A DNA stretch of 64,000 bases, taken from Halococcus saccharolyticus DSM 5350 (GTDB lineage: Archaea > Halobacteriota > Halobacteria > Halobacteriales > Halococcaceae). This document shows, piece after piece, positions 1-64,000 of this stretch. Position 1 is the first letter of the stretch. Each line of letters begins with the position of its first letter. Location of the stretch: NCBI RefSeq assembly GCF_000336915.1, contig NZ_AOMD01000025.1:1-64000 (forward strand). The letters run 5' to 3'. Both the position numbers and the translations under genes were made by a program. The notes under the pieces were generated by a model, which saw only the letters and a program-made list of their open reading frames with translations, did no database searches and was not told the DNA's origin.

Positions 1-1131
1 TTTCGATGGAACGCAGAGGTAGTAGGCGGGATCGTCTGGCCACGCCGGTTCGTCGAAAATTTGGGCGAAGTGGCCGTCCCAGTCGGTCGGGAGGACGAGG
101 GTGTGGTGGGCGAGCGGTTCGACATCACCCTCGACACCGAGATAGAGGAGAAAGGCGGAGGGCGCGAGCGTGCGATCGTCCCAGTAGTCCTCCGAATACT
201 GGCGCTCGTGTTCAGGCAGGAGCTCCTGCTCGGTGTGGGCGTAGTCGGCGTCGCTGACGACCGCATTTGGGCTGTGGGTTCCCGCCACCGTGTCGACGAG
301 GAACCTCTCGCGTCGCCTCGTGATCTCGGTGACTTCTGCGCCGGTCTCGAAGGTGACACCGAGTTCCCGGGCGAGGTCGGCGATCCCATCGACGACGCCG
401 CCGAACCCGCCCTCAGGGTAGTACACGCCGAGATTGAAATCCACGTGGCTCATCATGGTGTAGAGCGCGGGCGTGTTCTTCGGTGAGCCACCCAGGAAGA
501 CGAGGGTGTACTGCATGATCTGCTGGAGCTTCGGGTGCTCGAAATAGTTCGAGACATGGTCGTCCATCGACCGGAGCAGGTTCAGCCCGACCGGCGCGGA
601 CCGGAACACCTCGCTGTCGACCCAGTCCCGCAGGCGGGGGCGGTCGGTATAGACGAACCGCTCCATCGCGGCCTCGTAGGTCGACTCACTCTGATCGAGA
701 TACGCGTCGAAGGCTTCGGCCGCGCCGTCCTCGTAGGATTCGAACGTCGCCCGGACCTGGTCGCGGTCGGGCGTGAGATCCACCCGGTCGCCGTCCTTGA
801 AGAACACCCGGTAGTGGGGATCGAGGCGGGAGAGTCCGTAGTAGTCGGTCGGCTGCCTCTCGAAGTGGCCGAAAAAGCGCTCGAAAACGTCGGGCATCAG
901 GTACCACGACGGCCCCATGTCGAACCGGAACCCCTCGGTCTCGAACTGCGAGGCGCGCCCGCCGACCTGATCGTTTTTCTCCAGAAGGGTGACGTCGGCC
1001 CCTGCATCGGCGAGGTAACACGCCGCCGACAGTCCGCCGAAGCCACCGCCGACCACGGCGATCGACCGCCCAGCGAGCGGATCGTCCGACCCCACTCCTG
1101 CCGCACGCGTTCCGCCCGAGAGCGAATCCAT
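1..1131 (-). CDS. crtI: Phytoene desaturase / carotenoid FAD oxidoreductase (C-terminus outside window)
   Basis: FAD-dependent desaturase of the CrtI family, which introduces double bonds into phytoene or later C40/C50 carotenoids at the membrane (bacterioruberin route in haloarchaea). The first 377 codons are present and the frame stays open to the window edge, so the C-terminus is missing. The N-terminus carries the dinucleotide-binding fold VVGGGFGGLSAACYLADAG (about residues 26-44), then LLEKNDQVGGRASQFE and FRFDMGPSWYLMPD, all typical of CrtI. The ATG at 1131 lies about 28 bases from a TATA-like box (1156-1164), so the transcript is probably leaderless. Which desaturase paralogue it is cannot be decided from this fragment. 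Confidence 0.88.
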   Translation of the reverse strand, partial: MDSLSGGTRAAGVGSDDPLAGRSIAVVGGGFGGLSAACYLADAGADVTLLEKNDQVGGRASQFETEGFRFDMGPSWYLMPDVFERFFGHFERQPTDYYGLSRLDPHYRVFFKDGDRVDLTPDRDQVRATFESYEDGAAEAFDAYLDQSESTYEAAMERFVYTDRPRLRDWVDSEVFRSAPVGLNLLRSMDDHVSNYFEHPKLQQIMQYTLVFLGGSPKNTPALYTMMSHVDFNLGVYYPEGGFGGVVDGIADLARELGVTFETGAEVTEITRRRERFLVDTVAGTHSPNAVVSDADYAHTEQELLPEHERQYSEDYWDDRTLAPSAFLLYLGVEGDVEPLAHHTLVLPTDWDGHFAQIFDEPAWPDDPAYYLCVPSK

Positions 1132-1155
1132 GTGCTCGTTCCCACGGCCGCGGCG

Positions 1156-1164
1156 CATAAAAAT
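1156..1164 (-). promoter_or_regulatory. TATA-like box of the phytoene desaturase gene
   Basis: On the minus strand this reads as an AT-rich TTTTTATG in GC-rich surroundings, centred about 28 bases before the ATG at 1131. This is the spacing expected of a leaderless haloarchaeal promoter. Inferred from position and composition only. Confidence 0.5.
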
Positions 1165-1488
1165 CGACGGACCCGCCGGTGTCGGGAACTATCCCCGAGC
1201 CCTCCTCCGAAGCGGTTCGGAGACCTCCGAGGCGGGCAGCCGACGGCTCGACCGCCGTTACCGTCAAGGAGCACGCCCGCGCGCCGGCCCCGCATCCGAC
1301 CCAGCTCGGATTTCACGGCCAGTTCTACCGTGACGGCGAGCCGACGCGCTCGATGGCGTGATCGGGAGCGAGGGTCGCCCCCGATCCATCGGAATGAGAG
1401 AGCAACGACCGACGATCGCGGGTCGGCAACCGGCGGCATCGGCCGCCGGGACGGAAACGGGTATCGGGTTGCCGATGCTGTCGTGTGT
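1165..1488. other. Intergenic region without a recognised gene
   Basis: The space between the divergent phytoene desaturase and short-chain dehydrogenase genes. Open frames cross it, but their translations are Arg/Pro/Ser-rich and lack the acidic composition of real genes here. Apart from the TATA box just outside it, I see no RNA gene, repeat or clear promoter for the dehydrogenase. Confidence 0.5.
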
Positions 1489-2205
1489 ATGGACGGGACC
1501 ACCGCACTCGTCACCGGCGTCAGTCGCGGGATCGGCGCGGCACTCGCGCGGCGCTTCGTCGCCGAGGGCGCACACGTCGTCGGCTGTGCGCGCGATGCCG
1601 ACGCGCTCGAAACGCTCGCTGAGGAGATACGGGCGGACAGCGGCGGCACGGACGACGCGGGCGGAATCACCGTCCAGCGCGCGGACGTCCGCGACGAGTA
1701 CGACGTCGAACGCCTCGCGGAGACCGCCGCCAGAGCGGGCGGGAACGACGGGATCGATCTCGTAGTGGCGAATGCGGGCATCTATCACGGTTCGGCGGGT
1801 GAAACACCGCTCAACGAGGAGAGTTATGCTGCGGTCGACGAGCACCTCCGGACGAACGCCCGTGGCGTCTTTGCCACGATCCGGGAATCGCTGCCCCACC
1901 TCGCGGCCAACGCCCGCGTCCTCGTGCCCTCGGGAGCGGTCGCCCGGGAAGCACAGTCCGGCATGGGATCGTACGCCGTCTCGAAAGCCGCGGCAGAGGC
2001 GCTCGCTCGCGGGTTCGCGGCCGAAACCGACCAGCCTGTGGGCGTCGTCGATCCCGGTCAGGTCGCGACCGATCTCGCCGGTGACGGCGGACGCGATCCC
2101 GAGGAGATCGCCGAGATGTTCGTCTGGGCGGCGAACGATGTCGAACCGGACGACCTCGACGGCGAGATTCTCGACCTCCGGGCGTGGCGGCAAGCGACTC
2201 GCTGA
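1489..2205 (+). CDS. Short-chain dehydrogenase/reductase (SDR family)
   Basis: NAD(P)-dependent oxidoreductase of unknown substrate, 238 residues, a normal length for a classical SDR. It has the cofactor motif TGVSRGIG (residues 9-16), the NAG motif (95-97), the catalytic Ser (148, in VPSGA) and the YAVSK active site (Tyr162, Lys166). The frame is open far upstream, but that part is Arg-rich and unlike a protein. The ATG at 1489 directly starts the first strand of the Rossmann fold and is the convincing start. It stands alone, with no operon partner to suggest a substrate. Confidence 0.88.
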   Translation: MDGTTALVTGVSRGIGAALARRFVAEGAHVVGCARDADALETLAEEIRADSGGTDDAGGITVQRADVRDEYDVERLAETAARAGGNDGIDLVVANAGIYHGSAGETPLNEESYAAVDEHLRTNARGVFATIRESLPHLAANARVLVPSGAVAREAQSGMGSYAVSKAAAEALARGFAAETDQPVGVVDPGQVATDLAGDGGRDPEEIAEMFVWAANDVEPDDLDGEILDLRAWRQATR

Positions 2206-2244
2206 GATCGTCCCCCCGACCGCGACCGGACATCACTCGATGGC

Positions 2245-2253
2245 CTTATTAAC
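2245..2253 (+). promoter_or_regulatory. TATA-like box of the ZIP transporter gene
   Basis: CTTATTAAC lies centred about 29 bases before the ATG at 2278, consistent with a leaderless transcript. Confidence 0.5.
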
Positions 2254-2277
2254 TCCTGGACCTGTGTTGCTAACCGA

Positions 2278-3141
2278 ATGGGTATCACCGAGGAGGTTGG
2301 GGTCGTCAATCGTGGATCGATTCCGTGGCTCGGCATTGCCGGCACGGGCGCGCTCGTGTGCCTCTCGGTCGTTGGGGCGACGGCGGGCCTCTGGAAAGTG
2401 CTCGTCGTCGGCTGGGTCGCGTTCGTCGCGATGGCCGGCGGGGCAGTCGTGGGATCACGCTCGGCGACCGCCGACACCCACGCTGTGCGATTGGTCTGGG
2501 GGTACGGCCTCGCGAGCGGCGCGATGGTCACGAGTGCCGCCGTCTTCCTCGTTCCACAGGCGATCGGGTACGACCCGAAGATCGGAGGGTTCGGGATCGC
2601 AGCCGGGCTGCTCGCGGGCTACGCCGGCCACACCATCGGCCATCGGTTCGCCCACCGCGATCTCCCCATAGAAACCACGACCGCCCAGCTCACTGCGCAT
2701 TCGCTCACGGCCGGGATCGTCATCGGGACCGTCTACACGCTGCTGCCCGATCTCGGACTCCTGCTCGGACTGGGGATCGTTTCTCACAAGGGGCCCGCGG
2801 GCTACGCCGCCGCACGGCGGCTCCGACGGCACGACATGCCGGTCGGGATGGTCGTGCTCCCGGCAGCCGGGGTGGGGGTCGCGGCGCTTCTCGCAGGCCT
2901 TCTCGAACCGCCGTCGTCGATGGCGGTTTCGGCCGCAGTCTTCGGGTTCGCTGCCGGACTCTTCCTCCATGTCGCGATGGATTTCTTACCGGAGTGTGAG
3001 GTCGGCGGCGAGGTCGGTGAAGTGGCGGCGCTCACCGGCGACGACCACGCGCTGCTCGATCGGCTCCGGGTTCACGCGGTGGCGAGCACCGCGGTCGGCG
3101 CGGGAGCGGTGTTTCTCGCGTGGCTAGCCCTCGCCGCCTGA
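2278..3141 (+). CDS. ZIP-family divalent metal transporter
   Basis: Integral membrane protein of 287 residues with about eight hydrophobic segments. Metal-site-type motifs lie in the middle helices: LTAHSLTAG (about residues 139-147) and GIVSHKGPAGYA (about 166-177). These match the paired HS/HK helices of the ZIP (zinc/iron permease) family. A late segment has HVAMDFLPE. Expected role is movement of Zn2+ or another divalent cation across the cytoplasmic membrane; metal and direction cannot be read here. The ATG at 2278 follows a TATA-like box at leaderless spacing. No metal-dependent regulator is adjacent. Confidence 0.75.
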   Translation: MGITEEVGVVNRGSIPWLGIAGTGALVCLSVVGATAGLWKVLVVGWVAFVAMAGGAVVGSRSATADTHAVRLVWGYGLASGAMVTSAAVFLVPQAIGYDPKIGGFGIAAGLLAGYAGHTIGHRFAHRDLPIETTTAQLTAHSLTAGIVIGTVYTLLPDLGLLLGLGIVSHKGPAGYAAARRLRRHDMPVGMVVLPAAGVGVAALLAGLLEPPSSMAVSAAVFGFAAGLFLHVAMDFLPECEVGGEVGEVAALTGDDHALLDRLRVHAVASTAVGAGAVFLAWLALAA

Positions 3142-3229
3142 CGCGTCACGCCAGCCACCACTCGATCCCGGGCCGGTTCCGAACACGTGTCGAGTGACCG
3201 ATGAAAGGTAAGCGTTTTGCTACTCAATA

Positions 3230-3247
3230 CCATACCATCTCGTATGG
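3230..3247. promoter_or_regulatory. Inverted repeat over the start codon of a bat-type regulator
   Basis: CCATAC (3230-3235) and GTATGG (3242-3247) are perfect reverse complements separated by six bases. The right arm covers the ATG at 3244. It could be an autoregulatory operator or a hairpin at the 5' end of the mRNA; function is inferred. Confidence 0.4.
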
Positions 3248-3888
3248 GTGTTATCGCCGAGTTCAGCCTCGCGCCGGGAAAGCTCTCGTTCGCGACGGCG
3301 CTCTCGGCCGCACCGTCGGTCGAATTCGAGATCGAACGCGAGTACGGAACGCGATCCGCGACGCCGATCGCGTTCTGCTGGGCGCGCGGCGGGGACCTCG
3401 AAGCGTTCGAGCATGGACTCGAACGCGACGAGACCCTGACCGACATCCGACGGTTGAGCAAATCGGACGATCAGCGGCTCTATCGCGTGCAGTTGACCGG
3501 CGAAGCCTCCGTCGTGACCTACGACCTGTGGATCGATCTCGGGGCAGCACGGCTCGAAATGCGCTACGCAGACGGGCGATGGCACACCCGAATGCGGTTT
3601 CCAGATCGTGAGGCACTGAGCACGTTCAGTAGTTCCTGTGACGAGCACGGACTCGATTTCCGACTCGCTCGACTGTACAACACCGATCCCACCGACGGAC
3701 CACCGCGGGATCAGCTCACGTCTTGCCAGCGCGAAACCCTCCAGTTGGCCCACGAACGCGGCTACTTCGACATCCCACGTCAGGCTACTCTCGGCGACCT
3801 CGCCGACGATCTCGACGTCTCGAACCAGGCCGTTTCCGAACGACTCCGTCGCGGCTGTGCGCGGATCGTCGGCGATCTGTTCGGCTAG
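3244..3888 (+). CDS. Bat-type helix-turn-helix transcriptional regulator
   Basis: DNA-binding protein of 214 residues in the haloarchaeal bacterio-opsin-activator (Bat/HTH-10) group. The N-terminal two thirds form the usual alpha/beta sensor-like domain without a PAS or GAF module. The C-terminus has the diagnostic HTH: LTSCQRETLQLAHERGYFDI, then TLGDLADDLDVSNQAVSERL. The ATG at 3244 is preferred over an in-frame codon nine residues earlier, because nearly all bat-type proteins begin just before the first strand (here VIAEFSL). Target genes are unknown. An inverted repeat covers the start and hints at autoregulation. Confidence 0.85.
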   Translation: MGVIAEFSLAPGKLSFATALSAAPSVEFEIEREYGTRSATPIAFCWARGGDLEAFEHGLERDETLTDIRRLSKSDDQRLYRVQLTGEASVVTYDLWIDLGAARLEMRYADGRWHTRMRFPDREALSTFSSSCDEHGLDFRLARLYNTDPTDGPPRDQLTSCQRETLQLAHERGYFDIPRQATLGDLADDLDVSNQAVSERLRRGCARIVGDLFG

Positions 3889-4102
3889 AGGTGCTCGATA
3901 TGTCATCGCGAACCGTTTAGCCGAGCGAGTGTCTCCCGGCGGTCGAGAGATCGTCTTTCGGGGCAGGTTCCGTTGCGTGGCATCGCATACTCGACCGCCC
4001 CGCCGTTTTCGTCCCCCGTCGAGCCGCCGGAAGCGGTCGAGGTGACAGCCACTCAACCAGCGAACCACATGCTCTTGTTTCCGGCGTGTGTACCCGGAAG
4101 TG

Positions 4103-4579
4103 ATGGTTTCGGATGGTGATTCCGCCCCTGACTTCACCGCAAAGCTCGCCGGCGACGAGCCGGAGGAATTCACGCTCTCGGAACAGTTCGGCGAGGCTCC
4201 GCTCGTCCTCGCCTTCTTCCCCGGTGCGTTCACGCCGCCGTGTACCAACGAGATGGTGGCGTTTCAGGACGATCTCGACGCCCTTCGCGAAACCGGGGCG
4301 ACCCTCTACGGTATCAGCGCCGACTCGCCGTTCTCCCAGGCCGCGTTCCAAGACGAGCACGGCCTCGAGTTCGATCTCGTGAGCGACATGGATCGTGCAG
4401 CCATCGAGGCCTACGACGTGAGCCTCGACATCGACGATCTCGGACTTCAGGGCGTGGCCGAGCGCGCAGTCTTCGTCATCGACGGCGACGGGACGGTTAC
4501 GTATTCGTGGGTCGCTGACGATCCGACCAACGAACCCGACTACGACGCGGTCTACGAGGCCGCTGAGGCCGCGGCGTAA
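4103..4579 (+). CDS. Peroxiredoxin (AhpC/TSA family)
   Basis: Thiol peroxidase of 158 residues that reduces H2O2 and organic hydroperoxides through a peroxidatic cysteine. The active-site signature PGAFTPPCTNEM (about residues 44-55) contains the conserved Pro-Thr-x-x-Cys. No second cysteine is evident in the protein, so it looks like a 1-Cys or atypical enzyme that needs an external thiol partner. The thioredoxin fold begins at APDFTAKL. ATG 4103 (MVSDGDSAPDF) is preferred over a GTG five codons upstream. The next gene is convergent. Confidence 0.88.
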   Translation: MVSDGDSAPDFTAKLAGDEPEEFTLSEQFGEAPLVLAFFPGAFTPPCTNEMVAFQDDLDALRETGATLYGISADSPFSQAAFQDEHGLEFDLVSDMDRAAIEAYDVSLDIDDLGLQGVAERAVFVIDGDGTVTYSWVADDPTNEPDYDAVYEAAEAAA

Positions 4580-4608
4580 ACTCGTACGAATCCCGGACCG
4601 CAAGTCGC

Positions 4609-4615
4609 CGTTTTT
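4609..4615 (+). terminator. T-tract after the peroxiredoxin gene
   Basis: A short run of T (CCGTTTTTCG) about 30 bases after the peroxiredoxin stop, between two convergent genes. Archaeal termination often needs only a T-tract, so this is a weak candidate. Confidence 0.3.
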
Positions 4616-4631
4616 CGAACCCACCGCAGAG

Positions 4632-5138
4632 CTACAGCTCGATCTTCGTTTCGGGGTTTTCGAGCGACCAGAGCACCTCGGGGAGGAACGCATCGAGGTT
4701 GTCGATCACGCGGCGGTCACTCACGTCGAGACCCTCGCAGTGTTCTTCGGCCTCGTCGCGCACCGTCACGCGAATTTCTCCGTTCTCGTAGTGGACTTCG
4801 AGCGGGAACACCGAACACCGCGCGGGTTTCCAGTCGTGTTCGGCGTGAAGCGCACACAGGCCGTCCTCGCCGAGGAAGTAACACGCCGCGCCGTCGTCGC
4901 CAACGTGATCGTCTCTGTCCTTGGCCTCGCGGCGGACGAACTGCTGGCCGTGGGCGGTCGTGGTGGCGTCATTCAGGTTCGCGCGCGCGGCGAGGCCGAG
5001 GAGGTCGTGATCGTAGAGCAACACACCGTGCTGGCAGCACCACGTACACGAGTCGACGCACTCGAAGGTGAGGTCGGGGTCGAACGCCACGACCGCCTCA
5101 CAGCCGGGGTGGACCTCGACGCGGCGTGGCTCGTTCAC
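4632..5138 (-). CDS. YkgJ-type cysteine-cluster protein (putative Zn/Fe-binding)
   Basis: Protein of about 168 residues with the cysteine pattern of the YkgJ/CxxCxxCC family: FECVDSCTWCCQHG near the N-terminus, then ACYFLGEDGLCALH and WKPARCSVFPLE. Proteins of this family are thought to bind a zinc or iron centre; their role is not settled. The frame is open far upstream, but only from the GTG at 5138 (MNEPRRVEVHPG) does the composition turn acidic, so I take that start. It is convergent with the peroxiredoxin and divergent from the aldo/keto reductase. Confidence 0.75.
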   Translation of the reverse strand: MNEPRRVEVHPGCEAVVAFDPDLTFECVDSCTWCCQHGVLLYDHDLLGLAARANLNDATTTAHGQQFVRREAKDRDDHVGDDGAACYFLGEDGLCALHAEHDWKPARCSVFPLEVHYENGEIRVTVRDEAEEHCEGLDVSDRRVIDNLDAFLPEVLWSLENPETKIEL

Positions 5139-5303
5139 GCCCGCTCTGGGCGCTGCGGCGGACAAAGCCTTTCGGTCGGCGTCACGCCGGTCGTTCGCGT
5201 CCGTTTCGTCGAAGACCGAATCTTCGACGGCGGCGGTAGCAAGCCGGGCAAGCCATCGCCGGCAACCGAATCTTGAAGCCTGGGCGCGAACACGTCTCTC
5301 GGG

Positions 5304-6119
5304 ATGGAACACATTACCGTGGGCGACACGACGGTGCCCGCACTCGGCTTCGGCACGTCGGGGATGGACACCGACGACGAGCGCTACCGGGCCGTTTCGG
5401 CCGCGCTTGAGGCGGGTTACCGCCACATCGACACCGCACAGATGTACGACAGCGAGTCCGCGGTCGGCGACGCGATCCACGATGCGGACGTCGACCGCGA
5501 AGAGGTGTTCGTCACCACGAAGCTGTTGGGCGAGAATCGCGCCCACGACGCAGTGATCGAGTCGACTCACGACAGCCTCGATCGACTCGACACCGAGTTC
5601 GTCGATCTCCTCCTGATCCACTCGCCCGATCAGGAGCCCTCACACGAGGAGACCCTCAACGCGATGAACGAACTGGTCGATGAGGGGGCGGTGGAGAACG
5701 TCGGCATCTCGAATTTCTCGGTGGAGGAAACTCGCACGGCGATCGAGCACTCCGACGCGCCGATCCTCACGAACCAAGTGGAGTACAACGTCCACGAGCG
5801 CCGGGACGACCTCCTCTCGTTCTGTCTCGATCACGACGTCATGCTCACCGCGTACAGCCCGCTCGGGGTCGGCGATTGCCTCAACGACGAGGTTGTGAGG
5901 AGGATCGCCGACGACCACGACAGAACGCCCGCCCAGGTCGTGATCCGGTGGCTGCTCCAACAGCCGCTGGTGTCGCCGATCCCAATGTCGTCGAACCCCG
6001 ACCACGTCTGGGCGAACGCCGACGTGTTCGACTTTGAGCTAACCGACGACGAGATGCGCGACCTGTTCGCCGTCGGCGGGGATCTCGACGACGATCTCGC
6101 ATCGAAACTCGGACTGTAG
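5304..6119 (+). CDS. Aldo/keto reductase
   Basis: NAD(P)H-dependent carbonyl reductase with a TIM-barrel fold, 271 residues. The catalytic tetrad is visible: Asp and Tyr in GYRHIDTAQMYDSE (about residues 38-51), Lys in VFVTTKLLG (about 72-80) and His in DLLLIHSPD (about 100-108). The cofactor-binding end has SPIPMSSNPDHVWANADV in place of the usual IPKS/SxxxR motif. Closest in style to the 2,5-diketo-gluconate reductase-like group, but substrate is unknown. The ATG at 5304 begins right at the first strand. Confidence 0.88.
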   Translation: MEHITVGDTTVPALGFGTSGMDTDDERYRAVSAALEAGYRHIDTAQMYDSESAVGDAIHDADVDREEVFVTTKLLGENRAHDAVIESTHDSLDRLDTEFVDLLLIHSPDQEPSHEETLNAMNELVDEGAVENVGISNFSVEETRTAIEHSDAPILTNQVEYNVHERRDDLLSFCLDHDVMLTAYSPLGVGDCLNDEVVRRIADDHDRTPAQVVIRWLLQQPLVSPIPMSSNPDHVWANADVFDFELTDDEMRDLFAVGGDLDDDLASKLGL

Positions 6120-6143
6120 CCGATTCGTGACGGCGAGCGGTTC

Positions 6144-6464
6144 TCAGCTGTACCCACGCCAGCGGTGGCCGCACTCGGTACACTTGAAGAACCGCGTCGG
6201 CGGCTCGTCGGCCGATCCGGTCTGCTTGATGGTGTACCACGCCCGATCGTTGCCACACTCGTCGCAGGCGACCTCGGCGGTGGGTTTGCCCTCGTCGGCG
6301 GCGTCCTCGCTGGTTTCGATCACGTCGTCGGTGGTCTGGGATTCGGTGCTCACGAACGCCGCCGCGCGGTCACCGTCCTTCGGGACGCGTTCGCCACAGT
6401 CCGCACACACCATCTCGTCGCCGTCTGCGTGCATCATCGATCCGCACTCGTCGCAGAACTGCAT
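6144..6464 (-). CDS. tfs: Transcription elongation/cleavage factor TFS (TFIIS/RPB12-like)
   Basis: Archaeal TFS of 106 residues, which stimulates cleavage of backtracked RNA by RNA polymerase. The N-terminal zinc ribbon MQFCDECGSMM...VCADCG is joined by an acidic linker to the C-terminal ribbon VACDECGNDRAWY...FKCTECGHRWRGYS. The QTGSADEPPTRFF loop holds the acidic Asp-Glu pair that reaches into the polymerase active site. The ATG at 6464 is chosen because the first ribbon starts at residue 2; an upstream extension of 11 codons is not conserved in style. Confidence 0.92.
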   Translation of the reverse strand: MQFCDECGSMMHADGDEMVCADCGERVPKDGDRAAAFVSTESQTTDDVIETSEDAADEGKPTAEVACDECGNDRAWYTIKQTGSADEPPTRFFKCTECGHRWRGYS

Positions 6465-6554
6465 GCGGAGGCCCACGGGGGCGACCGTGAAAAGCACCCG
6501 CCCAGCGTAATCGTTCTCGCCGTCGACGTCCGGAGGACGATGGCGTCGAGCGCC

Positions 6555-7340
6555 TCAGCCGTAGCCGGCGAGGACGGCGTTCACGGCCGCTCCGGTGAGG
6601 AGGATGAACATGCTCGCGTACACCCAGATCAGCACCGAGAGCACGACCCCGAGCACCTCGTAGGCCTCCTGGGTGATCGCGTAGGTGGCGTAGAGCTGAA
6701 AGCTGACGTGAAACAGCGCCCAGCCGACCGCGGCCACCACCGCTCCGGGGAGCACGTCGTGGGGCGTCACCTCGACGTTGGGAAAGACGTAGTACAGTGG
6801 GAAGAACACGACCGCCAGCACGACCACGAACAGCAGCGGGTTGGCGAGCCGGGCGAGCGGTCCCAGCGGCACCACCGCGACGACCGTCCCGACGATCACC
6901 GACGCAGCGAGTCCGGCGGTCACTGCGAGTACGGCCACGACGCCGTCGCCGAACTGTCGTCCGAGTGAATCGTGGGTCGGAGCGTCGTAGATCGTCGCGA
7001 AGGCGATATCGATCCCACGGAAGATCCTGAACAGGCTCCAGACCAGCGCACCAGCACCCAACACGACCAGCCCAGTGCGATCCGCCGCACCCGTAATGGC
7101 GTTCGCGAGCAGCGCCCGCGCTCGTGGCGTGAGATACGGCTGTGTCAGTTCGACGATGTAGCCGACGCCGGCCTCGCCGCCGACCGCCGAAACCACGACG
7201 AGCGAGAGCAGGGACACTGGGACGAGGGCGACGAACACGTGGTATGCGAGACTCCCGGCGAGAAAGGGTACGTAGTTCCCGGTCACGTGACGAACGATCC
7301 GACGAACAGTCACGGCTGCGGCGGCGAGTCGTTCGTTCAT
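6555..7340 (-). CDS. YihY/BrkB family membrane protein
   Basis: Integral membrane protein of 261 residues with six hydrophobic segments, of the YihY/BrkB family (formerly mislabelled ribonuclease BN). Family features include FLAGSLAYHVFVALVPVSLL near residues 25-44 and a later GWALFHVSFQLYATYA segment. The role in archaea is unknown; some relatives are proposed transporters. It lies downstream of a tandem repeat region and upstream of TFS, 90 bases from it, without overlap. Confidence 0.82.
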   Translation of the reverse strand: MNERLAAAAVTVRRIVRHVTGNYVPFLAGSLAYHVFVALVPVSLLSLVVVSAVGGEAGVGYIVELTQPYLTPRARALLANAITGAADRTGLVVLGAGALVWSLFRIFRGIDIAFATIYDAPTHDSLGRQFGDGVVAVLAVTAGLAASVIVGTVVAVVPLGPLARLANPLLFVVVLAVVFFPLYYVFPNVEVTPHDVLPGAVVAAVGWALFHVSFQLYATYAITQEAYEVLGVVLSVLIWVYASMFILLTGAAVNAVLAGYG

Positions 7341-7492
7341 GATCGACGTTCCGACAACGAGCCGTCACACCGAACGATAGCGGTTCTCGGACCGGGCACG
7401 GTACACCCGCGTACGATGGGCGCGAGGATATACTGTGGGCCGGCACGTCACGGGGTGGGTGATCGAATCGGTGTTCCGGGAGTCAATTCGGA

Positions 7493-7550
7493 GAGTGAGG
7501 ATCGGAGGGGACCGATTCGGGGGAGTGAAGATCGGCGGAGACCGTTTCGA
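7493..7550. repeat. Imperfect tandem repeat, two units, period 30
   Basis: GAGTGAGGATCGGAGGGGAC (from 7493) recurs as GAGTGAAGATCGGCGGAGAC (from 7523), and the similarity continues through GATTCG versus GTTTCG. The 28-base units differ at five positions. They lie in the gap between the agmatinase stop (7556) and the start of the YihY-family gene. Confidence 0.65.
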
Positions 7551-7555
7551 GACCG

Positions 7556-8371
7556 TCAGTCGTCGACGCGGGCGTGAGCGTGGGTGTACACGAACTCCCG
7601 GAGGAGTTTCGCCCCGAGTGCGGCCGTCTGGCCGTCGTCGCGGTCGTTCACCTCGACGAGATCGAATCCGACAGTCGAGGGCGCGACCGATCGGACGACG
7701 GCCCGGAGCTCGCGCGGTTCGAGCCCGAACGGCTCCATCGTGCCGGTGCCCGGTGCGAACCCGGGATCGGCGGCGTCGATGTCGACGCTACAGTAGACGG
7801 TAGATTCGTCGTCGAAGTCGGGCTCCCAATCAGCCACGTCGCCGGGCGGGACCACAGTGACGTCGTCGCGTTCGGCGCGCTCGTACTCGGCTTCGCTGCC
7901 GGCGCGTGCGCCGAGGACGACGGCACGATCGGCGACATCGAGCACGTGGCGCGTGACGGTGGCGTGACTGTACTCGTCGCCCGCGTACGACTCCCGGAGA
8001 TCGAGGTGAGCGTCGAGACAGACGAGCACGTCGGGATCGGTCGCGCGCACACCCGCGGCAGTCACCGTGTGTTCGCCACCCACGAGCAGCGGGACGGCTC
8101 CGTCGTCGACGGCATCGCCGAGCATTCCCGCGAGGAAATCGAGATACTCCGTGACGTCCTCGAACGGATCGAGATTGCCGGCGTCGTGGACGCCGAGTTC
8201 GGAAAACCGGCTCCCGGTCCGGTTGTCGTAGTCGTCGAACGTTTTCGCAAAGTGGCGCACCCGGCGGGGGCCGAAGCGTGCGCCGGGCTGGAACGTCGTC
8301 GAGCGATCGAGCGGCGCGCCGACGAGAACGTAGTCGGCGTCGCCTCGCTCGGCGCTCGCGTCGGGGAACAC
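7556..8371 (-). CDS. speB: Agmatinase / ureohydrolase
   Basis: Mn-dependent ureohydrolase of 271 residues (arginase/agmatinase family). Metal-binding motifs are complete: GGEHT (His), CLDAHLDLRE with a later SHATVTRH, and SVDIDAADPGFAPGTGTMEP. The family normally converts agmatine to putrescine plus urea. The GTG at 8371 starts one base after the aIF5A stop, so the two genes are co-transcribed. In Haloferax volcanii, aIF5A is modified from agmatine and an agmatinase-like enzyme is implicated in making deoxyhypusine on the protein; this neighbour fits that role by inference. Confidence 0.88.
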   Translation of the reverse strand: MFPDASAERGDADYVLVGAPLDRSTTFQPGARFGPRRVRHFAKTFDDYDNRTGSRFSELGVHDAGNLDPFEDVTEYLDFLAGMLGDAVDDGAVPLLVGGEHTVTAAGVRATDPDVLVCLDAHLDLRESYAGDEYSHATVTRHVLDVADRAVVLGARAGSEAEYERAERDDVTVVPPGDVADWEPDFDDESTVYCSVDIDAADPGFAPGTGTMEPFGLEPRELRAVVRSVAPSTVGFDLVEVNDRDDGQTAALGAKLLREFVYTHAHARVDD

Positions 8372-8372
8372 C

Positions 8373-8747
8373 TCAGACGATCTTGCGCTGCTCGTCCATC
8401 TCGAGGTACTCGATCTCGTCGTCGGGCGCGAGGTCGGCGTCACCGGTCTTGATCGTGAACGTCTCGTAGGTGTCGAGCGCCATCACCTGGGCGACGTCGT
8501 CGGACTCGACGCTCACGACCTGGCCCTGCTTTCGCTGGATGATCGGGACCCACACCTTCGCGTCCACAGGCTGGGTGAAGTTGCGTTTGTTCTCGTCGAA
8601 GACGCCCTTGCCTTCGACACGGGCTTTCGCGCTGCCGTGTTTGCCCGGTTTTGCCGTGCTGTACGCCGTGATCTTGCACGGCGCGTCGTCGATCATCACG
8701 TAGCTCCCTTCGCCGAGATCTCGCACCTGCGTCTGCTCTCTGGCCAT
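8373..8747 (-). CDS. eif5A: Translation factor aIF5A
   Basis: Archaeal IF5A, 124 residues, which helps ribosomes through difficult peptide bonds and termination. The hypusination loop is present as [15 protein letters not shown], with the modified lysine expected at Lys36. The N-terminal SH3-like barrel is followed by the OB-like domain. A TATA-like box lies 26 bases before the ATG at 8747. It is the first gene of a two-gene unit with agmatinase. Confidence 0.95.
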
Positions 8748-8770
8748 GCCCGTGATTGCTAACCCGGCAG

Positions 8771-8776
8771 TATAAA
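8771..8776 (-). promoter_or_regulatory. TATA box of the aIF5A-agmatinase operon
   Basis: TATAAA on the plus strand (TTTATA on the coding strand), centred 26 bases before the aIF5A ATG; a leaderless promoter. Confidence 0.65.
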
Positions 8777-8811
8777 CGGTTTGGAAGCAGCCCTATCGTT
8801 CCCGGCAGCCG

Positions 8812-9888
8812 TTACTCGGCCGTGTGTGCTTCGATCACCCGATCGATCCGGTCGAGGCCCTCGTCGAGTTCGTCGGTCGGGAGCCCGAACCCGATCCGGA
8901 ACCGGTCGTCGAACCCGAAGACGTCGCCCGGTGCGAGCACCACGCTCTCCGCTTCGACAACCGTTCGACAGAACTCACGGGCGTCCCGAAACCCGTCAGG
9001 AATCGTCAGAAACCCGTTGACGCCGACGGGATCATGCCAGTCGAGTCCGTGGTCGTCGACGAACTCCTGGACGATCTCGTGGTTCCGGCGGGCGTGCTCG
9101 CGGTTCTCGTCGAGGATCGCGTCCTCCCGCTCACCGAGCGCCTGACGAGCGATATGCTGGCCGAAGATCGATGGCGAGATCGTGGTGTAGTCCTTCCAGC
9201 GCCGTGCCGCGTCGGCGATCTCGGGTGGGCCACACAGCCAGCCGAATCGGAGGCCGGCGAGGCCGTAAGCTTTCGTGAGGCTCGTCGTGGAAATCCCCCA
9301 CTCGCCGAGGCTCGCCACCGGCGGGAGGGGATCGTCGGCGAGTAACCGGTACACCTCGTCGCAGAGCAGGTAGGCGTCGTTGTCGGCGGCGAGATCGTAG
9401 AGGGCCTCGATCCGATCCCACGAGTGGTATCGCCCGGTGGGGTTGTTCGGGTTGTTACAGACAACGAGTTGCGTGTTGGGTTCGATCGCGTCGGCGACTT
9501 GCTCCACGTCGAGTCGCCAGTCCGGCGGCGAGAGCTCGACCCGGGTGACGTCCGTGATCGCCTCGGGGAGCGCATAGAGGGACTGGTAGGTTGGAGTCAC
9601 GACCACTGCGTGATCGCCGGGATCGAGCGTTGCGAGGACAGCGAGAAGGTTGGCCTCCTGCGTGCCACACGTGAAGAGGAGGTCGTCGGCCGAGCGGTCG
9701 TAGCGGTCGGCGACCCGTGCGCGAAAGTCGGGATCGCCGTCGGTGGGAATCACGTAGCCGAGATCGCCGGGATCGGTGTCGAACCGCGCGGAATCGAGGC
9801 TCCGGATGCCGCTTTCGGCGAGCATGATGTCGGCGTCGTGTTCGTGTTCGTCGAACCAGCGTTCGAGCGCGAACGATTCGATCTCCAT
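8812..9888 (-). CDS. PLP-dependent aminotransferase (class I/II)
   Basis: Fold-type I aminotransferase, 358 residues. It shows NNPNNPTG (residues 145-152), the PLP-contacting Asp177 in LLCDEVY, and the Schiff-base lysine Lys206 in SLTKAYGL. A TCGTQEAN glycine loop lies near residue 75. The N-terminus is short, typical of the haloarchaeal pyridoxal aminotransferases that are often near metabolic genes. The substrate amino acid cannot be named. The ATG at 9888 fits the family start. It is divergent from the TrkA gene. Confidence 0.87.
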   Translation of the reverse strand: MEIESFALERWFDEHEHDADIMLAESGIRSLDSARFDTDPGDLGYVIPTDGDPDFRARVADRYDRSADDLLFTCGTQEANLLAVLATLDPGDHAVVVTPTYQSLYALPEAITDVTRVELSPPDWRLDVEQVADAIEPNTQLVVCNNPNNPTGRYHSWDRIEALYDLAADNDAYLLCDEVYRLLADDPLPPVASLGEWGISTTSLTKAYGLAGLRFGWLCGPPEIADAARRWKDYTTISPSIFGQHIARQALGEREDAILDENREHARRNHEIVQEFVDDHGLDWHDPVGVNGFLTIPDGFRDAREFCRTVVEAESVVLAPGDVFGFDDRFRIGFGLPTDELDEGLDRIDRVIEAHTAE

Positions 9889-9987
9889 ATGGCGATGTCG
9901 ACGAGCAGCGGCAAAAATTCGAGGGATAGCGGCGTTCCGTGCGAGGGGGGGGGATCGCCACGAGTGCGTGTCGAGAGGGGGTTAGTG

Positions 9988-9994
9988 TTTTTAA
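9988..9994 (+). promoter_or_regulatory. TATA-like box of the TrkA gene
   Basis: TTTTAAT centred 27 bases before the ATG at 10018; leaderless spacing. Confidence 0.55.
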
Positions 9995-10017
9995 TCCCGG
10001 GTGGCGTACCGAGCCGC

Positions 10018-10686
10018 ATGAGATGTGTGATCGTCGGGTACGGTCGCGTCGGGATCCGGACCGCACAGATCCTCGCCGAAGAGGGGCATAGCGTGCTCGT
10101 GATCGACAACGATCCGGCGAAGATCGAGCGCGCCCGCGAAACGGGCTTTGCGGTCATCGAGGGCGACGGCGCGGCGGACGAGGTACTCGCCGAGGCCGAT
10201 CTCGACACTGCCGACGCGGTCGGGGGACTCACGGGTGATCCAGAGACCAACTTCGCGGTGTGTACGACCGCGAACGACCACGGCTGTCGCACGGTGTTGC
10301 GGATCAGCGAGGAGTTCAGCGAGGAGGTCTACCAGCAGTACAGCGAGGGCGTCGACGAGATCGTCTACCCCGAACAGCTGGGAGCCGCAGGAGCGAAGAC
10401 CGCACTCCTCGGCGGCGATTTCAACGTTCTCGCCGACGTTACCGAGAAGCTGGCGGCGACCACGCTCACCGTGCCCGAGGGATCGCCGGCGATCGGCGAA
10501 CGCGTCGTCAGTCTCGACGTGCCCGAGGGCGCGCGGATCTACGCCCACGGCCGGGCGGGCGAAGCGATGGAGATCCCGCTGCCGCGCACCGCGATCGAGG
10601 CCGGCGACCAGCTCGCGGTGGTCGCCGAACCGGACGCCGTAGCCGTCGTTCGCGACCAGCTCCACGGGGACGCAGGCGACGCCTGA
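10018..10686 (+). CDS. trkA: TrkA-type NAD-binding regulator (RCK domains)
   Basis: Cytoplasmic regulatory subunit of a K+ channel or transporter, 222 residues. TrkA_N carries the nucleotide-binding GYGRVG (residues 7-12) and VIDNDPAKIE; a TrkA_C domain follows (LTVPEGSPAIGERVVS...AVVAEPDA). The frame is open upstream, but the ATG at 10018 sits exactly at the first Rossmann strand and has a TATA box at leaderless distance. No Trk membrane subunit is adjacent, so the partner must be encoded elsewhere. Confidence 0.88.
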   Translation: MRCVIVGYGRVGIRTAQILAEEGHSVLVIDNDPAKIERARETGFAVIEGDGAADEVLAEADLDTADAVGGLTGDPETNFAVCTTANDHGCRTVLRISEEFSEEVYQQYSEGVDEIVYPEQLGAAGAKTALLGGDFNVLADVTEKLAATTLTVPEGSPAIGERVVSLDVPEGARIYAHGRAGEAMEIPLPRTAIEAGDQLAVVAEPDAVAVVRDQLHGDAGDA

Positions 10687-10905
10687 CGGATCGATCGGCG
10701 GCGATATCGAAAGAGCACGAGGAGGGGGAGGGCGTCGCAGCGGGAACCGTTGCCGGGCGCGCGAGTGGGAGGATGGGGGAATTCGAGGCCGTCGGCGCGC
10801 CCGGATCGGTCGACGATCGGTCGGTACTTAAATCTGCGTCAGACACACGCGTGACAAACGCTGGGTCGGGGTCGTGACGATTTCGTCCACCGCCAAGACT
10901 CTCGC

Positions 10906-11331
10906 TCAGGCGTCGTACTGATCCAGCTGCGTGCGGGTCGACTGGCCGGTGAGTTCGTCGAAGTCAATACCGTCGGCGAGCGCAGTCTCCTTCTTGACGC
11001 GGTAGTTACCGCCGTCGGTGACGTAGCAGTCGCCCGGATGGAAGAAGTACCACGCCTCGCGGTCGAAGCGGACACCGATCCGGGGTTTCGCGCCGAAGTT
11101 TTGGGCGAAGTAGACCAGCGCTTCGACCTCCTCGCCGGTGAGATAGATCGGGTCGCCCGCGCTGGATTTCGCCTCGATCGCGTAGAAATCGCCGTCGTTA
11201 CCGGCGAGCACGTCGGGGAGCTCGCGGTCGGTCGCGCTACCGCTCGCCGGCGCGCGCATCACTGCGAACCCGGCATCGTCGAGCTCGTTGACGAGTTCGC
11301 GCTCCCGACGGTCGCCCTTGGCGTTGCTCAC
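10906..11331 (-). CDS. hjc: Holliday junction resolvase Hjc
   Basis: Archaeal structure-specific endonuclease that cuts four-way junctions, 141 residues. The nuclease core is present: Glu10 in [12 protein letters not shown], Asp40 in RELPDVLAG, and the E-x-K signature of FYAIEAKSS (Glu53, Lys55). The GTG at 11331 shares GTGA with the stop of the preceding adenosylhomocysteinase gene, so translation is probably coupled. The start is supported by the family N-terminus (SNAKGDRRE). Confidence 0.9.
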
Positions 11332-12605
11332 GTTCCGTGATCCCAGCTTCCCATGTACTCCGTCTGTTCGTCGGAGAGGTCGTCGATCCCGAGCCCCTCG
11401 GCGTCGAGTTTGATCTCGGCGACCTCGCGGTCGAGATCGTCGGGCACGTCGTGGACGCCCGGTTCGTACGCTGTCCCGCTGAGTTCGCGAACGCACACTG
11501 CTTGGACACCGAAGCTCTGGTCCATCACCTCGACCGGGTGGCCGAGCGCGACGGGTGCGGCGAGGTTGACGAGTCGACCCTCGGCGAGCACGTTCAGCCG
11601 TTTTCCACTACTGAGTTCGTACTCCTGCACTCCGGGCCGGACTTCGCGGGTGCTCGCCGCGAGATCCGAGAGTCCGTCGAGATCGATCTCGACGTCGAAA
11701 TGGCCTGCGTTCGCGAGCAGCGTGCCGTCGTCCATCCGCTCGAAATGCTCGGCGGTGATCACGTCGCGGTTGCCGGTCGTGGTGACGAACACGTCGCCTT
11801 TCGCCGCAGCCTCGGCCATCGGAAGGACCTCGTAGCCCTCCATGTGAGCCTCCAGCGCGCGCCGGGGATCGACTTCGGTCACGACGACGTGGGCGTTCTG
11901 GCCCGCGGCCTTCTTCGCGACGCCCTTCCCACAGTAGCCATACCCTGCGACGACGATCGTCTTCCCCGCAAAGGAGAGATTCGTGGTCATCGCGATCGCC
12001 GAGAGCGCGGACTCCCCCGTACCATGGACGTTGTCGAACAGCCGCTTCATCGGCGTGTCGTTCACCGCGAACACGGGGTATTCCAATGCACCGTCGTCGT
12101 CCATCGCACGGAGTCGGTGGACGCCCGTCGTCGTCTCCTCGCAGCCGCCGAGGATCGAGTCGATCAGTTCGGGGTGGTCGTCGTGGATCGCGGCGACCAT
12201 GTCCATCCCGTCGTCGACGGTGATGGTCGGCTCGTGGCCGATCACGGCCTCGATCGCGGCGTAGTAGGCCTCGTCGTCGACGCCGCGTTCGGCGTAGGAG
12301 GTGATCGAGTCGTGGGCATCGAGCGCCCTACTCACGTCGTCGTGGGTCGAGAGTGGGTTACAGCCCGTGATCGCGACCTCTGCGCCGGCGGCAGCGAGCG
12401 TTTCGGTCAGGACGGCAGTGGTGGCCTCGACGTGCATCGCCATCCCGATCCGCTCGCCCGCGAGGGGCTGATCGGTCTCGAACTCCTCGCGGAGCGCACG
12501 CATGATCGGCATGTGCTCGCGCGCCCAGTCGATCTTCTGGCGGCCCGACTCGCGGGCGCTCTCGGGATCGTCGATACGGTCGGTGATCGGCGCGGCGTTG
12601 GTCAT
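11328..12605 (-). CDS. ahcY: Adenosylhomocysteinase (SAH or S-inosylhomocysteine hydrolase)
   Basis: NAD-dependent hydrolase of 425 residues that splits S-adenosylhomocysteine (or its deaminated form) into homocysteine and a nucleoside, relieving inhibition of methyltransferases. The family features [16 protein letters not shown] (about residues 143-158), the NAD site [16 protein letters not shown] and [18 protein letters not shown] are clear. The ATG at 12605 is preferred; an ATG nine codons upstream is possible. It overlaps hjc by four bases. A deaminase of the SAH/MTA type lies 4.5 kb away, which leaves open which substrate is used. Confidence 0.93.
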
Positions 12606-12721
12606 GGGTGAATCGAGAGCCAGCGCGCTCAAAACGCTACCGGACCCCAGCCGACGTCGCGGGGACCGATCTTTTTCTCCTCGGCCGTCGAACGGATGGT
12701 GCGGAAGTCAGATGAGAACAT

Positions 12722-13117
12722 ATGGCTGAAGAAGGTGATCGACTGCTGAACGTCATCGGGGGCGCGCTCGTCGTTGCACTCGTGGTGGTGATAGCCGTCG
12801 CTGTCGTCGTGGCGGTGAACGTCCCGGCGAATCGGGTCGACGCTCCGGACGCCGAGTGGTCGATCAGCCAGGTCAACGAGACACACGTCCGGATCGCACA
12901 CGACAGCGGCGAGTCGGTCGCGGGATCGGCGCTCGTCGTGACCGTCGATGGGTACAGCCGTCACCCCGCGTGGGACGATCGAGTGACGACGGGCGATGCG
13001 GTCGCGGTCGAGGCGTCTCGTGGACAGGTAGTGCGGCTCTACTGGGACGGCGGCCGCACCGACCACCTCCAGCTCGCGAGCCGACAGGGCGCGGAGACGG
13101 AGACGGCGACGGCGTGA
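12722..13117 (+). CDS. Pilin-like small membrane protein, hypothetical
   Basis: Protein of 131 residues with one strongly hydrophobic N-terminal helix (GGALVVALVVVIAVAVVVAV, about residues 13-32) and an extracytoplasmic beta-rich domain. The domain has the pattern seen in haloarchaeal pilin-domain proteins (DSGESVAGSALVVTVDG...VTTGDAVAVEASRGQVVRLYW). The classic prepilin cleavage motif is not evident before the helix, so it may be a pilin relative that is anchored rather than assembled. Function unknown. Confidence 0.6.
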   Translation: MAEEGDRLLNVIGGALVVALVVVIAVAVVVAVNVPANRVDAPDAEWSISQVNETHVRIAHDSGESVAGSALVVTVDGYSRHPAWDDRVTTGDAVAVEASRGQVVRLYWDGGRTDHLQLASRQGAETETATA

Positions 13118-13222
13118 TAGGCACGGCGCTCCGAGAGCGATCGCCGGCTGTGCCGGCCGAGTCCGTCAGGGCTTTACTCGGACGGTCGTTGGTTTCCTTC
13201 ACTGAACGGCTCGGTGAATACG

Positions 13223-15346
13223 ATGACAGGTGATCCACGCAACACTGACGTGCACCAGGCGTCCCGCCGCCGATTCCTCGGAGCGGCCGCTGCCGGCGCG
13301 CTCGCGGGCGTCGGCGGTCTCGGCAGCGCCGCGGCCCAGTCCGAGCCAGAAATCATCCGGCTCGGCGGCGAAATCGCTGGCTGGCAGGGCCGTGCGCCCG
13401 ACACGATCGCGGGCGAGACCAACCCCACGCTGGACCTCGAACCGGGAACCGACTACCGCGTGGTCTGGGAGAATTTGGATGGGATGGGCCACAACGTCGC
13501 GCTGCTCGACGGCGACGGCGCGACGCTCGAACGCACCGAGGTGATGAGCGAGGAGGGCACGACTCAGTCCCTTACGTTCACCGCGCGCGAGGCGATGGCC
13601 GAGTACATCTGCGAGCCGCACAGCGGAACGATGCGCGGAGCGCTCGCTGTCGGTGAAGGTTCAGCATCCGAAACCACTACGACGACCGAATCTCCCGGAG
13701 ACGAGGCTGGATCCGCCGGAAGTGCGGGCGGCCCCGTCCCGCAGGGGCCGACCATCGCGCTCGAAACCGTCGCCGACGGGTTTCAGGTCCCGACCGACTT
13801 CGCAACCGCGCCCGGCGACGATCGCCAGTTCGTCGTCGATCTCCCGGGGCAGATCTACACCGTCGCGTCGGGCGGTGGGCGCGGGGAGCCGTTTCTCGAT
13901 ATCAGCGACCGTCTCGCCGAACGTGTCGGCGAGCGTGGACTGCTCGGGCTCGCGTTCCACCCGGATTTCGACGAGAACCGGCGGTTCTACCTGCGCTACA
14001 GCGCGCCATTGAGCGAGGACGCCCCCGACGAGTTCTCGCATACGGAGCGACTCTCGGAATTCCGGGTGACAGAGGATGCGACCGGGGTGATCGAGGACTC
14101 CGAACGGGTCCTGCTCGCGGTCGACGAACCCACGAAGTTCCACAACGGCGGGGCGCTCGCGTTCGGCCCCGACGACTATCTCTACGTCTCGTACGGTGAC
14201 GGCGGCGGATCGAGAGACACCGGCCCCGGCCACGCCGCGGACTGGTACGAGGAAAACACGGGTGGTAACGGCCAAGACGTCGGTGAGAACTTGCTGGGAT
14301 CGATCGTCCGGATCGATGTCGACGGCGAAACGAGCGACAAACCCTACGGGATCCCCGAGGACAACCCGCTGGTGGGCGATGCAGGCCTCGACGAACACTA
14401 CGCGTGGGGCTTTCGCAACCCCTGGCGGATGGGGTTTTCCGACGGCGATCTCTACGTCGCGGACGTCGGCCAGAGCCGATTCGAGGAAGTCGATCGGGTC
14501 GTGAAGGGCGGCAACTACGGCTGGAACGTCAAGGAGGGAACGCACTGTTACAGCACCGCGAATCCGGGAGCGATCCCGGCCGAGTGTCCGGATTCGACAC
14601 CGCCGGACGTCCGCGGTGGCGAACCGCTCCGCGACCCCGTGATCGAGTATCCACACGCCCGCGATGGCGAGACGATCGGCCTCTCGGTCATCGGCGGGTA
14701 CGTCTACGACGGCGCGATCGGTTCGCTCGACGGCACCTACGTTTTCGGCGATTACAGCCAAGAGGGGAATCCACAAGGATCGCTGTTCGCCGCCACGCCC
14801 AGCGACGAGGGGCTCTGGGAGTTCACAAAGCTCGAAATCGCCGGTGCGGACGACGGCGAGCTCGGTGGCTATCTCATCGATATCGGCCGGGACGACGCCG
14901 GCGAACTCTACGCACTCACATCCGCCGGCGACCTCGGCGGCGCAGTCCACAAACTCGTCTCGGCCGACGAATCGATGGGGATGACTGGAAACACGACCAC
15001 GGGGACTAACGGAACAACGATCAACGGAACGGCGACGGTCAGCGGAACGACGACTGGCGCAGCCGAGACGACGGTCGGATCGACTGACTCGCCAGCGACG
15101 GGAACGACGCGTGAAACACCGACCGGGACGGCCGGATCGGCGACCGAAACGACTGCTATGGCGACGGAGACAACCGCGACGACGACCGCCGGGACGAACG
15201 CGACGCCATCGGCAGAATCGACGCCGGGAGGAACCGCCGAAGCGAATCCGGACGGAACGAGCGATGCCGAGGGTCCCGGATTCGGCGTTCTCGCTGCACT
15301 CGCCGGGCTGGCTGGCGTCGCCGCGCGTCGATTCGTGCGACGATAA
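13223..15346 (+). CDS. Secreted blue-copper / PQQ-type sugar dehydrogenase fusion
   Basis: Tat-exported protein of 707 residues. Domains in order: Tat signal with SRRRFLG (residues 14-20) and an Ala-rich stretch; a plastocyanin-like cupredoxin (about 45-145) with copper ligands His90, Cys130, His133 and Met137 (YICEPHSGTM); a six-bladed glucose/sorbosone dehydrogenase domain (about 170-580) with GERGLLGLAFHPDF and FRNPWRMGFSDG; a Thr/Gly-rich linker; and the tail GPGFGVLAALAGLAG plus Arg residues, a PGF-CTERM-like sorting signal. The cupredoxin may take electrons from the sugar oxidase. Start: ATG 13223 preferred over a GTG three codons earlier. The next gene is a paralogue without the copper domain. 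Confidence 0.87.
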   Translation: MTGDPRNTDVHQASRRRFLGAAAAGALAGVGGLGSAAAQSEPEIIRLGGEIAGWQGRAPDTIAGETNPTLDLEPGTDYRVVWENLDGMGHNVALLDGDGATLERTEVMSEEGTTQSLTFTAREAMAEYICEPHSGTMRGALAVGEGSASETTTTTESPGDEAGSAGSAGGPVPQGPTIALETVADGFQVPTDFATAPGDDRQFVVDLPGQIYTVASGGGRGEPFLDISDRLAERVGERGLLGLAFHPDFDENRRFYLRYSAPLSEDAPDEFSHTERLSEFRVTEDATGVIEDSERVLLAVDEPTKFHNGGALAFGPDDYLYVSYGDGGGSRDTGPGHAADWYEENTGGNGQDVGENLLGSIVRIDVDGETSDKPYGIPEDNPLVGDAGLDEHYAWGFRNPWRMGFSDGDLYVADVGQSRFEEVDRVVKGGNYGWNVKEGTHCYSTANPGAIPAECPDSTPPDVRGGEPLRDPVIEYPHARDGETIGLSVIGGYVYDGAIGSLDGTYVFGDYSQEGNPQGSLFAATPSDEGLWEFTKLEIAGADDGELGGYLIDIGRDDAGELYALTSAGDLGGAVHKLVSADESMGMTGNTTTGTNGTTINGTATVSGTTTGAAETTVGSTDSPATGTTRETPTGTAGSATETTAMATETTATTTAGTNATPSAESTPGGTAEANPDGTSDAEGPGFGVLAALAGLAGVAARRFVRR

Positions 15347-15418
15347 CAGCCGCGCTCGCGCGGCATCGTCGACCGCTTTGCGTCAGGTCTTTGGTCGAAC
15401 GACCACTCGTTGGTGGTA

Positions 15419-17098
15419 GTGACTCACACGACAGCGACGACGGTTGACGCTGCCGAGCAGGATCGTTCGGAAGTGACCCGTCGCCGACTGCTTCGAACGA
15501 CCGCGGCCGGTGCGGTCGCCGGAGTGGTTGGGTACGGTGGTACCACCACGAGCGCGACCGCACAGGACGGAGGTCCCGTTCCGACGGGGCCGACCGTCGC
15601 GCTCGAACCGATCGCCGAGGGGTTCGAGATGCCGGTCGACTTCGCGACACCCTCTGGCGACGGCCGCCAGTTCGTGGTCGATCGACCGGGACAGATCTAC
15701 GCCGTCGGCCCGGACGGCCGGCGTGAGGAGCCGTTCCTTGACGTCAGCGGTCGGATGACGCCCGTCGAAGGTGAACAGGGGTTGCTCGGGCTCGCGTTCC
15801 ATCCCGATTTCGGGACGAACGGGCGGTTTTACCTGCGCTACAGCGCGCCACCGACCGACGCGACGCCCGATAGCCACTCCCACACAGCGGTGCTCGCCGA
15901 GTTCCGTGCGAACGGCGACCGGACCGCCGCACGACCCGACTCGGAACGTCGGCTGCTCGAAGTCCCCGAACCCCAGAGCAATCACAACGCGGGCGCGCTC
16001 GCGTTCGGTCCCGACGGCTACCTCTACGTCCCGTTCGGCGACGGCGGCGCGGCCAACGATGTCGGCACCGGCCACGCCGACGACTGGTACGACGCGAACG
16101 ACGGCGGCAACGGTCAGGACGTCACCGAGAACCTCCTCGGATCGATCGTCCGGATCGACGTCGATAGTCGGGCGGGAGACAAGCCGTACGGAATCCCCGA
16201 CGACAATCCGCTGGTGGGCGATGCAGGCCTCGACGAACAGTTCGCGTGGGGCTTTCGCAACCCCTGGCGGATGGGATTCAGCGATGGCACCTTGTACGTC
16301 GGCGATGTCGGCCAGAACCGCTACGAGGAGGTCGATCGGGTCGTGAAGGGTGGCAACTACGGCTGGAACGTGAAGGAAGGAACCCACTGTTTCAGTACGG
16401 GCGAGGAGTCGACCGAGTGTCCCGACACGACACCGCAGAACGTCCGCGGTGGCGAACCGCTTCGCGACCCCGTGATCGAGTACCCACACGCCCGCGACGG
16501 CGAGACGATCGGTATTTCGGTCATCGGCGGGTACGTCTACGACGGCGCGATCGGTTCGCTCGGCGGTCAGTACGTCTTCGGCGACTACAGCCAGGACGGC
16601 AGTCCACGAGGCTCGCTGTTCGCTGCCACGCCCAGCGACGAGGGGCTCTGGGAGTTCGAGAAGCTCACGATTGCGGGTGCGGACGACGGCGAGCTCGGCG
16701 GCTACTTGCTCGATGTGGGTCGGGACGACGCCGGCGAACTCTACGCACTGACGGCCGGTGGCGATCTCGGCGGTGCAGTCCACAAGCTCGTCTCGCCCGG
16801 CGAATCGACAGGGATGGTCGAAAATGCGACCGGGAGCGCAAACGGAACGGCCGGCGGGACGAACGCAACGGCCGAAACGACACCGGGAAGCGAATCGAAC
16901 GGAAGCGGCGCGGGCGGTGCGGATGCTGCGGCCGGAACAGCTGGAACGAACGGGACGGGTGGAGCGAACGGGACAGCGGCGGGTGAGGAAGGAGCCGAGA
17001 CCGGAACGAGCACCGGCTCGGGGCCGGGGTTCGGTGCGATCGCGGTGCTTTCGGGCCTCGCGAGCGTCGTCGCCTACCTGCTCGCGGGCGACGAGTGA
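15419..17098 (+). CDS. Secreted PQQ-type sugar dehydrogenase (paralogue without cupredoxin)
   Basis: Tat-exported protein of about 559 residues: twin-arginine signal TRRRLLRTTAAG, glucose/sorbosone dehydrogenase domain (GEQGLLGLAFHPDF, FRNPWRMGFSDG, GGNYGWNVKEGTHC), a Gly/Thr/Asn-rich linker, and the PGF-CTERM-like tail GPGFGAIAVLSGLASVVAYL. It is a tandem paralogue of the preceding gene; long stretches of the catalytic domain are nearly identical at base level. Start is uncertain: no ATG is available, and TTG 15410, GTG 15413 and GTG 15419 are in frame; I take 15419. Its stop abuts the stop of the convergent amidohydrolase. Confidence 0.85.
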   Translation: MTHTTATTVDAAEQDRSEVTRRRLLRTTAAGAVAGVVGYGGTTTSATAQDGGPVPTGPTVALEPIAEGFEMPVDFATPSGDGRQFVVDRPGQIYAVGPDGRREEPFLDVSGRMTPVEGEQGLLGLAFHPDFGTNGRFYLRYSAPPTDATPDSHSHTAVLAEFRANGDRTAARPDSERRLLEVPEPQSNHNAGALAFGPDGYLYVPFGDGGAANDVGTGHADDWYDANDGGNGQDVTENLLGSIVRIDVDSRAGDKPYGIPDDNPLVGDAGLDEQFAWGFRNPWRMGFSDGTLYVGDVGQNRYEEVDRVVKGGNYGWNVKEGTHCFSTGEESTECPDTTPQNVRGGEPLRDPVIEYPHARDGETIGISVIGGYVYDGAIGSLGGQYVFGDYSQDGSPRGSLFAATPSDEGLWEFEKLTIAGADDGELGGYLLDVGRDDAGELYALTAGGDLGGAVHKLVSPGESTGMVENATGSANGTAGGTNATAETTPGSESNGSGAGGADAAAGTAGTNGTGGANGTAAGEEGAETGTSTGSGPGFGAIAVLSGLASVVAYLLAGDE

Positions 17099-18391
17099 TC
17101 AGGACTCCGCGCGCTCGACCGCCGCCCGTGCCCGGCGCTCGGCCGTCTCGCGGACCGCATCGGCGTCGAGCGTCAACACCTCACGATCACGCATCAGCAC
17201 TCGGCCGTCACAGACCGTGTGGCGCACGTCGGCCGCAGTGACGGCGTAGACGAGGTGGCTCACGAGATCGTGGTGTGGCGTGAGGTGCGGTGTGTCGAGG
17301 TCGACGACGGCGAGGTCGGCGTTTTTCCCCTCGGCGATTCGTCCGGAGTCGAAGCCCGCGACTGCGGCGCTCCCGGCGGTCGCCATTCCGAACGCCGTCG
17401 GGGCGTCGACCGCACTCGCGTCTCCCGCGGCGAGCTTGCCGACCATCGCGGCGTCGCGCAGCTCGTCGAACATCGAGAGATCGTTGTTCGAGGCCGCGCC
17501 GTCGGTGCCGATTCCCACCGTGACGCCAGCGTCGACCATCGCCTGGACCGGCGCGATCCCGCTCGCGAGCTTCATGTTCGAGGCGGGGCAGTGGACCACG
17601 CCCGCACCGCGCTCGGCAAGGATGTCGATCTCGCGTTCGTCACAGTGGGTCCCGTGGGCGATGAAGTCACGTTCTTCGAGCAGCCCGTGCTCCACAGCGT
17701 ACGCGAGCGGGCGTTCGTCGTGCTCGTCGACGATCGGCTTGACTTCCCCCGTCGTTTCGTTCGCGTGGATGTGGATCGGCACACCTGCCTCGCGCACTCG
17801 GGGAACGAACGCATCGAGCTCCCTCCCGTCGACGGTCGTGAGGCTGTGGGGCATGAACGCGGTCGAGACCCGGCCGTCGGCCGCGCCGTCGTACTCCTGG
17901 GCCACCCGGAGTCCCGCTTCGAGCTCCTCGCGGGCGGCCTTCTCGTCCTTCCCGACGGTGACCGAGCCGTAGCCGACGCGGGCCCGGAGACCCGCACGAT
18001 CGACGGCGTCGACGATCGCCCCGACATCGAAGTACATGTCACAGAACCCCGTCGTTCCCGACCGGATCATCTCCACCAGCCCGAGTTCGGCCCCCGCGCG
18101 GACGTCTTCGGGTTCGAGGACGTCCTCGATCGGCCAGATGTCCTCGCGGAGCCACGCGTGGAGCGGCTTGTCGTCGGCGTACCCTCGGAGGAGCGCCATC
18201 GCAACGTGGGTGTGGGCGTTCACGAGTCCCGGAATCACGAGACCGTCGGTGACGTCGAGCGACGTATCGCCCGCTGGGACGTCGCCGACGGCGAGGATTT
18301 CGCCGGTCCCCTGGTCGGCGAGGACGTCCGCGCGTTCGACGGTCATATCGGGGCGGAGCACGCGCCCGCCGACGATTTCGAGCGTCGTCAT
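17099..18391 (-). CDS. Amidohydrolase, SAH/MTA/5'-deoxyadenosine deaminase type
   Basis: Metal-dependent hydrolase of 430 residues in the amidohydrolase superfamily. Zn/Fe ligands are in GLVNAHTHVAMALLRG (about residues 55-70); a middle IHIHANET, then FIAHGTHCDE, and GIGTDGAASNNDLSMFDELR carry the remaining His and Asp. This pattern matches the MtaD/DadD group, which deaminates S-adenosylhomocysteine, methylthioadenosine and 5'-deoxyadenosine. It would supply S-inosylhomocysteine to the nearby adenosylhomocysteinase-like enzyme; that link is inferred. Convergent with the sugar dehydrogenase, with no bases between the stops. Confidence 0.85.
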   Translation of the reverse strand: MTTLEIVGGRVLRPDMTVERADVLADQGTGEILAVGDVPAGDTSLDVTDGLVIPGLVNAHTHVAMALLRGYADDKPLHAWLREDIWPIEDVLEPEDVRAGAELGLVEMIRSGTTGFCDMYFDVGAIVDAVDRAGLRARVGYGSVTVGKDEKAAREELEAGLRVAQEYDGAADGRVSTAFMPHSLTTVDGRELDAFVPRVREAGVPIHIHANETTGEVKPIVDEHDERPLAYAVEHGLLEERDFIAHGTHCDEREIDILAERGAGVVHCPASNMKLASGIAPVQAMVDAGVTVGIGTDGAASNNDLSMFDELRDAAMVGKLAAGDASAVDAPTAFGMATAGSAAVAGFDSGRIAEGKNADLAVVDLDTPHLTPHHDLVSHLVYAVTAADVRHTVCDGRVLMRDREVLTLDADAVRETAERRARAAVERAES

Positions 18392-18459
18392 ACCGGTCGT
18401 TTCGGCCCCGGTGGTGTCAATTTACGGGTTCGTCGTCGACAGAGGGATGTCCGATCGGT

Positions 18460-19734
18460 TCACGCACCAGTCACGTCCCGATCGGCGGGCGAACCGGCGT
18501 CGAACTCCCGGACCAACTCGTCGAGGACGGCTGGATCGTCGTGACCCGGCAACGGATTGTCGGCGGTCCGACACGCGGCGTCGACGCCCAACCGTTCGCA
18601 GACGTGATCCGCGACCGCTTCGGCCATCCGCCGGTGGGTGGTGAGCTTCCCACCGACGATGCTGGTGAACCCCTCGGTGTCGTCGCGCTCCTCGTTATCC
18701 AGTAGGAAGAAATCCCGCGAGATAGCGCGTGCGCCCTCGCCTGCCGCCGTCGGATCGTAGAGCGGTCTGACGCCCCAGTAGGTGCGTGCGGGCTCGCGGC
18801 CGTCGAGCGCCGGCACCATCGCGGCACACTCGTCGATCATCCGTTCGATCGCTCTCTCCGGCTGTGGATACTCGTCGGGGTCGTCGACCGCGACGCTGGT
18901 GGTGCCGAGCACTACCTGGTTCTCGTGTGGGACCACGATGTCGCCGTCGGCCGGCTCCCGGCAGCGGTTGAGTACGGTGTCGAGCCCCTCGTTCTCGACC
19001 GCGACCATGACGCCGCGCGTCGGGCTCATCTTCAGGTCGATCCCCGCGAGTGCGGCACATTCGCCGGCCCACGCGCCTGTCGCGTTCACGATGTGGTCGG
19101 CGACGATCCGGTCGTCGACCGTCCCGCCGATCGATGCGGCGGTGATCGTCTCGTCCGTGGCTCCGTCCGCGGCCGTGTCAGCGTCGCCGTGGAGGTCGGT
19201 CACGGGGGCGTCGGTGTGGATCGCGGCCCCGTGATCGCGGGCGCTCTGTGCGGTCGCGGCGACCAGCCGCGAGGGGTACGCCACGGCGTCAGGGACCCGC
19301 ATGACGCGCTCGATCTCGGGCGAGAGTTCCGGGATAGCCTCCCGTGCCGCCGACCCGGATCGAACGTCGACCTCGATCCCGAGGTCACGGCACGCATCGC
19401 GCTTCGCCGCGAAGTAGTCGGGATCGTCGCCCGGAAGCTGGACGAAGTAGCCGCCGGTGTCGCGGAGACAGTCGCCGGCGATCTCCCGGAGCACGCGGTT
19501 TTCGGCAATGCACGCCGCGGCCCCGTCGGCGTCGGCCTCGGCGTAGCGCGCCCCGCTGTGGAGCAGTCCGTGCGAGCGGCCGGTGGTTCCACCGGAGAGG
19601 CCGTCACGCTCGGCGAGCACGACGTCGACGCCACGCATCGCGAGATCACGCGCGACGCCGACGCCAGTGGCCCCGCCGCCGATCACGAGCACGTCGGTTG
19701 GTACGGACACGACCTCAGTAGGGTTCGACGCCAC
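18460..19734 (-). CDS. GlpA-like FAD oxidoreductase lacking the [2Fe-2S] tail
   Basis: DAO-family flavoprotein of 424 residues, similar throughout to the GlpA encoded 3 kb upstream: FAD motif DVLVIGGGATGVGVARDLA (about residues 14-32), then [47 protein letters not shown] and IVGGKLTTHRRMAE. It ends soon after this last motif and so lacks the C-terminal BFD-type [2Fe-2S] domain of the full GlpA. Probably a glycerol-3-phosphate dehydrogenase or a relative with another electron acceptor. The GTG at 19734 lies 61 bases after the glpC stop, so it could be the fourth gene of the operon. Confidence 0.78.
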   Translation of the reverse strand: MASNPTEVVSVPTDVLVIGGGATGVGVARDLAMRGVDVVLAERDGLSGGTTGRSHGLLHSGARYAEADADGAAACIAENRVLREIAGDCLRDTGGYFVQLPGDDPDYFAAKRDACRDLGIEVDVRSGSAAREAIPELSPEIERVMRVPDAVAYPSRLVAATAQSARDHGAAIHTDAPVTDLHGDADTAADGATDETITAASIGGTVDDRIVADHIVNATGAWAGECAALAGIDLKMSPTRGVMVAVENEGLDTVLNRCREPADGDIVVPHENQVVLGTTSVAVDDPDEYPQPERAIERMIDECAAMVPALDGREPARTYWGVRPLYDPTAAGEGARAISRDFFLLDNEERDDTEGFTSIVGGKLTTHRRMAEAVADHVCERLGVDAACRTADNPLPGHDDPAVLDELVREFDAGSPADRDVTGA

Positions 19735-19795
19735 TTCACTCCGTCAGTCACGGAAGGACGGTGCGTCGTTCGTGGCATCACTCGATGGCCCCACA

Positions 19796-21163
19796 TCACG
19801 CCGATGACACCGTATCGTCGACCAACGCCCCCTCAAGGAGTTCGAGCGGATGGCGGATCTCGTAGCCGGTGCCGTGTTCCATCTGCATCGCGCAGGTCGG
19901 ACACTCGGTCATCCCGGTCTCACCCGTAGCGCTCTCCATGTGCTCGAACATCTCTTCGCCGATTTCCATCGAGTAGTCGTACTTCTCCTCTTTCCAACCG
20001 TAGGTGCCCGAAATTCCCGAACAGGAGTCGCCGACATCCTCGACCGTCGCACCGTCGAGATCGGCAAAGAGTTCGATCGCCTGCCGATCGAGTCCCTGGT
20101 TCCTGGCGTGACACGGCGCGTGGTAGGCGAACTCGCTCGCGTCGACTTCGGCCTCGGCGAGCGCGCCCTCCAGATCCTCGTGGAGGCGGAGATACTCGAC
20201 GGCCTCGTAGGTGTGGGCGGCGACCGAGTCGATTCCGTCGAGATCGAACAGTTCTGGGTACTCCTGGCGCAGCGCCATCGAACAGGAGGTACAGGAAGCG
20301 ACGATGTCAGCCCCGTTCTCGATCGCCGCCGCGAGGTTCTCGACGTTGGTCACCGCGTGTCGCCTGGCGTCGGTGAGCATTCCGTTGGCAAACATCGGCG
20401 TGCCCGAACACTTCTGGGGCGGGACCAGCACCTCGTACCCGAACTCCTCGAACACGTGGACCATCGCTTTGGCGACCTCGGGCGTGTTGAAGTTCGAGTA
20501 GCAGCCGTGGAAGTACGCGACCTGCTTGTCGGGGTTCTCGACGTGTGCGCCGCCGCGTTCGACCCACCACTCCCGGAAGGTCTGGTCGGCGAATTCGGGG
20601 AATTCGCGCTCTTTCGTGACGCCGAGCGTCTCCTCCATGAGCCAGCGTGCGGGGCCGAAGTTCATCGCGCGGTTCGCGAGCCACGGGACCTTCGAGGCGA
20701 GCCACGCCGACGCCCGGTAGTTCGCGAGGACGCGATTTCGGACCCGTTCGACGAACCCCTCGCGTCCGTCGCGGACGATCGAGAGCGCCTCGCGTGGCTC
20801 GCCACGCCGGAGGGCGGCGAGCGCCTCGCGCCCGAACCGCTGGCTCTCGACGTACTCCCCGCGAGCGGTGTTGTGCATCTGACTCAGCGGGACCGAAGAG
20901 GGACAGGCGTCGTCACACCGCATGCAGTTCGAACAGCCTTTGATCGAGTCGTCGATGTCGTGGCCCTCCTTGCGCTTCAGCCGCCACTGTTCGGGCCCTT
21001 GAAACTTCGGCCCCGGGAACTCGTCGTCGACCTCGGCGACCGGACAGGACGTATCGCACGTCGAACACTTGTAGCAGTCGTCGGATCCGGGACGGAGATC
21101 CATGTTGGTCGTCTCGAACACCTGTACCGGCTCGAACTCGTCCGTGGAATCTGCATCACTCAT
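19796..21163 (-). CDS. glpC: Anaerobic-type glycerol-3-phosphate dehydrogenase subunit C
   Basis: Iron-sulfur membrane-linked subunit of 455 residues that passes electrons from GlpAB to the quinone pool. Two ferredoxin-type clusters are in the N-terminal part: CYKCSTCDTSCPVAE and CSNCMRCDDACPSSVP. Two CCG-type domains follow, with YFHGCYSNFNTPEVAKA, KCSGTPMFANG, ASCTSCSMAL, HAPCHARNQG and CPTCAMQMEHGTG. The ATG at 21163 lies 16 bases after the glpB stop. Third gene of glpA-glpB-glpC. Confidence 0.92.
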   Translation of the reverse strand: MSDADSTDEFEPVQVFETTNMDLRPGSDDCYKCSTCDTSCPVAEVDDEFPGPKFQGPEQWRLKRKEGHDIDDSIKGCSNCMRCDDACPSSVPLSQMHNTARGEYVESQRFGREALAALRRGEPREALSIVRDGREGFVERVRNRVLANYRASAWLASKVPWLANRAMNFGPARWLMEETLGVTKEREFPEFADQTFREWWVERGGAHVENPDKQVAYFHGCYSNFNTPEVAKAMVHVFEEFGYEVLVPPQKCSGTPMFANGMLTDARRHAVTNVENLAAAIENGADIVASCTSCSMALRQEYPELFDLDGIDSVAAHTYEAVEYLRLHEDLEGALAEAEVDASEFAYHAPCHARNQGLDRQAIELFADLDGATVEDVGDSCSGISGTYGWKEEKYDYSMEIGEEMFEHMESATGETGMTECPTCAMQMEHGTGYEIRHPLELLEGALVDDTVSSA

Positions 21164-21179
21164 TGTGGTACCCGTCGAA

Positions 21180-22454
21180 TCACACCGCCTCGCCCGCCGC
21201 ACGACCGGCAGCGTAGCCGGTCGCGAGCGAGATGCCGCTGCCCGATTTCTCCGCCGCGAAGTCCGCTCCTCCAAGGACGCCCCCGGCAGCGCGAAGGTTT
21301 TCGTACTCGATGCCCCCGTCGGCGTCGAGCGGTCGTAACTCCCCATCGACGTCGACGCCGAAGCGTGCGAACGGATGGTCACCGAACGCCTCGTCGACGA
21401 ACCACTCGTAGCGATCGTCGGGGTGGGGAACGTGACAGTCGAAGACCGGTTCGATCACCCCTTCGCGGTCGGAGTCGATCCCCTTTCCGACGAGGCCCCC
21501 CGTCGCAAGGATGAACTCCTCGGCGTGGAAGGGCGCTCGCTGGCCGTTCCGATCCACGTAGACCGCCTGTATCCGCTCGCCGTCGGCCTCGAAATCCACC
21601 ACCGGGTTCCCGGTCGTCCGGCGGACATCCGCATCGTCGAGTGCCGCCGCAAACAGCCTTTCGAGCCGAATTCCGGGAAGACTCGGCGGTCCCATCGGCA
21701 CCTCGAAGACCGGAACGTCGAGGTGACGTTCGAGCGTTGTCCGAACCTCGCTCGACTCGTCGTCACCGAGCACCGCCGGGAACCCCACCCGTTCCGTGCC
21801 GTCGAGGTGAGGTTCGACCGCCGCGGTGAGCGCTCGCCGCGCACCAGCCGTTCCGGTGGCCGTCTCGACCGCTTCGTCACGGTCGAGCGCGCGCGCAAAG
21901 CGCGTCACCCGCGAATCCGCTCGGAAATCGCCGGGAAACGGAACCGTAACGCCGCGTGTCGCCGCAGGGACGCCGGCGGCGTCGAGGTGGTCGGCGGCGA
22001 GCGGTGCGTCGAACGCGGTCAGGGTCTCGAAGCCTACGAGCAGCGCTTCCCGGGGGTCGCTCGCCAACCCAGCGGCCGTGCTCTCGGGATATCGGGCAGT
22101 CGGCTTTACCGTCCCACCGTGGGTCGGCACGAGCGCGTTCGCGTCGGTGTGATCGCCGTAGTAGGCGTCACCGACCACCTCGTCGAACAGAGCGAGTCCG
22201 TCCCGCACCGAATCGACGCCGACCAGTTCGTAGGGATGGCCCGCCGGCAGGGTGGCGAGTGCGTCGAACGGCTCCGCGACTAGCTCACCGTCCGGGGTGT
22301 ACCCCAGAACGTCGACGAGGCCGCTCGCGTGCCGGAGCGTACTCTTCTTGTGGGAGACCAGTCGCACCCGCGCACCCTCGCGGGCCGCCTGGAGCGCGCT
22401 CGTCATTCCGGCGAGGCCGCCGCCGACCACGAGCACGTCGTCCTCAATCGCCAC
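21180..22454 (-). CDS. glpB: Anaerobic-type glycerol-3-phosphate dehydrogenase subunit B
   Basis: FAD-containing partner of GlpA, 424 residues. N-terminal Rossmann motif [20 protein letters not shown] (about residues 5-24), a [17 protein letters not shown] segment typical of GlpB, and the C-terminal flavin segment [20 protein letters not shown]. The GTG at 22454 starts 11 bases before the end of glpA (stop at 22444), an overlap that implies co-translation of the two subunits. Confidence 0.9.
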
Positions 22455-24195
22455 GGCCGCCTCCTGTCTCGGGGTTGCTACACTCGTCCTGACCGCCGTC
22501 GGTCGCTGTGTCGGCGGTCGACGTGGACGGCCCCGCGTCGAATCGGTCGTACTCGACGGCCTCCTCGCCAGCCGCGGGGTCGCGGTCGCGGTTCATCGTA
22601 GTGGCGTGGAGCGCGTGATTCAACATCGCCTGGGAGAGCTGTTCGCCCCAGAGCGCGTGGCGCTGACCCTTCCAGCGCTCGGCGTAGAGGTCATCGAGCG
22701 CGGCTCGCGTGGTGGCCTCGTCGTGATCGGGATGGAGCAGGGCGGCCATCCGATGGGCACAGAACCCACCCTGACAGTTCCCCATCGAGGCCCGAGTCCG
22801 GATACGGGTGGCGTTCAGGTCGGTGCCGGCATCCACGATGGCGTCCTCGAGCTCGGCGCGCGTGACCGCCTCGCACGTACAGACGACTGGGTTCGGATCG
22901 TCGGTCTGTAGCACGTCGTCGGCCTTGCTACCGAGCCGCTCGGTGCTCCGGCGACCAATGGGCGATCGCAGCCCGAACACCTCCATGTAGTCCCGAAGTA
23001 CCGAGAAATCGTCGCTTCCCGGCAGCGACTCCTCGGCGGTCCGGCACGGAGCGTCGACACCGAGCTTCTCGCAGACGTGATCGGTGATCTGCTCGGCCAT
23101 CAGTCGGTAGGTCGTGAACTTCCCACCCACGATGGTCGTCATGCCAGCGAGATCATCGCGGTCGGCGTGATCGAGCAGGAAGAACTGGCGGGTGATGTCC
23201 GTCGGATCCATGGTACCGGTGTCTGGCGGTTCGTACAGCGGGCGGACACCCCAAAACGAGCGGAGCGTTCGCGCCTCGCTCAGGATCGGCACGAGCTCCG
23301 AGAGGGTGTCGATCATCATGTCGACCTCCCACTGCTCCTCGGGGTAGTCGTCGGGATCTTCGACCTCCTCGTCGGTCGTGCCGAGAATACAGGCGGTCTC
23401 GTGGGGCACCACGATGTCGGCGTCGCCCTTCGGTCGACATCGATTGACGACCGTATCCACCTGCCGACAGTTCATCACCGTCATCACCCCTTTCGATGGG
23501 CGGACTTCGACCTCGACGCCCGCCATCGCCCCCAACTGTCCGGCCCACGCACCAGTCGCGTTCACCACGTGATCGGCCTCGATGCGTTCGGTCGTTCCCG
23601 GCTCGCGGTGGATGCGCTTGCCGGGACCACTCTCGTGGCGCACCTCGACGCCCCTGACCTGTCCGCTCTCGACGAACACGTCCGTGACCTCGGCGTGGGT
23701 TTCGATGCGCGCACCGTGTTCCTCCGCGTCGGCGGCGTTCGCCACGCAGAGCCGGAACGGATCGATGGCCCCGTCGGGCACCCGGATCGCACGCTCGACG
23801 TCACGCGCGAGATACGGCTCGATCTCGCGAGCCTCCGCACCGGTGAGTACTTCCGCCGGAATGTCACACTCCCGACAGCCCGCGAGTTTCTCCTCGAAGT
23901 ACTCGTCGGGATCGCCGGGTTTCTGGACGAACAGCCCACCGGTCATCTCGACCGTATGGCTCGCGATCTTCCGGAGTACGCGGTTCTCGTCGATACACTC
24001 GGCGGCGCTTTCCTGATCCGAGACCGCATATCGCCCGCCGCTGTGGAGCAGCCCGTGCATCCGACCGGTCGTTCCGTGAGTGAGGTTGCCTCGTTCGACG
24101 AGCGTGACGTCGACGCCGCGCATCGACAGGTCACGGGCGATACCACAGCCGGTCGAGCCACCCCCGATGACGAGGACCTCGGTTTCACGTCCCAT
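22444..24195 (-). CDS. glpA: Anaerobic-type glycerol-3-phosphate dehydrogenase subunit A
   Basis: Catalytic flavoprotein of 583 residues that oxidises sn-glycerol-3-phosphate to dihydroxyacetone phosphate. Motifs: [18 protein letters not shown] (about residues 5-22), [43 protein letters not shown] and [14 protein letters not shown]. The C-terminal half has the BFD-type [2Fe-2S] cysteines VCTCEAVTR and [13 protein letters not shown]. First gene of the minus-strand glpABC unit. Upstream AT-rich DNA with an inverted repeat probably holds its promoter. Confidence 0.95.
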
Positions 24196-24227
24196 CCAAT
24201 CGTTTCGGTGATAGCCCTGTCACCACT

Positions 24228-24240
24228 TTACTTTATCGGG
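24228..24240 (-). promoter_or_regulatory. AT-rich promoter region of glpABC
   Basis: The stretch ACTTTACTTTATC (24228-24240) reads on the coding strand as GATAAAGTAAAGT, a TATA-like block about 35-45 bases before the glpA ATG. Spacing is longer than in the leaderless promoters of this window, so a short leader is likely. Confidence 0.4.
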
Positions 24241-24252
24241 CATTCCGACACC

Positions 24253-24274
24253 AGCAGTAAAATTTACTTCTGCT
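24253..24274. promoter_or_regulatory. AT-rich dyad upstream of glpA (candidate operator)
   Basis: AGCAG (24253-24257) and CTGCT (24270-24274) flank the perfect hyphenated palindrome GTAAA-A-TTTAC (24257-24267). It lies about 60-80 bases before the glpA start, in the divergent gap with the Orc1/Cdc6-like gene. The position suits a regulator of glycerol catabolism; the binding protein is unknown. Confidence 0.45.
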
Positions 24275-24422
24275 ATGTTATTTGATGACGATTGCCTATC
24301 CAGAATGTCACGGCTGACAGGAGTGATCCGTCGATCCGACAACGGTTTCGTCCGGAGGCCGAGTTCCGCACTCGTCGGTCGCGCACGCAAAGTTTATGCC
24401 TTCCTGCGGACGCTTTACCCCC

Positions 24423-24504
24423 GGAACCGCGCTATCGGTAAACAACTCCCCGGACGGGCCGAAAACGTCGACCCCCACCGTCCCGTGGGGCCACCGATAG
24501 TTCC
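24423..24504. repeat. Nested inverted repeats before the Orc1/Cdc6-like gene
   Basis: CTATCGGT (24432-24439) pairs perfectly with ACCGATAG (24493-24500), and outside it GGAA (24423-24426) can pair with TTCC (24501-24504). Inside lies a second perfect hairpin, CCCCAC (24473-24478) with GTGGGG (24485-24490). It could be a structured RNA leader or a protein-binding or replicator element. Confidence 0.55.
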
Positions 24505-24533
24505 GAGCGGGGCGACAGCCGGTGACGACCACG

Positions 24534-25712
24534 ATGGACCTCACAGCCCGTATCCGCCGACGACAGCGCTCGGGGAACGACTCGCGGCTGGTGCTCGATC
24601 ACGATGCGATCAGCCCCGTCGCCCACCTCGGAGAGCCGACTGGTCGAGGATCGGTACTCGAACGCCTCCTCGATTACGTCGATCCGGTGTTCGACGGGGA
24701 GCTCCCGCCGAACGCATACGTCTGGGGTCCCCCCGGAACGGGGAAATCAGCGGTCGTCACCGCGCTGTTCGCCCGACTCGGGCGGCTACATTCGCCGTCG
24801 AGATCGGTCATCCACACCTCGACCCGTGGCGGGACGGGTGCGACGCCCGATCTCGTGTACGTCGATGCGCGCCACGCAAGCAGCGATTTCGGGCTGTACC
24901 GGACAGTGCTCGACGCAGTGCTCGACGAGTCCGTACCGGAACACGGCGTCGGCACGGACGCGCTTCGCGCGCGCCTGACGGAATACCTCGCGCCCTACGA
25001 ACGTCGCGTGCTCATAGCCGTCGATCACGTCGGCGAGCGCGGAGCGCGCCCACTCTCCGAGATCGTGGCGGCGTTCGCGGACGACGAGTCGCTCTCGTGG
25101 CTCGTCGTCGGACGGCCGTCGCCGTCGACGCTTCCGGATTCCGTCCGGCCACCGGAACACATCGAGGTGCCCGCCTACCGCGACCTCGCGCTGGTGGACG
25201 TGCTGACGGCTCGTGCGTCGGAAGGAATGGCTCGCCAAGCCGTCGAGCACGAACAGCTCCGACGGCTCGCGAGCTGGGCCGACGGCAACGCCCACGACGC
25301 GCTCTGTGCGCTGTTCGTTGCGGCGGACGAGGCTGTTGCCGAAGGGAGCACCCGGCTCCGCGAACGCGATCTCCGCACCGGGATGAACGCCGTTCCCCGC
25401 CCGTCGGTCTCGCTCGGACGAGTGTTTGCGCTGCCGGACAACCGCCAGCGGGTGCTGCGCCGTCTCATCGACGTCGATGTGGAGCAACGGTCGTCCGTCG
25501 ACGCCGCGGCCGATGCCGTCGTCGCATCGCCGGACATCGATCTGTCGGCAGGAACCGTGAAACGCTTGCTCTACGAGATCGCGAACGACGGTATCGCCGA
25601 ACGTGTCGCCAGCGATCGCACCTCCGAGAGCGTCGGCCGACCACCGAGCCGGCTCGAACCCCGATTCCCGACTGCAGTCTTCCGGCGACTCTACGATCTG
25701 TCGAACGCGTAG
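24534..25712 (+). CDS. Divergent Orc1/Cdc6-family AAA+ ATPase
   Basis: AAA+ protein of 392 residues with Orc1/Cdc6 architecture: the entry segment LVLDHDAISPVAHLGEP, Walker A VWGPPGTGKSAVVTALF (about residues 63-79), an AAA+ lid with PAYRDLALVDVLTARASEGM and ADGNAHDALCALFVAADEA, and a C-terminal winged helix. It is degenerate. The Walker B region reads VLIAVDHVGE, with His where the catalytic Glu of the usual DE pair belongs, and the sensor-2 position has His (GNAHDAL) where Arg is usual. It may therefore bind ATP but hydrolyse it poorly, and act as a regulator rather than an initiator. ATG 24534 preferred over GTG 24522. It sits between glpABC and glpK. Confidence 0.75.
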   Translation: MDLTARIRRRQRSGNDSRLVLDHDAISPVAHLGEPTGRGSVLERLLDYVDPVFDGELPPNAYVWGPPGTGKSAVVTALFARLGRLHSPSRSVIHTSTRGGTGATPDLVYVDARHASSDFGLYRTVLDAVLDESVPEHGVGTDALRARLTEYLAPYERRVLIAVDHVGERGARPLSEIVAAFADDESLSWLVVGRPSPSTLPDSVRPPEHIEVPAYRDLALVDVLTARASEGMARQAVEHEQLRRLASWADGNAHDALCALFVAADEAVAEGSTRLRERDLRTGMNAVPRPSVSLGRVFALPDNRQRVLRRLIDVDVEQRSSVDAAADAVVASPDIDLSAGTVKRLLYEIANDGIAERVASDRTSESVGRPPSRLEPRFPTAVFRRLYDLSNA

Positions 25713-25794
25713 CGCACTGCGGTATCGTGGTTGCGTCACCCACGTGCCGATCAGGACGGCGTCCCGTCGTCGATTCGTCGAAAGTACCCAAGGA

Positions 25795-25802
25795 TTTATA
25801 AT
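25795..25802 (+). promoter_or_regulatory. TATA-like box upstream of glpK
   Basis: TTTATAAT about 90 bases before the glpK ATG, with an AAGGA ribosome-binding-like sequence near 25876-25880. Unlike most genes in this window, glpK thus seems to have a real leader and may use a Shine-Dalgarno signal. Confidence 0.5.
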
Positions 25803-25888
25803 GGTACACTATGGTGTTTACGGACGAAGCACCGCCACTAGTAAATAATGGCTGGATGGGCTCCAGAATCAGACCGAAGGAACACCAC

Positions 25889-27421
25889 ATGACATCCGAT
25901 ACATACGTCGGCGCGATCGATCAGGGAACGACCGGCACGCGGTTCATGATCTTCGACCACGGCGGCGAGGTGGTCGCACAGGCCTACGAGAAACACGAGC
26001 AGATCTATCCCGAACCGGGATGGGTCGAGCACGACCCCGTAGAGATTTGGGAGAAAACCCAAGCTGTCGTGACGGAGGCACTCGACACTGCCGGGCTCGA
26101 CGCCGGCCAGCTCGAAGCGCTCGGGATCACTAACCAGCGCGAGACCACGATGATCTGGGACCGTGATTCGGGGTCGCCGATCTACAACGCGATCGTCTGG
26201 CAGGACCGCCGGACGACCGATCGAGTGGAGGAGCTCGAAGAAGCGGACAAAGTCGAGGACATCAGAGCGAAGACCGGCCTCGAAGCCGACGCGTACTTCT
26301 CGGCGACCAAGGCCGAGTGGCTGCTCGACAACGCCGACCCACTCAAGACCCAGCGCGCCCAACCGGCAGACCTCAGGGACCGCGCCGCCGCCGGCGAACT
26401 CTGTTTCGGGACGATCGACACGTGGCTGATCTGGCAGCTCACCGGGAATCACATCACGGACGTCACGAACGCCTCCCGGACCATGCTGTTCGACATCCAC
26501 GACATGGCGTGGGACGACGAACTCCAGGAGGAGTTCGATGTCCCCGGTGAGATGCTCCCCGAAGTCCGGCCGTCCTCGGACGACGACTTCTACGGGACGA
26601 CCGACGCCGACGGGTTCCTCGGGGCGGAAATCCCGGTCGCGGGCGCACTCGGCGACCAGCAGGCCGCGCTGTTCGGCCAGACCTGCTTCGACGAGGGCGA
26701 CGCGAAGAACACCTACGGCACCGGCTCCTTTTTCCTTCTCAACACCGGCGAAGAGGCCGTCGAGAGCGACCACGGCCTCCTCACGACGGTCGGGTTCCAG
26801 CGCTCGGGCGAGCCCGTCCAGTACGCGCTCGAAGGCGCAATCTTCGTGACGGGGGCGGCGATCGAGTGGCTTGAAGACGTCGGTCTCATCAACAACGCCG
26901 CCCAGACCGCGGACCTCGCCCGCTCAGTGGACTCGACCGACGGGGTGTACTTCGTGCCTGCGTTCACCGGCTTGGGTGCACCTCACTGGGACGGGCGTGC
27001 GCGCGGGACGATCGTCGGGATGACTCGCGGCACCGGCAAGGAACACATCGTCCGCGCGGTGCTCGAATCCATCGCGTTCCAGACCCGGGACGTCGCCGAG
27101 GCGATGGTGGCGGACGCGGGTCTCGACATCAACAGCCTGAAAGTCGACGGCGGCGCGGTGAAAAACGACTTCCTCTGCCAGCAGCAGGCCGACATCGTCG
27201 GGACGGAGATCGTCCGACCCGAGGTCGACGAGACCACGGCACTCGGCTCGGCGTACGCCGCCGGCCTCGCCGTGGGGTACTGGGACGACCCCGAAGAACT
27301 ACGGAACAACTGGCGGGTCGACCGCGAGTTCCCCGCCGACGACGATGCGGACGTCGACGGTCGCTACGAGCGGTGGAGCGAGGCGGTCGAACGGTCGCGC
27401 GACTGGGCGCGGGAGGCTTGA
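25889..27421 (+). CDS. glpK: Glycerol kinase
   Basis: ATP-dependent kinase making sn-glycerol-3-phosphate, 510 residues, full length for FGGY-family GlpK. Motifs: YVGAIDQGTTGTRFMIFD (residues 6-23), ITNQRETTMIWD, AIVWQDRRT, GTIDTWLIWQLTG, GDQQAALFGQTCFDEGDAKN and the C-terminal KVDGGAVKNDFLCQ. The ATG at 25889 is preferred over upstream in-frame codons, because the family starts just before the first strand and an AAGGA lies eight bases before it. One base separates its stop from the next gene. Confidence 0.96.
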   Translation: MTSDTYVGAIDQGTTGTRFMIFDHGGEVVAQAYEKHEQIYPEPGWVEHDPVEIWEKTQAVVTEALDTAGLDAGQLEALGITNQRETTMIWDRDSGSPIYNAIVWQDRRTTDRVEELEEADKVEDIRAKTGLEADAYFSATKAEWLLDNADPLKTQRAQPADLRDRAAAGELCFGTIDTWLIWQLTGNHITDVTNASRTMLFDIHDMAWDDELQEEFDVPGEMLPEVRPSSDDDFYGTTDADGFLGAEIPVAGALGDQQAALFGQTCFDEGDAKNTYGTGSFFLLNTGEEAVESDHGLLTTVGFQRSGEPVQYALEGAIFVTGAAIEWLEDVGLINNAAQTADLARSVDSTDGVYFVPAFTGLGAPHWDGRARGTIVGMTRGTGKEHIVRAVLESIAFQTRDVAEAMVADAGLDINSLKVDGGAVKNDFLCQQQADIVGTEIVRPEVDETTALGSAYAAGLAVGYWDDPEELRNNWRVDREFPADDDADVDGRYERWSEAVERSRDWAREA

Positions 27422-27422
27422 G

Positions 27423-28490
27423 ATGGAGCACCTGCTGCTGCAGATCCCCGTCATCGGAGTGGAAGTCGAGCAGTTCGTGGTCCTGCTCATCGCGGCGCTC
27501 GCCGGTGGTGCGTTCGGCGCAGCCCTCGGTGCGCTGCCCGCGTTCATCTTCACCGGGTTCGCCGTCTTCCTCGGCGAGGGACTCGCGATCCTCGAAGGTA
27601 ATCTCGCCAGTGCCGGCGGTATCGAGGGCGACATCGCCACCGGCGTGACGGGTACGATCGGGTTCGGGATGGTCTTCGGCCCGCATATCGCCTTCGCTGG
27701 CGGGGTGGCGGCGACGGCGTACGCCGGGAAGAAGTATCCCGAGATGAACCCCGCCGGGTGGGACTACCACTTCGGGAAGGACATCCTGTACGCGTTCGGG
27801 ACGAAACCCGACATCCTCGCAGTCGGTGCCGTCTTCGGGGCCGTCGGGATGCTCATCAACCAACTCGCAGCCGGGATCGGGTTCCCGACCGACGGGATCG
27901 CGCTCTCGGTGTTCCTGACGGCGATGCTCGCCCGCGTCGTCTTCGACTACCCGTTGATCGGTCCCAGATCCGGGTCCTCCATCTTCGACATGTCGCCGTT
28001 CGAGCGAGAGGAGGAGCGCGCGGTGGCGGACGGCGGGACGGAAGTCCGGCTGGCGACCGAGCCGTGGCTCCCTCACCAGTACCAGTGGTCCGGCGTCGCC
28101 GTGATCGGTCTCGTCGCGGGGCTTCTCGGTGGGTTCATCTACATCGAGACCGGCAGCATCTTCCTCGGCTACGCGTTCTCCGCGATGAGTCTCCTCTTTC
28201 TCAATCTCGGCGTCGAGAAGATCCCGGTCACCCACCACATCACGCTGTTGGGATCGGTGGGTGCCGTGATCGCGACCGCGATGGGCACCGGCCCGGTCGT
28301 GGCGCTGCTCGCTGCCGGTGTCTTCGGCACGATCAGCGGGCTCTTCGGCGAGGTGACCCAGCGGATCTTCTACTCGCACTCGGGGACCCACGTCGATCCG
28401 CCGGCGATGGCGATCGCGCTGTCCATGTTCATCGTCGGCGTCCTGTTCCTCCTCGGCGTCATTCCCTCCTCGGGCTACTTGGGGCTCTGA
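27423..28490 (+). CDS. Multi-spanning membrane protein of the glycerol operon (putative facilitator)
   Basis: Integral membrane protein of 355 residues with about nine hydrophobic segments, starting one base after the glpK stop. It is not an aquaporin: no NPA motif is present. In Haloferax the gene after glpK encodes a membrane protein proposed to facilitate glycerol uptake, and this protein occupies the same place; the role is therefore inferred from context. Notable loops are FAGGVAATAYAGKKYPEMNPAGWDYH and RIFYSHSGTHVDPPAMAIA, with conserved-looking His and Asp residues. Confidence 0.65.
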   Translation: MEHLLLQIPVIGVEVEQFVVLLIAALAGGAFGAALGALPAFIFTGFAVFLGEGLAILEGNLASAGGIEGDIATGVTGTIGFGMVFGPHIAFAGGVAATAYAGKKYPEMNPAGWDYHFGKDILYAFGTKPDILAVGAVFGAVGMLINQLAAGIGFPTDGIALSVFLTAMLARVVFDYPLIGPRSGSSIFDMSPFEREEERAVADGGTEVRLATEPWLPHQYQWSGVAVIGLVAGLLGGFIYIETGSIFLGYAFSAMSLLFLNLGVEKIPVTHHITLLGSVGAVIATAMGTGPVVALLAAGVFGTISGLFGEVTQRIFYSHSGTHVDPPAMAIALSMFIVGVLFLLGVIPSSGYLGL

Positions 28491-28494
28491 AACC

Positions 28495-28674
28495 ATGTCA
28501 CACGTCGCAGAAAAACCCGAACTGTACGTCTGTCGGGACTGTCAGAGCGTGTTCGTCGGGGACGTCTCGGAAGGATCGACCCCTGAAGACCACACGTATA
28601 GCGCGCCCGGAGAGTGTTCCGGGTGTGGAAACACCGAGTTCATCGAGATCGAGGAGTACCCACACTTCGGCTGA
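28495..28674 (+). CDS. Small zinc-ribbon protein (59 residues)
   Basis: Short acidic protein with two CxxC knuckles: YVCRDCQSVF (residues 11-20) and ECSGCGNTEF (40-49), a zinc-ribbon or rubredoxin-like fold. It starts four bases after the stop of the membrane protein, so it is probably the last gene of the glpK operon. No function can be assigned; candidates are a metal-binding regulator or an accessory factor of the uptake protein. Confidence 0.75.
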   Translation: MSHVAEKPELYVCRDCQSVFVGDVSEGSTPEDHTYSAPGECSGCGNTEFIEIEEYPHFG

Positions 28675-28806
28675 GAGACTGATATCCTGGTCGAGGGATG
28701 TGATCGCACGACGCGAATGCGTTCCCCGAGCCGTCGCTCGGAAACGGCGGTGGACGAGTACTGAGAGTAACGAAAGGTAGTTGCTTCGCGAACGCCGGGA
28801 TCGAGT

Positions 28807-29652
28807 ATGCGCATCGCAGTGCCCAACAAGGGCCGCCTGCACGATCCGACGATCGACGTGCTCGAACGCGCCGGGCTCCACGTTGCCGACGGCGCGGATC
28901 GAAAACTCTACGCCGAGACGGTCGATCCCGAGGTCACAGTCCTGTTCGTTCGTGCCGCCGACATTCCGGAGTACGTCGCCGACGGCGCGGCCGACGTCGG
29001 GATCACCGGGTTGGATCAGGTTCGCGAAGCTGGCGTCGACCTGCACGACCTGCTCGATCTCGGCTACGGCACCTGCCGGCTCGTGCTCGCCGCCCCCGAG
29101 AAAAGCGCGGTTGAGTCGGTCGACGATCTCGCCGGCGGCACCGTCGCGACGGAGTTCCCGAACGTCGCCCGCGACTTTTTCGCCGAGCGAGGGATCGATC
29201 CCGCGATCGTGGAGGTCTCTGGTGCGACCGAGCTCACGCCCCACGTCGACGTCGCCGACGCGATCATCGACATCACCTCGACAGGGACCACGCTCGCGGT
29301 CAACAACCTCGCGATCGTCGAGGAGGTACTCCAGAGTTCGGTTCGGCTGGTCGCCCGCCCCGACGTCGCCGACGACCCGAAAGTCGAGGAGGTCGCGACC
29401 GCGCTCGCGTCGGTGATCTCGGCCGACGACAAGCGCTACCTGATGATGAACGTCCCGACCGACCGGCTCGACGACGTTCGCGAGGTCATCCCCGGTCTCG
29501 GTGGCCCCACCGTGATGGACATCGCGGGCGACGATGCAGTCGCGGTCCATGCGGTGGTCGACGAGGACGACGTCTTCACGACGATCAACGACGTCAAAGG
29601 AATGGGCGCGAGCGACGTCCTTGTGACCGAGATCGAACGTCTCGTCGAATAG
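28807..29652 (+). CDS. hisG: ATP phosphoribosyltransferase, long form
   Basis: First enzyme of histidine synthesis (ATP + PRPP to phosphoribosyl-ATP), 281 residues. The N-terminus [14 protein letters not shown], the segment [19 protein letters not shown] and the PRPP-binding [18 protein letters not shown] are typical of HisG. The C-terminal ACT-like domain (about 205-281, ending in [11 protein letters not shown]) marks the long form, which is feedback-inhibited by histidine. No other his gene is adjacent, as usual in haloarchaea. Confidence 0.93.
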
Positions 29653-29710
29653 CGACGGCGTCGCGAACCCGATCGGCGGGAACGAGCGACGAGTCGTTCG
29701 ATCGGATTGG

Positions 29711-30085
29711 TCAGGTCGGGGCGGTCCCGAGGAGACGAACGAGGCTGAGCGTCGCGATCGTCAGGAGGATGCTGACGACGAGATGGACGAACGTGACGAG
29801 TCCCGTCGTTCGATATCGGAGCCGATAGACGTATCGGATGACGACGAAATCGACCGCGAGCGCCACGACGAACGCGATCGCTCCGTACTGCTGGAGCAGG
29901 AGGACGACCACCGCGATGGCGACCCCGACGATCCCCGCCCGACGAAGCGGCACGTCACCGAGGACGTTCCGTGCGGCGATGTGGGCGGTCACCGAGTAGA
30001 CGACCGCGAAGAGAACGAAGCTACCGAGATAGGCGAGCGGACCGCCAGCGGTCGGCGAGACCTGTAGCACGGCGGCCCCGATCAT
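29711..30085 (-). CDS. Small hydrophobic membrane protein, hypothetical
   Basis: Protein of 124 residues, mostly hydrophobic, with about four membrane helices (around residues 12-35, 45-62, 65-85 and 98-118). A central Asp lies in VVALAVDFVVIRYVYRL. The frame is open upstream, but that part is basic and not protein-like; the ATG at 30085 begins the hydrophobic region. Unknown function; convergent with hisG. Confidence 0.7.
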   Translation of the reverse strand: MIGAAVLQVSPTAGGPLAYLGSFVLFAVVYSVTAHIAARNVLGDVPLRRAGIVGVAIAVVVLLLQQYGAIAFVVALAVDFVVIRYVYRLRYRTTGLVTFVHLVVSILLTIATLSLVRLLGTAPT

Positions 30086-30275
30086 GGACGACGATCCGCC
30101 CCGCGGCGGCTTGTGTCTGGCTATTTCCGTCGGTGGGGCGTCCGGCGAGCACGAACGACGCGTACGCTGCCGGCTGTGAATCCACGCAAAGACACGCCAC
30201 CACGAGGCGGCGCAGTTCGGCAACTTCGTTCGGAAGGCAGATCGTGCCAGTTCAAGGAGTATCGAGGCACAGAAC

Positions 30276-30284
30276 TATATTCAA
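30276..30284 (+). promoter_or_regulatory. TATA-like box of the hypothetical membrane protein gene at 30305
   Basis: CTATATTCA centred about 25 bases before the ATG at 30305; leaderless spacing. Confidence 0.5.
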
Positions 30285-30304
30285 CGTGCCGATAGCTCCA
30301 CGTG

Positions 30305-31255
30305 ATGGCGGATACGATCCTTCTTGGAATTGCTGGCGTGGTGATTTTCCAGTTCATCCTCGGGCTTTTCATCTACATGGACGCCAATCGGCGCGAGCTC
30401 GATCATTCTGGAATGTATTTTTATGGAGTCTCGATCCCGATTGTCGGATTCCTTATCCTTGCAGCGTATCTCTCGCGCCGCGAGGAGTTGCCGACCCAGG
30501 ATTTCGCCCCACCAACGGCAACCGAAACAGCAACCGACGGGGTCTGGACCATCGAAAACCGAGGGCTTCGCCGACTTCCCCGCCGACTCGTGTACACCAT
30601 CCAGGACGGACAAACACTCTGGCGGGTGGCAGTCACCGGTCCGCCGATCCTGTTGACGCTCTCCGCCCTTGTGGATGCACGCATTGCCACCGCGTTGTCC
30701 GGGTTCTGCTGTCTGTTCTGGCTGACGTATTTGGGCACCGCCAATGCGTTCACCGACACGACCATCCGACTCGATCCGGCGGACGGCACGATTCAGATGA
30801 CGTGGCGGGGCGGAGACCATCCACTCTCACCGAGCGGTTCCGAACAGGAGGTCGATCTCGCCGGCGTCCAGCGAGTGGAACTCCGTCGCGTCGGTACGCA
30901 ACCGCTGGCCATACTCCGGTACGAAGCCCGATTTTCCGTCAAGCCGAGAGCGGTTCTCGTTCCCGCCAGCCAGTTGGATGTCCTTCGAGAGCTGTTCGCC
31001 TCTCACGACATCCCGATTCGTGATCGCATCGAAGAAGGGACCAGCAAAGCCGTCGTCCGGCGACGGAACGCGGAGGGGCTGATCTCCCTCGTCATCATCC
31101 CGTTCGGTGCCGGAGTCGTCTGGCCGCAGTTCTTTTTCATAGGGCCGGTGGTAGCTCTCGCGTTCTTCATCGCACTGTGGCTCGTAGTGAAATGGTCCGT
31201 CGGCATGTTCGACCGCATCCGATCCCTCCTCACAGCGTTCTCTGATCAATACTGA
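30305..31255 (+). CDS. Membrane protein with soluble middle domain, hypothetical
   Basis: Protein of 316 residues with two N-terminal helices (about residues 6-24 and 36-54), a soluble stretch, two further helices (about 107-125 and 127-143), a beta-rich domain (about 150-260) and C-terminal helices (LIIPFGAGVVWPQFFFIGPVVALAFFIALW... region). Less acidic and somewhat less GC-rich than its neighbours. ATG 30305 preferred over the GTG just before it. Family not recognised. Confidence 0.7.
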   Translation: MADTILLGIAGVVIFQFILGLFIYMDANRRELDHSGMYFYGVSIPIVGFLILAAYLSRREELPTQDFAPPTATETATDGVWTIENRGLRRLPRRLVYTIQDGQTLWRVAVTGPPILLTLSALVDARIATALSGFCCLFWLTYLGTANAFTDTTIRLDPADGTIQMTWRGGDHPLSPSGSEQEVDLAGVQRVELRRVGTQPLAILRYEARFSVKPRAVLVPASQLDVLRELFASHDIPIRDRIEEGTSKAVVRRRNAEGLISLVIIPFGAGVVWPQFFFIGPVVALAFFIALWLVVKWSVGMFDRIRSLLTAFSDQY

Positions 31256-31273
31256 CGACTGAATCGTAGGCTC

Positions 31274-31294
31274 CGGAGACTGATCGTGTCTCCG
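31274..31294 (+). terminator. Hairpin after the membrane protein gene
   Basis: CGGAGAC (31274-31280) and GTCTCCG (31288-31294) form a perfect 7-bp stem with a 7-base loop, about 20 bases after the stop at 31255. No clear T-run follows, so it may be an mRNA 3' end structure rather than a terminator. Confidence 0.4.
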
Positions 31295-31349
31295 AACGTC
31301 TTCGCACACTTCCCACATGCATATGTATGAACAGTGCTACTGGTTCGGT

Positions 31350-31673
31350 ATGAGCACCCCTACCGACGACGTCGGGTCGATCTCGCTCCGGCGCGCGGAC
31401 TTCCTCGCCGTGCTCTGGGCTGCGATGGGTATTTTCTGGCTGGTGAGCGCACTCGGAGACGGACTTCCAGCCAAACTGCTCTCGGCCGACACATTCTTTA
31501 TCGCCAATGGAATCTTCATGTTCGGGATAGCAGTGTACTATCGCCGCCGGCCCGATTCCGTCCGCCGAGGACACGAACCGACTCCGACGTCGTGGCTCGT
31601 CCTTGGCGGTGCGGTGATCGGCGTGCTCGCACTCTTCTTCGTCGTGGTGGTGGCAGTCCAGGCTGGAATCTGA
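31350..31673 (+). CDS. Small membrane protein, hypothetical
   Basis: Protein of 107 residues with three hydrophobic segments (about residues 20-36, 45-62 and 85-106). Start taken at the ATG at 31350 (MSTPTDDVGSISL), about 30 bases after a TATA-like ATATGTATGA (31321-31330). Two earlier in-frame ATG codons exist but fall on the promoter. Function unknown. Confidence 0.65.
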   Translation: MSTPTDDVGSISLRRADFLAVLWAAMGIFWLVSALGDGLPAKLLSADTFFIANGIFMFGIAVYYRRRPDSVRRGHEPTPTSWLVLGGAVIGVLALFFVVVVAVQAGI

Positions 31674-31686
31674 ACGGATCGAACGC

Positions 31687-32106
31687 CTACTGCTCTCCCG
31701 CGTGCTCGGAGCCGTCAGCCCCGTCCACGACGGCGGTGGCCTCGACTTCCACAAGCAGGTCGGGATCGATCAGCCGCGCGACCTCGACCATGCTGGTCGC
31801 GGGGCGAACGTCGCCGAAGACTTCTCGATGAGCTGCACCGATCGCTTCCCAGTCGTCGATATCGGTGACGTACAGCCGAGTGCGAACCACGTCCCCGATC
31901 GCCGCATCCGCGTCTTCGAGCGCACGCTCGACGTTCGAGAGCGCGTGGACGGTCTGTTCGTACGGATCATCAACACCGACGATCGCGCCGTTCTCGTCGG
32001 TAGCGGTCGTCCCCGAGACATGAATCTGGGGTCCGGCACGCACGGCGCGCGAGTAGCCCACCTGCGATTCCCACTCGGTACCGGTCGAGACGTGCTCGCG
32101 GTTCAT
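31687..32106 (-). CDS. RidA / YjgF family protein
   Basis: Small enamine/imine deaminase-like protein, about 139 residues, of the RidA family. Features: VRAGPQIHVSGTTATDENG (about residues 22-40), the helix QTVHALSNVERALEDADA, and the active-site region RPATSMVEVARLIDPDLLVE with the conserved Arg. The family removes reactive 2-aminoacrylate or hydrolyses related intermediates; the substrate here is not known. In-frame ATGs at 32118, 32109 and 32106 are alternatives. Confidence 0.85.
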   Translation of the reverse strand: MNREHVSTGTEWESQVGYSRAVRAGPQIHVSGTTATDENGAIVGVDDPYEQTVHALSNVERALEDADAAIGDVVRTRLYVTDIDDWEAIGAAHREVFGDVRPATSMVEVARLIDPDLLVEVEATAVVDGADGSEHAGEQ

Positions 32107-32142
32107 CATACCGCCCATCCGGCAGGCAGGAACAAAAGTATC

Positions 32143-32158
32143 GCAGCGTCACCGCTGC
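32143..32158. promoter_or_regulatory. Perfect inverted repeat in the RidA / zinc-ribbon divergent gap
   Basis: GCAGCG (32143-32148), spacer TCAC, CGCTGC (32153-32158), between the divergent RidA and zinc-ribbon genes. Candidate operator or hairpin; function inferred. Confidence 0.35.
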
Positions 32159-32248
32159 AACGACATCGATCGAGGCCTCGCTGGTGCGATCGTATTGCAG
32201 GCATTTGCAAACGATAGGTACATGATGGCATACAACATATCAGTTGGT

Positions 32249-32422
32249 ATGACCAGGGCCGACGATCTCAGACGGGAACGCGACGCCGAGAATCGAGATC
32301 AGGATCGGTACGCGTGCGAGAACTGTGGACTGGCGCTGGAGACCGAAGACGCGTGTCCGGAGTGTGGCAGCACCAGTATCGTACCGATGGCGGAGATCAT
32401 CAACCCGGAGTTCAGGGAGTGA
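32249..32422 (+). CDS. Small zinc-ribbon protein (57 residues)
   Basis: Acidic protein with one zinc-ribbon: YACENCGLALETEDACPECGS (about residues 21-41; split by an acidic turn). The start is the ATG at 32249 (MTRADDLRRERDAENRDQDR); further upstream ATGs lie in an AT-richer promoter-like stretch (TACAACATAT). Similar proteins are common next to basal transcription genes in haloarchaea; here it is convergent with tbp. Function unknown. Confidence 0.7.
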   Translation: MTRADDLRRERDAENRDQDRYACENCGLALETEDACPECGSTSIVPMAEIINPEFRE

Positions 32423-32452
32423 GACGGCCGCAGAAATCGCGACAGAGAAGCG

Positions 32453-33022
32453 TTATCCGTCGAGGAGACCAAGATCGTCGAGTCGGTCGGTGATCTTGTC
32501 GACCGCGTGTTCAGCGTCGGCGGGCTCCTTCCCACCAGTGATGACGAGCTTGCCCGAGCCGAAGAGCAGGGCGACCACTTCGGGGTCGTCGAGCCGGTAG
32601 ACGAGACCGGGGAACTGTTCGGGTTCGTACTCGATGTTCTCGAGACCGAGGCCGATCGCGATCGCGTTCAGATTGAGGGTTTTCTGGAGATCGGCGCTCG
32701 TGACGATGTTCTGGACCACGATCTCGGGGTCGTCCTCGACACGGATTTCGAGGTCGCGGAGCTTGTCGAAGACGATCTCCAGACTCTCGTGGACGTCGGC
32801 GGTGCTTTTCGCCCCGGTGCAGACGATCTTGCCCGACCGGAAGATCAGCGCGGCGGATTTGGGCTCCTGGGTTCGATAAACCAGGCCGGGGAACTGTTCG
32901 GGGTCGTAGTCAGCCCCTTCGAGGTCCATCGCCACGCTCTGGAGATCGAGCTCCTGGCCGATACCCGTCGACGCCACAACGTTCTCGATGTTGATCGTCT
33001 CCTTGGGGTCTTGGGCAGACAT
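32453..33022 (-). CDS. tbp: TATA-box-binding protein
   Basis: General transcription factor of 189 residues that bends promoter DNA and recruits TFB. Two direct repeats of the saddle fold are visible: IENVVASTGIGQELDL...FPGLVYR...SGKIVCTGAKS (first) and VQNIVTSADLQKTLNL...FPGLVYRLDDP...SGKLVITGGKE (second). Acidic C-terminal tail as in haloarchaea. The start ATG 33022 lies about 31 bases from the TTATAA at 33051-33056. Haloarchaea often hold several tbp copies; whether this is the main one is unknown. Confidence 0.96.
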   Translation of the reverse strand: MSAQDPKETINIENVVASTGIGQELDLQSVAMDLEGADYDPEQFPGLVYRTQEPKSAALIFRSGKIVCTGAKSTADVHESLEIVFDKLRDLEIRVEDDPEIVVQNIVTSADLQKTLNLNAIAIGLGLENIEYEPEQFPGLVYRLDDPEVVALLFGSGKLVITGGKEPADAEHAVDKITDRLDDLGLLDG

Positions 33023-33050
33023 GACTCGTCTTAAAGCTCGTATTTAAGGC

Positions 33051-33056
33051 TTATAA
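33051..33056. promoter_or_regulatory. Symmetric TATA box between tbp and the tRNA methyltransferase
   Basis: The palindromic TTATAA is nearly equidistant from the tbp ATG (about 31 bases) and the GTG at 33083 of the divergent gene (about 30 bases). Both distances fit leaderless transcripts, so one box may serve both genes. A second AT-rich stretch (TATTTAAG at 33041-33048) is closer to tbp. Confidence 0.55.
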
Positions 33057-33082
33057 AGATTGGTGTCGCAGCCTGATAGGTC

Positions 33083-34117
33083 GTGGTGACGACCGCTCCG
33101 CCGATCAACAGCGTCATACTCTACACCGACCCAGCTTCGCGCGTGTACGTGTTCGAACTCGGCGGGGAGGACGACGCGTTCGCCGCCCGCGAGGCAGCGA
33201 GCGCGGCGACCGATGTCGAGGTCGTCGCGCCGGGACTCGCGCTCGCCTGCGAGGTCGAACACGAACGGGTCCGAACGCTCGCGTACACTCACCGGGCGAG
33301 TCGGCTGATCGGTCGAACCAACGCCACCGTTTCGGACGCCACGGCACTCCTCGGCGACGCGGCGCTCGACGTCGAAGGAACGGTCGCGGTCCGGGCGCGC
33401 GACGTGCGCCGCACGACCGGGATCGACACCCCGACCGTCGAACGACGCCTCGGTGGCGTACTCACCGACCGGGGGTTCGCGGTCGATCTCGACGACCCCG
33501 ATCACGAGCTCCGGGCGCTGTTCGCGGACGGGACCTGCGTACTCGGGTGGCTCGTCACGGAGAGCGTCCGGGACTTCGGCCCGCGCAAACCCACCAAGAA
33601 ACCCTTCTTCAAACCCGGGTCGATGGACCCGTTGCTCGCACGCGCCCTCGTCAACATCGCGGGCGCGCGGTCCGGACATCGGCTCGTCGATCCGATGTGC
33701 GGCACAGGAGGTATCCTCGTCGAGGCGGGGCTCGTCGGGGCGTGCGTCGTCGGCTTCGACACCCAGGCGACGATGGCCCGCGGCGCGGCGCGAAATCTCA
33801 CACACTACCTCGACGGCGAAGGTGGTCCCGGATTCGCTACCGCGCAATCCGACGCGACCAGACTGCCGCTGTGTGACGACGCGGCCGACGCCGTCGTGTT
33901 CGACGCACCGTACGGCCGCCAGTCGAAGATCGAGGGCGATCTCGATGGCGTGGTGGCCGGTGCGCTCACGGAAGCACGGCGGATCGCCGACCGGGCCGTG
34001 GTGGTCGGCGATCAGCCGTGGACGACTGCGGCGCGCGAGGCGGACTGGAACGTCGAGGCAACCTTCGAACGACGGGTCCACCGCTCGCTGGTGCGCCACA
34101 TTGCGATCCTCGGCTGA
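33083..34117 (+). CDS. tRNA (guanine10-N2)-methyltransferase, THUMP type
   Basis: SAM-dependent enzyme of 344 residues that methylates G10 in archaeal tRNA (Trm-G10 family). An N-terminal THUMP-like RNA-binding part is followed by the methyltransferase core with LVDPMCGTGGILVEAGLVGA (about residues 195-214) and the catalytic DAPYGR, a variant of the N-methyltransferase motif DPPY. GTG 33083 or GTG 33086 are alternative starts. Divergent from tbp, sharing its promoter region. Confidence 0.85.
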   Translation: MVTTAPPINSVILYTDPASRVYVFELGGEDDAFAAREAASAATDVEVVAPGLALACEVEHERVRTLAYTHRASRLIGRTNATVSDATALLGDAALDVEGTVAVRARDVRRTTGIDTPTVERRLGGVLTDRGFAVDLDDPDHELRALFADGTCVLGWLVTESVRDFGPRKPTKKPFFKPGSMDPLLARALVNIAGARSGHRLVDPMCGTGGILVEAGLVGACVVGFDTQATMARGAARNLTHYLDGEGGPGFATAQSDATRLPLCDDAADAVVFDAPYGRQSKIEGDLDGVVAGALTEARRIADRAVVVGDQPWTTAAREADWNVEATFERRVHRSLVRHIAILG

Positions 34118-34141
34118 GGCGCAGATCGCCGGTCTCGAACC

Positions 34142-35017
34142 CTACTCGCGGCGCATCTCGGCACGCTGGCCTTTCTCGATCGACGCGCCGACCGTGTTCC
34201 CCCACTCGACCCACGAGCCGTAGTAGTTGCGAACGTCGTCGTAACCGAGGAGTTCGCTGAGGACGAACCACGTCAGCGCCGAGCGTTCGCCGATCCGACA
34301 GTAGGTGATGACCTCGGTCTCCGGATCGAGGCCTGCCTCCTGGTACAGCTCTCGGAGCTCCGTCGCGGGTTTGAAACAGCCGTCGTCGTCGACGACCTGG
34401 CTCCACGGGACGTTCACCGCCCCCGGGATGTGGCCGCCGCGCTGAACGCCCTCGTTCCAGCCTGGCGGAGCGAGGATCTCGCCGCGGTACTCCTCGGGGG
34501 TGCGAACGTCGACGAGCGGGACGCCACGACCCATCGCGTCCTCGACGTCCGGCCGGTCCGCTCTGACAGCACCGTTCGTCGCCGTCACCTCGTACGATCG
34601 ACCGGTGAAGCGGGCCACGTCGGTCGTTACTGGCAGATCACGCGCCCGCCAGCGATCACGGCCGCCGTCGAGCAGGCGAACGTCGTCGTGGCCGTAGTAG
34701 ACGAACAGCCAGTAGGCGTAGGCGGCGAACCAGTTCATCATGTCGCCGTAGATGACGACCGTCGAGTCAGCGGTGATGGCGGCGTCGCCGAGCAGTCGTT
34801 CGAAATCGGTCCGCGTCGGGACGTCGAAGGTCGTGGCATCCTGGAGGTCGCGCTCCCAGTCGATCTTCGTCGCTCCCGGCACGTGGCCCGCGTCGTAGTT
34901 GCTCGGATCGATGTCGACCTCTAGCAGCCGAAGCGATGGGTCGTCGCGCTCGAACGCAGCGAGTCGCTCGTCCACCCACGCGGTCGAAACGAGCACGTCG
35001 TTCGCGTAGTCGCTCAT
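34142..35017 (-). CDS. Thiosulfate/3-mercaptopyruvate sulfurtransferase (double rhodanese)
   Basis: Two-domain rhodanese of 291 residues. The inactive N-terminal domain spans LRLLEVDIDPSNYDAGHVPGA through YGHDDVRLLDGGRDRW; the C-terminal domain has PLVDVRTPEEYRGE and the active-site loop YCRIGERSA with the catalytic Cys (about residue 235). It moves sulfane sulfur from thiosulfate or 3-mercaptopyruvate to acceptors. The start is the ATG at 35017; four upstream codons are in frame but less likely. Confidence 0.9.
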   Translation of the reverse strand: MSDYANDVLVSTAWVDERLAAFERDDPSLRLLEVDIDPSNYDAGHVPGATKIDWERDLQDATTFDVPTRTDFERLLGDAAITADSTVVIYGDMMNWFAAYAYWLFVYYGHDDVRLLDGGRDRWRARDLPVTTDVARFTGRSYEVTATNGAVRADRPDVEDAMGRGVPLVDVRTPEEYRGEILAPPGWNEGVQRGGHIPGAVNVPWSQVVDDDGCFKPATELRELYQEAGLDPETEVITYCRIGERSALTWFVLSELLGYDDVRNYYGSWVEWGNTVGASIEKGQRAEMRRE

Positions 35018-35099
35018 CCGGTGAGCCACCTCGTATCGCGAGACGCATTAACCTCGTGGCGTCGGGTAGTTGCCCGGTTCGACCGCCGCCATCGAGGGC

Positions 35100-35855
35100 T
35101 CACTCGCTCGTCTCCCGGTCTCGGAGCCATCGATCGTCGGTCGCGTCCCCGACGCACCGACGCGCGAGCCGGGTTTCGGCCTGTCGGAGCCGATAGGAGA
35201 GCGTCGACCGCGGCACCGAGAGCTCGTCGGCGAGGTCGTCGAGGGTCGTCGCCCGTGGTGTCTCGTAGTACCCGCCCTCGACGGCGGCGCGCAACGCCGT
35301 CCGCTGCTCGTCCGGCATCGAGAGCGTCGTGAGCGAGTCGCGTTGCCAGCCGTCGGCGTCACGGAGATGCCCCATCCGAAAGGAGAGCCCATCGCGGAGG
35401 CGCGCGCCGATCTCGTCGTAGAGCACCCCCACCCTCGCGTCCGAGCGCATCAACACCCGCCACTGGTGACGCGAGCCCTGACGGCGGGTTTCGAAGACCA
35501 GCCCCGACGGGAGATGTTTGCCGGCGAGCGTATGAACCGACTCGCACTCCGCGATGTCTTCGAGATACGTGTAGATCACGAGCTCGTCGGCGGATCGTTC
35601 GAGCACGTCGTGATACCGGGCCGCCTCACAGTCCCGTTCCGTGATCGACTCCCCACATTTCGTCCCGTCGAAACGAACGTCCTCGATCCGATCGAGCGCA
35701 CGCTCCGGCCCGGAGATCCGTTCGATCCGCCAGAACCGATCCTCGGTCACGAAGCCGTCGAGCGAGTGCGCCACGACCGACGGCCACTCGATACAGACGT
35801 CCATGATGGGGTCGGCTCCAGCGTCGTAGTCGATAGCGAACGTGAACTCCCGCAC
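35100..35855 (-). CDS. Bat-type helix-turn-helix transcriptional regulator
   Basis: Protein of 251 residues with an N-terminal alpha/beta sensor-like domain and a C-terminal HTH-10 (bat) domain: MPDEQRTALRAAVEGGYYET, then TTLDDLADELSVPRSTLSYR. A start at GTG 35855 (MREFTFAIDYDAGAD) is preferred over a TTG nine codons earlier, since bat-type proteins start at the first strand. It lies upstream of the rhodanese with about 80 bases between and could regulate it or itself. Target unknown. Confidence 0.83.
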   Translation of the reverse strand: MREFTFAIDYDAGADPIMDVCIEWPSVVAHSLDGFVTEDRFWRIERISGPERALDRIEDVRFDGTKCGESITERDCEAARYHDVLERSADELVIYTYLEDIAECESVHTLAGKHLPSGLVFETRRQGSRHQWRVLMRSDARVGVLYDEIGARLRDGLSFRMGHLRDADGWQRDSLTTLSMPDEQRTALRAAVEGGYYETPRATTLDDLADELSVPRSTLSYRLRQAETRLARRCVGDATDDRWLRDRETSE

Positions 35856-35927
35856 TCGTGGAGACGAGTTGGCGCTCGACAAAAGGGTGCCGTCCGTGGA
35901 CGGTCGAGAGACAGCCAGGGGTGGGAC

Positions 35928-36938
35928 TCAGAACAGTCCGTTGACCACCAACAGGACAGTAGTGCTGACGACGACCAGTCCGACGAGCACCACGAGGACT
36001 GGCCGGTAGCCGGTCGAGCGGAGTTCGTCGACATCGATTTCGAGTCCGAGTCCCGCGAACGCGAGCATGAACGCCCAGTCGGCGGCGTGCGAGAGCGACG
36101 TGATCGCGGAATCGCCGAGGAGGCCGAGGTTGGCGACGAGCATCACCCCCAGAAACCCGAGGACGAACTTCGGAAACGTCGCCCAGAGGTGAGTCGCTCC
36201 ACCGGCAACGCTTTCGGCGGCTCCCGATCCCTCCGTCCGTCGGGCGTAGTGGAGTGCGTAGCCGATGGCGGCGAGCCCGATCAGCGCGTTTCGGGTGAGT
36301 TTGACGAGCAGTGCCCACTCGCCGGCAGCCTCGGAGAACGCGAACCCGGCAGCGGTCACGGGCCCGGTGCTGAACATCGTCAGCCCGGCCCAGATGCCGA
36401 AGACGGTATCGGAGAGCTGGAGCGCGTGGCCGACCAGCGGGTAGACGAACAGCGTCGCCGCGTCGAACAGCAACACCGTGGCGGCGGCGTAGGCGATCCG
36501 GGTTTCGTCGGCGTCGATGCTTTCGGCGATGGCGACGACCGCCGACACGCCACAGATGCTCGATCCCGCGGCGAGCAGCGATCCGGTCTCCTCGTGGATA
36601 GCGAACACCGCGCGGGCGAGCACTTCGACGACCACGAGGGTCGCGAGAACGGTGCTGACAACGAGTAACAGGATGCGAGGCCCGGCGGCGAGAACGCGAT
36701 CGAGCGCGACGCTCGCGCCCATCACCACGATACCGGTTTCGAGCCAGACGGTGTGGGTCCCGACGCCCGGCTGTGTCCACGAAGGGACGCCGTAGGTGTT
36801 GGCAACGACGATTCCGATGACGATCGTCACGATGAGATAGTTCGCCGAAGGCACCACCGATGCGACGGTACGGGCGGCGAGGCCGATCGCAACGAGCGCC
36901 AGGAGTCCCGGCAGCAGCCGTCGTATTCGCCTTACCAC
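35928..36938 (-). CDS. YeiH-type integral membrane carrier (putative sulfate exporter family)
   Basis: Membrane protein of 336 residues with about ten helices, of the YeiH / conserved hypothetical 698 family. Typical segments: LETGIVVMGASVALDRVL, SSICGVSAVVAIAESIDA and WAFMLAFAGLGLEIDVDELR near the C-terminus. Start taken at GTG 36938 (MVRRIRRLLPGLLALVAIG); a TTG at 37001 is in frame but gives a basic, unlikely extension. The family is annotated as anion exporters with little direct evidence. It overlaps a 43-residue upstream ORF by seven bases. Confidence 0.82.
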   Translation of the reverse strand: MVRRIRRLLPGLLALVAIGLAARTVASVVPSANYLIVTIVIGIVVANTYGVPSWTQPGVGTHTVWLETGIVVMGASVALDRVLAAGPRILLLVVSTVLATLVVVEVLARAVFAIHEETGSLLAAGSSICGVSAVVAIAESIDADETRIAYAAATVLLFDAATLFVYPLVGHALQLSDTVFGIWAGLTMFSTGPVTAAGFAFSEAAGEWALLVKLTRNALIGLAAIGYALHYARRTEGSGAAESVAGGATHLWATFPKFVLGFLGVMLVANLGLLGDSAITSLSHAADWAFMLAFAGLGLEIDVDELRSTGYRPVLVVLVGLVVVSTTVLLVVNGLF

Positions 36939-37063
36939 GGAATCGACACTCCCGCTCGGACGATCACGACGAGAACCCAGCCGAGAACGACGGCCTGCCA
37001 ACCGCTATCGAGGCCGGTCCACCATCCCGCGACGCCGGCGATCGCCGGCACGCTATCGTCCAT
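36932..37063 (-). CDS. Predicted 43-residue single-helix membrane peptide
   Basis: Short ORF starting at ATG 37063. It encodes a hydrophobic peptide with a Trp-rich start and one membrane helix (WQAVVLGWVLVVIVRAGVSI, about residues 22-41). Its TAA at 36932-36934 falls just beyond the GTG start (36938) of the YeiH-type carrier, a seven-base overlap that would couple translation. The overlap, the hydrophobic content and the acidic N-terminus favour a real gene; it is too short for normal gene callers. Role unknown, perhaps a subunit of the carrier. Confidence 0.55.
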   Translation of the reverse strand: MDDSVPAIAGVAGWWTGLDSGWQAVVLGWVLVVIVRAGVSIPW

Positions 37064-37101
37064 CGTGTCTCCAGGTCAGCCAGGGACGGTCATACGCGTT
37101 C

Positions 37102-37135
37102 GTTCGTCGTGCGACAAGGTTGGCGCACGACGAAC
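37102..37135. repeat. Perfect 12-bp inverted repeat with 10-base spacer
   Basis: GTTCGTCGTGCG (37102-37113) is exactly complementary to CGCACGACGAAC (37124-37135). It lies between the end of the RFC gene region (37190) and the 43-codon ORF, all on the minus strand. It could be an RFC transcript 3' hairpin, an operator for the carrier unit, or a leader structure. Confidence 0.6.
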
Positions 37136-37189
37136 TGCAGGTTGTGGATGAGCCGATCGAGAGAAGATGGCGGGACGTATCGCCACGGA

Positions 37190-38194
37190 CTACCGATCGA
37201 GTTCGGCGAGTAGGTGCGAGAGATGAAGTCGGTCGTTGGTGCCCTCCGCGAGATCCATATCGATCTCGCCCGCGATTCGGTGGAGCGCGGCGGCGTCCGG
37301 ACCCACCGACCGTGATCGTGCGACACGGAGGAGTTCGGCGAGGACCTCGCCGCCGTCCATCCCCTCGTCGACGAGCAGGTCGTCGAGGGTCGACCGGGCG
37401 TCGGTGAACTCGCCGTCGGCGGCCTCGGTGATCATCGACTCGATCCGGTCGTCGCGGCCAACGGAACCGAGCGCGTCGTAGGCGGCCTCCATCGTGATCT
37501 CGCCGACATCCTCGGCGGTGGTCTGTGCCCCCAAAATCGCCCGCCGGAGATCGCCGTCGGCGGAGGCAGCGACATATTCGAGACCGTCCGCGTCGTGAGT
37601 CACATCCTCGCTCGCGACGATCCGTTCGAGGACGCCCACGATCTCGTCGGTGGTCGGCGCGCGCATCGCGATCGAAAAGCACCGCGAGCGGATCGGCGGA
37701 ATCAGTTTCGAGGGCTGGCGTGTCGCGATGACGAACTGCGTCGTCCGGTGGTGGCGCTCCATCACCCGCCGGAGCGCCTGCTGGAAGTCCTCACGGATCC
37801 CTTCGGCGTTATCGAGGAGCACTGTTTTGTATCCGCCAGCCACCGGCGCGTAGCTCGCCGACTCCGAGAGCACGTGTTTGATGAGATCGGCCTTCGAGGA
37901 GTTGCGCCGGCGCTTCGGCGTGATGAACGACGAAAATCGGGGGTCATCGCTCACTTCCTTTTTCGTCCGGCCGAAGACATCGGCGACGTTCAGTTCCACG
38001 AGATCGTTGTCGGGATCGGCGTGCGTTTGCTCGGCGAGCGCGCGCACCGCGGCGGTCTTGCCCGCACCCGGTGGTCCGTGGAGGATCAGGTTCAGCGGTT
38101 CGTCGATCGCGCGCTCCAGCGATTCCCGGACCGAAGATTGGGGAAGATCGGCGAGCGCCGGCGCGTGCGTGTCGGTCCACAGCGGCCCGTCCAT
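37190..38194 (-). CDS. Replication factor C small subunit (second paralogue type)
   Basis: Clamp-loader AAA+ protein of 334 residues. Walker A LHGPPGAGKTAAVRALAEQ (about residues 38-56), Walker B region TVLLDNAEGIREDFQQALR, sensor FVIATRQPSKL, and the SRC arginine-finger motif IRSRCFS. The Walker B has DNAE in place of the usual DEAD/DEAE box, as in the less active small-subunit paralogues. The ATG at 38194 begins the domain. Haloarchaea carry two or more small subunits that work with RfcL and PCNA. Confidence 0.9.
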   Translation of the reverse strand: MDGPLWTDTHAPALADLPQSSVRESLERAIDEPLNLILHGPPGAGKTAAVRALAEQTHADPDNDLVELNVADVFGRTKKEVSDDPRFSSFITPKRRRNSSKADLIKHVLSESASYAPVAGGYKTVLLDNAEGIREDFQQALRRVMERHHRTTQFVIATRQPSKLIPPIRSRCFSIAMRAPTTDEIVGVLERIVASEDVTHDADGLEYVAASADGDLRRAILGAQTTAEDVGEITMEAAYDALGSVGRDDRIESMITEAADGEFTDARSTLDDLLVDEGMDGGEVLAELLRVARSRSVGPDAAALHRIAGEIDMDLAEGTNDRLHLSHLLAELDR

Positions 38195-38252
38195 CGATGA
38201 GTGGTCGGGACGCCACGAAGATGAATCGGTCGGTCGTGGGCCGGGTCGCCGA

Positions 38253-39488
38253 TTACTGCCCGGTGACCGCGACGAGCACCACGAAGACGGCGAAGACGAG
38301 TGCGAGCACCGGGAACAGCGGGTTGTCGAGGATGCCCTCACGGCCGTCGCTCCCGCCGCCGTAGGCGGTGGTCTCGTGGTCCGATCCGCTCGCAGGATCG
38401 GGAGTCGACGTGGCTGGTTCGGTCGCCTCAGTCGTCTGGGTCGTGGTTGGTGTCGGTGTGTCCGGTGTCGGCGTGGTCGACGATGGCTGTGGGGCGGTCG
38501 TAGTGGATTCGACTGGTGTCGTCTGCTGCGTTCCGTTCTCGGTCGTCGGCTGGGTGGTGACGTTCCCCGATGGCGTCTCGGTCGTGTCCGGCGCTTCGAT
38601 GGTGACGACGCCCGAGTCGTTCACCGTCCCATCGTCGGTGTACGGTTCGTCCTCGCTCCCGTTGGAAGGCACGTACTGGAACTCGCGGTCACCATCGGAG
38701 TCGCTGTAGGCGGCCGCGCTGAGACGCACGCTCCGATCCTGTGCCGTGGCGTTCAGGCCGGAATCGTCGCTACTGACCGGGACGGTGACGTTCGTGTAGC
38801 TGCCGGGTTCGAGGTAGTCGGTGGCCCCGATCGCACTCTCGGTTGCGTTCGAGTCGTTGTACAGACTCCGATGCACCCCGACGTAGCCGCCCTCGGGGAG
38901 CGTGACCGGCCCGACGGTGACGGTCGAGCCGTTCGTGGTTTGATTCGGAAACGCGAGCGTCGCGTTCGTCGGCCGTTCATCGGGCGGAACCGTCACGCGG
39001 ACGCGCTCGGCGACCGGCGATCCGTTCGCGGTGTACGACCCGTCGGTATCAGCCGCAACCAGCCCGTCGAACCGGTCGTCGCCGTCGGTGTCGCGGTGGA
39101 GCGTGGCGACCAGCGTCGTGTTCGTGCCGAGACGGCTCACGTTCGCGTCGGCCCCGGGAACGCCGCGCAGCGTCACCCGTCCCTCGTGGGTGCCAGCACT
39201 GAGCGGCAGGCTCACCCCGACGACCGAACCGTTCGGCCCGGCCGCTTCGAGCAGGACGAACCCACCGTCGGGGAGGGTAGCGGCTTCGATAGCAATCGAC
39301 CGGCCGTCACGCGTCTGGTTCGCGACGGTGATCGAGGCGTTCGTCGTTGCATTCGTATCGTCGGCTTGCAACGCTACTCCGTCGGCCGAAATCGCAGGCA
39401 CGCTCCCGGCAACTCCCGTCGTCATCGCGAGGGCTGCCGCTGCGAGTACGGCGAGCAGGAGGGCGCTGCGTCGTCGAATCGAAGTCAT
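38253..39488 (-). CDS. Secreted, membrane-anchored surface protein with two repeated domains
   Basis: Protein of 411 residues: Sec-type signal (SIRRRSALLLAVLAAAALAM, residues 3-22), two related beta-rich domains of the DUF7282 type (about 48-170 and 170-290; compare DGGFVLLEAAGPNGSVVGVS with EGGYVGVHRSLYNDSN), a Thr/Pro-rich linker (about 310-370) likely O-glycosylated, and a C-terminal helix (NPLFPVLALVFAVFVVLVAV). Many N-x-S/T sequons suggest N-glycosylation. Function unknown; a cell-surface protein. ATG 39488 marks the signal peptide. Confidence 0.8.
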   Translation of the reverse strand: MTSIRRRSALLLAVLAAAALAMTTGVAGSVPAISADGVALQADDTNATTNASITVANQTRDGRSIAIEAATLPDGGFVLLEAAGPNGSVVGVSLPLSAGTHEGRVTLRGVPGADANVSRLGTNTTLVATLHRDTDGDDRFDGLVAADTDGSYTANGSPVAERVRVTVPPDERPTNATLAFPNQTTNGSTVTVGPVTLPEGGYVGVHRSLYNDSNATESAIGATDYLEPGSYTNVTVPVSSDDSGLNATAQDRSVRLSAAAYSDSDGDREFQYVPSNGSEDEPYTDDGTVNDSGVVTIEAPDTTETPSGNVTTQPTTENGTQQTTPVESTTTAPQPSSTTPTPDTPTPTTTQTTEATEPATSTPDPASGSDHETTAYGGGSDGREGILDNPLFPVLALVFAVFVVLVAVTGQ

Positions 39489-39733
39489 GCGAACAGCTCC
39501 GCCGGGGCGAACGCCGCGTGGCGGGCGGTCGCCCTCGTCAGCGTCATCAGTTCTGGAACGAGAGGGACGGTTAAAAGCCCGACGATGTGCCCGACGGGCG
39601 TCAGCCATCCGGATTACGCGGACTATGCGAACCCGTTCGGTGGCGGTCGTCGCGGTCGGTGAATGGTCATTGATCCCGCTGTCGCGTGCGGCACCGACGA
39701 CCGACAGTCATTCGCCTCACAGTATCACCCGAT

Positions 39734-39740
39734 AGTATAA
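39734..39740 (+). promoter_or_regulatory. TATA box of the cytoplasmic GH26-like gene
   Basis: AGTATAA centred 29 bases before the GTG at 39766; leaderless spacing, and support for this GTG as the start. Confidence 0.6.
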
Positions 39741-39765
39741 GCACACGACACGCGGAGTCGGCGGC

Positions 39766-40788
39766 GTGACCACCCCGCTGTTCGGCGTCTACACCGACCC
39801 GGATCGGATGGCCGTCATCGAACGGATGGAGCAGTGGCTCGGCACGTCCCACGCGATCCAGACGGTGTTCGCGCCGTGGAGTCCGGGTGTCATCGACGAG
39901 CTGTTCGATCGAATCCTCCCGTCGATCTGGGCGGCGGGTCGCGTCCCCCTCCTCACGTGGGAGCCGTTCACTCCGACGCCCGACGCGACACCAACGGATA
40001 TCGCGGCCCGAATCATCGCTGGGGAGTACGACGAGTATCTCGACCGGTGGGCCGACCGGCTGGCCGCGTGGCTCGCCGGTCCCGACGGCGAACTGGGCAC
40101 TACCGACGATCGACGGCTGTATCTCCGACTCGCCCACGAGATGAACGGCGACTGGTATCCCTGGAGTCCGACCGTCGGCGAAAACAGTAGCCGAACGACG
40201 GACGCTCCGTCGACGTACCGCAAAATGTGGCGACACGTTCACGATCGCATCGAGCGAGGGGGTATCGAGAACACGCATTGCCAGTGGCTCTGGTGTGTCA
40301 ACCACGTCGACGTGGGCGGGGTGTCGATGGAGGACTGTTATCCGGGCGACGCGTTCGTCGACTGGCTCGGCGTCGACGGGTTCAACTGGGGGGACAGTCG
40401 GGAGTGGTCGGCGTGGCACTCGCCCGCAGCGGTCTTCGACGACGCGATCGATCGATTGACCCAGCTCGCCGACAACCCGATCGCCGTGCCGGAGTTCGCG
40501 AGCACTTCCCTGACCGCGAACGGCCACGACCCCGCACGGAAGGCGGCGTGGATCCGGGCGGCATACGGGTATCTCGACGACGCAGGGGTAGCGCTGGCGT
40601 GCTGGTTCAACGAGGACAAGGAGACCGACTGGGCAGTGTTCGGCGGCGAGCGCGGAACCGAACGTGTCGCTGGCGAGCCATCACACGAGGCGTACGCGAC
40701 GTACAGAGCGGCGCTCGTCAACGACAACCGTGCGGAGCCACCGCGATCACGGATCGTGAGCGATGCGGCGTTCCTCGGGCGAGGTTAG
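39766..40788 (+). CDS. GH26-like glycoside hydrolase, no signal peptide
   Basis: Protein of 340 residues of the GH26/ManB-like group (beta-mannanase and related endo-glycosidases). The acid/base motif RLAHEMNGDWYPWSP (about residues 122-136) and the later AVPEFAST (nucleophile Glu, about 241-248) are visible, with CYPGDAFVDWLGVDGFNWG between them. No signal peptide or Tat motif precedes the domain, so it is cytoplasmic unless the start lies elsewhere; the TATA box 29 bases upstream argues against that. It overlaps by four bases, tail to tail, with a secreted paralogue. Confidence 0.8.
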   Translation: MTTPLFGVYTDPDRMAVIERMEQWLGTSHAIQTVFAPWSPGVIDELFDRILPSIWAAGRVPLLTWEPFTPTPDATPTDIAARIIAGEYDEYLDRWADRLAAWLAGPDGELGTTDDRRLYLRLAHEMNGDWYPWSPTVGENSSRTTDAPSTYRKMWRHVHDRIERGGIENTHCQWLWCVNHVDVGGVSMEDCYPGDAFVDWLGVDGFNWGDSREWSAWHSPAAVFDDAIDRLTQLADNPIAVPEFASTSLTANGHDPARKAAWIRAAYGYLDDAGVALACWFNEDKETDWAVFGGERGTERVAGEPSHEAYATYRAALVNDNRAEPPRSRIVSDAAFLGRG

Positions 40789-42137
40789 AACTCGCCGGCG
40801 AACTCGTCGTCGGTCAGCAGCGGCGGGTAATCGGGGAGCGCACTGAGGAACGCATCGCGGGAGATCGATCGCTTGTACGCCTCGTAGGCGGCGTATTCGG
40901 TGCCCGAAACCGAGACCTGTCCCGTCCCGCGTTCGCCGCCGAAGATCGCCCAGTCGGCCTCGTCGACCCCGGTCTTGTCGACGTTGAACCAGCACGTCAT
41001 CTTGATGTCGTTCTCCTCGACGTACGTGAACGCGCTCTCAATCCACGCGGCCTTGCGTGACGGTCGGGGTTCGGTGCCACCCTCCCAGCCGACGACCGAG
41101 GTCGAGGCGAACTCGGTCAGCGCCACCGGCTTGTCGGTCAGCTCGCGGAGTCGTCCGAGCATCGGGTCGAACAGCTGCGCCGGCGACTGCCAGCTCGAAT
41201 ACGACTCCGTCCCACCGCGATTGAACCCGTCGATCCCCACCCAGTCGACGTACTCGTCGCCGGGGTAGTACCGTTCGGTTTGTAGGCCACTGGGGACCTG
41301 CTCGGCGTTCGCCGCCCAGACCCACTGGACGTCCGTCTCGTCGAGATCAGTCTCACCGAACGCGTCGTACAGCCGTCGCCACATCTCCACGTAGTCCTGT
41401 GGCGTTCCGGCTGCGGGGTTCTCGCCGCCGGTAGCGTTGCCGGTATCTTCGACGGGCACAGGCGTCGCCTCGATACGACTCGAATCGACCGCGCTCCACG
41501 GGAACCAGTCGCCGTTCATCTCGTGGGCTGGCCGGAAGTAAAACCGCCGCCCACGCGTCTGGCCGCCTCGCGGGCGCGCCCACGATTCGAGCAGCGACGC
41601 CCACGATTCGAGCTGCTCGTCGTACTCGCCGTTCGCGATCTCGCGTTCGATCGCCTCGGAGGTCTGCTGTCGCTCGGGGACGAACGGCTGCCACGAGATC
41701 ATCGGGACGTGGCCCGCCTCCCAGACGTTGGTGAGGGGCCCCTCGATGAACCGCCGTTTGTTCTCGGTCGGACCGAGCGCATCGACGAACAGAAGGGCAA
41801 CCGCCGGCGGCTGGCCGACCCACTCCGTGTAGGGTGCGAGGTTCGAAGCGAAGTCGGGCCCGCCAGGATAGACACCGGCGAGCGCTGCTCCCGAGCGCGT
41901 CGACGGTGCTTCAGGCGTTGTCGTCGCCGTCGAGGTGGTCGTCCCGGTCGAGTCGTTCGAACCGTTCGAACCGGACGAGCCACCCATTCCAGCCGATCCG
42001 TTCGAACCGCCCGATCCCGATCCATCGTTCGAGCCGTTCTGTCCGGAACCACCGAGGGAATCGAACGGCGTCGCACAGCCGCTGGCCCCGATGATTCCGG
42101 CAACCCCTGCCGCCCGCAGGAACGTCCGACGGTTCAT
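40785..42137 (-). CDS. GH26-like glycoside hydrolase, Tat lipoprotein
   Basis: Protein of 450 residues. It begins with a Tat signal and lipobox (MNRRTFLRAAGVAGIIGASGC), so Cys21 is expected to carry lipid on the outer face of the membrane. A Gly/Ser/Asn-rich spacer (about 22-80) leads to a GH26-like domain with RPAHEMNGDWFPWS (acid/base) and VALTEFASTSV (nucleophile). The catalytic domain is a paralogue of the convergent gene; compare YYPGDEYVDWVGIDGFNRGG. A TATA-like TTTAAC lies about 30 bases upstream. Substrate is likely a mannan-type or related polysaccharide. Confidence 0.85.
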   Translation of the reverse strand: MNRRTFLRAAGVAGIIGASGCATPFDSLGGSGQNGSNDGSGSGGSNGSAGMGGSSGSNGSNDSTGTTTSTATTTPEAPSTRSGAALAGVYPGGPDFASNLAPYTEWVGQPPAVALLFVDALGPTENKRRFIEGPLTNVWEAGHVPMISWQPFVPERQQTSEAIEREIANGEYDEQLESWASLLESWARPRGGQTRGRRFYFRPAHEMNGDWFPWSAVDSSRIEATPVPVEDTGNATGGENPAAGTPQDYVEMWRRLYDAFGETDLDETDVQWVWAANAEQVPSGLQTERYYPGDEYVDWVGIDGFNRGGTESYSSWQSPAQLFDPMLGRLRELTDKPVALTEFASTSVVGWEGGTEPRPSRKAAWIESAFTYVEENDIKMTCWFNVDKTGVDEADWAIFGGERGTGQVSVSGTEYAAYEAYKRSISRDAFLSALPDYPPLLTDDEFAGEF

Positions 42138-42276
42138 CTACTGGTTCGGGAATGGCTGCATGCCCCGTTAAAGATTGTGGTGCGACGGCCCGGGAGAAAA
42201 CCCACATTCCGTCAGGGAGAGTCGGCAGCCGAGCAGTCGCCCACGACACCCGGATCCGCGTTTCGTGCCGACGAGT

Positions 42277-43440
42277 TCAGTCGCCGTCGATCTCGCGGTC
42301 GGTGGTCTCGACGAGATCGGGATTGACCTTCCGCGTCACCGCGAAGTCCGTCGGCGGGATCACGAGACCAGCGAGCGCACCGAGCGAGTGGAGCAGGCTG
42401 ACGATCGGCGTCAGCACGACCAACGCCACGCCGACGAGCAACGACTCGTCGTAGTACCGAATCCCGAGGAGTGACCAGACGAGTACGAACGAGAACACCG
42501 CGACCGAGAGCACCTGGAAGGCGAGTTCGAACGCGATGGTGCCCGGGATGAACAACGGAACGAACGTCAACACCGGCACCGCGGGCGAGAACGCCCACGC
42601 GATGTTCCGGACGGTGGTGAGCGTCCGGTACAGCGGCGAGAGCAGGCCACGCTGGGCCTGCGATCCCGCGATCCACCGGCTTCGCTGGCCGATCATCGCC
42701 CGGACCGTCGGCGGGGCCTGGGTGTCGAACATGTCGCGCGCGAGCGCGAAATCGAGATCGATCCCCTCGTCGGCCGCCACGCTCCAGACGAACGTGGTGT
42801 CCTCGATCATCGTCTTCCGATCCCACCCGATCCAGCCCTCGAGTTCCGCGCGGATCGCGATCCCACCACCCCACGCGTACAGCGGCACCGAAAGCGAGGG
42901 AAACGCGCGCTGCTCGATCTGAAACCCGAGCCGGAAGACTTCGGCGAGATAGGTGAGCCACGACCGACTCCGGCGTGGGCGCTCGCGGAACTGGACCACG
43001 TCGGCATCCGGAATCCCGTCGAGGTCGGTCACGATGCTGTCCTCGTCGAGAAAGAGCACGAACTCCTTCTCGCAGGTGAGATGCTGGCGGGCCCATTCGA
43101 GCGCTCGTCCCTTCCGGATCGCCTCACATTCGAACGCCTCGGGGACGACGTGGACGGTCGCACCGTCGATCGTCATCGGCTGTTCGGCGATCACGTGGCG
43201 GTCGGTGATCGACTCGGGGAGTGCGTTCACGCTCTCCTGGACGATCCGCTCGGAGTCGACCGTGAGAAAGCGCACCTGAACGTCGCCGGGATCGTACGCA
43301 GGGTCGGGATACTTGTAGCGCCGCCCGACGAACGCCACGAGATACGTCCAGTACGCGATGGAACAGGCAGAGAGGAGGACGATGATCCAGAGGATCACCG
43401 AGAGGATCGCGGGAACCGCCGCGAGAACCTGTTCCTCCAT
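42277..43440 (-). CDS. Membrane glycosyltransferase family 2 (processive type)
   Basis: Protein of 387 residues with an N-terminal membrane helix (about residues 7-32), a cytoplasmic GT2 catalytic domain and three or four C-terminal helices, the layout of cellulose-synthase-like and Egghead-type enzymes. Motifs: FLFLDEDSIV (DxD, about 130-139), IEDTTFVWS (TED-like) and QRSRWIAGSQ (Q/RxxRW). This set marks processive polymerases that push the polymer through the membrane. ATG 43440 (MEEQVLAAVPAIL) preferred over an upstream codon. Adjacent to two GH26-like hydrolases and another GT2. Confidence 0.87.
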   Translation of the reverse strand: MEEQVLAAVPAILSVILWIIVLLSACSIAYWTYLVAFVGRRYKYPDPAYDPGDVQVRFLTVDSERIVQESVNALPESITDRHVIAEQPMTIDGATVHVVPEAFECEAIRKGRALEWARQHLTCEKEFVLFLDEDSIVTDLDGIPDADVVQFRERPRRSRSWLTYLAEVFRLGFQIEQRAFPSLSVPLYAWGGGIAIRAELEGWIGWDRKTMIEDTTFVWSVAADEGIDLDFALARDMFDTQAPPTVRAMIGQRSRWIAGSQAQRGLLSPLYRTLTTVRNIAWAFSPAVPVLTFVPLFIPGTIAFELAFQVLSVAVFSFVLVWSLLGIRYYDESLLVGVALVVLTPIVSLLHSLGALAGLVIPPTDFAVTRKVNPDLVETTDREIDGD

Positions 43441-43599
43441 TGGCAATATGAACGACAGCGGACACATTAAGTGTTGCTGACTGCGCCCTCATCGAGACAG
43501 CGTACCGTATGCTGTTGCCCGTTCGCACCGCCTCGACGGTCGGGACAGCCCACGGCGCGCCCGGAAGGGCTTTCCGGTGGCTGGTGAAAGCGGGGAGCG

Positions 43600-44316
43600 A
43601 TGGTCGAGGTGAGCGTCATCGTTCCGACGACCCTGCCGCCCGAGGCGACGATCGAGCCGGTCGAGCGCCTCGCGCACGACGGGTTCGACGACTACGAGGT
43701 GATCGTCCGACGCGACGAGGGAGCAGCGCACGCACGCAACGTCGGTATCGAGCGAGCCAACGGCGAGAAGCTCGTTTTCCTCGACGACGACTCGCTCCCG
43801 TGTCGGGGCTACCTCCGGATCGCGAGCGTCGCGCTCGACGCCTACCCCGCGGTTGCGGGCCGGGTGGTCCAGCCCGCGGACGCGCCGTATCGCGACCTCG
43901 AACTTCCGTGGTACGATCAGGGCGACGAGACCAAACCCACCGATCTACTGCCGGGCTGTAACATGGCGATCCGACGAGAAGTACTCGAGTCGGTCGGTGG
44001 GTTCGACGAGGAGGCCTTCGGCTGGGGCCACGAGGAGTCCGAACTCGCCGAACGGATCGCCGAAGAGTACGCGATCCAGTACGTCCCCGAACTCGCCGTC
44101 GAGCACACCTACGTCGAGTCCTTCCGGGACTTCCTCGAAAAGTCGTATCTGCTCGGCCGGGCCGACGTGCGGTGGTGGCGGCTCGACGGCAAATCCGATC
44201 GGTGGCTCGTGCGACAGACGCTCAACACTTCGCTTCGGGAGAACTCGCGGCTCGGAACCACACGACGGGTGGCCCAGCGCGTCGGCTGGATCGCCGAGAC
44301 GATCGACGGACGATAG
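43600..44316 (+). CDS. Soluble glycosyltransferase family 2
   Basis: Protein of 238 residues with a complete GT-A fold: EVSVIVPTTLPPEATIEPV at the start, AHARNVGIERANGEKLVFLDDDSLP with the DxD metal site, and PGCNMAIRREVLESVGGFDEE. The C-terminus is basic and amphipathic (LRENSRLGTTRRVAQRVGW), suited to peripheral membrane contact. Probably adds a sugar to a lipid-linked or extracellular glycan. Divergent from the processive GT2 gene, with 159 bases between. Confidence 0.85.
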   Translation: MVEVSVIVPTTLPPEATIEPVERLAHDGFDDYEVIVRRDEGAAHARNVGIERANGEKLVFLDDDSLPCRGYLRIASVALDAYPAVAGRVVQPADAPYRDLELPWYDQGDETKPTDLLPGCNMAIRREVLESVGGFDEEAFGWGHEESELAERIAEEYAIQYVPELAVEHTYVESFRDFLEKSYLLGRADVRWWRLDGKSDRWLVRQTLNTSLRENSRLGTTRRVAQRVGWIAETIDGR

Positions 44317-44799
44317 CTCGGCCACGGATGGATCGTCGGCGGAAATCACGATAGATCGGACTGTCGGATTCAGTGGTGATCATAGTGTAGTGCAACCGCA
44401 CATGAAACACAAAACCCATTACAGTACGTGGTAGCACTGCTGGTGGGACTTGGTGTCCCGCTCCGAAGGCAGGGGATTGTGGATCGAGATCCGTTACCCT
44501 GGCATCGTCCCCTTGCCGTCGGGTTTTCACGGCTGATGACCAGCCGATCCGACGTGATACGTCGATACGTCATAAAGCTAGTGATAATGGCGAGTATCCG
44601 TCCAAACAGTGCTTGGTATTGAACAAACGAGGTTGTCCTGATCGACGGTGGTGTTCCGTCGTTCAGCAGTTGCGTTCTACTGCGGAACGGTAGTGCTGTC
44701 GAGACGTACGGTGTCGTCGTGAGAGAGTGTATCACTCGTAGTGTTGTCCACAGGCTGCGAAGACAACAGTTTGAAACCCTGTCGAACGGGTTTTGAAGT
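44317..44799. other. Structured intergenic region, no protein gene seen
   Basis: 483 bases, less GC-rich than the flanks. Elements: the palindrome GGATC-GA-GATCC (44481-44492); a perfect tandem GATACGTC (44556-44571) followed by ATAAAG; a hairpin GTTCCG (44653-44658) with CGGAAC (44683-44688) plus inner CAG/CTG; and AAACCC (44774-44779) with GGGTTT (44788-44793) just before the RNase Z start. Could hold a non-coding RNA or a decayed insertion; I recognise neither. Confidence 0.45.
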
Positions 44800-45717
44800 A
44801 TGCAAGTAACGTTCCTCGGGACCGGCGGTGCGGTCCCGACGACCCGGCGCAACACCAGCGGACTCCTGCTCCGGCGCGACGGCGAGCGACTCCTCTTCGA
44901 CTGCGGCGAGGGGACCCAGCGCCAGATGATGCGCTTCGGCACCGGCTTCACCGTTTCTCATGTGTTCCTCACGCATCTCCACGGCGATCACGTGCTCGGG
45001 CTCCCCGGTCTCTGTCAGACTCTCGACTTCAACGACCGCGAAGAGCCGCTCGCGATCCACACGCCGCCGGGCACCCGGAGTACGGTCGAGAATCTCGTCG
45101 GCGTCACCGGGGCGCGGCCCGGCTACCCCGTCCGGGTGAACGAAGCCTCGCCCGGCGGCGTCGTGCTCCGAGAAGACGAGTACGAGATCCGCGCGTTCGC
45201 GACCGACCACCGTACCCAGTCGGTGGGATACGCGCTGGTTGAGGACGACCGAAAGGGTCGATTCGACCGCGAGCACGCAGAGGAACTCGGCGTGCCCGAG
45301 GGGCCGAAGTTCTCCCGACTCCACGAGGGTGAAACCGTCGAGTTGGAGGACGGCACCGTGGTCGAACCCGAACAGGTGGTGGGGCCGCCGCGGCCGGGCC
45401 GGAAGGTCGTCTACACCGGCGACACGCGACCAACGGGCACGACCGTCGAGGCCGCGACCGACGCCGATCTCCTGATCCACGAGGCGACCTTTACGGACGA
45501 TCGCGCCGAGCGCGCCGCCCAGACCGGCCACTCGACGTCGATCCAGGCGGCCGAACTCGCCAATCGCGCCGGCGCGAAACGGCTCGCTCTCACCCACATC
45601 TCCTCGCGGTACGCGGGCGACGCCTCCGAGCTCGAACGCGAGGCGCGCGAGGTCGCCGACGGCGAAGCGTTCGTCGCCGAGGACGGCCAGTCGATCGACG
45701 TTCCCTATCCCGAGTGA
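44800..45717 (+). CDS. rnz: Ribonuclease Z (tRNA 3' endonuclease)
   Basis: Metallo-beta-lactamase nuclease of 305 residues that removes the 3' trailer of tRNA precursors. Zn-binding HLHGDHVLGLPGL (about residues 60-72), FLGTGGAVPTTRRN at the N-terminus, YTGDTRPT (Asp), and the C-terminal LTHISSRY (His). The exosite segment is short, as in archaeal short-form enzymes. An inverted repeat ends six bases before the ATG. Confidence 0.95.
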   Translation: MQVTFLGTGGAVPTTRRNTSGLLLRRDGERLLFDCGEGTQRQMMRFGTGFTVSHVFLTHLHGDHVLGLPGLCQTLDFNDREEPLAIHTPPGTRSTVENLVGVTGARPGYPVRVNEASPGGVVLREDEYEIRAFATDHRTQSVGYALVEDDRKGRFDREHAEELGVPEGPKFSRLHEGETVELEDGTVVEPEQVVGPPRPGRKVVYTGDTRPTGTTVEAATDADLLIHEATFTDDRAERAAQTGHSTSIQAAELANRAGAKRLALTHISSRYAGDASELEREAREVADGEAFVAEDGQSIDVPYPE

Positions 45718-45761
45718 CGAGGCTCACCAACCTTGATGGAGACACCGCTGGAGTCACCGCC

Positions 45762-46376
45762 ATGGACGAGTCAGTCGCTGACACGGTCGCCACCTACGAA
45801 CGGGTCGCCCCCGAGTACCGCGAGCGCCACGCCGATCGCAGCGTGATCGCCGACGCTATCGAGACGTTCCTCGGGGCGCTCGACGGGATCGACGGTGATC
45901 GCGTGCTGGACGTCGGCTGCGGTCCCGGCTGGGAGTCCGCGACTTTCCGCGAGCACGGGCTCGACGTGACCGCCATCGATCTCTCCCGGTCTTTCCTCGA
46001 CGCCACCGGCGAAGTCGCTTCCGGGGCGAGCCGTGCGCGGATGGATATGCGCACGCTCGGAGTGGCCGAGCGGTCCGTCGACGGGCTGTGGGCGTGTGCG
46101 TCGTTTCTCCACGTTCCACACGCCGACGCCAGCGACACGCTTCGAGAGTTCCGGCGCGTGCTCCGGCCCAACGGAGTGTTCTTCTGTGCCGTGGCGCGAG
46201 GCGAAGGCGAGCGGACACGCGGGGGCGAGACCTATGGAGAACGGGACGAGCGGCACTTCACGCTCTACACTCCAGAGAAGTTGCGCGAGCGCACGATCGA
46301 CGCGGGATTCGTCGTCGAGGAGCTCCACGAGGGAAGCGACGGAGAATGGCTTCACCTCCTCGCGAGAGCGCCGTAA
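45762..46376 (+). CDS. Class I SAM-dependent methyltransferase
   Basis: Protein of 204 residues with the Rossmann-type methyltransferase core: motif I VLDVGCGPGWES (about residues 48-59), ending strand DVTAIDLS, and the later LREFRRVLRPNGVFFCAV. Substrate unknown. ATG 45762 (MDESVADTVATYERVAPEYR) matches the usual family start. A GTG at 45714 overlapping the RNase Z stop is an alternative, so the two genes are probably co-transcribed. Confidence 0.85.
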   Translation: MDESVADTVATYERVAPEYRERHADRSVIADAIETFLGALDGIDGDRVLDVGCGPGWESATFREHGLDVTAIDLSRSFLDATGEVASGASRARMDMRTLGVAERSVDGLWACASFLHVPHADASDTLREFRRVLRPNGVFFCAVARGEGERTRGGETYGERDERHFTLYTPEKLRERTIDAGFVVEELHEGSDGEWLHLLARAP

Positions 46377-46418
46377 GGCGGCCGTCGTGTCGTCCGAACC
46401 ACTATCGAAGGGGAGCCG

Positions 46419-47194
46419 TCAGTCACGGAACGCCGGACGTGGGTACGTTTCCTTCGCCCGTTCTGCGGTATCGAGATCGATCTCGATCGTGACGAACGGC
46501 TGGTTTCGCGTGGTGCGGGCGATCACGGCTCCGTCGGGATCGACGATCCATCCCTCGCCGCCGAAGACCACGCTCGGGTCGTCTTCGATCGTGACCCGGT
46601 TCGACGACGCTACGAACGCACCCGAGACGACCCAGTCGAGCGCCCGCCGGCGCGCCACTTCTCGAGGGTGCGCTGCTCGGTCGCCCGCGGGTTGGCGATG
46701 AGGTGTGAGCCGGCGTGGCCGTACGAACGCGCCTCCTCGGCGGCCCACAGATCCGTACAGATCAGAAATCCCGTCTGCGCGTCGGCGCACTCGACGAGAG
46801 AGAACTCGCGCTGGCCGTGATCGTACCACGACTCCTCCCAGAACCCGGGTTCCTCGGGAAGGTAGCGCTTCTCGTGAACCGTTGTCGCGCCGTCGTCGGC
46901 GGTCCACCGGACGCCATCGTTGCACCGTCGCTCCCCACGGATCGACGGCCGGGACAGCAGCACGGTCGCGGGTGCGAGGGCGTCGAGGCGTTCGATCCAC
47001 TCGTCGTGTGCGGCGACGGCGCGCTCCCACGCAGCCCCGTCGTCGGTCGAGCTCGCGGGAAGCCACGGCGCGAACGGCATCTCGGGCAACACCACGAGAT
47101 CGCTGTCCTCGTGGGCGACGTGCTCGACTAGCGCCGGCCACGTGCGTTCGAACGCGGTGCGGTCCTCGGGGAGTTCACAGACGGTGACGCGCAT
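46419..47194 (-). pseudogene. Nitrilase-family carbon-nitrogen hydrolase with a frameshift
   Basis: Starts at ATG 47194 and carries the full catalytic triad: Glu in LVVLPEMPFAPW, Lys in TVHEKRYLPEE and Cys in GFLICTDLWAAEEARSYG. The frame then breaks near 46640-46655, at a GGCGGGCG stretch after LEKWRAGG. The rest of the protein continues in another frame (ALDWVVSGAFVASSNRVTIE ... VTIEIDLDTAERAKETYPRP) to a stop at 46419. One missing base would explain it: the span is 776 bases, one short of a multiple of three. Either a recent pseudogene or a sequencing error in GC-rich DNA. It would be an amidase of unknown substrate. Confidence 0.8.
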
Positions 47195-47327
47195 CTCACC
47201 GCGACGACGCGACGCGGGACATAAATCCTGCCGTTCGCTGGGGACGAGTCGAACACGACCAATGGCTCCGTTTCCCTGACGAACGACGTGCCGCCCCGTT
47301 TTTCACTCCGACGGTCGAAACCACGTC

Positions 47328-47735
47328 ATGACCCGCTTCGACGCCGCCACCGCGGACGCTCGTCAGGAACTCTTTGCCGACGCGATCCGCGCCCACACCG
47401 AGCGCAACAGCGCGTTCCTGACGATCGAGGCCACGACGGACGACACGGACGAGGGAGCCGGAGAGAGTAGTGAACCCACACCGTGGATCCAGTACGCCGA
47501 CGGTACGCTCAACCTCGACTGCACCGACGACGAGCTCGACCGGCTGAAATCGCTGCTCGATGGGTTCCCGTCGTTCACCATCGACGATCTCGCCACGCCG
47601 GAGGATGTCGACGGCACCAACGTCCGGGTGACGGCGCGGACGGACGACGAGCGCATCGCCGAATTCGCGGATCGGGTCTTTCGACAGGTCTACGACCGCT
47701 CTAAGGGGTATCGGGCGTGGGTCGCGGCGATCTGA
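47328..47735 (+). CDS. Conserved haloarchaeal protein, hypothetical
   Basis: Acidic soluble protein of 135 residues. Two alpha/beta halves are joined by an acidic loop; the end is FADRVFRQVYDRSKGYRAWVA. No signal peptide, membrane helix or known motif. I do not recognise a function. The ATG at 47328 is the only plausible start. Confidence 0.7.
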   Translation: MTRFDAATADARQELFADAIRAHTERNSAFLTIEATTDDTDEGAGESSEPTPWIQYADGTLNLDCTDDELDRLKSLLDGFPSFTIDDLATPEDVDGTNVRVTARTDDERIAEFADRVFRQVYDRSKGYRAWVAAI

Positions 47736-47851
47736 CGGCGTGGTAGGGGTTCCTCCGGGAGCGAGTCGTTGGAGAAGCAGGGTATAGCAGCGGAACCAGA
47801 CGACGCGCCGTCGTCGCCCTGGGTTACCGCCGTGGGATACCTAATAAAAGG

Positions 47852-48112
47852 TCAGAACGGGAGCCGTTCTTTCGCCTCGTCGGCCATCATGTCGAGCTTG
47901 TCCTGGAACTTCTCGACCGAGCGTTCGACGTGCTGGACGCGATCCCGTGGAATGCGACGGACGACGTCGTTGCCGTCGTCGTCCTCGCCGACTTTCACGA
48001 GCCAGTGGTCGTCGAAGTACGCAATGTACTCGTTGTCGACGGTGATTTCGACCTGTCCTTCGTCGAGCTTGTCGTAGACGATGGTGGCGCGACCGAGTTC
48101 GGGATCGACCAT
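47852..48112 (-). CDS. Small acidic protein, hypothetical
   Basis: Protein of 86 residues: beta-rich first part (RATIVYDKLDEGQVEITVDN...DDHWLVKVGED) and a helical second part (RVQHVERSVEKFQDKLDMMADEAKERLPF) that may form a coiled coil. A TATA-like CTTTATCC (48133-48140 on the minus strand) lies about 25 bases before the ATG. Common in haloarchaea; no function known to me. Confidence 0.7.
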   Translation of the reverse strand: MVDPELGRATIVYDKLDEGQVEITVDNEYIAYFDDHWLVKVGEDDDGNDVVRRIPRDRVQHVERSVEKFQDKLDMMADEAKERLPF

Positions 48113-48184
48113 ACCCCCGTCTGTGCCGGTGGATGGATAAAGGCGCGGCCTTCGCTCCGGACGTTCGCGGTTGCCAACAGTCGA

Positions 48185-48778
48185 TCAGTTCTCGACGTCC
48201 TCGGACCCGACGCCGGGCGCGTCGGTGAGGTCGACATCCTGGGGTTCGTCGTGACCGCCGATCAGCACTTCACCGTCCGGGCCTTCGACGTAGACGTCGT
48301 CGGCGAACCCGCCTTTGGCGTGGGGATGCTCGGGCTCGTCGAGTTTTTCCGGCGTCGAGGGAGCCTCGGGAATGCCGCCGCGCGGCGCGAACGAGCCGAG
48401 CGGATCGGCGATGGTGATGTCGTAGTGGGAGAAAAAGTCGCGATAGCGGTCGTAGTGGGCCTCGATCTCGTCGGCCGGGATCTCCATCATCTCGGTCCAG
48501 CCGTGGTTGTAGAAGTCGAAGTTTCCCTGAATGTGGGTGATCTCGCGCGCTTCGGCCTCGGTGAATCCTGCTTTGAGCGCTGCGGTGTACGTATCGGTCG
48601 TGGCCTCGAAGAGACCGTCGAGGTGGTCCTCGCGCTCCGCCGCGTGGGCGGGGTCGGCCTTGCCGAGGAACACCCGCGTGTGGAGTTTGACCAGCCCGTA
48701 GTTGACGACCGAGGCGACGCCGGGCGTCGTGAGCGCCTGTTTCGCCGCGAAGTGACGCACGTTCTGGTTGATCTTCAT
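48185..48778 (-). CDS. Conserved haloarchaeal protein (DUF6149-like)
   Basis: Protein of 197 residues, mainly helical in the first 150 (NQNVRHFAAKQALTTPGVAS ... GNFDFYNHGWTEMMEIPADE), with an acidic, disordered C-terminal tail. No membrane helix or catalytic motif. The family is restricted to haloarchaea to my knowledge, and its role is unknown. The domain name is from memory. Confidence 0.65.
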   Translation of the reverse strand: MKINQNVRHFAAKQALTTPGVASVVNYGLVKLHTRVFLGKADPAHAAEREDHLDGLFEATTDTYTAALKAGFTEAEAREITHIQGNFDFYNHGWTEMMEIPADEIEAHYDRYRDFFSHYDITIADPLGSFAPRGGIPEAPSTPEKLDEPEHPHAKGGFADDVYVEGPDGEVLIGGHDEPQDVDLTDAPGVGSEDVEN

Positions 48779-49022
48779 CGTCGGATATCAGGTCGGGAGC
48801 CACATCAACGCACCGCCTCGACCGCCAAACCCGGGCACTCGTCTCGACCCCCTGTCGACGGCGGCGAGACGCAGGGCAGACACACGAGCGCGGACGGAGA
48901 CGGACGGCTGAGGTGGACAGATGGAGACGACCGGCCACGAATCGATCGCGGACGCGCCAGCCCCCGAGCCGACCGGCTACGGAGATAGCAATTCACATTA
49001 CCCCGGGTGTCGAAGCCCACCT

Positions 49023-50264
49023 ATGGCTGGGTCGTACGTCATCATCGGCGACGGGATCGCGGGGAGCTCCGCGGCGGAGAGCCTCCGGGAGGGCGCTCCC
49101 GACGCCGACATCACCGTGATCACCGACGAGGGCGAGGCGCTCTACAATCGCATTCTGATCAAGGAGTTCGCGAAGGGGAAACTGCCCGCGGCCCCGATGT
49201 CGATCCACGACCCCGAGTGGTACGACGAGCGCGACATCGACCTCCAGCTCGACACCCACGTCACCGCAATCGACACCGACGAACACACCCTCCACACCCA
49301 CGAGGGCACGGAGTACACCTACGACAAACTCCTCGTCGCGACGGGCGGGACGCCGGTCCAACTCCCCGTCGACAACAGCGACGCCGAGGGAGTCCACCAC
49401 TTCTGGACGTTCGACGACGCACGCGCCATCAAGGAACACGCCGAAGACGCCGACACCGGCGTCGTCGTCGGTGCCGGACTTCTCGGGATCGACTTCGCGG
49501 CCATCTGCGGCGCACAGGAGATCGACGCCCACTATCTGATGCGCGGCGAGTGCTGGTGGCGGTACGCGCTCTCGAAGGACGGAGCCGACATCATCCACAA
49601 CGCGCTGGAGGAGAAAAACGTCACTCCCGTCTTCGACAGCGGCGTCGACCACTTCGAAGTCGACGATTCGGGCCACATCTCATCGACTGTCGACCCGAAC
49701 GGCGAGACCTACGACAGCGAGTTCGCCGGGGTGGCGATCGGCCTCGACTTCAACCTCGAAGTGCTCCAGGGCACCGACATCGAGCGCGACGACGGCGTGG
49801 TGGTCGACGAGTACATGCAGACCAGCGTCGACGACGTCTACGCCGCGGGCGATCTCACCCGGTTTTACGACACGATCATCGACGACTACGCTCAAAATGG
49901 CTCGTGGGGTAGCGCGAAAGAACAGGGCACGATCGCGGCCAAGAACATGCTCGCCGACGGTGAGGAAGAGGCGTTCCGTTGGGTTTCGTCGTACTCGATC
50001 ACTCACTTCGACTTCCCGTTCCTCTCCTTTGGCCACCCGACGATCGGCGACGACCACGCCGAGGCGAAGTTCTCCGATACCGAGTGGCGGCGGCTCGCGT
50101 TCAAGGACGGCAAGATCGTCGGCGGCGTCCTGATCGGCGATCTCGCCCCCCAGAGCAAGTACAAGAAACTGGCTCGTGAGGAGCGCGTCGTGGCCGACCA
50201 GAAGGACGTGCTGATGGCCGAGGAAGTCGATCTCGACGATCTCGCACCCGCCCCCGAGCAGTAG
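49023..50264 (+). CDS. NAD(P)/FAD-dependent pyridine nucleotide-disulfide-type oxidoreductase
   Basis: Protein of 413 residues with FAD site SYVIIGDGIAGSSAAESLRE (residues 4-23), an NAD site TGVVVGAGLLGIDFAA (about 147-162) and the second FAD motif VYAAGDLTRFYD. It resembles the flavin subunits of nitrite reductase and rubredoxin/ferredoxin reductases (NirB-type N-terminal half). No redox-active CxxC is evident. The C-terminal part (HFDFPFLSFGHP...IVGGVLIGDLAPQSKYKKLA) is typical of NirB-like proteins. ATG 49023 chosen at the first strand. Electron acceptor unknown. Confidence 0.82.
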   Translation: MAGSYVIIGDGIAGSSAAESLREGAPDADITVITDEGEALYNRILIKEFAKGKLPAAPMSIHDPEWYDERDIDLQLDTHVTAIDTDEHTLHTHEGTEYTYDKLLVATGGTPVQLPVDNSDAEGVHHFWTFDDARAIKEHAEDADTGVVVGAGLLGIDFAAICGAQEIDAHYLMRGECWWRYALSKDGADIIHNALEEKNVTPVFDSGVDHFEVDDSGHISSTVDPNGETYDSEFAGVAIGLDFNLEVLQGTDIERDDGVVVDEYMQTSVDDVYAAGDLTRFYDTIIDDYAQNGSWGSAKEQGTIAAKNMLADGEEEAFRWVSSYSITHFDFPFLSFGHPTIGDDHAEAKFSDTEWRRLAFKDGKIVGGVLIGDLAPQSKYKKLAREERVVADQKDVLMAEEVDLDDLAPAPEQ

Positions 50265-50629
50265 ACAAGCGCGAACAGCTATCCTAACGCGAAGGCCTTT
50301 GACCGCTCCAGCGGTTCGCATCCCGACGGTCGCCCGAATCACTTGAACAGCTCAGTTTACCCTGAGTGGCGGTGGCGCGCGGGAGGGCGTCGAAGACGCC
50401 CGACTCGCGCGAGGGATGAGCGGAGCGAGCTCTGCGAGCGGAGCGAATCGGCTGGGGAGGGAGTGGCCTGCGGTCCTCATTTGTGTCGGGATTCGTCGGC
50501 GACGGGTTGGCCGTCGCCACCAAACCCCCCAACTGAGTTTGTCGAACGAGCCGCCGACTGCCCGTCGTCTCCGTCGAAAAGCGGGAATCGCATCGAAGCC
50601 GTTTTCCTCCATCACGTCCGATCCGGGGT
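50265..50629. other. GC-rich intergenic region with short direct repeats
   Basis: No convincing gene. GCGGAGCGA occurs twice (50420-50428 and 50438-50446) around TGCGAGCG-like words, giving translations of the ARSELCERSE kind that recur in haloarchaeal intergenic DNA and are not real proteins. Function unknown. Confidence 0.45.
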
Positions 50630-51049
50630 ATGGAAGGCGGCAGCGGCGACATGACGCTGGCGTTCGAACTCGCGGCGCTCGAAGCGCTTGCCGACCCCAC
50701 CGAGGTGGTTTCGGACGCGCGCCGGTGGACCGAGTACGTCGGCGTGATCTCCGATCAGCCCACCTACGTGGTCACGAACTTCACCCGGAAACACCGCATC
50801 CGACAGGACTTCTTCTCGGGACCACGCGGGCGCGAGGAGAGTCTCGACAACGTCAAGCGCCAGTTCGACACCGAACGTCACGTCTTCGTCGGCACCGACG
50901 AGAACGACGCCACCCTCGCGGAAAGCGTCGAGTGGGAGTATCTCGCGCTCGAAGACGCGGCCGACGCCGCCGGGTGGACGCTCGCCGCCGACGCGCCCGA
51001 CGAAAACGATACTGACACCGACACCGCGACGCGCGACGACTGGCCCTGA
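50630..51049 (+). CDS. Conserved haloarchaeal protein (DUF7124-like), hypothetical
   Basis: Soluble acidic protein of 139 residues: MTLAFELAALEALADPTEVV, then DARRWTEYVGVISDQPTYVV, FTRKHRIRQDFFSG, and an Asp/Thr-rich tail. Start ATG 50630 or ATG 50651. No motif that allows a functional call; family name from memory. Confidence 0.65.
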   Translation: MEGGSGDMTLAFELAALEALADPTEVVSDARRWTEYVGVISDQPTYVVTNFTRKHRIRQDFFSGPRGREESLDNVKRQFDTERHVFVGTDENDATLAESVEWEYLALEDAADAAGWTLAADAPDENDTDTDTATRDDWP

Positions 51050-51105
51050 ATCCGATCGCCGTTCGCATGCATTGATTTAATATCCGCCGCGCAGACGGTT
51101 GTCCC

Positions 51106-51930
51106 ATGTCACTACGGATCGGGACGGCACTCCGCGAGGGTGCCCGCCGGACGGTCACGCGCGACGGTCTCGTTCTCGCGGTTGCGTTCGTCGTCATCGG
51201 AATCGTCACCGCTCTCGCCACACAGACGATCGTCGCCGAGGCAGTCGATGCGCTCATCGAGGCTCTCAGGACAGAATCGGGGACTGCACCGGAGGATCTC
51301 ACTCCGGGCGAGATCGACCAGATCGAGACCGCTCTCGAAGGACAGGCTCCGCTCGCGCTGCCGATCTCACCACTCGTCGCGGGGCTGCTTCTCGTGCTCA
51401 CGGGAATTCTCGCGGAGGCGGTCAACATCGTCGCCGTTCGAGCCTTCTTCGCCGACAGCGGCCAGGAACTCTCGGCCGGACTCGCCGGCCGGAACATCGT
51501 GCTGGCGACGCTCAACGGTATCGTCGGCGGGATCGTCGTCGGCATCATCGTCGCCATCGGGCTGATCTTCCTGATCGTTCCAGGGATCTTCTTCGCGATC
51601 GCCTTCCTCTTTCTCAGACAGGAGATCGCGGTCGAGGACGAGAATTTCGTCGACGCGATGGCGAGTAGCTGGCAGCTGACGAAGGGCGACCGGCTCGAAT
51701 TGTTCGCGCTCGTACTCGGCGTTGCCGTTCTCGTTTTCCTCGTTTCGACGGTGGTACCGTTGCTGTTCGGGGCCGTCAGCCCGCTTGTCAACGTGATCGT
51801 TTCGATCCTCGTCGGCGGCGTGACGGCCGTGTTCGGCACCGCGGTGATAACGCGTGCGTACGCACAGCTCCACGCCGACCGCGCCGCCGTCCGGAACGAC
51901 GAGGCCGACACCGACGAGTGGGCGGTCTGA
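51106..51930 (+). CDS. Membrane protein (DUF7847-type), hypothetical
   Basis: Protein of 274 residues with six predicted helices, including LVLAVAFVVIGIVTALATQ, NIVLATLNGIVGGIVVGIIV and VLGVAVLVFLVSTVVPLLFG. The segment FLRQEIAVEDENFVDAMASSW is characteristic of haloarchaeal proteins of this type. A TATA-like TTTAATAT (51074-51081) lies 28 bases before the ATG. Function unknown. Confidence 0.72.
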   Translation: MSLRIGTALREGARRTVTRDGLVLAVAFVVIGIVTALATQTIVAEAVDALIEALRTESGTAPEDLTPGEIDQIETALEGQAPLALPISPLVAGLLLVLTGILAEAVNIVAVRAFFADSGQELSAGLAGRNIVLATLNGIVGGIVVGIIVAIGLIFLIVPGIFFAIAFLFLRQEIAVEDENFVDAMASSWQLTKGDRLELFALVLGVAVLVFLVSTVVPLLFGAVSPLVNVIVSILVGGVTAVFGTAVITRAYAQLHADRAAVRNDEADTDEWAV

Positions 51931-51978
51931 CGCCGGGGAGCCGCGGCGTTTAACCGCGTGCCGTACCAGCTACCACGT

Positions 51979-52506
51979 ATGGCAGAGCCACGCGTCCCTG
52001 GGAGTCGGGGGTCGGACCTCGCCCTCCCCTGCGGCGAGTCGGTCGCGATTGCGGACCTCGACATGGGGATGCGGGAGTTCGGCTGTGACTGCGGCGAGCG
52101 CCACGCCCTCGTGATGGACGTCCACCCGCCGAGTCGATTCGTCCCCGAGTCACTCGTGGAGGTGCTCCGCGAGACGATCGAATCAGAGGACGGTGACGAG
52201 TTCGATACGATCCATCTGATGGGTGTCGTGCTGGAGGAGTTCCCCCAGAAGGTCGTCGCCGAGGACGTCGCGGAGAACAGCGACGTGGGCTACGCGCTGG
52301 TCTGGGCCACCGACTTCGACGCCCGACGACTCCACGAGATCGTGGTCGAACTCATCGTGGAGCTGATGGAACACGCGGTGAGCCACGCCGACGACGACGC
52401 GGCGAGCGAGTTCGAACGCCAGATGCACGAGTTCGACGTGGAGGCGTTCGTCGAGCAGTACCGCCGCGAGCGCGAGTTCGAACGCGAGACCGACACGCCC
52501 GTCTGA
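51979..52506 (+). CDS. Conserved haloarchaeal protein (DUF5815-like)
   Basis: Soluble protein of 175 residues. Near the N-terminus a CGES...MREFGCDCGERHALVMDVHPP segment has a possible metal-binding Cys pair; the rest is helical and acidic (EVLRETIESEDGDEFDTIHL ... EFERQMHEFDVEAFVEQYRR). ATG 51979 (MAEPRVPGSRGSDLALP) preferred over an earlier in-frame codon. TATA-like GTTTAAC about 30 bases upstream. Role unknown. Confidence 0.72.
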   Translation: MAEPRVPGSRGSDLALPCGESVAIADLDMGMREFGCDCGERHALVMDVHPPSRFVPESLVEVLRETIESEDGDEFDTIHLMGVVLEEFPQKVVAEDVAENSDVGYALVWATDFDARRLHEIVVELIVELMEHAVSHADDDAASEFERQMHEFDVEAFVEQYRREREFERETDTPV

Positions 52507-52610
52507 CGCCCCCGTACCGGGCGTATCGGTGCCGGCTGGCGATTCGCCGAACAGAGCGTCATACGGCTGTCTGACGCCATGTTATGTGGGTGGAGGCCAT
52601 GGGAAGACGT

Positions 52611-52841
52611 ATGCAACTCCGCCGGAGCGAGTTCGAGCGCATCCGGACGGCGCTCGCGGAGGTCGAACCTGACGAGCCGTTGACGGCCCGGGAGATCCAC
52701 GACCTGCTCGACGAGCGCGGCGAAACCCTCGACAGCCCACACCGGGTGGCCACCGTTCTCGGCCGCCGTGCGGACGGCGAGGTCGAAGTCATCCGGGACC
52801 GCCCGTACCGATATCGCGTGCTCGACGACACGGCGAACTGA
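52611..52841 (+). CDS. Small winged-helix-like protein, hypothetical
   Basis: Protein of 76 residues: MQLRRSEFERIRTALAEVEP, then LTAREIHDLLDERGETLDSPHRVATVLGRR (split here only for length) with a beta-hairpin EVEVIRDRPYRYRVL. The helix-helix-helix-hairpin order suits a minimal winged helix. ATG 52611 preferred; ATG 52599 is an alternative. Possibly a DNA-binding regulator. Confidence 0.6.
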   Translation: MQLRRSEFERIRTALAEVEPDEPLTAREIHDLLDERGETLDSPHRVATVLGRRADGEVEVIRDRPYRYRVLDDTAN

Positions 52842-52861
52842 CCGCCGAAGTCGAGCGATTT

Positions 52862-52886
52862 CGGTCGATCAACTGCTTTTCGACCG
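52862..52886. terminator. Hairpin after the winged-helix gene
   Basis: CGGTCGA (52862-52868) pairs with TCGACCG (52880-52886), with a TTTT run within the loop and start of the right arm. A possible terminator about 20 bases after the stop at 52841. Confidence 0.4.
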
Positions 52887-52984
52887 CAGCGGCGCTTCGA
52901 TCCATCGAAACGGCGGCTCCGACGAGCTTGCTGTGGAGTTCCGTCCTCGAACAGGCCACGGGACGAAGTCGCCGTGGCTCACCG

Positions 52985-53001
52985 GTTTCGATTTTCGAAA
53001 C
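52985..53001. promoter_or_regulatory. Inverted repeat upstream of carB
   Basis: GTTTCG (52985-52990), spacer ATTTT, CGAAAC (52996-53001). It lies about 60-80 bases before the carB ATG and about 30 bases before the TATA-like GCTTATTAC (53031-53039). Candidate operator for pyrimidine or arginine control. Confidence 0.45.
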
Positions 53002-53030
53002 TCAATTGCGCATCTCGTATTCTATCGTGG

Positions 53031-53039
53031 TGCTTATTA
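53031..53039 (+). promoter_or_regulatory. TATA-like box of carB
   Basis: GCTTATTAC centred 28 bases before the ATG at 53063; leaderless spacing. Confidence 0.5.
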
Positions 53040-53062
53040 CGATGTACGCATCACGACGGGTA

Positions 53063-56000
53063 ATGACAGACGAGGACAGAACGTTTTTGCTCATCGGCAG
53101 CGGTCCGATCCAGATCGGTCAGGCGGCGGAGTTCGACTACTCCGGCGCGCAGGCGTGTCGCGCGCTCGCGGAGGAGGGCGCGCGAGTCGTCCTCGTCAAC
53201 TCCAACCCGGCGACTATCATGACCGATCCCGAGATGGCCGACGAGGTGTACATCGAACCGATCACCACGGAAGCCATCGCCGAGATCATCGAGGAGGAGC
53301 GCCCGGACGGCGTCATCGCGGGCCTCGGTGGTCAAACGGGACTGAACGTGACCGCCGAACTCGCCGAGGAAGGGGTGCTGGAGGAGTTCGACGTCGAGAT
53401 CATGGGGACGCCGCTCGACACCATCTACGCCACCGAGGATCGTGATCTGTTCCGCCAGCGCATGGAGGACATCGGACAGCCGGTGCCCGCTTCGACGACG
53501 ATCACTCTCGACGAAGGCGAGTCGGTGACGAACCTCGACGAGGCAGGCCTGCGCGAGCGCGTCGATGCGGCGGTCGATTCGGTCGGCGGACTTCCGGTCA
53601 TCTCCCGGACGACCTACACGCTCGGCGGGAGCGGGTCGGGCGTCGTCGAGGACAGCGAGGAGCTGTACGAGCGCGTCCGGAAGGGGCTGCGGCTCTCGCG
53701 CAACAGCGAGGTGCTCATCACCGAGTCGATCGCCGGCTGGGTCGAGCTCGAGTACGAGGTGATGCGCGACGCCGACGACTCGTGTATCATCATCTGCAAC
53801 ATGGAGAACCTCGACCCGATGGGGATTCACACCGGCGAGTCCGTGGTGGTGACCCCAAGCCAGGTGATCCCCGACGACGGCCATCAGGAGATGCGGACCG
53901 CGGCGCTCGACGTGATCCGCGATCTCGGCATCCAGGGTGGCTGTAACATCCAGTTCGCGTGGCGTGACGACGGTACGCCCGGCGGCGAGTACCGCGTCGT
54001 CGAGGTCAACCCCAGAGTCTCGCGCTCGTCCGCACTCGCCTCGAAGGCGACCGGGTATCCCATCGCGCGCGTCACCGCGAAAGTCGCCATGGGGAAACGG
54101 CTCCACGAGATCGACAACGAGATCACCGGCGAGACCACCGCAGCGTTCGAGCCCGCGATCGACTACGTGGTGACCAAGGTTCCGAGATGGCCGAGCGAGA
54201 AGTTCCGGGACGTGGAGTTCGAGCTCGGGACCGCGATGAAGAGCACCGGTGAGGCGATGGCGATCGGGCGGACGTTCGAGGAATCCCTGCTGAAGGCGCT
54301 GCGCTCGACCGAGTACGAGCCCGACGTCGAGTGGGACGCGGTCGACGACGCGACGCTCGAAACGGAGTACCTCGAACGGCCGACGCCCGACCGCCCGTAC
54401 GCGATGTTCGAGGCAGCCGAGCGGGACTACACTGCCGACGATCTGGCGGCCCTCACCGGAATCAAATCGTGGTACACCGAGCGGTACGTCCGGATCGCTG
54501 ACGCCGCGCAAGCGGCCGCCACGGGCGAGTTCCAGCCCGCAGCGAGCGCCGGATTCACCAACAGCGAGATCGCCGCGACCGCCGCGGACGGCGGTGCCGA
54601 GATCGGCGGCGTCGGCGACGTCGAGTCGTCGGTAACGGGCCGGACGTACAAGCAGGTCGACACGTGTGCCGGCGAGTTCGCAGCCGAGACGCCGTACTAC
54701 TACTCCGCACGGAAGCCCGAGTACGCCGACACCGGTCCCTACGAGGGTGAAGGGGCGGCGGGCGAGCTCGAAGTCGATCGCGACGTCGAGAGCGTGGTCG
54801 TGGTCGGCGGCGGCCCGATCCGGATCGGTCAGGGTGTCGAGTTCGACTACTGCTCGGTCCACGCGGTGCGCGCGCTCCGCGAGATGGGGATCGAGGCCCA
54901 CGTCGTCAACAACAACCCCGAAACCGTCTCGACCGACTACGACACCTCCGATGGGTTGTTCTTCGAGCCGATCACGCCCGAGGAGGTTGCCGACGCGATC
55001 GAGGCTACCGGGGCCGACGGCGTGATGGTCCAGTTCGGCGGCCAGACCTCCGTCGACATCGGGCGCGGGCTGGAGAGCGAGATCGATCGGCGGGGCCTCG
55101 ACTGCGAGGTGCTCGGCACGTCTGTCGAGGCGATGGATCTCGCGGAGAACCGCGACCGGTTCAACGTTCTGATGGACGATCTCGACGTCGCCCAGCCCGT
55201 CGGCGGGGCGGCCGTCAGCGAGCACGAGGCGCTCGAACTCGCTCACGAGATCGGCTATCCGGTTCTGGTCCGCCCGAGCTACGTCCTCGGCGGCCGCGCG
55301 ATGGACGTGGTCTACGACGACGACGGCCTCCGGGAGTACGTCGAGGAGGCCGTCCGGGTGAGTCCGGATCAGCCCATCCTGATCGACGAGTTCCTCGCGG
55401 GTGCAGTGGAACTCGATGTCGACGCGGTCGCCGATGGGGAGAACGTCTTGATCGGCGGGATCATGGAGCACGTCGAGTCCGCCGGCGTTCACTCCGGTGA
55501 CTCGGCGTGTATGATCCCGCCGCGCTCTCTCGACGCCGACGTGCTGGCGCGGGTGCGCGATGTCGTCGAGGGGATCGCGGACGCACTCGACACTGTGGGC
55601 CTGCTCAACGTCCAGCTCGCAGTCAGAGACGGCGAGGTCTATGTCCTGGAGGCGAACCCGCGCTCGTCCCGCACTGTGCCGTTCGTCTCGAAGGCCACCG
55701 ACGTGCCGATCGCCAAACTCGCTGCCCAGGTGATGGCGGGTGCGTCGCTCGACGATCTCGATGCGACCGAACAGGTCCCCGAGCAGACGAGCGTGAAGGA
55801 GGTCGTATTGCCGTTCGATCGGCTGCCGGGGAGCGATCCGCGGCTCGGCCCGGAGATGAAGAGTACGGGCGAAGTGATGGGGACCGCCGAGGAGTTCGGG
55901 AAGGCGTACTGGAAGGCCCAGGCCGCGACGGGTAAACCGATCCCAGCCGAGGGCGTCGCGGCGGTCGACCTCTCGGCGGCGGAGTTCCCCGATCCCGCAA

Positions 56001-56281
56001 GCGACGCGGGACGCGATCTCCGTGACGGGTTCGCCGCACACTTCGACTGCCAGGAGTTCGACGACCTCGCGGCGGCGATCCGCGAAGGCGAGGTCGACCT
56101 CGTGATCTCGCGGGACCGCGCGGCACTCGAAGTGTGTGTCGAGGAGGACGTCACGTACTTCTCGACCGAGGCGAGCGCGCGGGCCGCACTCTCCGGCCTC
56201 GCGGCGCGCGACGCGGACTCGGCGGTTGCGGCGGTCGATCGGCGGCCGAAACACGACGCCGAGTGGGGTCGCGCCGACTGA
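53063..56281 (+). CDS. carB: Carbamoyl-phosphate synthase large subunit
   Basis: Full-length CarB of 1072 residues, making carbamoyl phosphate for pyrimidines and arginine. Two homologous ATP-grasp halves are seen: TFLLIGSGPIQIGQAAEFDY (residues 7-26) with ATIMTDPEMADEVYIEPITT, and VVVVGGGPIRIGQGVEFDYC (about 573-592) with ETVSTDYDTSDGLFFEPIT. The C-terminal MGS-like allosteric domain starts near 935 (LVISRDRAALEV late in it). ATG 53063 begins just before the first strand; TATA box at 28 bases. No carA is next to it in this window. Confidence 0.95.
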   Translation: MTDEDRTFLLIGSGPIQIGQAAEFDYSGAQACRALAEEGARVVLVNSNPATIMTDPEMADEVYIEPITTEAIAEIIEEERPDGVIAGLGGQTGLNVTAELAEEGVLEEFDVEIMGTPLDTIYATEDRDLFRQRMEDIGQPVPASTTITLDEGESVTNLDEAGLRERVDAAVDSVGGLPVISRTTYTLGGSGSGVVEDSEELYERVRKGLRLSRNSEVLITESIAGWVELEYEVMRDADDSCIIICNMENLDPMGIHTGESVVVTPSQVIPDDGHQEMRTAALDVIRDLGIQGGCNIQFAWRDDGTPGGEYRVVEVNPRVSRSSALASKATGYPIARVTAKVAMGKRLHEIDNEITGETTAAFEPAIDYVVTKVPRWPSEKFRDVEFELGTAMKSTGEAMAIGRTFEESLLKALRSTEYEPDVEWDAVDDATLETEYLERPTPDRPYAMFEAAERDYTADDLAALTGIKSWYTERYVRIADAAQAAATGEFQPAASAGFTNSEIAATAADGGAEIGGVGDVESSVTGRTYKQVDTCAGEFAAETPYYYSARKPEYADTGPYEGEGAAGELEVDRDVESVVVVGGGPIRIGQGVEFDYCSVHAVRALREMGIEAHVVNNNPETVSTDYDTSDGLFFEPITPEEVADAIEATGADGVMVQFGGQTSVDIGRGLESEIDRRGLDCEVLGTSVEAMDLAENRDRFNVLMDDLDVAQPVGGAAVSEHEALELAHEIGYPVLVRPSYVLGGRAMDVVYDDDGLREYVEEAVRVSPDQPILIDEFLAGAVELDVDAVADGENVLIGGIMEHVESAGVHSGDSACMIPPRSLDADVLARVRDVVEGIADALDTVGLLNVQLAVRDGEVYVLEANPRSSRTVPFVSKATDVPIAKLAAQVMAGASLDDLDATEQVPEQTSVKEVVLPFDRLPGSDPRLGPEMKSTGEVMGTAEEFGKAYWKAQAATGKPIPAEGVAAVDLSAAEFPDPASDAGRDLRDGFAAHFDCQEFDDLAAAIREGEVDLVISRDRAALEVCVEEDVTYFSTEASARAALSGLAARDADSAVAAVDRRPKHDAEWGRAD

Positions 56282-56357
56282 TCGTCTCGTAGACGATTCG
56301 GCCGAACTGTCCGCCGCCGACACCATCTTTATTCGTCCGGGCCGCGATGTATTGGCC

Positions 56358-56633
56358 ATGGCCGAAATCCTCTCCGACGACGAGATCAGTGAGAACGCTC
56401 CCGCGGAGTGGCAGCAGGACGGCGACGAGATCGTTCGGGTCTACGAGTTCGAGGAGTACCTCGACGGCGTGGCCTTCGTCACCGAAGTAGCCGAAATCGC
56501 CGACGAGGAGTTTCACCATCCCGAGATTCAGGTGCGCTTCGACGAGGTCGAGGTGCGTCTGACGAGCCACGAGGCCGGTGGAGTGACCGACCAGGACATC
56601 GAGATGGCCGGGCGGTTCGACGACGTGCGGTAA
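56358..56633 (+). CDS. phhB: Pterin-4a-carbinolamine dehydratase
   Basis: Protein of 91 residues of the PCD/DCoH family, which dehydrates 4a-hydroxy-tetrahydropterin. The active-site motif FHHPEIQVRFDEVEVRLTSH (about residues 51-70) contains the paired His and a third His with conserved Pro, and VTDQDIEMA follows. ATG 56358 lies about 28 bases after the TATA-like CTTTATTC (56326-56333). In archaea without phenylalanine hydroxylase the family may serve molybdopterin or other pterin chemistry; two moeA genes lie downstream on the other strand. Confidence 0.88.
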   Translation: MAEILSDDEISENAPAEWQQDGDEIVRVYEFEEYLDGVAFVTEVAEIADEEFHHPEIQVRFDEVEVRLTSHEAGGVTDQDIEMAGRFDDVR

Positions 56634-56732
56634 CGCACCGGAACCAGCAGCGTCGCGCTCCAGTAGACGACTACACGCTGTCGACCACCGGCAGAAGGGA
56701 TTTATCGGTGGCGACCCTATTGACGGAGCCCG

Positions 56733-57362
56733 ATGGCCCCTCCACAGTACGACTTCTGGCTGCTCGACCTCGACGGTACGCTGGTCGACGTCGAGGCGAG
56801 CTACGTCCGCAGCGTGTTCGATCGCGTGGGCGAGCGCCTCGATCGGCGATTCACCGACCGCGAGGCCGAAACCCTCTGGCACGGGCTCGGCGGTCTGCGC
56901 GACGACCAGCTCCGGGCGTGGGGGATCGATGTCGGCCGGTTCTGGGACGCGCTCCACGCGGTCGAGGACCCCGAGGCTCGCGCGGCCGCGACCTTCCTCT
57001 ACGACGACGCACGGGCGTTCCTCGCGTCGGTCGACGCCCCGATCGGGGTGGTGACTCACTGTCAGCCGTTCCTCGCCGACCCGGTGTTGGATCGGCTCGA
57101 TCTCCGCGAACGGTTCGACGCGGTGGTCTGCTGTACGAGCGAGATCGGCTGGAAACCCGATCCCGCGCCCGTGCAGTTAGCAATCGACCGCCTCGGCGTC
57201 ACACCGGAGAGTCGGGGAGTGCTCGTCGGTGACGGCCCTCACGACGTCGGTGCGGCGTGGAACGCGGGCCTCGACGGGATCCACGTCGAGCGTCACGGCC
57301 ACGATCGCCGGGGATGGTGCGTCCGGGGTGACCGCCGTATCACTGACTTCGGCGACCTCTGA
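56733..57362 (+). CDS. HAD-superfamily phosphatase
   Basis: Protein of 209 residues with nucleophile motif LLDLDGTLVDVEASYV (Asp at about residues 11-13), motif II in IGVVTHCQP, a basic KPDPAP (motif III) and the C-terminal LVGDGPHDVGAAWNAG (motif IV). Substrate unknown; it resembles phosphoglycolate-phosphatase-like enzymes. TATA-like GGATTTATC (56698-56706) about 30 bases before the ATG. Its end overlaps the end of the convergent moeA by 23 bases. Confidence 0.87.
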   Translation: MAPPQYDFWLLDLDGTLVDVEASYVRSVFDRVGERLDRRFTDREAETLWHGLGGLRDDQLRAWGIDVGRFWDALHAVEDPEARAAATFLYDDARAFLASVDAPIGVVTHCQPFLADPVLDRLDLRERFDAVVCCTSEIGWKPDPAPVQLAIDRLGVTPESRGVLVGDGPHDVGAAWNAGLDGIHVERHGHDRRGWCVRGDRRITDFGDL

Positions 57363-59283
57363 ACCCCGGCAAGTCCGCACACAGCTCGTCGAGGTCGTCG
57401 AGGACGCTATCGAGCGCCGCGACGCCAGACTTCTCCATCCGGTCGGAATCAGCGAGCACCCGGACGGTCTCCTCGTCGAGCGAAACGAACCCGCAGTCGA
57501 GCTTCTCGGCGGTCGCACGGAGCCCGAGTCCCGCGTCGGCCCCACCCGCAGCCACCCGCCGCGCCGGACTCTCGTGGGCTTCGAGGGTGAAATCGAAGCC
57601 GTCGATCGCGTCGACGAGGTCGTGGCGGTCGGCGTCGCGCTCGTCGGCGAGGGCGGCAAGCGCGTTCGAGAGGCTCGTCCGCAGGCCGGAAGTCGTGGGT
57701 CGATTGACGAAGGCGAGATCGCGATCCACGAGATCGGCGAGATCGTCCACGTCGTCGGGGTTGTCGGCCGGAACGACGAGGCCCCACTCACGAGTCCAGC
57801 TACCGATTTCGGTCGTGCTGGCGTCCAGTTCATCGGGATCGCCCGCAACCGCCACGACATCGGGAACGCCGTCGCGGAGCCAGCGGCGGGCCGCGCGGCT
57901 CCCGACGCTCAGGTAGCGCGGCCGGTCGATCCGGTCGAGTAGCCGCGAGAGGAGCGGGTCGTCCTCGCCTACACCGAGAAGCGTCGGTGGACGAACGTCG
58001 GGCGAGAACAACTCGACCGTCACTGCCTCGCCCGCATCGAGGTAGGCGACCTCGGCGGCCATCTCCACGATCCCGTCGGCCTCGACGAGGCTGGTGGTCG
58101 CGCCGCTGCCCTTGTCGACCGGGTAGACCAGCGTCTCGCCCGCGCCGTCCTCGATCAGCCCGACCGGCACGAGCCGGTGACGACCCTCCTCGGCACGCTC
58201 CTCGACCGCCATCCGTCCCCGGACCGTAGCGGTCGCAGGCTCCGGAACCCCAGCGGCCCGGCGAATCGCGGGGGCGACGAACGTCCGGAAGATCGAGAGC
58301 GCCGAGACCGGATAGCCGGGCAGCCCGACGTACGCCGAGTCATCCAAACGACCGACGATCATCGGCTTGCCTGGCTTGATCGCGACCCCGTGGAGGAGAA
58401 GGTCGCCCTGCTCCTCGATGACCTTGTAGATCACGTCGACCGCACTCGCGGAAGTCGAGCCGGACGAACAGACCAGATCGCACTCGGCGGCGGCCTCGCG
58501 GAGCACGTCTTCGAGAGCGTCGTAGTCGTCGCCAGCGTGGGGATACACCACGGGCTCGCCACCGGCCTCGGCAACGGCGGCCGCGGTCGCGTTGGAGTTC
58601 ACGTCGTAGATCTGGCCCGCGTCGCTGTCGAGATCCTCGCCGACGCGGACGAGTTCGTCACCCGTCGAGACGATCCCGACCCGGGGTTTCGCACGGACCG
58701 GAACCCGATCGACGCCGAGCGCGGCGAGCAGACCGATCTCGCGCGCCGTCAGCCGGGTACCGGGCCCGAGCGCGCGCTCGCCCGCCGCGATGTCCGCACC
58801 CGCTGGCATCACGTTCTCGCCCGGTGTCACCGACGTTCGGACCGCGACTCGCTCGCCACTCACGTCACCCGCCGCATCGTCCCTCTCCTCGCTCTCACTG
58901 CCGACCCGATCGGTCCGCTCGACCGCCACCATCGCGTCGGCGTCGGACGGCATCACCGCACCGGTAGCGATCTCGACCGCCTCGCCAGGGTCGAGATCCA
59001 CGGTCGGCCGCTCACCGGCTTCGACGACGCCGACGAGATCGAACACTGCGGGATCGGTCTCGGTTGCTCCGAACGTCTCGCGCGCACGGAGCGCGTAGCC
59101 GTCGAGCGCCGACCGATCGAATCCGGGAACGTCGAGGGTCGCGTCGACCCGTTCGGCGAGCACCCGACCCTCGGCGGCGTCGAGCGCCACGGTTTCGGTT
59201 TCCGGATCGAGGTCGAGTGATGCGATCGCGTCGTGGGCCTCGGCCGGTGCGGCGAGATCGCGGAACTGCTTGCGCTCGCTCAT
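57340..59283 (-). CDS. moeA: MoeA fused to a periplasmic-binding-like domain
   Basis: Molybdopterin molybdotransferase of 647 residues. The MoeA part (about 1-405) has FDRSALDGYALRARE, VEIATGAVMPSDADAMVAVE, VGIVSTGDELV and SGSTSASAVDVIYKVI plus PGKPMIVGRL. The C-terminal third (about 430-640) is a PBP/LysR-substrate-binding-like domain, seen in archaeal MoeA proteins, that may sense molybdate or tungstate. ATG 59283 overlaps the stop of the second moeA by four bases (ATGA). The upstream gene is therefore the other MoeA, in one operon. Confidence 0.9.
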   Translation of the reverse strand: MSERKQFRDLAAPAEAHDAIASLDLDPETETVALDAAEGRVLAERVDATLDVPGFDRSALDGYALRARETFGATETDPAVFDLVGVVEAGERPTVDLDPGEAVEIATGAVMPSDADAMVAVERTDRVGSESEERDDAAGDVSGERVAVRTSVTPGENVMPAGADIAAGERALGPGTRLTAREIGLLAALGVDRVPVRAKPRVGIVSTGDELVRVGEDLDSDAGQIYDVNSNATAAAVAEAGGEPVVYPHAGDDYDALEDVLREAAAECDLVCSSGSTSASAVDVIYKVIEEQGDLLLHGVAIKPGKPMIVGRLDDSAYVGLPGYPVSALSIFRTFVAPAIRRAAGVPEPATATVRGRMAVEERAEEGRHRLVPVGLIEDGAGETLVYPVDKGSGATTSLVEADGIVEMAAEVAYLDAGEAVTVELFSPDVRPPTLLGVGEDDPLLSRLLDRIDRPRYLSVGSRAARRWLRDGVPDVVAVAGDPDELDASTTEIGSWTREWGLVVPADNPDDVDDLADLVDRDLAFVNRPTTSGLRTSLSNALAALADERDADRHDLVDAIDGFDFTLEAHESPARRVAAGGADAGLGLRATAEKLDCGFVSLDEETVRVLADSDRMEKSGVAALDSVLDDLDELCADLPGFRGRRSQ

Positions 59284-60494
59284 GGCGCTTCCTCCCAGTG
59301 CTCGACGGCAACGGTCTCACCCGCTGGGATCCCCTCGCGCCCCGTTGCGACGACTACCCAGCCGTCGGCGAGCGCGACGCTCGACAGCGCCCCCGCGCCG
59401 CTCGTCCGCGTCGGAACGGCTGTCGGCATATCGTCGTCGTTCTCACGTAGCTCGACTCGTGCATAGGTTTGTACACCAGGTTCGCTCGCGATCTTCCGAT
59501 CGAGGCGCGCATCGGTCGTCGGGTGGGGTCGAGCCGAGCGGTGGCCGACTTGCCGAAGCGCGGGTCGAAGCAGTTGGACTGCGGCGACGATGCACGAGAC
59601 CGGATAGCCCGGGAGCATCAAAACTGGTGTGTCCGCGACGACGCCGAATCCCGCGGGATGGCCGGGTTTGCAGCCGATTCCGTGAACCAGCACCTCGCCG
59701 AGGTCGTCGACGATCTCGGGGACGAGATCACGCTCGCCGACCGACGAGCCGCCGGTGGTCACCACGAGGTCCTTCGTGAGGTCGCGCTCGATCGCCGCCC
59801 GGAGCGCCGCCCGGTCGTCGGTCACGACCTCCCGATACGTGGCCCGCCCGCCCCAGCGTTCGACGTACCGTGAGGTCGTGAGGCCGTTGGTTTCGACGAC
59901 CTCACCGGGGTCGGGATCACGCTGGACGAGCTCTTCGCCTGTCGGTATCACACCCACGGTCGGGCGCTCGTAGACAGCGACTTCGTCGACACCGACCGAC
60001 TTCAACAGGCCGAGATCCGAGGGACGGAGCCGATGGCCCGGATCGTAGAGGGATTTGCCCGCCCGAACGTCCTCGCCGACCGGGGCGACGTTCTTGCCGG
60101 CGGCGACCGGATCGAACACCTCGATCTCGTCACCGACCGTCTCGACGTGTTCGACCATCACGACCGCATCGGCCCCGTCCGGGAGTTCGCTGCCGGTGTG
60201 GACCCGCGTCGCGGTGCCGGGATCGTCGATCGCACCCCGACGGAGGACGGCGGGCGAGCGCCGACTCGCGTCGAACGTGTCGGTGGCCCGGACCGCGAAC
60301 CCGTCCATCGCCGCACGCCGGTAGTGCGGGACGTCCCGGTCGGCGACGACCGGCTCGGCGAGCACACGGTCGTCGGCTGTGAGGAGTCCCACCGATTCGA
60401 CCCGCTCCGAGGGTTCGATCCGGTCGAGAAGCCGCTCGCGCGCCGTTTCGAGCCGAGTGAGTCGTTTGAACCCGCTCTCGCGGACGTCGTTCAT
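59280..60494 (-). CDS. moeA: Molybdopterin molybdotransferase MoeA (single-domain)
   Basis: Enzyme of 404 residues that inserts molybdenum into adenylylated molybdopterin. Motifs: PHYRRAAMDGFAVRATDTF (about residues 56-74), VHTGSELPDGADAVVMVEHV, GVIPTGEELV, TTGGSSVGERDLVPE and GKPGHPAGFG-like GCKPGHPAGFGVV. First gene of a two-moeA operon. Two MoeA forms may serve molybdenum and tungsten respectively, as proposed for other archaea. ATG 60494 chosen; upstream codons give a low-quality extension. Confidence 0.92.
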   Translation of the reverse strand: MNDVRESGFKRLTRLETARERLLDRIEPSERVESVGLLTADDRVLAEPVVADRDVPHYRRAAMDGFAVRATDTFDASRRSPAVLRRGAIDDPGTATRVHTGSELPDGADAVVMVEHVETVGDEIEVFDPVAAGKNVAPVGEDVRAGKSLYDPGHRLRPSDLGLLKSVGVDEVAVYERPTVGVIPTGEELVQRDPDPGEVVETNGLTTSRYVERWGGRATYREVVTDDRAALRAAIERDLTKDLVVTTGGSSVGERDLVPEIVDDLGEVLVHGIGCKPGHPAGFGVVADTPVLMLPGYPVSCIVAAVQLLRPALRQVGHRSARPHPTTDARLDRKIASEPGVQTYARVELRENDDDMPTAVPTRTSGAGALSSVALADGWVVVATGREGIPAGETVAVEHWEEAP

Positions 60495-60606
60495 ACCTCT
60501 CCTAACCGGACGAGTGGGCAAAAACGTGTGCCGGAACGGTGACGAGGAACGACGGTGAGAGCGACTGGTGTCAGTGATCGAAGGGAGAGCCGGGAGAACG
60601 AGCGCT

Positions 60607-60960
60607 TTAGCGGAGACCGGCGACGACGATGGTTTCCCGGCGGATGACGAACTCCGGGACCGGTGTCGGGCCTGGCTGGCCGGGATCGAACGCGAGGCTG
60701 GCGGAGCCGCCGTGGTCGGCGCGGAGTTCGACCCGGACGGTTCCGGCACTGCTGGCCGTGGCGGTGACGGTACGCTGACTGTCGCCGTCGACAGTCGGAG
60801 AGTCGTCGACGAGGACGCCATCACCAGCAGCGATACACACGTCGAGCGCGTGATCGGTGTCGTCTTCGTTGCGGAGGAGGATGGTCGGCGGTTCGGTGGC
60901 GGTGGGCTGTGGGCCGGCAGTATCACCTTCGACCCTGGGATCGGGACGGGTCTGCGTCAT
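60607..60960 (-). CDS. Small haloarchaeal protein, hypothetical
   Basis: Protein of 117 residues, rich in Asp, Thr and Pro, without a signal peptide. The beta-rich pattern (TILLRNEDDTDHALDVCIAA ... QRTVTATASSAGTVRVELRA) resembles an immunoglobulin-like or carbohydrate-binding sandwich. ATG 60960. Function unknown; the same interval has an open frame on the other strand with weaker composition. Confidence 0.55.
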   Translation of the reverse strand: MTQTRPDPRVEGDTAGPQPTATEPPTILLRNEDDTDHALDVCIAAGDGVLVDDSPTVDGDSQRTVTATASSAGTVRVELRADHGGSASLAFDPGQPGPTPVPEFVIRRETIVVAGLR

Positions 60961-61137
60961 CTATCCGAAGATAGCACCTCCCCAATATGAACCATGAGGA
61001 CCGTTACCGACCGTTCCTGATCGTTCAGCACTGTTTCGGACTGTTTCACGGCGTCTCAGGTGTGAAATCGGGCCATTGGTCGGTTATCGGTGACCGCTAT
61101 CGGGGGGTTTTTCGCCCCGGCGGTCCACGGCTCTTCC

Positions 61138-61515
61138 ATGTCCGCGCTGCGCGATGCGTTGGGCGATCTCCCGGACCCGGTGTTCGCCGATCTGTTGGAA
61201 TCGGCGGAGGCGTACCTCCTCGTCATCGATCTGCCGGGTGTCGGCAGCGAGACGCTCGACGTCCGACTCGATGGGGCTCGTCTCCGGATCGAGGCCCGGC
61301 GCGAGAAGGACCTCCCGATGGCGTTTCGGTATCTCGAAGAGGACCGACCGCTCTTCCTCGACGCGGAGCTTCCGCTGCCGCCGGACGTCGCCGAGACGGG
61401 TGCGGAGGGGACGCTCGATCGAGGTACCCTCACGCTCCGGCTCCCGAAGCGCGACGCCACCGAGGCGACGTCGATCCCGATAGCGGTCGGCGGGAGCGAG
61501 CGCGACGAGCTGTGA
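61138..61515 (+). CDS. Hsp20/alpha-crystallin-like small heat-shock protein
   Basis: Protein of 125 residues with an alpha-crystallin-like domain: AEAYLLVIDLPGVGSETLDV (about residues 23-42), LRIEARRE, and ending strands GTLTLRLPKR that lead to a C-terminal IPI motif (TSIPIAVGG), the tail contact used in oligomer assembly. Likely an ATP-independent holdase. ATG 61138. It is 13 bases from the UbiB-type kinase, so probably an operon. Confidence 0.85.
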   Translation: MSALRDALGDLPDPVFADLLESAEAYLLVIDLPGVGSETLDVRLDGARLRIEARREKDLPMAFRYLEEDRPLFLDAELPLPPDVAETGAEGTLDRGTLTLRLPKRDATEATSIPIAVGGSERDEL

Positions 61516-61528
61516 CGGGGCACACGCT

Positions 61529-63292
61529 GTGAACCTCCGTGCGTACGGCCGGTTCTTCGTCGTCTTCCGCCAGTTCCTCCCGCTGATCGTCGCGTACCTT
61601 CGGGACCGCCGACGCTACTTCCTGTTCGGCGGGCGGCGGGAGGTCACGAGCACGATGCGACGCGAGCGCGCACGAGTCCTGCTCGATTCGCTATTGACGC
61701 TCGGGCCGACGTTCATCAAGCTCGGCCAGCTCCTCTCGACACGGCCCGACGTCTTACCTCCCGAATACGTCGCGGAGTTCTCGAAGCTTCAGGACGAGGT
61801 CCCACCTGCGGAGTGGGCCGAAGCCGAACCGGTCGTCAAGGAGGAGTTGGGACCGGTCGAGGAAGCGTTTTCGGCGTTCGACACCGACGCGATTTCCGGC
61901 GCGAGTCTCGGCCAGGTCTACCGGGCGGAGTTGGACGGCGAGCCGGTCGCGGTCAAGGTCCGACGACCGAACATCGAATCACTGATCGAGGCCGACCTCC
62001 AGGTCATCAAGTGGAGTCTCCCCGTCCTCATGCGGTTCATCGGCGAAGCACGCTCGTTCTCGCTCGAAACGCTGGCCGAGGAGTTCGACAAGACGATCCA
62101 CGAGGAGATCGACTACAGCCGGGAGGCACGGATGCTTCAGGAGATCCGGGAGAACTTCGCAGGCGACGACACGATCCGCATCCCGAACGTGATCGAGAGT
62201 CACTCCACCCCCCGGGTCCTCACGATGGAGTACGTTCCCGGGACCAAGATCACCGCGGTCGACGAGCTCGATAGGATGGGGATCGACCGCACCAAGCTAT
62301 CGGAGCGACTCGAACGGGTCTACCTCCAGATGATCGTCGACGACGGCGTGTTCCACGCCGATCCCCACCCTGGAAACCTCGCGGTCGAACCCGACGGCAC
62401 GCTGGTATTCTACGACTTCGGGATGAGCGGCCGGGTCGACGAGTACATTCAGAGCAAGATCGTGGAGTTCTACATCGGGATCGCGAACCAGGATATCGAC
62501 GCGATCCTCGACGCACTGGTCGAGATGGGCACTCTCAGCCCGACCGCCGATCGCGAGACGATGGGGAACGTGATGGAGCTCGCGATTCAGGACATCCGGG
62601 GCGAAGAGGTCGACCAGTACCGGGTCCAAGAGGTCGTCGGCCAGGTCGAGGACACCATCTACGAGTTCCCGCTCCGACTGCCCGCGAACCTCGCTTTAGT
62701 CCTCCGTGTGGCGACCGTGGTCGAGGGAGTCTGTGTCACGCTCGATCAGGACTTCGACTTCGTCTCGGTCGCGACCGACTACCTCGTCGAAGAGGGGTAT
62801 CGCGAGGAGGGGATCAAGCAGTTCCTCGAGAGCCGTGGCGAGGAGTTCACCGACCTCGCCGAGGCCACGGTGCGAACCCCACCAAAGCTCGAACGCGCCC
62901 TCGACGGGCTCAACCGGGGCAATCTCACTGTTCACGCCGACCTCGACGACACCGACGGCCTGTTCGAATCGCTCGCGAATCGCCTCGTCTTCGGGCTCCT
63001 ACTGACGGCGGGCGTACTTTCGGTGGCGATACTCTACGCGTTCGCGACGCCATTTGCGACTGGGGTCGCCGCTGCGTTTTCGGTAGGGATGGCACTCTTG
63101 TTGTACCGGTCGTTCCGCAGCCGCCGTCGACTCCAGGCCACGCCGGAGTTCACCCGCCAGAGCCTGCGTCAGCGTCGCGGACAGGACACGGAGTCGATGA
63201 GCGAGGCCGATGCCATGACCGAGCCCGAGACAGAAGAGGAAGGACCGATCGGCACGCCGATCGACGTCGAGCGAGAGACCGACGACCAATAG
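61529..63292 (+). CDS. ABC1/UbiB-family atypical kinase (AarF-type)
   Basis: Membrane-associated protein of 587 residues. The N-terminal KxGQ motif FIKLGQLLSTRPDVLPPEYV (about 62-81), the Ala-for-Gly nucleotide loop GASLGQVYRAEL, VAVKVRRPNI (catalytic Lys), FHADPHPGNLAV (catalytic region) and FYDFGMSG (metal Asp) are all present. Two C-terminal helices (about 485-525) anchor it. UbiB proteins support isoprenoid quinone synthesis or lipid handling. Start GTG 61529, 13 bases after the Hsp20-like gene. Confidence 0.9.
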   Translation: MNLRAYGRFFVVFRQFLPLIVAYLRDRRRYFLFGGRREVTSTMRRERARVLLDSLLTLGPTFIKLGQLLSTRPDVLPPEYVAEFSKLQDEVPPAEWAEAEPVVKEELGPVEEAFSAFDTDAISGASLGQVYRAELDGEPVAVKVRRPNIESLIEADLQVIKWSLPVLMRFIGEARSFSLETLAEEFDKTIHEEIDYSREARMLQEIRENFAGDDTIRIPNVIESHSTPRVLTMEYVPGTKITAVDELDRMGIDRTKLSERLERVYLQMIVDDGVFHADPHPGNLAVEPDGTLVFYDFGMSGRVDEYIQSKIVEFYIGIANQDIDAILDALVEMGTLSPTADRETMGNVMELAIQDIRGEEVDQYRVQEVVGQVEDTIYEFPLRLPANLALVLRVATVVEGVCVTLDQDFDFVSVATDYLVEEGYREEGIKQFLESRGEEFTDLAEATVRTPPKLERALDGLNRGNLTVHADLDDTDGLFESLANRLVFGLLLTAGVLSVAILYAFATPFATGVAAAFSVGMALLLYRSFRSRRRLQATPEFTRQSLRQRRGQDTESMSEADAMTEPETEEEGPIGTPIDVERETDDQ

Positions 63293-63314
63293 TCGGTAGT
63301 CGGACGTGGAGAAG

Positions 63315-63387
63315 TGCGTCAGCCGCGATTTGAACGCGGGTCATCAGCATGGGAAGCTGAGGTGATACCAGGCTACACCACTGACGC
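63315..63387 (-). tRNA. tRNA-Gly (anticodon CCC)
   Basis: On the minus strand the cloverleaf is complete: acceptor stem GCGTCAG / CTGACGC, a D-arm around GTGTAGCCTGGTATCAC, anticodon stem TCAGC / GCTGA with loop TTCCCAT (anticodon CCC, reading GGG), T-stem CCGCG / CGCGG with loop TTCAAAT, and discriminator A. No CCA is encoded. No intron is seen. About 20 bases after the UbiB-type gene stop, opposite strand. Confidence 0.95.
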
Positions 63388-63461
63388 GCATCCGGGAGGA
63401 CGTGCTTCGACGACATAAATCACCCGAACTCGTGCGCTGTGGCGAGAAAGGTGCGGCGAAA

Positions 63462-64000
63462 TCAGAGTTCTACGCGTTCGACCAGCTGTTCGTCGGCACG
63501 GTGGTTCGTGACGGCGACGATTCGGATGTGATCTTCGAGGCCGGAGTCGTCGAGCTTGGCCTTCAGGAGCGTGTCGACCTGGTAGACCCCGGCAGCGTCG
63601 GTCATCTCGATCTCGACGAGGACGGGAGCACCGTCGCCGGATTCGAGCGAGACCTGCTGGATGGCCTGACTCGACACGGTGTTGATCCCCCGCCCGCCCT
63701 GTTCGTAGGGTTTGCGCGAGCGGCCGTGTTCCATGTCGAGCGCGTCGGCGACGCGGACGACGCCGGCTTCGAGCGTCAGCGGCGTCTCCGGAGTGTGATG
63801 ACAGAGGATCGCGTGGAGCACTTCGCCCTTGACACGGACGCGGGCCTCGGTGTCGTAGAACCCGAACTCGGGGAGGACCCGATCGAGCACGTCGGCGGCG
63901 AGCGGGATCGAGTAGTACGGGTGATCGGAGCGATGGACGACGTGGCCGATGTCGTGAAGCGTGGCGGCGAGCGCGATGATCACGGGCTCGTCGGCTTCGT
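63462..64000 (-). CDS. HD-domain phosphohydrolase (N-terminus outside window)
   Basis: The last 179 residues of an HD-superfamily protein; the frame runs past the window edge. The signature LAATLHDIGHVVHRSDH (His-Asp metal pair) is followed by EVLHAILCHHTPETPLTL and VVRVADALDMEHGRSR. The C-terminal part (VLVEIEMTDAAGVYQVDTLL) may bind a ligand or mediate dimerisation. The family hydrolyses nucleotides or cyclic dinucleotides; the substrate here is not known. Confidence 0.85.
   Translation of the reverse strand, partial: EADEPVIIALAATLHDIGHVVHRSDHPYYSIPLAADVLDRVLPEFGFYDTEARVRVKGEVLHAILCHHTPETPLTLEAGVVRVADALDMEHGRSRKPYEQGGRGINTVSSQAIQQVSLESGDGAPVLVEIEMTDAAGVYQVDTLLKAKLDDSGLEDHIRIVAVTNHRADEQLVERVEL

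Follow-up and report, generated by a model that had tools for sequence, protein, structure and literature searches.

The window analysed here is a stretch of 64,000 bp of Halococcus saccharolyticus DSM 5350 (assembly GCF_000336915.1, contig NZ_AOMD01000025.1, positions 1 to 64,000 of the forward strand). The gene termed orcL is located at 24534-25712 on the plus strand. It encodes a protein of 392 amino acids which was classed as a divergent Orc1/Cdc6-type AAA+ protein with a C-terminal winged helix (approximately residues 296-392). On one side lies the divergent gene glpA (22444-24195, minus strand), which encodes anaerobic glycerol-3-phosphate dehydrogenase subunit A and leads glpABC. On the other side lies the co-directional glpK (25892-27421, plus strand), which encodes glycerol kinase and is a candidate target of OrcL. 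This arrangement had been described in an earlier reading of the bare sequence (hereafter the sequence-only reading) and was borne out by profile matches of GlpA to TIGR03377 (741 bits) and of GlpK to TIGR01311 (702 bits).

OrcL matched the Orc1/Cdc6 profile TIGR02928 with an E-value of 4e-19 and a score of 68.6 bits, below the curated cut-off of 181.3. Four further Orc1/Cdc6 genes in the H. saccharolyticus genome score above this cut-off. In a Pfam search AAA_16 was the top match while Cdc6_lid was sub-threshold. A profile of 51 OrcL orthologues matched the S. solfataricus Orc1 structure 2qby_A at an E-value of 2e-25. The AlphaFold2 model (pLDDT 90.8, pTM 0.88) contained an AAA+ core, a lid and a C-terminal winged helix, and archaeal Cdc6/Orc1 structures were the best Foldseek matches to it. 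The homology to Orc1/Cdc6 initiators and their AAA+, lid and winged-helix architecture are both present in OrcL. A STAND/NB-ARC type ATPase was considered and rejected; AAA_16 tops the Pfam matches, but NB-ARC structures were far behind Orc1/Cdc6 in Foldseek. In a tree with canonical Orc1/Cdc6 proteins OrcL formed a single clade (support 100/100) on a long branch. Conservation in OrcL was highest at the recognition helix and wing (0.62 compared to 0.52 in the AAA core). OrcL shares its fold, domain order, winged-helix DNA-binding domain and sequence homology with canonical Orc1/Cdc6 (TIGR02928; 2QBY, 2V1U). It differs from them in that it scores far under the cut-off, its catalytic residues are replaced, it is linked to glp genes and no ORB or origin was seen in the window.

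Catalytic residues were compared in an alignment of 51 representative OrcL orthologues with 29 canonical haloarchaeal Orc1/Cdc6 proteins. The sequence-only reading had noted His in place of the Walker-B Glu (VLIAVDHVGE; position 165) and at the sensor-2 position (GNAHDAL; position 254). Both replacements were found across the family, with His at each position in 51/51 OrcL proteins compared to Glu and Arg, respectively, in 29/29 canonical proteins. They are therefore fixed family traits and neither chance nor sequencing error. The sensor-1 Asn, present in 28/29 canonical proteins, was also replaced, by Arg or Gln in 47/51 OrcL proteins. The replacing His residues are as invariant as the original residues, which suggests that the pocket has been kept for a role other than ATP hydrolysis.

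The Walker A motif had been described as intact. This is correct for the window copy (GPPGTGKS) but not as a general trait, as Lys is changed to Thr in Natrialbaceae. The Walker-A Lys was present in 29/29 canonical proteins, while Thr was found in 20 of the 51 aligned OrcL proteins. Of 100 orthologues 98 could be scored and 40 of these had Thr (GPxGSGTSA), all of them in the Natrialbaceae branch, which has Thr throughout. Natrialbaceae with the Walker-A Thr (e.g., L058, L071, and L088) still have the glpK promoter site described below. From the sequences of these lineages normal ATP binding may be dispensable. The earlier suggestion that the protein binds but hardly hydrolyses ATP is reasonable for the window copy but may not hold in the lineages that have lost the Walker-A Lys.

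OrcL was present in 299 of 391 Halobacteria genomes and in 65 of 86 genera. In 393 genomes of the phylum, searched with the profile for orthologues outside Halobacteria, all 52 matches belonged to the same order. The sets of genomes with OrcL and with glpK were compared by hand. glpK was present in 298 of the 299 genomes with OrcL, and OrcL was missing from 49 of the 50 genomes without glpK (Fisher 2e-35, uncorrected for relatedness). The sole genome with OrcL and without glpK was G121. Its contig starts inside glpF, so glpK is probably missing through an assembly gap. A further 43 genomes had glpK without OrcL, so OrcL is not essential for having a glycerol pathway. Plasmid-borne copies of OrcL were annotated as "AAA family ATPase" or carried no annotation.

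Orthologues scattered away from glp genes had been named in the sequence-only reading as the outcome that would speak against a link to glycerol. The opposite was found across Halobacteria. In essentially all of approximately 100 fetched loci orcL adjoined glp genes, and at least four layouts were seen. It was located between glpA and glpK in Halococcus, including the window, downstream of glpK-glpF in Haloarcula, Halosimplex, and Halobacterium, and downstream of glpABC in Natrialba, Natrinema, and others. In the fourth layout orcL converged on glpC. The seeming exceptions (G332, G294, G121, and a third copy in G300) also adjoined glpABC or glpF. The only orthologue without a glp gene in its available flank was that of L046, a MAG contig. 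That the linkage has outlasted rearrangement argues strongly that OrcL and the glp genes share a function.

A conserved split inverted repeat, GTTTAC-N19-GTAAAC, with half-site centres 25 bp apart, was found in glpK promoters. When these promoters were aligned, GTTTAC-N19-[AG]TAAA came after a TATA box, and the distance from the TATA box to the repeat was 21 bp in 60 of 64 glpK promoters. In the glpK promoters of Haloarcula (L040 and relatives) a second repeat, CTTTAC-N19-GTAATC, was seen by eye overlapping the BRE upstream of the TATA box, so that the TATA box is seemingly flanked by two repeats. Sites were scored with a symmetric matrix that disregarded the middle bases. It was built on 28 non-redundant sites, to which neither the window nor its near-identical sister contributed. 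Sites scoring above 99% of the null were called.

The best match to this matrix in the 64 kb was in the glpK promoter (27.3 bits, matrix positions 25813-25849). This operator-like repeat, GTTTAC-N19-GTAAAT, is located at 25816-25846 on the plus strand, 21 bp downstream of the glpK TATA box TTTATAAT (25795-25802, plus strand). The second best match was in the promoter of orcL (22.0 bits, 24410-24446). There the repeat CTTTAC-N19-GTAAAC is located at 24413-24443 on the plus strand, approximately 20 bp downstream of TTTATG at 24393. Both outscored everything else in the 64 kb by a wide margin. The third match was a weak operator-like repeat, TTTAC-N20-ATAAA, in the glpA promoter (24231-24261, minus strand; 24228-24264, 5.0 bits). 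It was near background, the next match scoring 4.8, and the low score is due to a spacing of 20 and not 19. The exact pattern GTTTAYN19RTAAA occurred three times in the 3.45-Mb genome, twice at orcL/glpK and once inside a TFB gene.

Using the matrix, the repeat was called in 70 of 72 glpK promoters of loci with OrcL compared to 2 of 43 in genomes without OrcL. It was also called in 50 of 59 glpA promoters of loci with OrcL. Both exceptions lacking OrcL but keeping the repeat are doubtful. The contig of G282 starts inside glpC, before the expected place of orcL, and the G381 assembly is 88% complete. In G072 (L170), a genome of the same genus as the window, approximately 130 bp separate glpA from glpK, and both orcL and the repeat are missing. 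The GlpK tree contained six supported independent pairs differing in OrcL. The repeat changed in the same direction as OrcL in approximately six and in the opposite direction in none. The median p-value of the independent pairs was 0.03 (range 0.03-0.125) when scored by the matrix with G282 and G381 excluded after the data had been seen. Scored by regular expression the result was 4:0 (p = 0.125). The direction of the co-variation is clear, though the independent events are few.

Repeats read outside orcL loci include glp operons. In G276 the repeat was present at the glpABC promoter (L195, 3758-3787, with the glpA frame from 3807) while orcL is 1.7 Mb away. In G360 (L212) it preceded glpABC at a distance of 0.84 Mb from orcL. 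In G068 and G177 (L194 and L213) it preceded an unlinked operon led by a gene similar to that of type-2 glycerol-3-phosphate oxidase, with a score below cut-off. The presence of the repeat at unlinked glp and glycerol-3-phosphate operons argues for a glycerol/glycerol-3-phosphate regulon rather than mere hitch-hiking with orcL.

Exact repeats without glp neighbors also occurred, which, like the copy in the TFB gene, count against the regulator reading. One was located upstream of a UspA-like gene (L193, 4059-4088; G016:C5:270058), with equivalents in genus g11 (Haloarcula-type). This copy may belong to the regulon as well or may be a promoter element conserved by chance. The perfect palindrome GTTTACCGACGGCACGGAAACACCGGTAAAC was found in identical form in two families, at L196 3352 (G003) and at G067:C1:1944921. 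G003 has neither glpK nor OrcL.

OrcL is linked to pathway genes and a shared site is present in their promoters and in its own, as in local metabolic operon regulators. These comparative data are best explained by OrcL being a pseudo-ATPase that derives from a replication initiator and regulates the transcription of glycerol catabolism genes in Halobacteria (probability approximately 0.78). The sequence-only reading had offered a locus-specific transcription regulator of glycerol use as one possibility. The regulator part is favored by the linkage, the co-occurrence with glpK and the co-varying repeat, while "locus-specific" is too narrow given the repeats at unlinked operons. OrcL is very probably the protein that binds the split repeat. 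Its winged helix would read GTTTAC-N19-GTAAAC, probably as two protomers, just downstream of the TATA box and over the expected transcription start at glpK(F), at glpABC and at those orcL genes that have a promoter of their own. Archaeal repressors usually bind downstream of the TATA box or over the start site. Because the repeat spans the expected transcription start repression is suggested, and from this position repression appears rather likelier than activation. The repeat in the promoter of orcL itself suggests autoregulation. OrcL would most likely keep the glp promoters and the orcL promoter repressed, and this repression would end once glycerol or glycerol-3-phosphate becomes available. 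A 2011 study of glycerol-3-phosphate dehydrogenase regulation reportedly described a glycerol-3-phosphate-inducible promoter upstream of glpA1 in H. volcanii, which would fit the proposed mechanism. The nucleotide pocket of OrcL is predicted to no longer cycle ATP and may act as a switch domain that is either static or responsive to a ligand. A more speculative extension is that the inactivated AAA+ pocket, whose two invariant His residues occupy the former gamma-phosphate contacts, senses a metabolite (glycerol-3-phosphate or a nucleotide), which would make OrcL a ligand-responsive repressor and the master switch of haloarchaeal glycerol catabolism.

The alternative that fares best is that OrcL binds the same repeats but activates the glp genes, for example by aiding TBP/TFB recruitment in the presence of glycerol. 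The second repeat seemingly overlapping the BRE in lineages such as Haloarcula would suit an activator, and Orc1-2, discussed below, activates DNA-damage-response genes (PMC9738581). Against this, the conserved repeat lies downstream of the TATA box at a fixed spacing and over the expected start site, and its presence in the orcL promoter fits negative autoregulation. Activation is therefore considered the less likely mode of action, at odds of roughly one in five.

It is improbable that some other glycerol regulator reads the repeat and that OrcL acts only as a modulator or rides along in the glp cassette. OrcL does travel with this cassette, its binding to DNA is a prediction, and the repeat could hitch-hike. 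However, the orcL promoter and, in genomes with OrcL, unlinked glp operons carry the repeat too. It is lost along with OrcL while glpK and glpA stay, which would call for the parallel loss of a second regulator.

The sequence-only reading had also raised the possibility that OrcL is the initiator of a hidden origin, here taken to include a dormant one, at the glp locus. OrcL is an Orc1/Cdc6 homolog, and the origins used by haloarchaeal initiators are usually adjacent to the initiator genes (PMC3936714). Nevertheless this reading is disfavored and considered very improbable. No match to an ORB-like element, TTCCANTGGAAAC, with up to two mismatches was found in the 64-kb window, a search which used a single consensus while haloarchaeal ORBs vary. 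The catalytic residues kept in canonical Orc proteins are lost from OrcL, canonical Orc genes are present elsewhere in the genome, and orcL moves among positions but always with glp genes. In Haloarcula hispanica, in which the OrcL counterpart was not identified, the main chromosome fires only oriC1/cdc6A and oriC2/cdc6E, and deletion of all its other cdc6 genes is tolerated (PMC3936714). A turn in GC skew near 27 kb was not accepted as a sign of an origin as it coincides with the divergence of the glp genes. That OrcL is a functionless, decaying pseudogene-like orc paralog kept by hitch-hiking would agree with its missing catalytic residues but is contradicted by the intact frame in 299 genomes of 65 genera, the invariance of the replacing residues and the high conservation of the recognition helix and wing, and can be dismissed.

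The closest precedent for OrcL as a transcription regulator is Orc1-2 of Saccharolobus (Sulfolobus) islandicus (PMC9738581). Like OrcL it has an Orc1-like AAA+ domain and a winged helix, and it is a regulator of promoters and not an initiator, the role proposed here for OrcL. Orc1-2 is a global regulator of the DNA damage response with a functional Walker B. Viability depends on its ATP hydrolysis, the Walker-B mutant E154A being lethal; it is switched on through ATP binding and off through hydrolysis (PMC9738581). OrcL, a protein of Halobacteria, differs in its link to glycerol genes and in the natural loss of its Walker-B Glu and of its sensor-1 and sensor-2 residues. As OrcL is altered at the Walker-B position essential to Orc1-2 its switch must differ, perhaps through a ligand in the His pocket. 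The predicted core site of Orc1-2, ANTTTC, is asymmetric, while the candidate site of OrcL is split and symmetric. OrcL would add to the transcription regulators derived from Orc1. The haloarchaeal proteins GlpR, GfcR, TrmB, and TbsP are also transcription regulators of carbon metabolism, the function suggested for OrcL, but by their descriptions belong to other protein families; GlpR, for instance, represses sugar genes and is of the DeoR family.

In Haloferax volcanii the gene orc15 (HVO_1537) is annotated as Orc/Cdc6 (PMC2841640) and is four locus tags from glpK, HVO_1541 (PMC3863723). It is probably the orthologue of orcL. A literature search, thin on subscription journals, found no function for HVO_1537, which was named just in the genome paper (PMC2841640).

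Glycerol from Dunaliella is a major carbon source in hypersaline ecosystems, and the control of the activation of glycerol metabolism in haloarchaea is "not yet fully understood" (PMC12853182). OrcL offers a named candidate for this switch, probably HVO_1537 in H. volcanii, together with a defined site. The reason for the many orc/cdc6 genes of haloarchaea is unclear (PMC3936714), and at least one "Orc" that is widespread among them would control the use of a carbon source and not be an initiator. Annotation alone is no ground for counting orc genes as origins. OrcL would also show that the origin-recognition fold can shed its ATPase activity and take on the control of metabolic genes, much as the fold was reused in Orc1-2 for DNA damage.

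Two further genes of the window were noted beside the glp genes. After glpC, at 18460-19734 on the minus strand, a second and shorter GlpA-like protein of 424 amino acids is encoded. It matched TIGR03377 at 450 bits, below the cut-off, and is without the C-terminal part which bears the BFD-type domain in GlpA. A membrane-protein gene follows glpK at 27423-28490 on the plus strand. Its product had no significant match in Pfam or NCBIfam. This gene was found beside glpK in most of the fetched glp loci and may encode an undescribed family of glycerol transporters.
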